A stretch of DNA of 34,865 nucleotides from Thermoplasmata archaeon (GTDB lineage: Archaea > Thermoplasmatota > Thermoplasmata > Lutacidiplasmatales > UBA184). Both the position numbers and the translations under genes were made by a program. Shown piece after piece: positions 1 to 34,865 of the stretch. Location: positions 1-34,865 of the forward strand of contig JASHPV010000093.1 of assembly GCA_030037875.1 (NCBI GenBank), in the 5' to 3' direction. Positions within the stretch are counted from its first letter, which is position 1. Every line of letters begins with the position of its first letter. The notes under the pieces were generated by a model. The model saw only the letters and a list, made by a program, of their open reading frames with translations, had not been told where the DNA came from and did not search any database.

Positions 1-499
1 ACCCGGGGAACTCGAAGGAGCTGTCGGCGCCAAGGGCCATCATTCCGGTGACGGAGACGTTGAGCTTGACGAAGGCGTTCAGGACGTTGGGGTCGGTGGT
101 GATGGTGGATTGGGAGAGCGTGACGGTGCCGGCGTCGCTGAACCAGAACACGTTGGCCAGACGCTGGGCGACCGTCCCCGCGGTTCCGATGAACTGAACC
201 CAGTCGATGGTAAGCTTCTCCACGATGAGCGTGCCGCCGGCTTGGACCGAGATATTGCCGGCCTCGTAGTAGACCGCGGACCCTGTGGTTCCGGGGCTCA
301 GGACGACGGTCTGGCCCGCCAACACCGTCAGGTCGCCGTGCCCGTAGCTCGCATCGGAACGGAACCCGCCGGCGGCCGATCCGGCCGTCGAAGGATGCGT
401 CGCCGCAGGGGCGAAAGCGAAGAGGAATCCGACCGAGCTGAGTACCAGAATTCCCAGGACGAAGGCGACCGCCACACCATTTCCTACGCTAAACTTCAC
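1..499 (-). CDS. Secreted/surface protein N-terminus, truncated by the left window edge
   Basis: Minus-strand open frame from GTG at 499: VKFSVGNGVAVAFVLGILVLSSVGFLFAFAPAATHPSTAGSAAGGF... with a signal-peptide-like hydrophobic N-terminus, open through base 1. Absent from the supplied ORF track. Confidence 0.75.
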   Translation of the reverse strand, partial: MKFSVGNGVAVAFVLGILVLSSVGFLFAFAPAATHPSTAGSAAGGFRSDASYGHGDLTVLAGQTVVLSPGTTGSAVYYEAGNISVQAGGTLIVEKLTIDWVQFIGTAGTVAQRLANVFWFSDAGTVTLSQSTITTDPNVLNAFVKLNVSVTGMMALGADSSFEFPG

Positions 500-636
500 G
501 AATGGGCCCCCATTTTCGCTAAAGCAATGGGACCGGTCTCGGTCCGTAGGATTTAGATGGGTTGGTCCCGGTATATGAACCAATCTCACGCAAGCACCGC
601 CGATAGCGCCGGCCTGAGGTGAAATGAGGCGCTCGG

Positions 637-1689
637 CTACGTTCCGACGTCCGAAACGCTGGTCCGAAGCACCACCTTGCCGAACACGTCCGGAGCCCCC
701 AGGCGTCGGAAGGCGTCGACCCCTTTCTCCCACTCCCACTCGCTATCCACGACGGGAACGAGGTGGCCCTGGGCTAGCTCGGCGTAGACTTGGTCGAACT
801 CCGCTCGGCTCGCCATCGTGCTGCCACGGATCGAGCCTTGCCGCCAAAAGAGCGTCCGGAGGTCGAGCTCGACATCGGGACCTTCCGTCGCCCCGATCAC
901 CACCAGTCGCCCGCCTCGCGCAAGGGCACGAAGGGATCGAGGGACCGTTTCGGCGCCCACCGAATCGAAGATCACATCCACGCCCCGCTTCTTGGTCCAG
1001 TCCCAGAGGAGCCGATCGTGGGACCTTTCCGCGGAGACGACGAGACCCGCCTCGGCTCCCAGCGCGACGGCACGTTCCACCTTCGCGGCATTCCGACCCA
1101 CCACCGCCACCCGCCCGCCGAGCCGGTGGGCGATTTGGACGGCGGCAGGAGCCACAGCCCCGCCGGCCCCGATGACCGCGACGGTTTCGCCAGGCCGAAG
1201 CTCGCCTACGGTCCGTAGCGCCCGCCAAGCCGTCTGAAACACCAAGGGGGCTGCGGCGGCTTGCGCCCAGCTCCATCCGGATGGCTTGGAGTGTACGTTC
1301 CGCCGTGGCACGACGACCAACTCCGTCGCGGAGCCTTGCGTGTGCTCCCCGAGGATCCGGAGATTCCGGCACAGCGATTCCTGGCCTTTGAGGCAATACT
1401 CGCAGGTGCCGTCCCAGAGCGCGGGGTTCACCAAGACCTCGGTCCCGAGGGGTACGTCGGACACGTCTTCCCCGACCGCGTCGACCACGCCGGCGGCGTC
1501 CGACCCGAAGACGTGCGGGAGCTCGATCGGGACCCCGGGGATCCCTTCCAGTACGAAACGGTCGAGCCGGTTGAACGCAGCCGCGCGTACGCGTACCCGC
1601 ACCTCTCCCGGGCCGGGTTCCGGCCGGGGAATGTCGACCCAGCCTACCCGCTCGGGTCCGCCATGGGCTGCGAAACCGAGCCCCTTCAC
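637..1689 (-). CDS. Zinc-dependent alcohol dehydrogenase / quinone oxidoreductase family (MDR)
   Basis: MDR pattern: GLGFAAHGGPERVGWVDIPRPEPGPGEVRVRVRAAAFNRLD...HVFGSDAAGVV...CEYCLKGQESLC...AVIGAGGAVAPAAVQIA. The track ORF starts upstream inside cysS; likely GTG start at 1689 overlaps the cysS stop. Confidence 0.9.
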   Translation of the reverse strand: MKGLGFAAHGGPERVGWVDIPRPEPGPGEVRVRVRAAAFNRLDRFVLEGIPGVPIELPHVFGSDAAGVVDAVGEDVSDVPLGTEVLVNPALWDGTCEYCLKGQESLCRNLRILGEHTQGSATELVVVPRRNVHSKPSGWSWAQAAAAPLVFQTAWRALRTVGELRPGETVAVIGAGGAVAPAAVQIAHRLGGRVAVVGRNAAKVERAVALGAEAGLVVSAERSHDRLLWDWTKKRGVDVIFDSVGAETVPRSLRALARGGRLVVIGATEGPDVELDLRTLFWRQGSIRGSTMASRAEFDQVYAELAQGHLVPVVDSEWEWEKGVDAFRRLGAPDVFGKVVLRTSVSDVGT

Positions 1690-3137
1690 GCCACGCCGTC
1701 CCGTTTCCACTGCCACCGGGTCTCGGTGCCTTGGTCCTCCAGCACGATCCCGGCCTGGAGGAGGGACTGCCGGATCCGGTCCGCTTCGCCGAAGTCTCCC
1801 CGGTTCCGGGCCCGGCCCCGGGCCTCGATCGCGACCTGCACGAGGGCCGAGAACTCCACCGGCGCCTTGGCGCTCGTTCGTTCCGGGAACAGTCCGAGGA
1901 CCTCCGCGGCCCAGCGATAGGGAGTTCCGAGGGTCACGAGCGCCGCGCCGGAGAGGCCTTCCAGCTTCGCGCTCCATTCGTTCAGCATCCGGCCCCAACC
2001 GTACAGCGCCGCGATGGCCTCACGCGTCTGGAAGTCCTCGGCCAGGATCTCATCGAGACGGAGCGGAAGCTCCGTCGCGGTCTTCGCGATCTCAGGGGGA
2101 AGCTCCCGGCCCGGGCGGGTGAGCCCCCCTCGAAGGAGCTCCTCTCGCAACCGACGATACGGTTGGGCCAGCGTCGCGTAGCCTTCGCGGGCCTCCTCGA
2201 GACTCTTGCCCTCCTCGTAATTGAGCGGGCTCCGGTAATTCGCGTTCAGATAGTAGAAACGGAGCACCTCCGGACCGTACCGGCGGAGGGCTCCTTCGAG
2301 CCCGCTGACGTTGCCGACGGACTTGGCCATCTTTTCGCCGTGCATCTGAAGCATGCCGCCGTGCATCCAATAGTTGACGAGCGGCTTCTTGCCCGAAGCG
2401 CCTTCGGCCTGGGCGATCTCGGCCTCGTGGTGGGGGAACTTGAGGTCCTCCCCGCCGCCGTGGATATCGTACTGATCGCCCAACAGCCGGCCGGTGATCG
2501 CCGTGTCTTCGATGTGCCAGCCCGGACGGCCCGGGCCCCACGGGCTCGCCCAGGCCGGCTCGCCCGGCTTCGCCGCCTTCCAGAGCGCGAAATCTTCCGG
2601 GGCCCGCTTCTTCGGGTCCATCTCCACGCGCGCGCCCGGGCGCAAAGCCTCCAGGCGCTGGCCCGAGAGCTGACCGTAATCCGGGAACTTCGCGACCTCG
2701 TAGTACACGTCGCCCTCGACGGCGTAGGCGAAGCCCCGGTCGATGAGGGTGGACACCTGGGCGATGATCTCTGGCATGTAGTCGGTGGCGAAGGGATAGA
2801 GATTCACGGCCCGGGCGTCGAGCTGGTCCATCCCCCGAAGCCAACCCTGGAAGTGGAATTCGGCGAGCTCGAGGGGGTCTCGACCCTCGGCCTGTCCGCG
2901 GGCGATGAGCCTGTCGTCGAGATTGGTCACGTTCTGGACGTAGAACACATGGTAGCCCCACCGGCGCAACGCCCGGGCCACGACGTCGAAGGTGATGGCC
3001 GTGCGGCCGTGTCCGATGTGGGCCTCCGCGTACGGAGTCAGTCCGCAGACGAACAACCCGACCCGGGGGCTCTCCCGGGGGACAAAGGCGCGGACCTCCC
3101 GAGAGAGAGTATCGTACACCCGGAACGCGCGAACCAC
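1686..3137 (-). CDS. cysS: Cysteinyl-tRNA synthetase
   Basis: HIGH motif ([41 protein letters not shown]), KMAKSVGN (KMSKS-like), [27 protein letters not shown]. Confidence 0.95.
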
Positions 3138-3138
3138 A

Positions 3139-4284
3139 TCACACCGCCCTGAGGCCGCGCGTCACGTCGGACACCAGGTCCCGGCTGTCCTCGATTCCGC
3201 ACGAGAGTCGAACGAGGCCATCGCGGACGCCCCGGGCCGCGCGTTCGGCCGCGGGAACACTGGCATGGGTCATGGTGGCCGGGTGCTCGGCCAGCGATTC
3301 CACTCCGCCGAGGCTCTCGGCGAGCGTGAAGATCTTGAGCGCCTTGAGGAACCGTCGAGCCGCCGGTTCGCCACCCTTCAGCTCGAAGCTCACCATCCCC
3401 CCGCTGCCCGACATCTGACGGCGGGCCAGTTCAGCCTGAGGATGGGAGGCGAGGCCCGGATAGTGGACCGAGGCCACCCGGCGGTCCTTCTCCAGGAGGG
3501 CGGCGACCGCGTGGCCGTTCCGGTCATGGGCGCGCATGCGGACCCCCAGCGTGCGGATCCCCCGAAGGACCAGGAAGCAATCGACCGGGCTCGGGACGGC
3601 GCCGACGGCGTTCTGCAACCACGCCAGTCGCTCGCCCCATTCCGGGTCGGAGGTCACGAGGGCCCCCCCGATCAGGTCGGAATGTCCGCCCAGGTACTTC
3701 GTGGTGGAGTGGAGGACCAGATCCGCTCCCAGTTCCAGCGGTCGCTGGAATACCGGAGTTGCGAACGTGTTGTCCACGACCACGCGGGCCCCGTGCCGGT
3801 GGGCGAGGGCGGTGACGGCCGGGAGGTCGGTCAATTTCATCAGAGGATTCGTCGGGGTCTCCAGATAGACTACGGCCGTGGGGCCTTCCTCGAGCGCCGC
3901 CGTGAACGCGTCGACCGACGTGGGGTCAACGTACGTGATCGAGAGCCCGAACTGCCGCCGGTGGTGCTCGAACAGGCGCCAGGTACCTCCGTACAGGTCG
4001 TCCCCGGCGACGATCCGGTGATTGGAGGGAATGTCCTCGAGCAACGTCGCGAGCGCCCCGAGACCGGACGAGTAAGCGAGTCCCCGGCGACCGGTCTCGA
4101 GGTCGGCCAGGGCCGCCTCAAGGGAGGTCCGGGTCGGGTTCGATGTCCGAGAGTAGACGTAGCCCTTGTTCTCGTTCGGCGCCGACTGCTCGAACGTGCT
4201 CGACAGGTACAGCGGGGTGTTCACGGCGCCCGTCAGCGGATCCGGGCCACTCCCGGAATGGACGAGCCGGGTATCAAGCCGCAC
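3139..4284 (-). CDS. Cystathionine gamma-synthase/gamma-lyase family PLP enzyme
   Basis: MRLDTRLVHSGSGPDPLTGAVNTPLYLSSTFEQ...YSRTSNPTRTSLEAALADLE...HSTTKYLGGHSDLIGGAL (PLP-lysine motif). Confidence 0.92.
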   Translation of the reverse strand: MRLDTRLVHSGSGPDPLTGAVNTPLYLSSTFEQSAPNENKGYVYSRTSNPTRTSLEAALADLETGRRGLAYSSGLGALATLLEDIPSNHRIVAGDDLYGGTWRLFEHHRRQFGLSITYVDPTSVDAFTAALEEGPTAVVYLETPTNPLMKLTDLPAVTALAHRHGARVVVDNTFATPVFQRPLELGADLVLHSTTKYLGGHSDLIGGALVTSDPEWGERLAWLQNAVGAVPSPVDCFLVLRGIRTLGVRMRAHDRNGHAVAALLEKDRRVASVHYPGLASHPQAELARRQMSGSGGMVSFELKGGEPAARRFLKALKIFTLAESLGGVESLAEHPATMTHASVPAAERAARGVRDGLVRLSCGIEDSRDLVSDVTRGLRAV

Positions 4285-5677
4285 CGTGCGCCCCCCGATC
4301 CGATAGGTAAGTTAGGAGGTCATGGCGGGTGAGGAGCCCCAGTACCTGGCCACTCTTCGGGTCCCGTACCAAGAGGGCCCGGACCTCCTTGAGTCTCCGA
4401 AGGACCTCGCCAATCGGCTCCTCCTCCAGCACCTCCGGAAAGGTGGGTCCCATGACCGCCGTGACGGTCCGTTCGAGAACGGTCTGGTCGAGGAGGACGG
4501 CGCGCAGGATCTCCTCCTCCACGACGCTGCCCACGTTCTCCTTTCCCGCAAGTACGGGAAGCTGCGAGATGGAGTGCCGCTGGAGCAGGCCGAGGGCATC
4601 GCGCACGAGCGTCGTGGGGTCCGCGGCGACGAGCGCCGGTGCGACGTCCTTCCCCCGGACGAGGTCGCCCGCGGTCGCCCCCTCGTCCAGGAATCGGTTC
4701 TCCCTCATCCATTCGTCGGAGTAGAACTTCGATAGGTACCGGTCCCCCGAATCGGGCAACACCACCACGATGGTGGAGCCTTCGGGCACCGGACGTCGGG
4801 CCAGCCACTTGAGGGCGCCGGCCACCGCCGAGCCGGAGGAACCCCCGACGAAGAGCCCCTCCTCCCGAGCCAACCGGCGCGCCATCAGGAACGACTCCTT
4901 GTCGTCGACCTGGACGAACTCGTCCATCGCCTTGAAATCCACCGTCTTGGGAATCATGTCCTCCCCGATGCCTTCCACCTTGTACGGGGTAACGCGAATC
5001 GTTTCGTGCGTCTCGAAGTAGTGCTGCAGGATCGACCCCTTGGGATCGACCGCGATGATTTTGACCGAGGGCCGGTGGTCCTTGAAGTACCGTCCGATCC
5101 CGCTCACCGTCCCCCCGGTCCCGATGGTGGCGACGACGGCGGTCAGGGCGTCGCCGGCGCCGCGATCGATCTCGGGAGCGGTGCCCCGGTAGTGAGCGCC
5201 CGGGTTCTCGGGATTTTCATACTGGTTGGGATAGTAGGAGTTCGGGATCTCCTTCGCAAGGCGCTTCGCGACGGAGTAGTGGCTCATCGGGTGGTCGGGA
5301 GGAAGCTGGCTGGGAGTGATGACCACGCGCGCCCCGAACGCTCGGAGTAGTCGGATCTTCTCCGAGCTCATCTTATCCGGGATCACGAAGACCGCATGAT
5401 ACCCACGGACCGCGGCGACCAGCGCGAGGCCGACACCCGTGTTCCCGCTGGTGGCCTCGATGATAGTCCCTCCGGGTTTCAGCCATCCCTGCTTCTCCGC
5501 GGCATCGATCATCGTGGGACCGATCCGGTCCTTCACCGAGCCGCCCGGGTTGAGGTACTCGAGTTTGGCCAGTACACGGTACGGGTACCCCCGGGCCACC
5601 CGATTCAACGGGATGAGCGGGGTGCGACCGATCAGGTCGAGTATCGACCCGGGCTCAGAGGGCGGAGAAGCTCCCAC
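4274..5677 (-). CDS. Cystathionine beta-synthase (PLP domain plus C-terminal CBS pair)
   Basis: SILDLIGRTPLIPLNRVA...KLEYLNPGGSVKDRIG...ATSGNTGVGLALVAAVRGY...VATIGTGGTVSGIGRYFK; C-terminal tandem CBS-like repeats. Track ORF begins at 5779; GTG at 5677 is the better start. Confidence 0.9.
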   Translation of the reverse strand: MGASPPSEPGSILDLIGRTPLIPLNRVARGYPYRVLAKLEYLNPGGSVKDRIGPTMIDAAEKQGWLKPGGTIIEATSGNTGVGLALVAAVRGYHAVFVIPDKMSSEKIRLLRAFGARVVITPSQLPPDHPMSHYSVAKRLAKEIPNSYYPNQYENPENPGAHYRGTAPEIDRGAGDALTAVVATIGTGGTVSGIGRYFKDHRPSVKIIAVDPKGSILQHYFETHETIRVTPYKVEGIGEDMIPKTVDFKAMDEFVQVDDKESFLMARRLAREEGLFVGGSSGSAVAGALKWLARRPVPEGSTIVVVLPDSGDRYLSKFYSDEWMRENRFLDEGATAGDLVRGKDVAPALVAADPTTLVRDALGLLQRHSISQLPVLAGKENVGSVVEEEILRAVLLDQTVLERTVTAVMGPTFPEVLEEEPIGEVLRRLKEVRALLVRDPKSGQVLGLLTRHDLLTYLSDRGAHGAA

Positions 5678-5713
5678 GAGCCGGCCAGAAGCGGATTCCC
5701 CATTAACGCTACT

Positions 5714-5729
5714 GCCGCTTATTAGCGGC
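5714..5729. promoter_or_regulatory. Perfect 6-bp inverted repeat (GCCGCT-TATT-AGCGGC) in the divergent intergenic region, candidate operator
   Basis: Seen directly; lies between the CBS gene (-) and the BlaI-like gene (+). A second dyad GTTCG-N7-CGAAC is at 5768-5784. Confidence 0.35.
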
Positions 5730-5833
5730 GAGAATCTACCCCCCTCCCGGAATGGAGCGGACGGTAGCGTTCGTACCATTCGAACGGGTAATGGTTAAGG
5801 CACCCCCCCGTCCCAAATTGGTCGGAGATTCGC

Positions 5834-6196
5834 TTGCTTGGTGCACTCGAAACGAAGGTTCTGGCCTCCCTGCGGGAGCTCGAGGAGGCCCCGGCGGCCC
5901 GTGTGAGGGCCGACCTGCTGAGGCGCGGCACCCGGGTGGCCTACACCACGGTGGCCACCATACTGAGCCGCCTCTGGGGCAAGGGCCTAGTCCGCCGTCG
6001 ACGCGAAGCCTGTCGCGGGGGGGAACGCTACGTGTACCGGTACGCGCCCAATCTCGAGCACCGGTATCTGAGCGACCTCGTGAAGGGCGTGGTCCGCATG
6101 TTCGGTCCCGCGGGGGTGGTCCACCTCAACGAGGAGATCTCCAAGCTGCACCCGACCGAGGACCGGGAGCTCCGTCGGCGCCTCGGATTCGACTAG
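5834..6196 (+). CDS. BlaI/MecI/CopY-like winged-helix transcriptional regulator
   Basis: LGALETKVLASLRELEEAPAARVRADLLRRGTRVAYTTVATILSRLWGKGLVRRRREACRGGERYVYRY: PenR-type winged-helix pattern. Confidence 0.75.
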   Translation: MLGALETKVLASLRELEEAPAARVRADLLRRGTRVAYTTVATILSRLWGKGLVRRRREACRGGERYVYRYAPNLEHRYLSDLVKGVVRMFGPAGVVHLNEEISKLHPTEDRELRRRLGFD

Positions 6197-6209
6197 CGCG
6201 AGGCGCCCT

Positions 6210-7112
6210 GTGAGCGCCGCGTCCGGCCTGCTCTACCTTCCCGTCGTGGTATGGATCGCCACGGGCGTCGGGCTGCTCATCGCCTACCGGAAGTCCACCC
6301 CGCGGCTGGTGCTCCGGCTGGCGGCCGGATTTCTGGCGTTGTGGGCCGTGCTCGCCACCACGGTCCTGGCATGGGTTCTCTTGAACGGTGGGGTCGACGG
6401 AGTGGTGACGCTCCTCCACTCGCCGCTGCTCCTATTCCAAAGCCGGTGGATGCTCGTGTGGCTCACCGGAGCCGTGGGGGCTCTCGCTGTCCTCACGGTG
6501 GCCTTCTGCCTCAACCAGGTCGTGGGCCATGGGCTCTTGAGGGTGCTCGCCACCGACCCGGTTCCTTGGCCGGCCGCCTTACCCACGCCGGAGCGCCCCA
6601 CGTCCTTGCTCGAGTTCGAATCCCCCGCGGCGGAAGCGTTCTCGTTCACCCTGGTCGGGCTGGGTCTCAACGAAGGCCGCCTGCCCTTTCGCCGCGACGT
6701 GATCCTCGTCTCTCGACGCCTCCGAGCGCTGCTCGTCGGGAAGGAGTTTGAAGCGGTCGTCGCCCACGAGCTGGGTCATATCCGCGGCCTCGACTCCCGG
6801 TACCTCACTTTCCTTCGGACCTTCGCCCACATGATGCGGTGGGACCCTCTGCTGGCCTACCTTGCGCGCAGCCTCACGACGCGGGAGGAGTACCGGGCCG
6901 ACCTGGATGCCGCTCGGATCACCCATCAACCCCTCGCGCTGGCCCGGGCGCTGTACAAGGCCGTCACGACAGCCGACCTAGTTCCCGCTCGGCCGTTCCC
7001 GGCGCTGTTGGGCGCGACCGGCCGTCACGGCCGAAGCGAAGCCTACGAGAGGATTCGACGGCTCGTGGCACTGGCCGAATCCGGCGCGTTCGAGGGGGGG
7101 TCGATTGTCTGA
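6210..7112 (+). CDS. Membrane M56/M48-like metalloprotease (BlaR1-type protease core)
   Basis: Several hydrophobic segments followed by EAVVAHELGHIRGLDSRYLTFLRTFAHMMRWDPLLAYLARSLTTREEYRADLDAAR (HExxH plus downstream E/D residues). Confidence 0.8.
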   Translation: MSAASGLLYLPVVVWIATGVGLLIAYRKSTPRLVLRLAAGFLALWAVLATTVLAWVLLNGGVDGVVTLLHSPLLLFQSRWMLVWLTGAVGALAVLTVAFCLNQVVGHGLLRVLATDPVPWPAALPTPERPTSLLEFESPAAEAFSFTLVGLGLNEGRLPFRRDVILVSRRLRALLVGKEFEAVVAHELGHIRGLDSRYLTFLRTFAHMMRWDPLLAYLARSLTTREEYRADLDAARITHQPLALARALYKAVTTADLVPARPFPALLGATGRHGRSEAYERIRRLVALAESGAFEGGSIV

Positions 7113-7908
7113 GCGGCGGGTGACCCGCCGAGGTCGCCGGACCTGGATCGCTGTGGCCGTCGTTGCGGCCGGAATTCTGCTCGTCCTTCCGGTGATCGGG
7201 ACCCCGGCGGCCGCCGCGTACCCTGTGCTCCCGGACCGGGACTGGAGCCCCATCCTGGGCGCTCTCGGGGGCCCCACCCTCACACCGGGAGGCGCCGGCT
7301 CGGTGACGTTCCGCCTGGAGAACCCCTTGCCAGACCCGCTTGTCGGGACCCGGGTCTCCCTCCAGGTGTACGCGTTCAACCCGACGAACGGGGGCGCCGT
7401 TCAATCTCCTCCCGCCGGCTCGGCGCCCACGTTTCCCGGCGGAACGCTCGGCGACAACGCCACCCCGCCCGCCGAGCTTCCGTTCGGCACGAGCTGGAAC
7501 GAGAGCCTGCCGGTCACCGTACCGTCCACCGCACCCACCGGGGACTACGCGGTCCGCTTCTCGGTGACCTTTTCGATGAACAACACGAGCTACCTCCTCG
7601 AGTCGAGAGGGTTCTTCTCGGCCACGGCGTGGGCCCGGGCGACGGAGTATCCGAACGGGACCCCCACGATCAACGCGAGCGAGCTGGGCGTCTCGGGGGT
7701 CGTCCCCGAGACCTCCATCCTCGTGAGCCCCTCGTCCACGCCGGCGGTCCTGTACGTGGTGCTGGGCGTCGGACTCGCGTTCGCGGCGCTGGGGGCTTAC
7801 TGGTGGGCCCGGTCCGAAACGAAATCCAGGTCGGGCGCTCGCCGGCCTTCTCCGCCCCAGAGCGCCCCCACGGCCTTCGGAAGCAAGCGGAGTAACGATG
7901 GCGACTGA
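7105..7908 (+). CDS. Exported/membrane-anchored protein of unknown function
   Basis: N-terminal hydrophobic signal (TWIAVAVVAAGILLVLPVIGTPAAAA), extracellular-looking middle, C-terminal TM (VLYVVLGVGLAFAALGAYWWA). Overlaps the preceding gene by 8 bp. Confidence 0.7.
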   Translation: MSERRVTRRGRRTWIAVAVVAAGILLVLPVIGTPAAAAYPVLPDRDWSPILGALGGPTLTPGGAGSVTFRLENPLPDPLVGTRVSLQVYAFNPTNGGAVQSPPAGSAPTFPGGTLGDNATPPAELPFGTSWNESLPVTVPSTAPTGDYAVRFSVTFSMNNTSYLLESRGFFSATAWARATEYPNGTPTINASELGVSGVVPETSILVSPSSTPAVLYVVLGVGLAFAALGAYWWARSETKSRSGARRPSPPQSAPTAFGSKRSNDGD

Positions 7909-9047
7909 CGGAGCAACCGGCGCACGACGTGCGTCGGAAAGTCGATGTCCCCGAACGCCACGATCGTCTCCGTCGTGCCGGATTCCTTGAGCGCCTCCAG
8001 AATGGCCTCGAGCTCCGTGTCGGAGAACTTGAGAAACAGCCGGCGGAGGTACTGCGCCTTGTCGAACTCCTCGCCGAACTCCCGGCGCCAGGACTCGTCG
8101 TATCGCGAGAGCCGGGCCGCCGACAGGTCGTCATCGACCAGGGCCTCGTGCACCACGTCGACCGCGAGTTCCGCGGCCCGCATCCCCGTGTAGATCCCTC
8201 CGCCCGAGAGCGGTTTCGCCTGCGCTGCGGCATCGCCCACGAGGACGATGCGCGGGCCGGAAATGTTCGGAACGGTACCGATCGGAATTCCCGAAACGAG
8301 ATAGCCCGTGGGGTTCCGAAGGGGCTGGCCGAACCGCCGGCCGATCTGGGCGACGAGATGCTCGTAGTACACGCGGGCGGGCGTGCCGTCGGCGTTGGAC
8401 GCGACGCCGACACGAGCTCCGCCGGCGCCGTCCGGGATCCACCAGCCGAAGAGGCCTGGAGAGATCGTGTTGCCGACATAGACCTCGACGAGGTCCGGGT
8501 CTCCCGGTGACTGGGGAAATTCCGCCTCGAATGCCGGCAGGATCTCGACGGGCCGTCGGAGCCGGAAGGCCCGGGCCACGGCGCTCGCCACCCCGTCCGC
8601 GCCGACCACGATTCTCGCTTCGATCTCGCCGGGACGGTTCCCGTGGCGGGTGACCTTGGCGCGGACGCTCCCGTTCGGCGGTCCCACAAGGCCGTCGAAC
8701 CGGGTCTCGGTCTCGAACGCGGCCCCCGCGTTGGCCGCTCGGTCGGCCAAGGCGATGTCCAGACCGGCTCGGTCGATGACGAAGGCCCTTGGCTCGGGCG
8801 CTCGGAAGGAGAGGGATTTCAATTGGGGGCTGAACACGGTCGCGCCGTGTACCGGCCGACGGACGACCTGAGGAGCCTTCGCCAGGTCGAGCACTCGACG
8901 GGAAACGAGGCCGGCACACTGGACCGGATACCCGACTCGTCCGTGCTCTTCGATGACCAGGACGGAATGACCGTGTCGAGCGAGCCGTTCGGCGGCAGTG
9001 GAGCCGGCGGGCCCCGCCCCGACCACCAGGACATCGACCGCCGTCAC
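7797..9047 (-). CDS. Geranylgeranyl reductase family FAD-dependent oxidoreductase
   Basis: VDVLVVGAGPAGSTAAERLARHGHSVLVIEEHGRVGYPVQCAGLVSRR...VGDAAAQAKPLSGGGIYTGMRAAELA. Confidence 0.9.
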   Translation of the reverse strand: MTAVDVLVVGAGPAGSTAAERLARHGHSVLVIEEHGRVGYPVQCAGLVSRRVLDLAKAPQVVRRPVHGATVFSPQLKSLSFRAPEPRAFVIDRAGLDIALADRAANAGAAFETETRFDGLVGPPNGSVRAKVTRHGNRPGEIEARIVVGADGVASAVARAFRLRRPVEILPAFEAEFPQSPGDPDLVEVYVGNTISPGLFGWWIPDGAGGARVGVASNADGTPARVYYEHLVAQIGRRFGQPLRNPTGYLVSGIPIGTVPNISGPRIVLVGDAAAQAKPLSGGGIYTGMRAAELAVDVVHEALVDDDLSAARLSRYDESWRREFGEEFDKAQYLRRLFLKFSDTELEAILEALKESGTTETIVAFGDIDFPTHVVRRLLRQSPSLLRLLPKAVGALWGGEGRRAPDLDFVSDRAHQ

Positions 9048-9056
9048 GGGTCGGAC

Positions 9057-10043
9057 CTAGCCCGTTCGCCACGGAGCGGCGACCAAGTCCGTGCGTTGAC
9101 GGGGTTGCACGATCGACTCGGCGACGGGCACGGTGACGCCGGCATGGAACGCGAGCAAGCCGGTCCAGGCGATCATGGCGCCGTTGTCGACGCAGAGCGA
9201 TTTGGCCGGCGCATACGAAGTCTTCGCACGGGATTCGGCCATCGAGCGTACCATCGTGCGCAGGCGTTCATTGCACGCTACGCCTCCGCCGAGTACGACC
9301 GATTCCTTCTGCCGGTGGGCCAGGGCCCGCTCGGTGATTTCCGTCAGCATCGAGTAGGCCGTGACCTCGACCGAGTAGGCCAGGTTCTCTCGGGAAGCAC
9401 CGTGGGCATGCAGCACCTGGCTCGCGGTGAGCATGCCGGAGAAGGCTACGTCCATCCCGTGGACGGAGTAGGGAAGGGGGAGCAGCTCAACGCCCTCGAG
9501 CGCCGCCTTTTCGATCGCCGGGCCCCCGGGGAATTGACCTCCGAGCGAGATCCAGAGCTTATCGAGAAAGTTCCCGATCCCTACATCGAGCGTCTCGCCC
9601 AGCACGCGATATCGCCCCGAGCCGTACGCCATGACCTGGGTGTTCCCGCCGCTCGCGTACAGCAGAACCGGGTCGTCCAGGCCGCTCAGGACCCGGGCGA
9701 TCTCGATGTGCGCCACGCAATGGTTGACGGGGACCAGCGGCCGGCGCCAGAGCAGCGAAAGGGTTCGCGCGACCGTCGCGCCGGTCCGAAGACATGGGCC
9801 CAAGCCGGGGCCTTGAGCGAACGCTACCGCCTCGATCTCTCGCGGGGAGACATGGGCCGCGGCGAGCGCGTGTTCGACGAGTCCGGGGAACACGTCCACG
9901 TGGTGGTTCGCCGCCTCCCGCGGATGAATTCCTCCGGTCGACGGCCGGTACATGTCGGACGCGAGCCCGAGGACCTCCGCGTTCTCGTCGACGATGCCGA
10001 CGGACGCCGTATGCGCCGTCGATTCGATCCCGAGCACCACCAT
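9057..10043 (-). CDS. kae1: tRNA N6-adenosine threonylcarbamoyltransferase Kae1/TsaD family
   Basis: VLGIESTAHTASVGIVDE...AFAQGPGLGPCLRTGATVARTLSLLWRRPLVPVNHCVAHIEIARV...LYASGGNTQVMAY. No Bud32 fusion visible. Confidence 0.95.
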   Translation of the reverse strand: MVVLGIESTAHTASVGIVDENAEVLGLASDMYRPSTGGIHPREAANHHVDVFPGLVEHALAAAHVSPREIEAVAFAQGPGLGPCLRTGATVARTLSLLWRRPLVPVNHCVAHIEIARVLSGLDDPVLLYASGGNTQVMAYGSGRYRVLGETLDVGIGNFLDKLWISLGGQFPGGPAIEKAALEGVELLPLPYSVHGMDVAFSGMLTASQVLHAHGASRENLAYSVEVTAYSMLTEITERALAHRQKESVVLGGGVACNERLRTMVRSMAESRAKTSYAPAKSLCVDNGAMIAWTGLLAFHAGVTVPVAESIVQPRQRTDLVAAPWRTG

Positions 10044-10100
10044 TGGGGTCGCAACAGTGCGGCGAGGTTAAAACGCCCCCGCGGGGAAGGAAGGTGGCGC

Positions 10101-10331
10101 CTACTCTTCGACCGACTCGATCCGGAAGTACACGCTCTTTCCGCGAAGGGCTTCCTGGATCTGGTCGGCGAATCGGAGCGAGTCTTTGACCGAGGCCTCG
10201 CGTCCCCAATCGTACACGAAATCGTATCCACTCCCCGCTTCGCGGCGGAAACCGAGGTCTTCGAGCGTGTCGGTCACCTCGGAAAATGGCGCTCCTTCGC
10301 TGTCGAGCTGAACGAGGAGGTAGGTCTTCAT
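10101..10331 (-). CDS. Conserved-looking small hypothetical protein (76 aa)
   Basis: MKTYLLVQLDSEGAPFSEVTDTLEDLGFRREAGSGYDFVYDWGREASVKDSLRFADQIQEALRGKSVYFRIESVEE; fits between kae1 and tgtA. The upstream part of the track ORF is low-complexity Arg-rich and likely spurious. Confidence 0.7.
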   Translation of the reverse strand: MKTYLLVQLDSEGAPFSEVTDTLEDLGFRREAGSGYDFVYDWGREASVKDSLRFADQIQEALRGKSVYFRIESVEE

Positions 10332-10365
10332 CTCGGAACGGGTCGACAAGGCGGAAGTGGGTATA

Positions 10366-12309
10366 TCAGTGCTCTGGGGCCGGCGCGGCCTGCCGCTCCT
10401 CCGGCGCCTCCGGAACCGGATTTCGAGCATGGGCGGTCACCGCCACGGCGACGCCACGCACGAGGCGACCCATCTCATGGGCCGCGAGTTCCGCTCGGCC
10501 CACGGCAAGAAGTTCATCCGCCCGGTCCACGAGCAGCACGCTCGCTCCTGGCACGATGCCGGGATCCACCGGCCCGGCGAACCGCGAGAAAAGGCTGCGA
10601 CCCTCTCGAACGAACGGGACCGCGTCGTCCAGTACGACAACCCGGAGGCCGGGGGGTTTCTCCCACCGATGAAGCAGGCCCGCTCCGATCCAGGTCGGGC
10701 GGGGAAGGCCGTCGTTCCCGATGCGGAATGCCGGCTGGTTCCGGAACGAGAACTCTCTCAGGCGTCCGGTGTTCCGGGACCGGATCCCGTGCAGGTCCGG
10801 TTCCTTCCGCGGAAGCGGGCAACCGGGAAACTGCCATTCCAGGAGGGCGTCCATCTGTCGTTGGGTCCACTCCGCCACGCGCTGGGATCGCTCCGACCCT
10901 TCGGGGAGCCGGAACCCCGGGGCGTCCTCCGGGTCGGTTCGTTCGTTCGGGGGTCGCTCGAACTCCTCGGGCCCGACCCAAACCCCGACGGGGTACACCT
11001 CGGAGAGCTCGAGGGGAACAGGCCCGATGGCCGTCGGCACTTCCCACAACAGCGGCTGCTGGTCCGGGCCGCGCACCGGGACCTCCGAGAGGCATTCCGG
11101 AACGAGAGGAACGCGCCGGTGGGCTCGGTAGACTCCCTTCGACAACCGCCAGCGCGATAGACGCTCCTGAAACCGGGCCACCGCCGGACGCTCCCGACTC
11201 GTCGCCGTCACCTCGCGGAAGGACGGCCGACTGTCCGGCTCCACGGCCAGAAAGACGCTCGAGCCCTTGACGGCCGCCCGAAGTCCGGCGAGAAGGGCCG
11301 GATGGGCGGAAGCCCGGCGCTCCACCAGCTCCCACAGGGCTCCCGCTCGAATCGCCTGGCGCACGCGACGTACTTCGGTAGCGCACATCCAGAGGTTGTG
11401 GCGAGCGATGGCGACCTCCCGCTCCGCCACCGGCAGTTTAGCGAGGCTCGTCAGGGGGCGTTCCTCACAGAGTCGGCACCCGCAGAACGGTTCCTTGATG
11501 TCCTCGAGCGCCAGGGTTCCTTCCGGAAACAGCAGGCTCCCCCGCCGGGCGAACTTGTGATACGCCGCCGAATCGAACAGGTCGATCCCAAACAGCGCCG
11601 CGAACGCGAACGTGATGGGATGTCCCGTTCCAAAGAGATGAACGGCGCGCTCGGGAGCGAGCGCCGGCCGGGCCGCGAGTAAGACCCGGGCCAGGTCGGC
11701 GAACCGATACTGTTCGAGCAGCGGCACCACGCCTCCCACCGCCAGAACGTCTCCGAGTGCCGAGGCCCCCTGCGCGCTCGCCCAGCGGAGCTCGGGAAAC
11801 AGTCCGCCCTGCACCGGAACCGCGAGCAAACCGGCCCGGGCCGCCCGGGCCTTCCGGGCCCGCTCGAGGGTGAGCTCCACTCCCCGACGCGCCTCTTCTG
11901 CGGAAGCCCCGGGCTCTCCGAAGACGTCGAGGACCGCCGCGATGTCGCTACCGATCCGACCCTGGAAGTCGAGAATCTCCTCCGGATCGACCTCCACGTG
12001 TCCGTAGGCGTGTTGCTGGAACGCGCCGGAGTCGGTGAACACGGGTCCGGAAAAATTGAGGAGCCGGTGAATCCCCTCCCGCTCGGCCCTCTCTTTGAGC
12101 GGAGCCGATCGCCAGGTGATGTACGACGACGTGATCACCGCGGACAACCCGAACTGGGCGGCGATCTCGTTGGGCGGGATAGCCTGGTTCCGTGGGTCCG
12201 GATGAACCACCGGTAGCAAGGCCGGCGTGTCGACCGTGCCATGAGGCGTCGAGAAACGACCGACCCGCGCGAAGCCATCCCGCGCCCGGATCTCGAAATC
12301 GATCATCAC
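10366..12309 (-). CDS. tgtA: Archaeosine tRNA-guanine(15) transglycosylase with C-terminal PUA-like region
   Basis: GRFSTPHGTVDTPALLPVVHPD...VFTDSGAFQQHAYGHVEVDPEEILDFQGRIGSDIAAVLDVFGEPG...CGCRLCEE; C-terminal VDPGIVPGASVLLVDRADELLAVGRAEL is PUA-like. Confidence 0.93.
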   Translation of the reverse strand: MMIDFEIRARDGFARVGRFSTPHGTVDTPALLPVVHPDPRNQAIPPNEIAAQFGLSAVITSSYITWRSAPLKERAEREGIHRLLNFSGPVFTDSGAFQQHAYGHVEVDPEEILDFQGRIGSDIAAVLDVFGEPGASAEEARRGVELTLERARKARAARAGLLAVPVQGGLFPELRWASAQGASALGDVLAVGGVVPLLEQYRFADLARVLLAARPALAPERAVHLFGTGHPITFAFAALFGIDLFDSAAYHKFARRGSLLFPEGTLALEDIKEPFCGCRLCEERPLTSLAKLPVAEREVAIARHNLWMCATEVRRVRQAIRAGALWELVERRASAHPALLAGLRAAVKGSSVFLAVEPDSRPSFREVTATSRERPAVARFQERLSRWRLSKGVYRAHRRVPLVPECLSEVPVRGPDQQPLLWEVPTAIGPVPLELSEVYPVGVWVGPEEFERPPNERTDPEDAPGFRLPEGSERSQRVAEWTQRQMDALLEWQFPGCPLPRKEPDLHGIRSRNTGRLREFSFRNQPAFRIGNDGLPRPTWIGAGLLHRWEKPPGLRVVVLDDAVPFVREGRSLFSRFAGPVDPGIVPGASVLLVDRADELLAVGRAELAAHEMGRLVRGVAVAVTAHARNPVPEAPEERQAAPAPEH

Positions 12310-12330
12310 TGGAAGCCCAGATACGCGCGT

Positions 12331-13047
12331 CTACGTCGACCCGTGGCCTGCGCCCCCCATTCCCGGCGACCACGATGATCGGATGTTGTCGAGGAGGTCG
12401 AAGAACATCCGAGAGGTCAGCTTGCCGGTGTTCGTGTTCTGCGGACTGGGATGGTACGACGCCCACATCATCGGGCGACCGGCTCCTAGCGGCACGCACC
12501 GGCCGTGCGCGAATCCCTCGCTCGGTCGGGCGATTCCGTAGAGATCCGGGACCGCGTCTCTCAGCGCATCCCAGGCGAAACCTCCGAGGGCCAACAGCGA
12601 CCGGGCCTTCGGGAGGAGCCGGAGTTCCCGGGCGAGGAACGGGAGGCAATTCCCCCGCTCCGCCGGAGTGGGGCGGTTGTCCGGGGGAACGCATCGCACC
12701 GCGGCGGTGAGGTACGCATCGTCGTAGCGGAGCCCGTCGCCACGGGCCGTCGAGTGCGGCTGGTTGGCGAACCCCGCGGCATGCAGCGCCCCCACGAGGA
12801 ACGCGGCCGAGCGGTCGCCGGTGAACACACGTCCGGTCCGGTTCGAGCCGTGGGCCGCGGGCGCGAGTCCGACGACCACCAGTCGAGCCTGGGGGTCGCC
12901 GAAGCCCGGGACGGGGCGTCCCCAGTAACTATCGTGGCGAAATTGCTTCTTCCGCTCGTTAGCCACCCGTTCCCGATACGCCACCAATCGCGGGCAGCGA
13001 CGGCAGACCACGATCTCTTCGCGGAGCTGTTGGAGACTATCGGCCAT
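12331..13047 (-). CDS. Uracil-DNA glycosylase superfamily protein (family 5/UDGb-like)
   Basis: N-terminal CRRCPRLVAYRERVA...FRHDSYWGRPVPGFGDPQARLVVVGLAPAAHGSNRTGRVFTGDRSAAFL; C-terminal ASYHPSPQNTNTGKLT. Confidence 0.9.
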   Translation of the reverse strand: MADSLQQLREEIVVCRRCPRLVAYRERVANERKKQFRHDSYWGRPVPGFGDPQARLVVVGLAPAAHGSNRTGRVFTGDRSAAFLVGALHAAGFANQPHSTARGDGLRYDDAYLTAAVRCVPPDNRPTPAERGNCLPFLARELRLLPKARSLLALGGFAWDALRDAVPDLYGIARPSEGFAHGRCVPLGAGRPMMWASYHPSPQNTNTGKLTSRMFFDLLDNIRSSWSPGMGGAGHGST

Positions 13048-13130
13048 GGCAGGACCTTAGCGACCGAGACCGGGAACGAGGTCGACCGTTTAAGGGCGGC
13101 TCGCCCGCAACGCTATACCCGCTATCCCGT

Positions 13131-14279
13131 GTGACCAGGGTAATGGAATTCGAGACGATCCAACTCCTTCCGATGGCGTCGAGCCACCGGGGCGCCCTCT
13201 CTCCCGGGTGCGAGCAGTGTCAGGAGGGAAAGAAACTCGTCCTGTTCGTGACGGGACTGTGCCGTTTCCGTTGCTTCTACTGCCCGGTGTCGGAGCGACG
13301 AAACCAGCTCGATGTGGTCTACGCCAACGAGCGCCGGGTCCAGTCGGATGCCGATGTTCTCGACGAGGCGCGAGCGATCGGCGCATCTGGCACAGGCATC
13401 ACGGGCGGAGACCCGCTCGGCGTGATCGACCGGACCGTTCACTACGTGGAGCTCCTCAAGGCCGAGTTCGGTGCGAACCACCATATCCATCTCTACACCC
13501 ACGAGCCCAATCCGGAAAAGCTTCGGCGATTGGCCGAAGCCGGGTTGGATGAATTCCGCCTCCACATTCCGCATTACTTGTGGGGTTCGCTCGGGAGTCA
13601 CGGCTCGGCGTACCGCGACGTGTTGGCGGCGGCCCCTTCGTGGGGGATTCGTCGGGGCGTAGAGATCCCGGTCCTTCCCGAGAAGGAAACGGAACTCCGT
13701 CGTTTGCTCCGTTCGCTGGACCGGTTGCATCTGGATTTCATCAACCTGAACGAAATGGAGTTCTCCGCGACCAACGAATCGGCCCTCCACGGCCGAGGAT
13801 ACCGGGTCGACACGTGGAACGGGTGGGGGGTCAAGGGAAGTCGGGCGACGGCGGAGAGGATCGTCCGCGAGGTGCGGCTCTCGACCCCGCTCCACTATTG
13901 TTCCTCACGGTTCAAGGACAGCGTCCAGCTCCGGAAGCGTCTCCTACGTCGGGCGGAACGGACCGCTCCCGCGTTCGCGGACCAAACCGAGGACGGCACG
14001 ATCCTCCTCGGGATCGTGGAAGCCGCGGACGAACTTCAGTTGCCGCGGGTGGTGGAAGCGATGGGCTCTATCGGCCGCGTTCCGGCGGCCGACTACCGGG
14101 TCGATGCCGCCCGGCGTCGGGTAGAGCTGGCTCCGGACCGGTTGCGTCGATTCGCTCGCCGGTTGCGTTTTCCGGCGTTCGCCGTGGAGCTGTACCCCAC
14201 CGAGGACGCGATCGAAGTGGAGCGCACCCCGCTCAACGCCGCGGCATTTCCGTCGAACCGCGGTACGGGTGGATGGTAG
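13131..14279 (+). CDS. Radical SAM protein
   Basis: GLCRFRCFYCPVSERR (CxxxCxxC), GTGITGGDPL, HIHLYTHEPNPEKLRRLAEAGLDEFRLH. Confidence 0.85.
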   Translation: MTRVMEFETIQLLPMASSHRGALSPGCEQCQEGKKLVLFVTGLCRFRCFYCPVSERRNQLDVVYANERRVQSDADVLDEARAIGASGTGITGGDPLGVIDRTVHYVELLKAEFGANHHIHLYTHEPNPEKLRRLAEAGLDEFRLHIPHYLWGSLGSHGSAYRDVLAAAPSWGIRRGVEIPVLPEKETELRRLLRSLDRLHLDFINLNEMEFSATNESALHGRGYRVDTWNGWGVKGSRATAERIVREVRLSTPLHYCSSRFKDSVQLRKRLLRRAERTAPAFADQTEDGTILLGIVEAADELQLPRVVEAMGSIGRVPAADYRVDAARRRVELAPDRLRRFARRLRFPAFAVELYPTEDAIEVERTPLNAAAFPSNRGTGGW

Positions 14280-14448
14280 TTCTCGTCGCAGACGTGGCTT
14301 CCGTGGGTCAGATACCGGACATCCCCTCGCTGGTGCTTGATGGAACACGGGCCCCACCCGTCGTCCTCGGCCCCGTACCACATCGGGCATTCCCGGCAGT
14401 GGAGGGTCGTCCCGCCCGGGCCGAGTGTGTTCGAGACCACGGGAAGCG

Positions 14449-15345
14449 TCACGATGGGCCTGCCGCCTGCATGTTCCACGCGTCGAGAACGTTTCGCATG
14501 AGCTGCGCCACGGTGACCGGTCCCACTCCGCCGGGGACCGGCGTAATCGCGTCGACCCATCCATCGAGGGAGACCGGGTCGGCGTCCCCAGCAGCCCGGA
14601 CGTGCGAAGGGGCCGACGGGTCCGCGACGCTGCTGAGGCCGACGTCGATGACGACCGCCCCTTTCGGTACGACATCCCGGGTAAGGAGCCCCGGAATTCC
14701 CGCGCAGCTGACAATCACCTCATTTCCGGCGAGCACCTGGACCAGATTTGGCGTGCGAGAGTGGGCCACCGTCACGGTAGCGTCTCCGGACTCTCCGCGC
14801 GCCGACAGCAGAAGCGCCAACGGCAGGCCAACCGTCGGCGAACGGCCGATGACGGCGAAACGATGTCCACGCGTCGCGATGGAATAGTGACGAAGGATCT
14901 GAAGGACCGCAAGCGCGACCGCGGGGGCGTGAGCGGGCCGCCCCTCGACGAGCCCTCCGAGGTTCACCGACCCTACGCCATCCACGTCCTTCTCCGGTGA
15001 GAGCTCGTCGACTACCGCTCGGAAATCGACGCCCTTCGGCAATGGGTGCTGAACGAGAACGGCGTGAACTGAGCGATCTCCCTCGAGCTCCTGAATCTGT
15101 TCCCGCAATCGGGCCGTGGAAGTCTCCTCCGGCAGTGAAACGTCCCGGAATCCGACACCGACGGCCGTGGCCGTTCGTTCCTGCTGCTTCAGGTAGAAGG
15201 CGAACGGTCCCCCGGAGCCGAGATGCACGCTCGCCAGCACAGGAGGGGGTCGAGATCCGCTGCCGTGGCGGATTTGGGACCGTACCTCGTCGAGCAGCGC
15301 CTCGCCGACCGGCTTGCCGTACAGTTGTCGCGTCAGGGTCCCCAC
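14449..15345 (-). CDS. folD: Bifunctional methylenetetrahydrofolate dehydrogenase/cyclohydrolase
   Basis: GSGGPFAFYLKQQERTATAVGVGF...VHAVLVQHPLPKGVD...PEKDVDGVGSVNLG...FAVIGRSPTVGLPLALLL...VTPVPGGVGPVTVAQLMRN. The track ORF extends implausibly upstream into the lonB promoter/CDS; GTG at 15345 is a likely start. Confidence 0.93.
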   Translation of the reverse strand: MGTLTRQLYGKPVGEALLDEVRSQIRHGSGSRPPPVLASVHLGSGGPFAFYLKQQERTATAVGVGFRDVSLPEETSTARLREQIQELEGDRSVHAVLVQHPLPKGVDFRAVVDELSPEKDVDGVGSVNLGGLVEGRPAHAPAVALAVLQILRHYSIATRGHRFAVIGRSPTVGLPLALLLSARGESGDATVTVAHSRTPNLVQVLAGNEVIVSCAGIPGLLTRDVVPKGAVVIDVGLSSVADPSAPSHVRAAGDADPVSLDGWVDAITPVPGGVGPVTVAQLMRNVLDAWNMQAAGPS

Positions 15346-15498
15346 TTGCTCCGGAAGCGGCCGATTACCGGGTCGTCGTACATTAACGCGAGCTAACCTT
15401 TTTTGACGCGGAATCGCGCCAACCTGCACCACTAGGCCCAAAAATTCGGGATTCGGCTCTTCCAGACGCGTCCGGTCGCGGAGGAACCACCTAAACCA

Positions 15499-15505
15499 TT
15501 TATAT
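15499..15505 (+). promoter_or_regulatory. Archaeal TATA box (TTTATAT) for lonB
   Basis: ccaTTTATATgg about 25 bp upstream of the GTG at 15530, consistent with a leaderless or nearly leaderless mRNA. Confidence 0.6.
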
Positions 15506-15529
15506 GGAGCCTCCCTCGTTTCGATTGAA

Positions 15530-17596
15530 GTGGTCACCCCGGGCAACCAGAGGACAATTTCGGGGGCAGATACGCCGGATGATACACCCGCGGCCGATAC
15601 CGTCGCCCCCGTAACGCCCAGCACCGGATCTGACGAGCTCGAATCGTGGGGGAAGTCCCTCACGTACCAGAGCACAGGGCAGGTCGAGGTCCCCCCGAAG
15701 CTGATCGACCAGGTCATCGGTCAGGACGACGCGGTCGAGGTCGCCAAGAAGGCCGCCGCCCAGAAGCGACACATGATCCTGATCGGCGAGCCCGGGACGG
15801 GCAAGAGCATGCTCGGTCGGGCGATGACCGATTTTCTGCCGAAGGAACAGCTCCAAGACATCCTCGCCTACGCGAACACAGAGGACTCCAACGAGCCCAA
15901 GATTCGCGTGGTCCCGGCCGGAAAGGGCAAGGAGATTGTCGCCGCCCAGAAGCTCGAGGCCGCGCAGCGGAAGGAGCAGCGCACGATCTTCCTGGTCGTC
16001 GCCGCGTTGCTGGTGCTCGGTCTCACGGCGTGGATCGTCTGGACCTCGCACGATTACGACGCGATCCTGATCGGCATTCTGGTGATCATCATCCTATGGG
16101 CCGTCGTCCGCTTCGGTTCGGGTCGTGATGCCGGCGGCGTAGGCGTGGCGAAGCTACTGGTCACACATGCACCGGACGAACGTCCTCCGTTCATCGACGC
16201 CACCGGCGCGCACGCCGGGGCGCTCCTGGGCGATGTCAAGCACGACCCATTCCAGTCGGGTGGCCTAGAGACTCCCCCGCATGAGCGGGTCGAGATCGGA
16301 GCCATCCACAAGGCCCACGGGGGTGTGCTGTTCATCGACGAGATCAACCTGCTCAAGATCGAGAGCCAGCACTCGTTGCTCACCGCCTTGCAGGAAAAGA
16401 AATTCCCGATCGTCGGGCAGTCCGAACGGTCGGCCGGGGCGATGGTGAAGACCGAGCCCGTGCCGTGCGACTTTGTGCTCGTCGCCGCGGGAAATGTGGA
16501 CAGCGTTCAGACGATGCACCCCGCGCTCCGCTCCCGGATACGGGGGTACGGATACGAACTGTACGTCAACACGACGATGGCCGACACGCCCGCGAATCGG
16601 ATGAAGATCGTCCGGTTCGTCGCGCAGGAGGTCGTCAAGGACAAGAAGATCCCTCACTTCAGTCCCGCCGCGACCGTTGAGGTGATCCGCGAGGCTCAGC
16701 GTCGCGCCGGTCGCAGCGGCCAACTGACGCTCCGATTGAGGGAGCTGGGCGGACTCGTACGGGTCGCCGGGGACATCGCGAACTCGGAGAGCGCCTCGGT
16801 CGTCGGGCCGGAACACGTCGTTCGCGCGAAACGGGCGAGCCGATCCCTGGAACAGCAGATCGCAGACCGGTACATTGAACGGCGACGCGAGTATCGGATG
16901 TTCAACACCGAGGGGGCGGCCGTCGGTATGGTCAACGGCCTCGCGGCCATCAACGCCCAGACCGGCATGGCGGAATTCTCGGGGATCGTCCTCCCCATCG
17001 TGGCCGAAGTGACCCCGGCCCAGACCCGGGAAGGGGGGGTCGTTGTCGCGACGGGTAAGCTCGGAGAGATCGCCCGGGAGGCCGTGCAGAACGTCAGCGC
17101 GCTGATCAAGAAATACACAGGCGAGGACATCTCCAACCACGACATCCACATCCAATTCGTCGGGACCTCGGACGGCGTCGAGGGAGACTCCGCCTCGGTC
17201 TCGATCGCGACCGCGGTCATCAGCGCGCTGGAAGGCGTACCGGTCGACCAGTCGCTCGCGATGACCGGCTCCCTCTCGGTCCGAGGGCAGGTCCTCCCAG
17301 TCGGCGGGGTGACCGCCAAGGTGGAGGCCGCGGCCGATGCCGGCCTGAAGCGCGTGCTCGTCCCGGCCGACAACCTGTCCGACCTCGTACTTGAGAGCCG
17401 GTACCTGAACCAGATCGAGGTGATCCCGGTCGATACGCTCCGCGATGTGCTCCGCTACGCGCTGGTCGGGCAGACGGCGAAGAAAGAGTCACTGCTCGAG
17501 CGTCTTGCGGCCATGGTTCATGCCACCTCGCGGACCGACGTGCCGGCCGCGTCGCCGGTGAAGACCCCGGCGGGTCGTCCGGCGGCGGGATCGTGA
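15530..17596 (+). CDS. lonB: Archaeal membrane-anchored Lon protease LonB
   Basis: [14 protein letters not shown] (Walker A), two TM helices ([20 protein letters not shown] / [18 protein letters not shown]) inserted in the AAA+ domain, [11 protein letters not shown] (Walker B), C-terminal Ser-Lys protease domain ([17 protein letters not shown]...[25 protein letters not shown]). Confidence 0.95.
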
Positions 17597-17850
17597 AGGG
17601 CGCCACTCGCATCCCCTCGCACCGAGGATGGGAGCGAACGACCCGAGGGTCCCCGTTCCAGATCAATGCGCCTCCCGAGGAGAGTCGAGGCGAGGAGCGA
17701 TTCTTCAATCGTCCCTGCTACGAGTTCAACGGAGCGCTGGCTCGCGGGATGGACGACACGTACTGTCGGCACTGCCGGCATTACCTGACGGCCCGCTGCC
17801 CGCACATCGACGAGTTCCTGGACGACGTGGACGATCTCGAGCCCGAATAG
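17593..17850 (+). CDS. Small Cys-rich (putative zinc-binding) hypothetical protein
   Basis: Overlaps the lonB stop by 4 bp (GTGA); C-terminus [44 protein letters not shown]. Confidence 0.65.
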
Positions 17851-17861
17851 AGGGGGCCCTC

Positions 17862-18404
17862 GTGGCGGGACTGATCGTCGGCCGGTTTCAGCCCTTCCAC
17901 CGTGGCCATCTCGCGGTGGTCTCCGACCTCCGCCGCGCACATCCCGACGCGCCGCTCATCCTGGCCATCGGAAGTGCCCAAGAATCGTACACCTCGGAGA
18001 ATCCGTTCACCGCGGGGGAACGAATCGAGATGATCCTGCAGGCCCTGGTGGAGGCCCACCTGGAGCGCTGTCTCCCGGTACCGGTCGCGGACATCCACCA
18101 GCATGCTCAGTGGGTGGCGTACCTGCGTGGCCTATTGCCACCGTTCGACGTCGTCTACACGAACAATCCGCTGACTCGGCTTCTGTTCGAACGGGAAGGC
18201 GTCCGGGTAGAATCGCCCCCTCTCGTGAATCGGGAGAGGTTCCAGGGCGCCGTGGTCCGCCGACGGATTCTCGAGGGAGGTAACTGGAAGGAGCTTGTGC
18301 CCCCGGCCGTGGCCCAGTATCTCCAAACGATCGCCGCCCCCGAGCGGCTCCACCGGATCGCGGAGCGCGACGCCGCTTCTGAACCGGCTCGGTCGAAGCC
18401 CTGA
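17862..18404 (+). CDS. nadM: Nicotinamide-nucleotide adenylyltransferase, archaeal type
   Basis: AGLIVGRFQPFHRGHLAVVSDL...ILAIGSAQESYTSENPFTAGERIEMI...VYTNNPLTRLLFE. GTG start at 17862; the track ORF overextends upstream. Confidence 0.92.
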   Translation: MAGLIVGRFQPFHRGHLAVVSDLRRAHPDAPLILAIGSAQESYTSENPFTAGERIEMILQALVEAHLERCLPVPVADIHQHAQWVAYLRGLLPPFDVVYTNNPLTRLLFEREGVRVESPPLVNRERFQGAVVRRRILEGGNWKELVPPAVAQYLQTIAAPERLHRIAERDAASEPARSKP

Positions 18405-18445
18405 GCCCCAGGTCTCGGGGCGAGTTTGGTCGCGGCCCGGCGTAC

Positions 18446-18452
18446 GATTATA
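18446..18452 (+). promoter_or_regulatory. Putative TATA box (GATTATA) for tRNA-Thr
   Basis: AT-rich element about 28-34 bp upstream of the mature tRNA 5' end, in a GC-rich context. Confidence 0.45.
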
Positions 18453-18479
18453 GGTGCGACCCCCTCGTCCTACCCCGAC

Positions 18480-18552
18480 GCCACCGTAGCTCAGTTGGCA
18501 GAGCAGCTGATTCGTAATCAGCAGGTCGAGGGTTCAAGTCCCTCCGGTGGCT
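18480..18552 (+). tRNA. tRNA-Thr (anticodon CGT)
   Basis: Cloverleaf resolved by hand: GCCACCG/CGGTGGC acceptor, GCTC/GAGC D-stem, GCTGA-TTCGTAA-TCAGC anticodon arm, GAGGG-TTCAAGT-CCCTC T-arm; discriminator T, CCA not encoded. Confidence 0.95.
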
Positions 18553-18642
18553 GCTTTTCCTCGTTCCTGACTTATCGTCCTTGGAGCTGGAGCGTGCGCC
18601 TCAAGGGACTAGGACCCCAGCGGAAACAACCCCCCGTGTTCG
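18532..18642 (+). repeat. Repeat R0: tRNA-Thr 3' end plus about 90 bp of right arm, homologous to R1
   Basis: Ungapped hand alignment to 21667-21777: about 85/111 identical; homology begins abruptly at GTTC in the T-loop. Confidence 0.85.
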
Positions 18643-18854
18643 AAAGTGTCCGTTGGACGAAGCCTGAGCCATCTAGAAATTAACGTGCGGGTTTCGGGCG
18701 TGACCAAAGTCCTCATCCACCTCCCGGGCGCGCGTTTCAACGGAGACCTCTGGGATCTGACTGATCCGCTCTATTGAGGCACCGTCGCGTAGACGGGGTG
18801 GTTTCTCCGCAACATTTGATTTACGTTCAAGTATGCCTTCAAGCAGCATCGACC

Positions 18855-20636
18855 ATGTCGAAGCCCAGACTGGACCAACGCATCCAGTTCTGCGCAACCC
18901 GAGACGGGACCAGGATCGCGTGTGCCAAGACGGGCGAAGGTTACCCCATCGTTCGGGCCGCGCATTGGCTCACCCACCTAGAGTTCGACTTCGAAAGTCC
19001 GGTGTGGAATTATTGGATTCGGGAACTCTCCCGTTTCAATACGTACATCCGCTACGACGAGCGCGGATTCGGGCTGTCCGATTGGAACCCGACCGAGCTG
19101 AGCTTCGAGAGCTTCGTCAGCGACTTGGAGTCGGTGGTCGACTTCCTCGGCCTCCAGCGATTTGCCCTGCTAGGCGGTTCGCAAGGGGGCGCGGTTGGGA
19201 TAGCATATGCGGCCCGTCACCCAGAGCGCGTGAGCCACCTCATCCTGTACGCCTCCTTTGGAAGAGGCCTCAAAAAGATGGGGGGCCGGGAACAGGATCC
19301 CGGGGCGCTCGCGAGGTGGGAGTCCTTGACGCAAATGATCGAGCTGGGCTGGGGCCGGGAAAATCCCGCCTACCGTCAGCTGTTCACTTCTCTGTTCATG
19401 CCGGATGCGAACGCGGAGCAAGTGCGCTGGTTCAACGAACTCCAAAGGGTATCGTGCCCACCCAAGAACGCCGCCCGACTCCTCGAAATCCTCGCCGATA
19501 TTGACGTGGTCGATCTTCTTTCGAAAGTCTCTGTCCCCACCCTCGTCTTACATGCCCGCCACGACGAGGTGATCCCCTTCGAGGCGGGCCGAGGGTTAGC
19601 CGCTCGGATTCCGGGAGCCCGGTTCGTTCCCTTCGAGGGTCGGAATCACATTCTGCTTGAGTCAGATCCCGGGTGGGCTACATTCCTGCGTGAGATTCGT
19701 GAGTTTCTCGGTGTCGGAGTGGGAGGCGGCACGGAGGTCGTTCCGCTCGTCTCAGGGGAAGCCGGCGCTGAGCTGGCGTCTCAGCGTCTTCTAATTCAGA
19801 TGGAGGCGGTTCCTCTTTCAAGTTTTGCGATCGCCGGAAACTACGTTCGATACTCCTCCAACGTTCGCAGCGCTCTGAAGGACTGGAAACAGCGAGTCCT
19901 TGGGAGCTTGACCTCAGCCCGGCCAGGCATCGAGAACTACCTCATTTGGGGTTCACCGGGCAGCGGGAAGAGCTTCCTGATCCAAGAGGTAGCTCGATCG
20001 CAGGGCAACTCACTCCAGTTCGATGAAATCAACCTGGCGGAATGTGACGAGAGCAGTTTCGTCGCTCGGTTGCGAGAAGCGAGTGCGACAGATTGCCCAT
20101 GCCTTTGCTTGATTGACGAGGTCGACGCGAAGCCGGTCGACTCCTGGCCGTACGAACGGCTGCTCCCGTACCTAACTGGAAGCAACCGTCGGACGCCGCT
20201 GATCAATGTCCTCGCGGGAAGCTCAACGTCCGGCTTAGAAGAAATGAAGCAGCGAATCGCAGCTCGCCCGAAGGGCTCAGACCTCTTGAACCGCATTCCG
20301 GCGGACAACGAAATGGTGATCCCCGGTCTAGAGCCCGGGGATTCGGCTCTCGTCGTCCTGGCTCAATTGAAGCGGGCGGGAGCGAACCTCGGCCATCCCG
20401 TGCGCGAAGTCGAAAAGCTCGCGTTGTACTACATTCTCCTAAATCCGCGTCTTTCGAGTGCTCGGCAACTCGCCGAGTTCGCCCGCCAGTGCGTAGAGCG
20501 TCTTCCCCCGGCAGAGGACCGGGTGAAGTATGACCATCTCTTCCGCGCCGGAGATCCCGAGAACAAGGCGTTTTGGAACCGAGTCGAGCTCCAGCGCCCC
20601 GGCTTATCCGACGCTTTTGTCTCCATCAGTGATTGA
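18855..20636 (+). CDS. Alpha/beta hydrolase fused to a P-loop (AAA-like) ATPase domain
   Basis: N-terminal hydrolase: IRYDERGFGLSDW, LLGGSQGGAVGIAYAARHPERVSHLILYA (GxSxG), LVLHARHDEVIPFEAG, GRNHILLE. C-terminal ATPase: LIWGSPGSGKSFLIQEV (Walker A), CLCLIDEVDAKP (Walker B). ATG at 18855 preferred over the track TTG at 18774. Confidence 0.85.
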   Translation: MSKPRLDQRIQFCATRDGTRIACAKTGEGYPIVRAAHWLTHLEFDFESPVWNYWIRELSRFNTYIRYDERGFGLSDWNPTELSFESFVSDLESVVDFLGLQRFALLGGSQGGAVGIAYAARHPERVSHLILYASFGRGLKKMGGREQDPGALARWESLTQMIELGWGRENPAYRQLFTSLFMPDANAEQVRWFNELQRVSCPPKNAARLLEILADIDVVDLLSKVSVPTLVLHARHDEVIPFEAGRGLAARIPGARFVPFEGRNHILLESDPGWATFLREIREFLGVGVGGGTEVVPLVSGEAGAELASQRLLIQMEAVPLSSFAIAGNYVRYSSNVRSALKDWKQRVLGSLTSARPGIENYLIWGSPGSGKSFLIQEVARSQGNSLQFDEINLAECDESSFVARLREASATDCPCLCLIDEVDAKPVDSWPYERLLPYLTGSNRRTPLINVLAGSSTSGLEEMKQRIAARPKGSDLLNRIPADNEMVIPGLEPGDSALVVLAQLKRAGANLGHPVREVEKLALYYILLNPRLSSARQLAEFARQCVERLPPAEDRVKYDHLFRAGDPENKAFWNRVELQRPGLSDAFVSISD

Positions 20637-20858
20637 GGCCAAGGAACTCCTTCCCGATTCGCCCCTTCGAACGCGGCTCTCGCGTTAGGAACCCCCGCAT
20701 GCGGTCGAAGGGAGGGCCCCATAGAGGATTTCGTGCACACACCCCCGCGGGGGCAAGCCACGGGCTTTGGGTGACTAGAAGCGGGCGGAATCGGTTGATT
20801 GAATGGCCGAGACGGGCAATTCGTCAGTCGGGGAACGCGCTCTCCCCTAGGTGCATAG

Positions 20859-21350
20859 CTAGCGTGCGGGCGTCGAGTAGCTGTACCAACCTTGGAAGCC
20901 CACGGAGGCCGTATAGTTCGCCGAGGGGCCCATGGGAAATCCGGGGGCGCTAATCGACTGACTGATTGAGATCGTAAACGAATGGTTATCCGTCGTCCAA
21001 CCGCACGTTCCGAACGTGGCCGGACCCTCCCCGCACCCGACCAAGGTACCCCACGTTGCACTTGTCCCATTGGCCGCAAGAATCGACACTGCAACTCCCG
21101 GGCCGGTGGTGAGCCACCATCCGAATTCGAGGAGCGCTCCAATAGGTACTCCGGACTCCGTAAAGTTCTGCCAACTCACGATCGTCGACCAATTCACGAC
21201 CTTCGCAGTGATGAGGTGCTGGAATTCCACGACGTGGTCGATGGGAGCGTTGTAAATCCCGAGGAACGCAGCGCTCACGACCGCGAGGGCGACTCCGAGA
21301 GCGGCGACAACCGCAAGAAAGATCCGCAGATCGATCAGGATTCGCTTCAC
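20859..21350 (-). CDS. Hypothetical membrane-anchored/exported protein
   Basis: N-terminal TM (IFLAVVAALGVALAVVSAAFLGIY) followed by a Ser/Thr/Gly-rich extracellular-like domain. Confidence 0.6.
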   Translation of the reverse strand: MKRILIDLRIFLAVVAALGVALAVVSAAFLGIYNAPIDHVVEFQHLITAKVVNWSTIVSWQNFTESGVPIGALLEFGWWLTTGPGVAVSILAANGTSATWGTLVGCGEGPATFGTCGWTTDNHSFTISISQSISAPGFPMGPSANYTASVGFQGWYSYSTPAR

Positions 21351-21619
21351 AGTTCACCCTCCCGCGCTGCCAATTTCAGGCTAAGACCAAAGGTAGCTCT
21401 TCCGTCAAGGCGGCTGAACGCAGACGAATCACCTTCAGCGCTGACTGTCGCGACGGGTGCGGGACACTCCCAAGAGCGCTAGATGTTCCGCGCACCTCTG
21501 CCCGTCGGACAGCACGGCGGGACTAGGAGGTATGAGGGTCGTGAGGGAGGCGTCCGGGGTCCTTTGGCAGTAAACCACCCCTTCCCCACGTCGACTTCGC
21601 GCTGGCAACATCCCCGAGC

Positions 21620-21777
21620 GCAAGTAACGAAGGGAACGCAGACCGGCTCATGGACCCGAACCCTTAGTTCAAGTCCGTCCGGTGGGTGTTATTCCGCGCC
21701 CCTGCCTCATCCTCTCTGGCGCCGGAGGGTGCACCTGACCGGTCTGGGACCCCAGCCGGGACAACCCCCTGTGTTCT
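21620..21777 (+). repeat. Repeat R1: left arm + tRNA-Thr 3'-end core + right arm
   Basis: ggacccgaac-CCTTA-GTTCAAGTCC-gtccggtggg: dyad at 21652-21676. Right arm matches R0 (21667-21777), left arm matches R2 (21620-21666). Confidence 0.85.
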
Positions 21778-21929
21778 AAGGGTCCAACGTACCAAGCCTG
21801 TGCTATTTGGAAGTCAACGCCCGCGATTCGCGCATCACGAATATCCGGTCGGTTGAAGGCGTTCCTGAATGAAAAATTTGAATGAGATTCGACTGCCTCA
21901 GGGCACTGGAAGGTGGGACGGAAGCAGCA

Positions 21930-22502
21930 CTAGCGTCGGTGTCCCCGGGCGTGACGACCACGCCCCGCCCGGAGGACCCTATACTCGGACTTGACCAACC
22001 CTCGGGGAAACGCCTCGGTAGAAACGTGCCTCAGCCGAAGGTCATGAGGCAGCTCCCCGAAGAGAGGTACCCCTTGCCCAATCAGCACCGGGAATCGGTT
22101 GACGATGATCCTATCGATGAGCCCCGCCCTCAGAAAGGCTTGAATCGTCTTGCCGCCGTCGACATAGATGTGCCGAACCCCGCGCTTTTGGAGAAGAGCC
22201 ACCGCTTTCTCCGGTGAGCAGTTCAGCACCTCGCATTTCGCCGTCTTCGGGATTCTCACCCGGCTCGGCTTGTGAGATAGTACGATCACCGGCTTTTCGT
22301 AGGGCCAGCGCCCACCGGTCCGTCGCATCCAGCCGAGCACCCACTTGTAGGTCTTTCGTCCGATGACGCACGCGTCGATCGTCGCGATGAAGTCCTCGTA
22401 GCCGTTCGGATCCCCGCCGACGGTCGGAAGGAAGTCTAAGCTGCCGTTCTTTCGAGCGATGAAACCATCGAGGCTCGTCCCGACGAACACAGAGGCGCGC
22501 AT
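21930..22502 (-). CDS. Dihydrofolate reductase / RibD C-terminal family protein
   Basis: MRASVFVGTSLDGFIARKNGSLDFL...CVIGRKTYKWVLG...YEKPVIVLSHKPSR...VRHIYVDGGKTIQAFLRAGLIDRIIVNRFPVLIGQGVPLFGEL. Confidence 0.9.
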   Translation of the reverse strand: MRASVFVGTSLDGFIARKNGSLDFLPTVGGDPNGYEDFIATIDACVIGRKTYKWVLGWMRRTGGRWPYEKPVIVLSHKPSRVRIPKTAKCEVLNCSPEKAVALLQKRGVRHIYVDGGKTIQAFLRAGLIDRIIVNRFPVLIGQGVPLFGELPHDLRLRHVSTEAFPRGLVKSEYRVLRAGRGRHARGHRR

Positions 22503-22864
22503 GGAACGTGGAGAAGCAGGCGGCTAATGAACCCGTACCACTCGGACGAGGGCAGAATAGCGGCCTCAGACCTCCTTTCGTCGCTCCTTCGAAGGCGTCT
22601 GCGGAGCGGACCAACCTGACATGGATCTTCCGACGGCCGGGGCAGGAAAACACAGTTTCAGGATCCTCGGCCGCATCCGGTAGCCGAACGGGGTTCAGGA
22701 GGCTGCCGAGCGAACTCGCGTTCAAGGTTGTCGAGAACTCCGCACAGAGGACGGCGCTGTCCATATCGCTCGACTCGACGCCCCGTGTAGGCTCGGCGTT
22801 TGCCGGTGGGGGGATATACGCACCCCTTTCGCAGGTTGATTTTGGGCAGGCCACGTATCACAGT

Positions 22865-22934
22865 GCGAGTAAGGGAAGAGAAGCTGGCAGACACGCGGAC
22901 TTGAACCCTTAGTTCAGGTCCCTCCGGTGGCTGG
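22865..22934 (+). repeat. Repeat R2: left arm + tRNA-Thr 3'-end core
   Basis: GGACTTGAAC-CCTTA-GTTCAGGTCC (10-bp stem, one wobble; 22897-22921) followed by CTCCGGTGGCTGG. Left 47 nt align ungapped to R1 (about 31/47). Confidence 0.85.
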
Positions 22935-22975
22935 TCTTCAAGCCCCGGACCACTGTCGTAGCGCAGCGACCCCCG

Positions 22976-24223
22976 ATGCAGATCTCGAAAGAAACCGAGC
23001 GACGATTTGTGCTCGGCCTGCAGGGGCTTTGGCCAGGGCGCCGCTGGAGCGGCGTTCAGGGAGTACGCGATGCACTCCTTCAGTGTCGCCGTATCCAGGT
23101 AGACCCGCTCGACATCGTCGGACGGAACCACGACCTGGTGCTCGCGAGCCGGGTGGAAGGATATCGACCCGTGGACCTCGAAAGGGTGCTCTACGAGGAG
23201 CGAACAGCGTTCGAGCACGGCGGGAACCTGAACATCTACCCGCGAGAGCGGCTCGCCCTACAGTGGTCTTGGGTCTACCACGAAGGACTCCCGGTTCGAT
23301 GGGAGGAATGGGGACGCGCCCACTCCGCGACGGTCCGTCGCGTTCGAGGGAGGATCGACCGAGGTGGCCCTTCCGGAGCCGGCGACTGGGCCGGCGGCGA
23401 GCCGGTCGAAGAATATCGATCCCGTCGACTCGAAGGGTTGGCGCTCCATTACATGTGGCGCCGCTTCGACGTCATGATCCACCACCGCGAGGGGAACCGG
23501 AAATTCTACGACCGCACCGAGCGCCTGTTCGGACGCCTTCCGGCGCCGATCTCGAGAGAAGAGACCAGGGCCGACCTCGCGCTTGAGACGCTTGGATGGC
23601 TGGGGCTGTCTGGCCATGACGGAACCCAGTTCCTGAGGATTCAGGAGGAGGGCCGCGGCCGCTCCCGTCTCTCGAAACGGCAGCTTAGGGACGGCCTAAC
23701 GGCCTCGGGACGCCTGACGGAAGTCCTCGTGGAGGGCCATCACGAATCTTCGGTGCTCAGGACTGAGGACCTCCCGTTTCTCGAGACCGTCGCCCAAGGA
23801 GAGATACCGAGGTCCTGGCAGACCCACGCCACCGAGCCCGAGACAACGTTCCTAGCTCCGCTTGACGTCACCTCGGCGCACGGTCGTTCCGAAATGCTGT
23901 TCGGCTTCGAGAATCCTTTCGAAGTCTACAAGCCCCCGTCCCAACGTCGATGGGGCTACTACGTCCTGCCAGTGCTGTTAGGGGACCGACTCGTCGGTCG
24001 CATTGAGCCGGTTCGGGACAAAATCGCGCACTCCTTACGAATAAGCCGAGCCTGGTGGGAGAAGGGCGCGAGACCGGGCGAGATCGTCAAGCCATTCTCT
24101 CGCGGTCTCGATCGGTTCGCTCGCTACCTCGAAGCACCCAACGTTATATTGGGCGAGATCGGCTCGCCCCGGTTCCGGGACGCTGTGGCGAGGGAACTTC
24201 GCCGGCTTGCCAATGGATGTTAG
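22976..24223 (+). CDS. Winged-helix DNA-binding domain protein, YcaQ/HTH_42-like
   Basis: GLQGLWPGRRWSGVQGVRDALLQCRRIQVDPLDIVGRNHDLVLASRVEGYRPVDLERVLYEERTAFEHGGNLNIYPRERLALQW...HYMWRRFDVMIHHREGNRKFYDRTERL...VLPVLLGDRLVGRIEPVRD. Confidence 0.8.
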   Translation: MQISKETERRFVLGLQGLWPGRRWSGVQGVRDALLQCRRIQVDPLDIVGRNHDLVLASRVEGYRPVDLERVLYEERTAFEHGGNLNIYPRERLALQWSWVYHEGLPVRWEEWGRAHSATVRRVRGRIDRGGPSGAGDWAGGEPVEEYRSRRLEGLALHYMWRRFDVMIHHREGNRKFYDRTERLFGRLPAPISREETRADLALETLGWLGLSGHDGTQFLRIQEEGRGRSRLSKRQLRDGLTASGRLTEVLVEGHHESSVLRTEDLPFLETVAQGEIPRSWQTHATEPETTFLAPLDVTSAHGRSEMLFGFENPFEVYKPPSQRRWGYYVLPVLLGDRLVGRIEPVRDKIAHSLRISRAWWEKGARPGEIVKPFSRGLDRFARYLEAPNVILGEIGSPRFRDAVARELRRLANGC

Positions 24224-24385
24224 TGCGGTCCTTCCACAGGAGGCCTCCCGCCCCCAAGCGCTCGTGGTCGTTGTGAGTCTCGTGGCCGGAGTGATTCCCT
24301 CCGGATTCGGAACCATTGTATTGGCGGTAGGACTTGCCCGGTTGTCAAACAGCGAACCGCAACCCCTCGGCAGCAGGAGGAATCT

Positions 24386-25324
24386 GTGGAGAACCTTGGG
24401 TCGCCGAACAGAATGGGAGATTCCAACCCGACGAAACTTCCGAGATTTACCCCCCGGACCATCCCTCGACTGCTGAAGATCCGCCCCTACATCCTCAACT
24501 TCTGGGGGTTGGGCCTCCGATATTTGGTCAACGGTCGGAACCGCTCCGGGTACGACGTCAAGGTTGGCGGGGCCCGACCCCAGTCCCTGCACTGTTCAGA
24601 CCGGGCCGAGCTTGCCTTCGTCATCTACAGTGCCTACTTCGGCGTCACGCTCCTGCCCGACTCGGAGGTCGCTCCGCACGTCGAGCATCTTCTGGGTCGG
24701 TTTCGTTACATTCGGGAACGGTTGGAGAGCAAGTTTACGACTGATCAAATTCGGCTGTATTCCACGGGGGGATGGCCTGGATTCAAGGAAGCGGCCCTCT
24801 ATGCCTTGATTCGACGCGTTCGCCCCCTCGAAGTGATCGAAACCGGAGTGGGTCAAGGAATCTCCTCCACCTTCATTCTTGACGCGCTTCACGAGAACGG
24901 GAGAGGGCACCTGACATCCATCGACCTTCCCAACTTCGACCCGTCTGGGTACCGGTACGGGGACGGCACTGTAGACCGTGTGTTTGTACCGACTGAATTG
25001 GGCGCAGGGTGGCTCGTGCCGGAAGTTCTACGAAGCCGTTGGACCTTGCTCATCGGTCCGTCTCAGGACGTTCTCCCAACGCTGTCGATTCGACCCCAGG
25101 TGTTCCTCCACGATTCCATGCACACGTACGAGCACATGAAAATGGAGTTCGAGTGGGCCTGGAGTCGCCTCCCTATGGGGGGCCTCCTGGTTAGCGATGA
25201 CATCTCATGGAACAAGGCGTTCCCTGATTTTCTAGTGGCCCATGCGCCTGAGGCGGTACCTCTGTGCGTGGAAGAAGTCGGGGTGGCCCTCCGCGCAGTC
25301 CCTCCATCCGAGATCTCAGTGTAG
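24386..25324 (+). CDS. Class I SAM-dependent methyltransferase (Methyltransf_24/CmcI-like)
   Basis: RPLEVIETGVGQGISSTFILDALHENGRGHLTSIDLP...LLIGPSQDVLPTL...VFLHDSMHTYEHMKMEFEWAWSRLPMGGLLVSDDI. Confidence 0.75.
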   Translation: MENLGSPNRMGDSNPTKLPRFTPRTIPRLLKIRPYILNFWGLGLRYLVNGRNRSGYDVKVGGARPQSLHCSDRAELAFVIYSAYFGVTLLPDSEVAPHVEHLLGRFRYIRERLESKFTTDQIRLYSTGGWPGFKEAALYALIRRVRPLEVIETGVGQGISSTFILDALHENGRGHLTSIDLPNFDPSGYRYGDGTVDRVFVPTELGAGWLVPEVLRSRWTLLIGPSQDVLPTLSIRPQVFLHDSMHTYEHMKMEFEWAWSRLPMGGLLVSDDISWNKAFPDFLVAHAPEAVPLCVEEVGVALRAVPPSEISV

Positions 25325-25475
25325 GTCCGCTTCCCACTTGGCTGGCGGATGCGATTTGACCTTGCAAGCATCCGGTCGGGAGCGGGCATCGACCCCAAAG
25401 CTTCCCTTTTCCCACCTTGGCTTTGCACCGGCAAGGTCCTTTTGCGAACGGAGGGAGGGAAACACCGGCGGTCTT

Positions 25476-25515
25476 GGGAGCTCGAACTCTGGGTTCGACT
25501 CTCCCCGGTGGTTGG
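25476..25515 (+). repeat. Repeat R3: degenerate tRNA 3'-end/dyad copy
   Basis: GGGAGCTCGAAC-TCTGG-GTTCGACTCTCCC with a bulge, then CGGTGGTTGG. Confidence 0.7.
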
Positions 25516-25603
25516 CCCTTATGTGATGACGTGAGAGCTCGTTGGGTTGGTTGATCTATCTCCCACCCACTTGCTTTTGACCGAGCGGGCGGTTTCCATA
25601 GCC

Positions 25604-25960
25604 ATGAGTACGAACAAGACGATCGTCGAGAGATACATGGCAAGCACGGACCGCACGAAGGTCGGCCCCCTACTGGCCGACGATGTGGAGTGGATCGAGT
25701 GGGGCAATGGAGTCCCCCCAACCGGAGTGCGAACGCGAGGAAAGGCCGCGTTCATTCAGAATTTTGGGAACGATGAACTTCGGTCGGAGGTCAGCCGGAT
25801 GACCGAGCAAGGCAACGTGGTCGTTGTGGAGGGCACGGCTCACGTCCACAAGAAGGACGGCACCCACCTGTCCGTTCGGTTTTGCGACATCTTCGAGCTC
25901 GAGAGCGGCAAAGTGAAGCGGCTGAACTCGTTCGGGGCGCTGATCAAGGACTCCGCCTAA
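25604..25960 (+). CDS. SnoaL-like/NTF2-fold protein
   Basis: MSTNKTIVERYMASTDRTKVGPLLADDVEWIEWGNGVPPTGVRTRGKAAFIQNF...VVVEGTAHVHKKDGTHLSVRFCDIFELESGKVKRLNSF. Confidence 0.82.
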   Translation: MSTNKTIVERYMASTDRTKVGPLLADDVEWIEWGNGVPPTGVRTRGKAAFIQNFGNDELRSEVSRMTEQGNVVVVEGTAHVHKKDGTHLSVRFCDIFELESGKVKRLNSFGALIKDSA

Positions 25961-26063
25961 GCGAACCAAGGGAATGTCCGGGTCGATTGGCACCCAAGGG
26001 GAATCCCCGAAGCTACTCGTCGGGCACCGATGAGCCTAGGTTTCCCGTTTCGCGATGGCACCC

Positions 26064-26597
26064 CTATCTTGGAGGATTATCCTTGATCCGACCGACATCG
26101 TGCGCCCATCGGATCCAGTTGTAGATTGGCGCTTCGACGTCGATCTGCCAGAGGAGGGCATTCAGCTCGCCCAGGTGCTGGAGCTCCTCTTCGACCAAAT
26201 GCCATAGAACCTCACGGACCGGGATGTCGCAATCATGGTCCGACCCGGGGCCTTTCGGTCTGGCAATCGTACGATCTAAGTCGCTCTCCCGCAAGGCGGC
26301 CATGAACCGCCCGATGTGTGTCTGGAGGTACGTCTCGAACTCCTTCAGCTGCGCGACTGTAGGGGGATCACCGATTTCCGGCTCGGGAGGCGGGAATGCG
26401 TCCGGCGAGCAGTTCTTTATCCAGAAGTATAGCGCCCCCGAAGAATGCGCTAGGATGTCGACAAGCGACGGGTAGGACGCACCCCGGTCACGAGAGAGCT
26501 CCTGGGGTGGAAGCTTTGCGAATGTCTCCAGGTAGCCGCCGCGCGAGGCGGCAAGGTAGTCGAACCACTCCCGCAGCGTATCCAGCTCGGAGACCAT
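26064..26597 (-). CDS. DinB/DfsB-like superfamily protein
   Basis: REWFDYLAASRGGYLETFAKLPPQELSRDRGASYPSLVDILAHSSGALYFWIKN...REVLWHLVEEELQHLGELNALLWQ: four-helix, His-rich DinB pattern. Confidence 0.78.
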   Translation of the reverse strand: MVSELDTLREWFDYLAASRGGYLETFAKLPPQELSRDRGASYPSLVDILAHSSGALYFWIKNCSPDAFPPPEPEIGDPPTVAQLKEFETYLQTHIGRFMAALRESDLDRTIARPKGPGSDHDCDIPVREVLWHLVEEELQHLGELNALLWQIDVEAPIYNWIRWAHDVGRIKDNPPR

Positions 26598-26684
26598 GTC
26601 GATGCTCGGTCAGACTCTCATCGTAAAGAGGCCTTTCATGGAGGAGGGTGGAACGGGGTAGGACAGCCGGCATGCCTCAGCTGT

Positions 26685-26723
26685 GGGGAGTTGAACGGAG
26701 CGTTTACTCTCCTCCGGTGGCGG
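26685..26723 (+). repeat. Repeat R4: degenerate tRNA 3'-end/dyad copy
   Basis: GGGGAGTTGAAC-GGAGC-GTTTACTCTCC with a bulge like R3, then TCCGGTGGCGG. Confidence 0.68.
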
Positions 26724-26982
26724 CCAATTTTCGGGAGTCCCACGGCTCGCGATATGCCGCGCGGGTCGCTTCGCTCACAACTTCGGGGTCGTCGTTGGCA
26801 AGATCGCGTCCACTTTCAAAGCAGAACCAGAAACTGGGACCTGGGTTCCGGGTGGAAACCGCAGACTTGCTACATCGCCGTCGGCAAAGGTCACAGCTCA
26901 TGTAGGATGCCGGGAAGATTTGGTATACCGTTTCAACACCCCAAAGCCGGGTTAAGTTCCGCGATCGATCAGTCGTGGATCC

Positions 26983-27411
26983 ATGAAGCCTCGTGTGACC
27001 GTGCTTACGCTCGGAGTGGACGATCTGGACCGCGCGCTTCGATTTTACCGGGAGGGCCTAGGGCTGGATACGGAAGGAATAGTTGGCGCTGAACTCGAGC
27101 ACGGAGCGGTCGTGTTTTTTTCTTTGCAAGGAAATCTAATGCTCGCGCTCTATCCCCGGAAGGAAATCGCGTGGGATGCGAGGGTCGAGGCGCAGCCGAG
27201 GAGTTCGACGGAGTTCACCATCGGTCACAATGTCAACAGCAAAGAGGAAGTGAACGACGTGATGACCCAAGCTCGGGCGGCCGGCGCACAAATCGCGAAA
27301 CCCGCCGGGCCGACATTCTGGGGAGGCTACGCGGGTTATTTTCTCGACCCCGACGGACACCTGTGGGAAATCGCCTGGAACCCCGAACTCCGGGTCGAAG
27401 AGGGCCCGTAG
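26983..27411 (+). CDS. VOC (glyoxalase/bleomycin-resistance) family protein
   Basis: MKPRVTVLTLGVDDLDRALRFYREGLGLDTEGI...AGAQIAKPAGPTFWGGYAGYFLDPDGHLWEIAWNP. Confidence 0.92.
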   Translation: MKPRVTVLTLGVDDLDRALRFYREGLGLDTEGIVGAELEHGAVVFFSLQGNLMLALYPRKEIAWDARVEAQPRSSTEFTIGHNVNSKEEVNDVMTQARAAGAQIAKPAGPTFWGGYAGYFLDPDGHLWEIAWNPELRVEEGP

Positions 27412-27458
27412 GTCGGGACTCACAGGTCACCCCCGAGCGTCGAAGGTGGCTCTTCGCC

Positions 27459-27498
27459 GGGAGTTTGAACTGTTGCTTCGAAGCCCTCCGGTGATCGG
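27459..27498 (+). repeat. Repeat R5: most degenerate tRNA 3'-end/dyad copy
   Basis: GGGAGTTTGAAC-TGTTG-CTTCGAAGCCCTCCGGTGATCGG; same order of left arm, 5-nt spacer and CTCCGGTG tail. Confidence 0.58.
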
Positions 27499-27515
27499 CA
27501 AAATGGGGTCGCGGG

Positions 27516-28280
27516 TCATTCCCGCCACATGTTGTCGAGCACGATGACCGGATAAGAGCAAACTCGGGGCGCGGTGATGGCAAACAGGACCGCTTCCACG
27601 ACTTCGCGGTTCGTGAGCCGGCCATGCGCCGCTGGCTCCCGCACTTCGTTCCATTCCGGCGCCAAGGGGTCGGTGTCGTCAAAGTCGGGAGGGTAGATCG
27701 CGGACACGCGAATCCCGTGCTCTTTGAGCTCCATGCGCAGCTTGTCACTGAATCCGGACTGGGCGTGTTTCGCGGCGTGGAAGACCGCTGACGCCTCCCC
27801 CGAGCTTTGGCCGAGCAATGCCGCCGTAGAAACGACCGTGACGATGTCGGCCGCGGCCGATCGCCGCAGTGCCGGGAGAAGCTCCTTGGTCACCAGGACC
27901 GTTCCCGTAACGGCCGCCGCAAGGGTCTCGGCGATCGTAGCCTCCGTGAGGTCTTCGAGCCTCCCCGGGAGCCAAGGGGCGGCATTGTTGATCAGTACGT
28001 CGACGACCGGCGCGAGGGTCAACGTACGCCGGCACGCCTCTCGGATACTGTCGGCATCGGCGAGATCACATTGTGCGCTGGTGGGCTCCCGTCCCGTGCG
28101 CGTCTGGATGGCCGCGGCCACGAGAGCCAACCGAGATGAATCGCGGCCCCACAGAACGAGCTCAGCACCCAGATCCGCGGCAACAATGGCTAGCGCGCGC
28201 CCCAACCCGCGAGCGGCGCCGGTAATGACTATGCGTCGCCCCGAGAGAGCCTTGTCCCCCGGGCGGGGCGATCCAAACAT
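27516..28280 (-). CDS. Short-chain dehydrogenase/reductase
   Basis: RRIVITGAARGLGRALAIVAADLGAELVLWGRD (TGxxxGxG), INNAAPW, VVSTAALLGQSSGEASAVFHAAKHAQSGFSDKLRMEL (active-site region; Tyr not canonical). Confidence 0.88.
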   Translation of the reverse strand: MFGSPRPGDKALSGRRIVITGAARGLGRALAIVAADLGAELVLWGRDSSRLALVAAAIQTRTGREPTSAQCDLADADSIREACRRTLTLAPVVDVLINNAAPWLPGRLEDLTEATIAETLAAAVTGTVLVTKELLPALRRSAAADIVTVVSTAALLGQSSGEASAVFHAAKHAQSGFSDKLRMELKEHGIRVSAIYPPDFDDTDPLAPEWNEVREPAAHGRLTNREVVEAVLFAITAPRVCSYPVIVLDNMWRE

Positions 28281-28547
28281 TGCGGTCTGAAACGGGTTCT
28301 ATCATATCACGATAATCGCGACGTTCGGACGCGGGACCCAAGAGACCGGCGACTTTTCCCCCAGGGGCTTATCCTCCGGGCACGGTTTCCGAAACCTTCC
28401 CCCAGAAGAAACTACACGGGCATCCGGGCGAGGTTGCCACAGGGCGCGGGACGCCGTTCGGGAAGACGGATTTTTGGGCGTTTGGCGGTCCTTCCCCGAA
28501 GCAGCACGGTCCGGGCTCCTTTTAAGTTCCGGCAGGAGAACCGGGGC

Positions 28548-28709
28548 ATGTCCGCCTCTACGCCCTGGACGCCAGCGCCGCCACCGCCGACCTACGATCC
28601 AAACGCTCTGCTGCGACGGATCGACCAGACCACCACCCAGATCTTCCATTGGGTCAGGATTGGGGTCGTGGTGTTGATCGTACTCGTGCTGGTCAGCATT
28701 GTCTTCTGA
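28548..28709 (+). CDS. Small single-TM protein
   Basis: MSASTPWTPAPPPPTYDPNALLRRIDQTTTQIFHWVRIGVVVLIVLVLVSIVF; ctTTTTAAG-like TATA element upstream. Confidence 0.5.
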   Translation: MSASTPWTPAPPPPTYDPNALLRRIDQTTTQIFHWVRIGVVVLIVLVLVSIVF

Positions 28710-28817
28710 CCGAGAGCCGGGTCCAACCCCCCGAGCCAAACGGCAACGGCGGGAGGTTCAGGCCAGTCCCGCTATCGGGAGAAGGAAGCGAGGTACAGTT
28801 TCCGTCCGGATAGACCG

Positions 28818-29351
28818 TCAGTCAATGTCGAGTTCTGCCTCTCGCTTCAATAGGGCGTTGGACTCGTCGCGGGTCGCGTCCTCGATATCGACCTCCGCGC
28901 CGATCATCTTACGGTCCATTTGCTGAACGATTCCGAACATCCATTCAAAATTGTGCATGATCAACGGGTCCTTGAGTGCCGTTCGCGCGCGACCGATGAC
29001 GTCGATCGGATTGCGAAGAGCGTAGTAGTAGCCGTTGATCCAGGTCCCGAAGGCTTCCCAGACCAGATACCGGTCCAGCACGTGCTGGTGCGTGAGCGAG
29101 CCCACCAGCTCGAAGAAAGCCGCGACCTCGAGGTTGGTGATGTCGTCGTGTCGGCCCGCGAGGAGCCGTTCGGCCAGTTGCTTCCGGCGTCGTCGGAAGG
29201 CCGGGGAGTCGAACCGCTCTCGAAGGGTCAATACCGCGTTCGCGCTGTTCAGGCGCTGCGAGACTCGGACCTGCCACCACAATAGAACGACCGTGCCGAT
29301 AGCGACCGCCCACGCGGCGCCGGCCGTGACCGTGGTAATGTCGATCGCCAT
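28818..29351 (-). CDS. Membrane-anchored hypothetical protein (DUF4760-like)
   Basis: MAIDITTVTAGAAWAVAIGTVVLLWWQVRVSQRLNSANAVLTLRERFDSPAFRRRRKQLAERLL...VAAFFELVGSLTHQHVLDRYLVWEAFGTWINGYYYAL. Confidence 0.7.
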   Translation of the reverse strand: MAIDITTVTAGAAWAVAIGTVVLLWWQVRVSQRLNSANAVLTLRERFDSPAFRRRRKQLAERLLAGRHDDITNLEVAAFFELVGSLTHQHVLDRYLVWEAFGTWINGYYYALRNPIDVIGRARTALKDPLIMHNFEWMFGIVQQMDRKMIGAEVDIEDATRDESNALLKREAELDID

Positions 29352-29527
29352 GGACGCCCGGTAGATTCGGCTAGCACGTCCGAGTATAACTCGGAGGACG
29401 GTAGGTTGCGAGAGGACGGACGGCAAGCGCCGGGGAGCGGCTCCCCTTTCGACGCGGTCTCGAATCCCTCTCCCCGCGCGGGTTCCGTAGGGTTACGTAT
29501 TAATCCCGGGAGAAAGTCTCGGCGGCC

Positions 29528-29968
29528 GTGGCGAGGACGGTAGAGTTTCCAGAGGGCGAGCTCGCGAAACGACTCTCGAAGGTCTCGATTCTTGCGAGCC
29601 TGTCCGGCTCCCAGTTGAAGAAGCTCGCGAAGTGGGTGAAGGTCGTCGCGTACGGAGAAGGCGAAACGATCGTCAAACGAGGCGAGGAGGGGATCGGGCT
29701 GTACTTGATCCTCGACGGCTCGGCCGAGGTCCGGCGGGGCAATCGGAGCCTTGCGCGATTGGAGGAAGGGCAGTTCTTCGGCGAGATGTCGATCTTTGAT
29801 AGCCAACCTCGGTCCGCGGACGTAACGGCTCTCCACCCTTCGAAGCTCGCCGTCGTGTCGAAGTGGGAGTTCTGGGGCTTTGCGAAGGCGGAACCCGACG
29901 TCCTGCGCGGCATCCTCGCCGAGATGACCCGACGCCTACGGTTGACCGACCAAGCCCTGTCCGAGTGA
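29528..29968 (+). CDS. Stand-alone cyclic nucleotide-binding (cNMP) domain protein
   Basis: LSKVSILASLSGSQLKKLAKWVKVVAYGEGETIVKRGEEGIGLYLILDGSAEVRRGNRSLARLEEGQFFGEMSIFDSQPRSADVTALHPSKLAVVSKWEF: cNMP-binding fold; no HTH seen. Confidence 0.88.
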   Translation: MARTVEFPEGELAKRLSKVSILASLSGSQLKKLAKWVKVVAYGEGETIVKRGEEGIGLYLILDGSAEVRRGNRSLARLEEGQFFGEMSIFDSQPRSADVTALHPSKLAVVSKWEFWGFAKAEPDVLRGILAEMTRRLRLTDQALSE

Positions 29969-30149
29969 TCTCCTCCTCGAAACGGCATAAGCCCGGGAAC
30001 GAGCCTCTACATCGACTGAAGGTGGCTCGCTTCCGCACCGGGACTGGTCTATCGTCAATCTGTCCCGGATCGGGAAGTTCGCACGTTCACGGGAGGTGAA
30101 ATATCTCCTGCCCGTGCGCCGCGGATGCAAAACAGGGACGTAGCCGTTC

Positions 30150-30890
30150 ATGAAAATCACTTTCCTTGGCACGGGGGCAGGCAACTTCCTGGGGGGCCGC
30201 CGGCAAATGAGCAGCGCCTTCTTTGAGGGACTGCTGCTGGACTGCGGCGCCGGCGCGACAGGTCGGCTCCACGATACCTCGCTGTTTGACCAGGTGGAGG
30301 GAATCCTGATCTCCCATTTACACACCGACCACATCGCCGGACTGTTCGACTTTCTCCTGCACACCCTGCTCACAGGACGAAAACGTCCGTTGACGATTGT
30401 CACTCCGCCAGGGCTCTCGCCGATCCTCCGAGACATGAACCGCGTCCAGGCGATGGTCAAGGACCCGGCCGAGCTCTACGACTTTCGACTGGTCGAGAGT
30501 CTCCGGCCCGAAGCGATGATCGGTCGGTGGCGGGTACGGGGCATCCCGTTGGACCACACAGTGTACAATCTCGGTTATCTCGTCACTTCCGACGATGCCA
30601 CGCTCTTCTACACAGGGGACACGCGGCAGCCGTCGGCTCCGGAAGGGCTGCGCGCCGATTTCGTCGTCCACGAGGCTACCTACGCCGACCGGGACGCTCA
30701 CCGCGCCCAAGAGTACGGGCACTCCACGCCCTCCCAGGCCGCCCACGCCGCGACCGTCATGAAAGCTAGCCGACTGTTCCTCACGCACATCGGCAGCCGG
30801 GAGGGAATCGATGCCGAGATCTCGCGCGAAATGCGGGCTGGCTTCGCTGATTCTACTCTCGCGGAAGACCTTAGCCAACACGAACTATAG
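30150..30890 (+). CDS. RNase Z-like metallo-beta-lactamase fold hydrolase
   Basis: MKITFLGTGAGNFLGGRRQMSSAFFEGLLLDCGAG...GILISHLHTDHIAGLFDFLLHTLL (HxHxDH)...LFYTGDTRQP...FLTHIGSRE. Confidence 0.88.
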   Translation: MKITFLGTGAGNFLGGRRQMSSAFFEGLLLDCGAGATGRLHDTSLFDQVEGILISHLHTDHIAGLFDFLLHTLLTGRKRPLTIVTPPGLSPILRDMNRVQAMVKDPAELYDFRLVESLRPEAMIGRWRVRGIPLDHTVYNLGYLVTSDDATLFYTGDTRQPSAPEGLRADFVVHEATYADRDAHRAQEYGHSTPSQAAHAATVMKASRLFLTHIGSREGIDAEISREMRAGFADSTLAEDLSQHEL

Positions 30891-31130
30891 GATTCGGGTT
30901 GACTCGATGGCGGGACGAACCCACCTTGGTAGGTCCCACGCCTTCAGTCGGCTCCGCCCGCGCCGGATCCAACGGCGAATCCCCGGAATGGCTCGGGAGA
31001 CTGGTCAAAGGCTGAATCGGGACGCGTACTAGTGACGGCTGAAGGTTCGGTTGGCTCGGACCAGAGAAACTCGGCCCCTCGCTCGGGAGGGGTGGCTTGT
31101 TAAATACGGCGCCCCGCCCCTAGGATTGGC

Positions 31131-33485
31131 GTGGCCATTTCGGCGACGCAGACCCGACCCCGGATCGGGCGTCTGGATACTTGGGAGGCGCTCGTTAATC
31201 GACGAGAGCGGGCGCGCTCTGGTTCCGCGGGAATCACCCTTTTGGACGGACCGCTCGGAGTCGGTAAATCCACCTTTCTCCGGGCGTTGATCGACGATTC
31301 TCGGGCCACCGGGTTCCGGATCTTCCAGGCCCGGGCCGCCAGCGAGAATCCGTCCCCGTTCTCGCTGATTCGCGAAGCCCTCGCGACCGGGGGCTCCTCG
31401 GAGCGGGTTGGAGCGCTGCCGACCGAACCGTCCGCCGGGCCGATGCTGGCCTTCTTGCCGGCGTTCGGCATGCAGGGAGTCGACTCGTTGGCGGGGGACG
31501 CCATCCGCACCGCCGCGGACGGGACCCAGGCCGAGCTGGAATCCGACCGGCAGCGGCTGTCGGCTCAGCTCGCGGAGCCATTGATGACCGCGGCGAGCAA
31601 AGGGCCCGTGCTCCTCGCCCTGGACGACCTCCACCGGGCGGACGCGGCTTCCTTGGCATTCCTCCGGTACCTTCTCCCACGGATCGAGGGTCGCAGCATC
31701 TGGGTGATCGCCGCCGTGGACTCACCCGATTCGCACAACGTCCCCGATTCGTTGGATACCCTGGTTCGCGGTCAGTCGCTCGACCGAATCTCCCTTCCCC
31801 CCCTCTCAGAAGGGGAGGTGGAGGACTTCCTACACTGGCTCGACCCTCGGCGACGATTCCGCCCGCCCGAGGTGCGCCGTCTCTTCTCCGAAACCGGTGG
31901 TCTTCCGATGTTCATCGAACGACTGGTCCGCCATCCTCCCGCGCTCAACGAAGCCCTCCCGGAGGGCGTCTCGACTCCCCTCTCGGGAGGGCAACCTGCC
32001 CTGGGGGAGATCGACCCGGCCACGCGGCGACTGCTGAACCTGGCGGTCGTGGCGGGGAGCGAGTTCTCGTTCGACACGCTTGCGGCCGCGGCCGGCGGCG
32101 ATGAGGAACGAATCGTCGAGGGGCTCGAGCAGCTCGTGGGAATGGGGATCCTTCGCGAGCTGGAGTGGGACCGTTTCGCCTTCACCCAGGAGGAGCTTCG
32201 GCACCAGCTCTTCGCAGAGCTCGGGGCCCAGAACGTCCGGCATCTCCATCGGCGGATCGCGGCGGCGTTCGAGCGCAGCGCCTCTCGTGAGACCGAGACG
32301 GTCTACGCCCTGGCGCGCCATTCGTATCTCGGGGGTCTGGATGCCGCCGTTCAGTACAATCAGCAGGCCGCCCAGCTCGCGGTGGCGGCGTTCCAGCCGC
32401 TTGCGGCGATCGCGTACCTCGAACAGGCGCTCGAGGCGCTCCATCGAGCCGACCCGGACGATCTGGCCACCGAGACCCGGATCCGTCTCGAACTCGCCAT
32501 GCAACGAACACGCGCGGGGGAACTCCAGGCCGCGGAATCGCTGCTCAACGAATTCCGGGCCGACCGTCGCTTATGGACCGCGGCCACCCCCGTCGACCGC
32601 GCGTTTTTCGCCCTCTTGCGAGCCCGACTTTTGGCCGACCAAGGACGATGGGATGAGGCGGAACGTTCGTTCCGAGACCTACCGCCCAGCGGGCCTTTCG
32701 CGGGGTCGGTGCCGCTCCGTATCGCGACGCTCCGGCTCCGGGGTGAGATTCTCTTTTACCGAGGCAATTACCGGGAATCCTTGGCGACGCACGACGAAGC
32801 GTTGCGACTGGCCACGGAAGCGGGAGAGGTCCGCGAGGCAGCGGCGGAATCGATCCGACGGGCGACGGCGCTATCGATGCTGCCCGGGCGGGAGGACGAG
32901 GCGCTGGACGGCTTCCGAACCGCCACTGACAAGCTCATCGAGGTCGGCGACCGGGCGGAAGCGGCGTTCGGGCTTCTCTGTCTGGGAGTCCAGCTGAACT
33001 CTCAAGGCCATACTGACGAGGCTCGGGCGGCTCTCCAACGTGCGTTCGAGTTGGGGGAGGCTGCGCACGACCTTCGTCGTTTGGGTTGGACCTCCCTCGG
33101 ACTTGCCGATTTGGAATTGGACCAAGGTCATCTGCCCGACGCCGAGGCGCACAACCGAGTCGCGCTGTCGTTGTTTGATCAGATTGGGGATTCGCTCGGC
33201 CGGGCCCGCGCCTTTTTGACCGAGGGTCGGCTCGCGTTGGTCCGTGAAAACGTGGCGGCCGCGGAAACCGCCTTCACCAGCGCCCGTCAGATCTTCACCG
33301 ACCAGAATCTCAAGGCCGACGAACTCGAGGTGGACCTCCGGGAAGTAGAGGTCCGGCTCGCTCAGAACGATCGCTCGGCGGCTCTCCGCGGTCTAGAACG
33401 GCTACGCGACCGCGGGTTGGAACGACTACGGCCGGACCTCGTTGGGGACTGGCGTCGGCTGCGGGACCGCCTGGCGGCTCGGTAG
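31131..33485 (+). CDS. AAA-type ATPase with TPR repeats (MalT/LAL-like architecture without C-terminal HTH)
   Basis: ITLLDGPLGVGKSTFLRALIDDS (Walker A), GPVLLALDDLHRADAASLAFLRYLL, and a C-terminal series of TPR-like helical repeats. Confidence 0.82.
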   Translation: MAISATQTRPRIGRLDTWEALVNRRERARSGSAGITLLDGPLGVGKSTFLRALIDDSRATGFRIFQARAASENPSPFSLIREALATGGSSERVGALPTEPSAGPMLAFLPAFGMQGVDSLAGDAIRTAADGTQAELESDRQRLSAQLAEPLMTAASKGPVLLALDDLHRADAASLAFLRYLLPRIEGRSIWVIAAVDSPDSHNVPDSLDTLVRGQSLDRISLPPLSEGEVEDFLHWLDPRRRFRPPEVRRLFSETGGLPMFIERLVRHPPALNEALPEGVSTPLSGGQPALGEIDPATRRLLNLAVVAGSEFSFDTLAAAAGGDEERIVEGLEQLVGMGILRELEWDRFAFTQEELRHQLFAELGAQNVRHLHRRIAAAFERSASRETETVYALARHSYLGGLDAAVQYNQQAAQLAVAAFQPLAAIAYLEQALEALHRADPDDLATETRIRLELAMQRTRAGELQAAESLLNEFRADRRLWTAATPVDRAFFALLRARLLADQGRWDEAERSFRDLPPSGPFAGSVPLRIATLRLRGEILFYRGNYRESLATHDEALRLATEAGEVREAAAESIRRATALSMLPGREDEALDGFRTATDKLIEVGDRAEAAFGLLCLGVQLNSQGHTDEARAALQRAFELGEAAHDLRRLGWTSLGLADLELDQGHLPDAEAHNRVALSLFDQIGDSLGRARAFLTEGRLALVRENVAAAETAFTSARQIFTDQNLKADELEVDLREVEVRLAQNDRSAALRGLERLRDRGLERLRPDLVGDWRRLRDRLAAR

Positions 33486-34859
33486 TTCCATCGGCACCGG
33501 GTCGGTGCCGGTGCCTAGGAACGGGGCGACCGGCGGCGCACCTTTCACGGGCTCGGCCTCGTAGCGCATCGACCGAAGGTTTCGCAGGCCTAGAGCGACC
33601 AGACCCGTAGCGAACAACCCCGCCCCGGCCACCGCGTAGGCGACCAACACGCCGCTCCATTCGATCAGGAGGCCCCCCACGAAGATCCCGACGGGCGTCA
33701 TCGCGAGCCCCACCGTCTCATCGATGCTCAGGTACCGCCCCAGGAGACCGGAAGGAACGGTACGCTGCACGAACGAGAAAAACGCCGTGGTGATCAACCC
33801 GAAGAGGATGCCGAGCACCACGAGGGCTGGCCCGGCGACGGCGAACATCGGAACCAATACAAGAACTCCGAACAGAGCTCCGCTCCCCCACAGCACGCCG
33901 ATGAGGACCCGGCCAAAATGTCGCAGGATGCCGAACCGGCCCATGGTCAAGGACCCGACGAGGAAGCCGCCGCTGAATCCGGCGAGGAGGTAACCGAACG
34001 CGCTCGCCGCTTGTCCGAGCGCGTCGACGGTGTAGACGACGAGAAACGGCGTGGAGATCGCCAGAAAGAAACCGAGGCCGATCGAAACGAACGTGAGCTC
34101 GAGAAGGGCTCGGTTGGAACGTAGGTAGCGCAGTGCGATCCGGATATCTTCTGCCAACGATGAGGGGGTGGCTGAAGCGGGACCTGCGAAAGACCTCCCT
34201 GGTGGGGCCGAGATCCGGGTCATCAACACGCCCGAGAGAAGGAATACGCCAACCGCGACCGCGAACGCCGGGTAGGTCCCGATCGTCACCAACAGGTAGG
34301 CTGCGGTGGCCGCCGCGGCTGTGGAGGCAACGGCCGTCGACGCCTGAAGGATGCCGTTCGCATCGTCGAGCGTGTCCGGATGAACAAGGCTCGGCAGGAT
34401 CGCGTTGGAAGAGGGTCGGAAGACCGCGGTCACCGCTTCCAGAAGGAATACCAATGCGAGCACGAGGTCGAGGTTGAAGCCGATGGCCCAAACGCTCAAC
34501 GGGACGATGGCTAGAACGGCCGACTGCAGGAGACCGGTGAGGATGAGCAGTTTGCGGCGGTCGTACCGGTCCGCGATGGCACCGGCAGGCAGGCCGATCG
34601 CGATGACGGGAAGCGATGCCGCGATCCCGACATAGGCCACTGCGAGGGGAGAGCCGGTCGCCTCGAAAACTAGGAAGAGGAGAAGCACGTCGGCCATTCC
34701 GAGTCCGGCCCAACTCGTGACGTTCCCGGCCCAGTAGGGCCAGAAAGCTCGGTTTGCGACCAGCCTCCGGTGGAGCCACGCCGCCGCCTCTGCGTTCCCC
34801 CCTGGCCGAACGGACGACGCCAACGGTGTGTAACCGGGGCTCCCGGGTAATGATTCCAA
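33426..34859 (-). CDS. MFS transporter
   Basis: About 12 hydrophobic segments; GLPAGAIADRYDRRKLLILTGLLQ loop motif, IALRYLRSNRALLELTFVSIGLGFF. Start codon near the window edge is uncertain. Confidence 0.88.
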   Translation of the reverse strand: MESLPGSPGYTPLASSVRPGGNAEAAAWLHRRLVANRAFWPYWAGNVTSWAGLGMADVLLLFLVFEATGSPLAVAYVGIAASLPVIAIGLPAGAIADRYDRRKLLILTGLLQSAVLAIVPLSVWAIGFNLDLVLALVFLLEAVTAVFRPSSNAILPSLVHPDTLDDANGILQASTAVASTAAAATAAYLLVTIGTYPAFAVAVGVFLLSGVLMTRISAPPGRSFAGPASATPSSLAEDIRIALRYLRSNRALLELTFVSIGLGFFLAISTPFLVVYTVDALGQAASAFGYLLAGFSGGFLVGSLTMGRFGILRHFGRVLIGVLWGSGALFGVLVLVPMFAVAGPALVVLGILFGLITTAFFSFVQRTVPSGLLGRYLSIDETVGLAMTPVGIFVGGLLIEWSGVLVAYAVAGAGLFATGLVALGLRNLRSMRYEAEPVKGAPPVAPFLGTGTDPVPMELPSRQAVPQPTPVPNEVRP

Positions 34860-34865
34860 CGTCCT

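What the first reader, a model, noticed from the sequence alone, without database searches (positions are those of the whole stretch)
18532..21777. R0 and R1 share a 111-bp right arm beginning exactly in the tRNA T-loop
Bases 18532-18642 and 21667-21777 align with no gaps at about 85/111 identical (hand count). Immediately upstream they differ (tRNA T-stem GAGG versus CTTA). Homology that switches on at a fixed point in the T-loop and continues about 90 bp beyond the tRNA end is what a site-specific crossover followed by a shared element arm (P') predicts. Simple tRNA duplication would not start there. The ungapped, substitution-only divergence over noncoding DNA suggests the arm was once conserved for function, such as recombinase arm sites or an ncRNA.
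Basis: seen in the sequence. Interest (0 to 1): 0.72.

Follow-up and report, generated by a model that had tools for sequence, protein, structure and literature searches.

The report
Gene-cassette arrays anchored on tRNA genes
In a family of uncultivated archaea, small swappable genes pile up one behind another at the end of ordinary tRNA genes, each bounded by a short DNA tag that imitates that tRNA, which looks like an integron-style gene-collecting system for which I found no earlier description.

Summary
It is one corner of something larger. tRNA-Thr(CGT) at 18480-18552 heads an array of gene cassettes. Each cassette ends in a 37-bp site: an inverted copy of the tRNA's T-arm followed by the tRNA's own 3' end (R1, R2, R3 in the window; R4, R5 decayed). 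I found 48 such sites in 15 genomes of one Thermoplasmata family, all on the tRNA's strand, at four tRNA genes (Thr-CGT, Thr-GGT, Thr-TGT, Cys-GCA); the inverted arm tends to match the tRNA used. Forty complete cassettes (median 1.8 kb) carry one or a few accessory genes and no recombinase. Homologous cassettes recur in different genomes with other neighbours and in swapped order, and relatives show the state before insertion. The shared P' arm carries a second dyad motif at a fixed distance. A tyrosine recombinase gene sits just 5' of tRNA-Thr in several relatives; it is my candidate enzyme, unproven. It works like an integron but fails integron membership tests. No published description was found in the open-access library searched.

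The parts
18480..18552 (+). tRNA-Thr(CGT), the insertion point that heads the array (R0)
   Evidence: ARAGORN and Rfam; NMNAT-tRNA-Thr linkage conserved in the family
18553..18707 (+). P' leader of cassette 1, with accessory dyad at 18620-18654 (GCGGAAACAACCCCCCGTGTTCGAAAGTGTCCGTT)
   Evidence: Homologous to 21688-21841; motif at the same offset in more than 20 cassette starts
18774..20636 (+). Cargo of cassette 1: alpha/beta hydrolase fused to an AAA ATPase, 620 aa
   Evidence: Pfam
21576..21650 (+). P (left) arm of cassette 1, shared with R2 and with sites in G040, G072, G141
   Evidence: blastn
21651..21687 (+). Site R1: inverted T-arm plus tRNA-Thr 3' end
   Evidence: Weight matrix 44.7 bits, control maximum 5.7; profile model
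21688..21841 (+). P' leader of cassette 2, dyad at 21755-21788
21930..22502 (-). Cargo of cassette 2: RibD C-terminal domain (dihydrofolate reductase-like) protein
   Evidence: Pfam
22821..22895 (+). P (left) arm of cassette 2
   Evidence: blastn to R1 left arm
22896..22932 (+). Site R2, near-consensus
   Evidence: 59.3 bits, E = 2.5e-15
22976..24223 (+). Cargo: AlkZ-like DNA glycosylase; the same cassette starts at a site in G002 (85% DNA identity)
   Evidence: Pfam, blastn
24386..25324 (+). Cargo: methyltransferase (PF13578); probably once a separate cassette, its left site lost
   Evidence: Pfam; homology with G002 stops at 24235
25477..25513 (+). Site R3, partly decayed
   Evidence: 15.3 bits; 91 bp before the SnoaL gene that follows the tRNA directly in G004 and G065
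25604..25960 (+). Cargo: SnoaL-like protein
   Evidence: Pfam
26064..26597 (-). Cargo: DinB/mycothiol-S-transferase-like protein, same pair with SnoaL in G065
   Evidence: Pfam
26685..26722 (+). Site R4, strongly decayed (tentative)
   Evidence: 18/26 match to tRNA 3' end; below matrix threshold
26983..27411 (+). Cargo: glyoxalase; homologous cassette in G002 ends at a site 22 bp beyond the shared stretch
   Evidence: Pfam, blastn
27455..27498 (+). Site R5, strongly decayed (tentative)
   Evidence: Read by eye; lies where G002 has a site behind the homologous glyoxalase cassette

Best explanation
An integron-like gene-cassette array that uses tRNA genes as its insertion point. A cassette is thought to move as a small circle with one recombination site: a left (P) arm holding an inverted copy of the target tRNA's T-arm, a short stretch shared with the tRNA where strands are exchanged (probably TCCCTCC), the tRNA 3' end, and a P' leader with a second dyad about 66 bp further on. 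A tyrosine recombinase exchanges the circle with the 3' part of the tRNA gene. The cassette brings a new 3' end so the tRNA stays whole; the old 3' end is pushed to the cassette's far side and becomes the internal site. Repetition gives an array with the newest cassette next to the tRNA. Shown by sequence: sites, both arms, fixed orientation, association with the particular tRNA, cassette swapping, the state before insertion. Inferred: the circle, the exact crossover, newest-first growth, and the enzyme (best candidate: the integrase encoded just 5' of tRNA-Thr in several relatives, acting in trans).
For: Chain R0 = tRNA+P', R1 = P+P', R2 = P+other. 28 matrix-scored sites at 15-61 bits against a control maximum of 5.7, all on the tRNA strand; 48 sites in 24 loci, no locus of mixed strand. 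Cassettes A and B in swapped order in G002 and G072 (82%, 94%), C1 and others with different neighbours. Uninserted relatives G004 and G065. Four tRNA genes used; left arm associated with the linked tRNA, CGT versus GGT, Fisher p = 5e-5. P' dyad at a fixed 61-70 bp offset in 23 of 70 ends. Integrase 13-45 bp 5' of tRNA-Thr(TGT) in G002, G058, G025, G064, decayed copies 5' of tRNA-Thr(CGT) in G009, G033, G024, G069; in G002 that tRNA is followed by the P' arm and by a cassette ending in a site.
Against: No experiment; no excised circle seen. Only XerA matched PF00589 in G040, G056 and G072, which have arrays, so the enzyme may be another one or be missing from these draft genomes. G058 has an intact integrase beside tRNA-Thr(TGT) but no clear site behind that tRNA. 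Site scores fall away from the tRNA only weakly without the window (p = 0.09). Two genomes (G072 versus G141) differ in the middle of an array, so insertion or deletion is not confined to the tRNA end. Some sites have the wrong arm for their tRNA (L085), and related sites are not independent.
Confidence: 0.8

Rival explanations
1. Ordinary tRNA-targeting integrative elements: the cassettes are satellites or remnants of autonomous elements (virus or plasmid) aimed at tRNA-Thr, mobilised in trans by an integrase that comes and goes; there is no resident platform.
For: G037 and G041 carry a different integrase about 480 bp 3' of tRNA-Thr(CGT), the usual layout of such an element. Array genomes without a matching integrase exist. 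tRNA-targeted elements are common in archaea (PMC6563490).
Against: Cassettes as short as 0.7 kb with one or a few metabolic genes and no replication or structural genes found; site pattern absent from viral contigs; integrase recurrently placed 5' of tRNA-Thr.
Confidence: 0.3
2. XerA-driven modules: the universal Xer recombinase of these archaea moves the cassettes, as in Xer/dif modules.
For: A strong PF00589 match of XerA size is found in 22 of 25 genomes tested and is the only PF00589 match in G040, G056 and G072. The core has two 10-11 bp inverted arms around a 5-7 bp centre.
Against: Sites imitate tRNA T-arms and differ with the tRNA, not expected of one dif; all sites face one way.
Confidence: 0.15
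3. Single-strand hairpin insertion of the IS200/IS605 type, or a transposase that inserts behind a tRNA-like end.
For: The site can fold into an 11-bp hairpin, -9.2 kcal/mol against -4.4 for shuffles, z = -2.6.
Against: Covariation of the two halves is slight (72.5% versus 69.8% paired, sd 1.0); no such transposase was found in the cassettes annotated, though it was not searched for genome-wide; a second dyad in P' is typical of tyrosine recombinase arm sites.
Confidence: 0.07
4. Repeated partial duplication of the tRNA end with homologous recombination; no dedicated system.
For: Sites contain the tRNA 3' end.
Against: Inverted T-arm, two conserved arms, one orientation in all loci, exact site-to-site cassette boundaries in different contexts.
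Confidence: 0.02

Closest known systems
Integrons, including archaeal integrons (Ghaly et al. 2022, PMC9668308)
   Same: Arrays of mostly single-gene, promoterless-looking accessory cassettes in head-to-tail order, each ending in an imperfect palindromic site; an insertion point at one end; a tyrosine recombinase gene next to that point in some genomes.
   Different: Insertion point is a tRNA gene, not attI; sites are 37 bp and built from tRNA sequence, not attC; the candidate recombinase is not IntI; several tRNA genes are used; many cassettes have long conserved arms. The paper mentions neither tRNA nor Thermoplasmata.
tRNA-targeted integrative elements of archaea and bacteria (for example thaumarchaeal elements, PMC6563490)
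   Same: Insertion at the 3' part of a tRNA, tRNA restored by the element, displaced tRNA end at the far side, tandem stacking.
   Different: The cassettes examined carry no integrase; one to a few genes; dozens of sites with an inverted T-arm associated with the target tRNA; cassettes shuffle between genomes.
Tycheposons and tRNA-repeat genomic islands (described for Methylophilaceae in PMC10872708)
   Same: Flexible islands behind tRNA genes, with recurring tRNA-end repeats and a tyrosine recombinase.
   Different: Given there as 4-200 kb elements; no inverted T-arm site or array of single-gene cassettes is reported in the passages read.
Xer/dif modules of bacterial plasmids (from general knowledge)
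   Same: Genes flanked by short recombinase dyads and moved by a resident Xer enzyme.
   Different: dif modules alternate in orientation and are not tied to tRNA genes.

Membership tests
Integron | Integron integrase IntI | tested here: not met
   The candidate recombinase scores 32 bits against the NCBIfam integron-integrase cut-off of 265; other integrases in array genomes not tested one by one
Integron | attC sites (RYYYAAC...GTTRRRY, roughly 55-140 bp) | tested here: not met
   Sites are 37 bp, consensus ACTTGAAC...GTTCAGGT, which breaks both boxes
Integron | Head-to-tail array of mobile cassettes | tested here: met
   One orientation, swapped order, shared cassettes
Integron | Recombinase gene beside the insertion point | tested here: inconclusive
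   Present at tRNA-Thr in 8 genomes, four of them decayed; not in the window; with an array only in G002
tRNA-targeted integrative element | Element end restores the tRNA and displaces the old 3' end | tested here: met
   tRNA whole at R0, displaced ends at R1-R3, uninserted relatives
tRNA-targeted integrative element | Element encodes its own integrase | tested here: not met
   No recombinase among cassette proteins scanned; short or unmatched frames not all examined
Xer/dif module | Sites match the host's dif | not tested
   The chromosomal dif of these archaea was not located

The most novel reading that the evidence does not exclude
A gene-capture platform independent of integrons: a resident archaeal tyrosine recombinase encoded beside tRNA-Thr inserts interchangeable gene cassettes behind several tRNA genes, and each cassette's site carries an inverted copy of the T-arm of the tRNA it targets, so that target choice is written into the site.
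Probability: 0.5. Interest if true: 0.9.

Novelty: new variant of a known kind. Interest (0 to 1): 0.82.

Why it matters
If right, archaea have their own integron-like way to collect and reshuffle accessory genes, with housekeeping tRNA genes as the docking site. It would help explain fast turnover of small enzyme genes in uncultivated Thermoplasmata, gives a searchable tag for cataloguing cassettes in metagenomes, allows a direct test of how a recombinase tells tRNA genes apart, and raises the question whether the integron design evolved more than once.

Tried and rejected
Non-coding RNA reading of the arm: no Rfam match beyond the tRNA. Crossover in the T-loop: rejected because 23 of 28 sites carry G where the tRNAs have A58. 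Simple tRNA duplication: rejected (inverted arm, cassette swapping). Viral source of cassettes: the exact site pattern is absent from viral contigs. Wider spread: in 350 genomes of the class the 19 with a match are all in this family. Single-strand folding: hairpin is possible but covariation is slight, so not claimed. Integrase and site presence across genomes did not correlate clearly; draft genomes break at the arrays. A first integrase hypothesis, the integrase 3' of tRNA-Thr in G037 and G041, was set aside because those elements have no cassette site at their far end within 19 kb.

Full report
Observation. The two stretches match 85/111 without gaps, and the homology runs to 176 bp (73%, E about 1e-23), starting at 18532 with no relation to the left. 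The tRNA is tRNA-Thr(CGT), 18480-18552. R1 shares a different, left-hand arm with a third site, R2. So R0 is tRNA plus P', R1 is P plus P', and R2 is P plus another right side: the pattern expected of insertions stacked behind a tRNA.

Related arrays. The NMN adenylyltransferase gene and tRNA-Thr(CGT) are neighbours in the same orientation through the family. A pattern for the site with up to 3 mismatches hits 16 times in 7 of 103 family genomes and never when reversed. A weight matrix found 28 sites in the first loci, at 15-61 bits against a control maximum of 5.7, all on the tRNA's strand. A profile search of 103 genomes and a second round of loci gave 48 sites in 24 loci of 15 genomes, with no locus of mixed orientation. 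The named records are Thermoplasmata MAGs labelled JOPF, from tropical peat under an oil palm plantation (PMC10250450). In 350 genomes of the class, only genomes of this family matched.

Mobility. Cassettes between two sites recur in other genomes with other neighbours. In G002 cassette A precedes B; in G072 B (94% identity) precedes A (82%). Cassette C1 is followed by different cassettes in G072 and G141, and it lies second behind the tRNA, after three different first cassettes, in G072, G141 and G040. In G004 and G065 the SnoaL gene is the first gene behind the tRNA (89 and 93 bp); in the window it lies 91 bp behind R3, so about 6.95 kb of cassettes separate it from the tRNA. Cargo includes hydrolases, a GNAT acetyltransferase, glyoxalases, short-chain dehydrogenases, methyltransferases, an AlkZ-like glycosylase, a RibD_C protein, a beta-lactamase-fold protein, a peroxidase and cyclase-TPR proteins. 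Complete cassettes number 40, 0.68-5.8 kb, median 1.8 kb.

Site anatomy. The consensus is GGGACTTGAACCCTTAGTTCAGGTCCCTCCRGTGGCT. Its left 13 bases are the exact reverse complement of the T-arm GGGTTCAAGTCCC; its right end is the tRNA 3' end. Arrays were found at tRNA-Thr CGT, GGT and TGT and at tRNA-Cys(GCA). Where the tRNA is on the same contig, the left arm follows it: at CGT genes 17 unique CGT calls and no GGT call; at GGT genes 6 GGT and 1 CGT; at Cys one unique Cys call; at TGT two ties that include TGT (Fisher p = 5e-5 for CGT versus GGT, with the caution that sites share descent). Many cassettes begin with a conserved leader carrying a second dyad, GAACA...TGTTCGAAARGGTCCGT, 61-70 bp behind the tRNA end. 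Of 70 tRNA or site ends, 23 reach a score reached by about 1% of control segments, although the consensus was drawn from some of them.

Crossover. In 23 of 28 sites a G stands where the tRNAs have A58, and the A59 of the G141 tRNA is absent from its array, so this part belongs to the cassette. A site in a GGT array (L085) joins a CGT-type left arm to a GGT-type end. The exchange is therefore placed in the shared TCCCTCC. This rests on few bases; one variant shared by the ends of the two C1 copies would move it slightly right.

Enzyme. No recombinase was found among the cassette proteins. In G002, G058, G025 and G064 a tyrosine recombinase gene ends 13-45 bp 5' of tRNA-Thr(TGT) on the same strand, and decayed relatives stand 5' of tRNA-Thr(CGT) in G009, G033, G024 and G069. 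In G002 this tRNA is followed by the P' arm and by a cassette that ends in a site. Related integrases elsewhere in the family form a separate, well-supported clade (100/99). The intact 360-aa protein of G058 belongs to PF00589 and is neither IntI nor XerA by curated cut-offs. Against it, three array genomes have XerA as their only PF00589 match, so XerA, or an enzyme supplied by another element, stays possible.

Place among known systems. It behaves like an integron but has neither IntI nor attC; it inserts like a tRNA-targeted element but the cassettes lack an integrase. The paper on archaeal integrons does not mention tRNA or Thermoplasmata, and full-text searches found no description of such arrays; subscription journals and preprints were not covered. 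I rate it a new variant of a known kind, with a real chance that it is an independent gene-capture platform.

Noticed in passing
L086, L196 (CGT), L085, L202 (GGT), L126, L212 (TGT): first cassette behind the tRNA: A roughly 640-aa protein with an adenylate/guanylate cyclase domain and TPR repeats recurs as the tRNA-adjacent cassette at three different tRNA genes; it may be a signature gene of the system.
   Followed up: partly
L130 (G037) and L131 (G041), about 480 bp 3' of tRNA-Thr(CGT): A different integrase stands 3' of tRNA-Thr(CGT) with a shared arm TTGGTCCAAGGGTTC..., apparently another element using the same tRNA.
   Followed up: partly
window 20859-21350 (- strand): Second open frame in cassette 1 with no Pfam match; the N-terminal stretch looks hydrophobic.
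   Followed up: no
L157 (G125), downstream of its integrase: The leader ATTCTCTGACGT that precedes tRNA-Thr elsewhere follows the integrase, but a tRNA-Ile on the other strand stands there instead; possibly a rearranged platform.
   Followed up: no
window 24236-24385: Homology with the AlkZ cassette of G002 stops at 24235 and a second gene follows, so a site was probably lost here and two cassettes fused.
   Followed up: no

Follow-up and report, generated by a model that had tools for sequence, protein, structure and literature searches.

A tRNA-Thr gene and the cassettes behind it

The DNA analyzed here (the window) is a stretch of 34,865 nt in contig JASHPV010000093.1, from a peat-dwelling archaeon of the class Thermoplasmata. 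It contains a tRNA-Thr gene followed by a row of short sites with one or two genes between them, as listed below.

18480..18552, + strand: tRNA-Thr(CGT) gene (ARAGORN, Rfam), the anchor, with the core of repeat R0 at its 3' end (from 18532)
18554..21688, + strand: cassette 1, which starts with a right arm of about 155 nt and has an alpha/beta hydrolase-AAA fusion gene (18855-20636, +) and an unclassified ORF (20859-21350, -); boundary uncertainty up to about 22 nt
21577..21648, + strand: left-arm module of R1, common to R2, the site at 25493 and three junctions in another genus
21649..21695, + strand: site R1, core at 21667 (52.9 bits)
21689..22933, + strand: cassette 2, with a RibD_C-family reductase gene (21930-22502, -)
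22894..22940, + strand: site R2, core at 22912, the best-conserved site (63.1 bits)
22934..25514, + strand: cassette 3, with an AlkZ-like gene (22976-24223) and then a methyltransferase gene (24386-25324)
25475..25521, + strand: divergent site, core at 25493 (46.3-46.4 bits)
25515..26723, + strand: interval with a SnoaL-like gene (25547-25960, +) and a DinB/MST-like gene (26064-26597, -)
26684..26730, + strand: divergent site, core at 26702 (41.4 bits)
26724..27497, + strand: cassette with a VOC/glyoxalase-like gene (26983-27411, +)
27458..27504, + strand: last recognised site, core at 27476 (45.3 bits)
27516..28280, - strand: distal flank, a gene for a short-chain dehydrogenase; a relative is found in genome G001, 3.5 kb downstream of the same tRNA

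The order LonB-NadM-tRNA is retained in a sister species. The R0 core, which is the 3' end of tRNA-Thr(CGT), probably belongs to the native tRNA. The core pattern has only three copies in the source genome (at most two mismatches to the pattern used), and it has no matches on the reversed sequence.

These repeats had been interpreted in a preliminary description as the ends of two tandem elements with common termini and different cargo, R1 being a composite junction with the left arm of R2 and the right arm of R0. The arm layout is confirmed. The ungapped left arms of R1 (21620-21666) and R2 (22865-22911) are identical at 31/47 positions, while about 20,000 random pairs from the window have a mean of 12.8 and a maximum of 27. 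With gaps, the match extends over about 98 nt with a score of 31.5; the best dinucleotide shuffle reaches 15 (n=1,000) and the best window pair 17.5 (n about 2,000). This left arm is absent from R0 (12/47 and 9/47 identical positions). The right arms of R0 and R1 align over about 155 nt with a score of 57.5 (shuffle maximum 20), and at R2 the alignment beyond the core region does not score above chance.

The interpretation as two elements is only partly supported. Tandem units with different cargo are indeed found at the tRNA gene, and there is no recombinase inside them, as had been proposed. Nevertheless, the window contains at least five junctions (21667, 22912, 25493, 26702 and 27476). The last three were supported by a model of the site, all in the same strand, so R2 is not the outer end that it was taken to be: It begins the AlkZ cassette, which in G002 and G091 is a separate cassette bounded by sites. 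Cassette 3 is probably composed of two cassettes with a decayed inner site, judging from these separate AlkZ cassettes. The common termini are real as arms, but only some subsets of the cassettes have the long arms; what all of them have is a site of 40–47 nt. The limits suggested for the two units, 18532-21667 and 21667-22912, should be moved to nearer 18554-21688 and 21689-22933, since the boundaries lie inside the core, most likely towards the side of the tRNA 3' end.

Structure of the sites

Each site is formed by an inverted copy of the tRNA-Thr T-arm, GGGACTTGAAC, a spacer of the CCTTA type and a copy of the tRNA-Thr 3' end, GTTCAAGTCCCTCCGGTGGCTG. An ungapped alignment of 11 sites, with 47 columns, gives the consensus GGGGACTTGAAC CCTTA GTTCAGGTCCCTCCGGTGGCTG, where the position before GTGG is A or G. 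One gene, sometimes two, followed by a site is the usual layout of a cassette. For example, contig C33 of G002, a sister species, has six such sites with one or a few genes between them.

The sites are found downstream of tRNA-Thr and in the same orientation in 15/15 site-bearing loci with an assembled tRNA-Thr, window included. The anchor is tRNA-Thr(CGT) in nine of these loci, the window among them, and tRNA-Thr(GGT) in the other six; tRNA-Thr(TGT) is a further anchor, in G002, G000 and G004. The acceptor end of the sites matches the tRNA of their own array in 19/19 scorable CGT sites and 8/8 GGT sites (Fisher 4.5e-7), and the inverted left half also follows the local T-arm (p 3.6e-4); these p-values are guides, since the sites of one array are not independent. 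The only other tRNA seen near a site-like sequence is tRNA-Cys: A lone hairpin in G005:C1 (L093 8349-8395, 35 bits) lies directly behind it, about 4 kb from xerA. This hairpin is probably a terminator-like look-alike, or else it could be a dif candidate.

The 30 nt hairpin of the site shows excess folding (mean z -2.9). In 44 sites, the left and right halves of the same site are more complementary than shuffled halves (P 4e-4), which is partly a difference between isoacceptor types. Covariation in the dyad was not above shuffles for the first 11 sites, and a polarity of site decay along the arrays was not found.

The limits of the cassettes can be mapped by comparing arrays. When two arrays share the upstream cassette, identity is high through the inverted arm and the core and falls at +22; when they share the downstream cassette, identity climbs at the same position (0.64 vs 0.34 background). 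In L084 and L085 even a degenerate core is common up to GGCTG, and no further. Both observations place the exchange inside the core, probably in the part nearer to the tRNA 3' end. A strand exchange within GGTGGCTG would fit this boundary.

The left arm of about 100 nt and the right arm of about 150 nt are accessory features of some cassettes. The left arm of R1 and R2 is found at six junctions, which belong to two genera and differ in cargo. Within the right arm is a box, GTTCGAAAGGGTCCGTC; with up to four mismatches it is present in 21/72 cassette starts or tRNA flanks (about 30%), compared with about 1.3% of random stretches. All these matches lie at +99 to +109, counted from the start of the core, and they occur in arrays of all three types (CGT, GGT and TGT). 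Excess folding of the arms was not found (left arm mean z -0.20). Since the left arm has no excess structure and the pairing motif does not hold in general, we have dropped a tRNA-like fold of the whole cassette end. The mismatches of the left arm, 16/31 of which are in one phase, had also raised the suspicion that it codes for protein; this was rejected, as no such pattern is seen in the right arm and the ORF has no family match.

Distribution and exchange of cassettes

Arrays behind tRNA-Thr genes (CGT, GGT or TGT) are found in one Thermoplasmata family, in two of its genera. All genomes compared are fragmentary MAGs. A covariance model of the site has matches at E<=1e-3 in 23/103 genomes of the family; some of these genomes have one weak match, and in a few the match is just a tRNA 3' end. 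When 400 genomes were sampled evenly across the class, every match at E<=1e-5 fell in the same two genera, and no arrays were detected among about 300 sampled genomes outside the family. A 16 nt pattern of the dyad centre has one match outside the family, a number expected by chance. An exact-pattern scan of 85,462 species genomes gives matches only in Thermoplasmata MAGs with JOPF names. The JOPF MAGs come from a study of oil-palm peat in Jambi, Indonesia (PMC10250450). We found no earlier description of such arrays in the open-access literature searched, which is no proof of absence.

Whole intervals from site to site are found again in other arrays, also in another genus and with their order swapped, so similarly bounded elements are indeed present in related genomes, as the preliminary description had expected. 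G002 and G100 share a GNAT cassette, with 94.0% identity over 800 bp, and a PIN cassette, with 82.5% identity; the two genomes belong to different genera and have these cassettes in swapped order. The LonB-NadM flanking DNA is only about 72–76% identical between these genera. For the AlkZ cassette, G002 has 91.2% identity to G091 and 85% to the window; the VOC cassette of the window has 82% DNA identity to a cassette of G002 with other neighbours, and other recurring pairs reach 88–90%. A relative of the DinB gene is present in the G099 array. The ends of shared blocks lie at most 60 bp from a site in 33/70 cases, with 4.6 expected (P<2e-4); among the remaining ends, several coincide with decayed sites.

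Two cases show arrays with different contents behind the same tRNA. The SnoaL gene of G004 is found directly behind tRNA-Thr(CGT), while in the window the related sequence follows the site at 25493; the stretch 18553-25492 is therefore extra DNA at the tRNA end. The tRNA-Thr(TGT) locus has no cassette in G000:C53 and contains one in G000:C161 (2.3 kb) and G004:C125 (1.4 kb), with closely similar flanks. The two contigs of G000 (L134, which is C161, and L135, which is C53) have near-identical upstream flanks; the two versions in this MAG may be two gene copies or a strain mixture. Relatives of the RibD_C gene in G003 and G002 were dropped as a case of cassette movement, which they do not demonstrate, since there is no recognisable site at their positions.

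The cargo of the window (ABH-AAA, RibD_C, AlkZ, methyltransferase, SnoaL, DinB, VOC) is joined in other arrays by GNAT, PIN, VOC, NUDIX, beta-lactamase-fold, HxlR and cyclase-TPR proteins. The last of these are related proteins of about 640 amino acids which combine an adenylate/guanylate-cyclase domain with TPR repeats. They recur as cargo in L077, L078, L081, L084, L133 and L134, often in the cassette adjoining the tRNA. The protein encoded at 18855-20636 of the window joins an alpha/beta hydrolase to an AAA-type ATPase domain; its C-terminal half is 42–48% identical to parts of open frames of 470–990 amino acids in G011, G016 and G023, relatives at the level of genera. A small ORF at 28544-28684 of the window, coding for a membrane protein of about 50 amino acids, was left unannotated in the ORF lists at the cut-offs used. 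Its DNA is 74–85% identical to copies in G004 (L014 5535-5675) and G002 (L060 16260-16458).

Origin of the arrays

We consider it quite probable that these are arrays of mobile gene cassettes, anchored at tRNA-Thr genes, which grow by site-specific insertion catalysed by a recombinase in trans. The cassettes would exist as excised circles, although no circular cassettes were seen. They would insert by site-specific recombination within the tRNA-3'-end segment, either of the tRNA itself or of a resident site. The tRNA would remain intact upon each insertion because every cassette ends in a copy of its 3' end.

No recombinase genes within or near the arrays were found on the array contigs. A tyrosine recombinase would act in trans; as candidates there are XerA, which is nearly universal, and a clade of integrases with a patchy distribution. 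XerA is listed for most array genomes, and no other tyrosine recombinase is common to all the well-covered ones. The second clade is found in G000, G002, G106, G113, G114 and G118, not in all array genomes. One of its genes (L133 4630-5250, in G002:C2) lies just 5' of tRNA-Thr(TGT), with a cassette on the 3' side of this tRNA. It was not accepted as the enzyme of the arrays, since its position is not conserved in G000.

A version of the same explanation names the enzyme: Host XerA would mobilise the modules at dif-like sites. It is the sole strong tyrosine recombinase listed for G086, G090 and G100, and the sites have two inverted arms of about 11 bp around a short spacer, which is the plan behind archaeal dif prediction (PMC2958812). 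On the other hand, XerA is equally present in relatives which have no arrays, and the mapped boundary lies beside the dyad and not at its centre, so we regard this version as rather doubtful.

Ordinary homologous recombination between repeated tRNA-3'-end and arm sequences would require no site-specific recombinase at all. The occupied tRNA-Thr(TGT) loci carry repeats of about 170 nt, core plus right arm, on both sides, and the 5' arms of about 150 nt in about 30% of the cassettes are long enough for some exchange. Nevertheless, most sites have only 40–47 imperfect nucleotides in common, the adjoining cassettes of the pair with 94% identity differ entirely, and the inverted T-arm is left unexplained, which makes this process an unlikely origin. 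Larger integrative elements or proviruses, inserted serially at tRNA-Thr and each eroded to one or two genes, are also improbable. Integration often targets tRNA genes, and archaea are known to have tandem integrations (PMC8371274), but clean cassettes from site to site recur intact in different genera and orders, and no viral structural, replication or integrase families were found in 42 array proteins scanned against PHROGs.

The arrays at tRNA-Thr resemble the tRNA-integrated archaeal elements of tyrosine integrases, reviewed in the same paper, in several features: a tRNA target, an insert which duplicates or restores the tRNA 3' end, and tandem insertion. They differ in their small units (0.7–5.8 kb, with one or two genes and no integrase of their own), in the presence of up to six sites in a row and in the inverted T-arm which they carry. 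The pdif modules of Acinetobacter, with XerCD/dif sites and described mainly on plasmids (PMC7885321, PMC12907356), are also small gene modules between short dyad recombination sites, have no recombinase of their own and are moved in trans. In contrast, the sites described here are derived from tRNA, have one orientation, and are chromosomal and anchored to a tRNA gene.

In behaviour the arrays are like integrons. A CALIN is by definition an array with no IntI nearby, and attC sites have two pairs of boxes (RYYYAAC...GTTRRRY), usually spanning more than 55 nt. Cassettes are in both cases mostly single-gene, with one site each in one orientation, they are reordered and exchanged between lineages, and PIN, GNAT, VOC and small enzymes are common cargo. 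A canonical integron or CALIN, with IntI inserting cassettes at attC sites, is nonetheless very improbable even though archaeal ones exist (PMC9668308): No integron integrase (TIGR02249) passes the cut-off in the 15 array genomes, which are incomplete MAGs, the anchor is a tRNA-Thr gene in place of an attI platform beside IntI, the site copies the tRNA-Thr T-arm and 3' end in 40–47 nt with a single dyad and a 5 nt spacer, and the boundary as mapped differs from the G|TT position. The weak TIGR02249 matches are of the XerA type and lack the IntI-specific segment. The left GAAC and right GTTC of the sites, compared by eye with the consensus, only partly resemble the attC boxes.

In summary, the array behaves like an integron and sits like a tRNA-integrated element, and it fails the integron-defining features we have tested. 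The array itself, its sites and the exchange of cassettes from site to site are observed, and the circles and the recombinase are inferred. Tentatively, it may be a gene-capture system of independent origin, functionally equivalent to the integron, with a tRNA gene as its platform and a recombinase acting in trans, possibly host XerA. With the 47 nt site model one can find arrays that are likely to escape searches for integron integrases and attC sites. The finding also makes a question testable: whether a host or trans-acting recombinase can build integron-like arrays at tRNA genes. In these archaea, genes are collected in the style of cassettes, reordered and exchanged across genera with none of the integron parts tested, and tRNA genes serve as the platforms.
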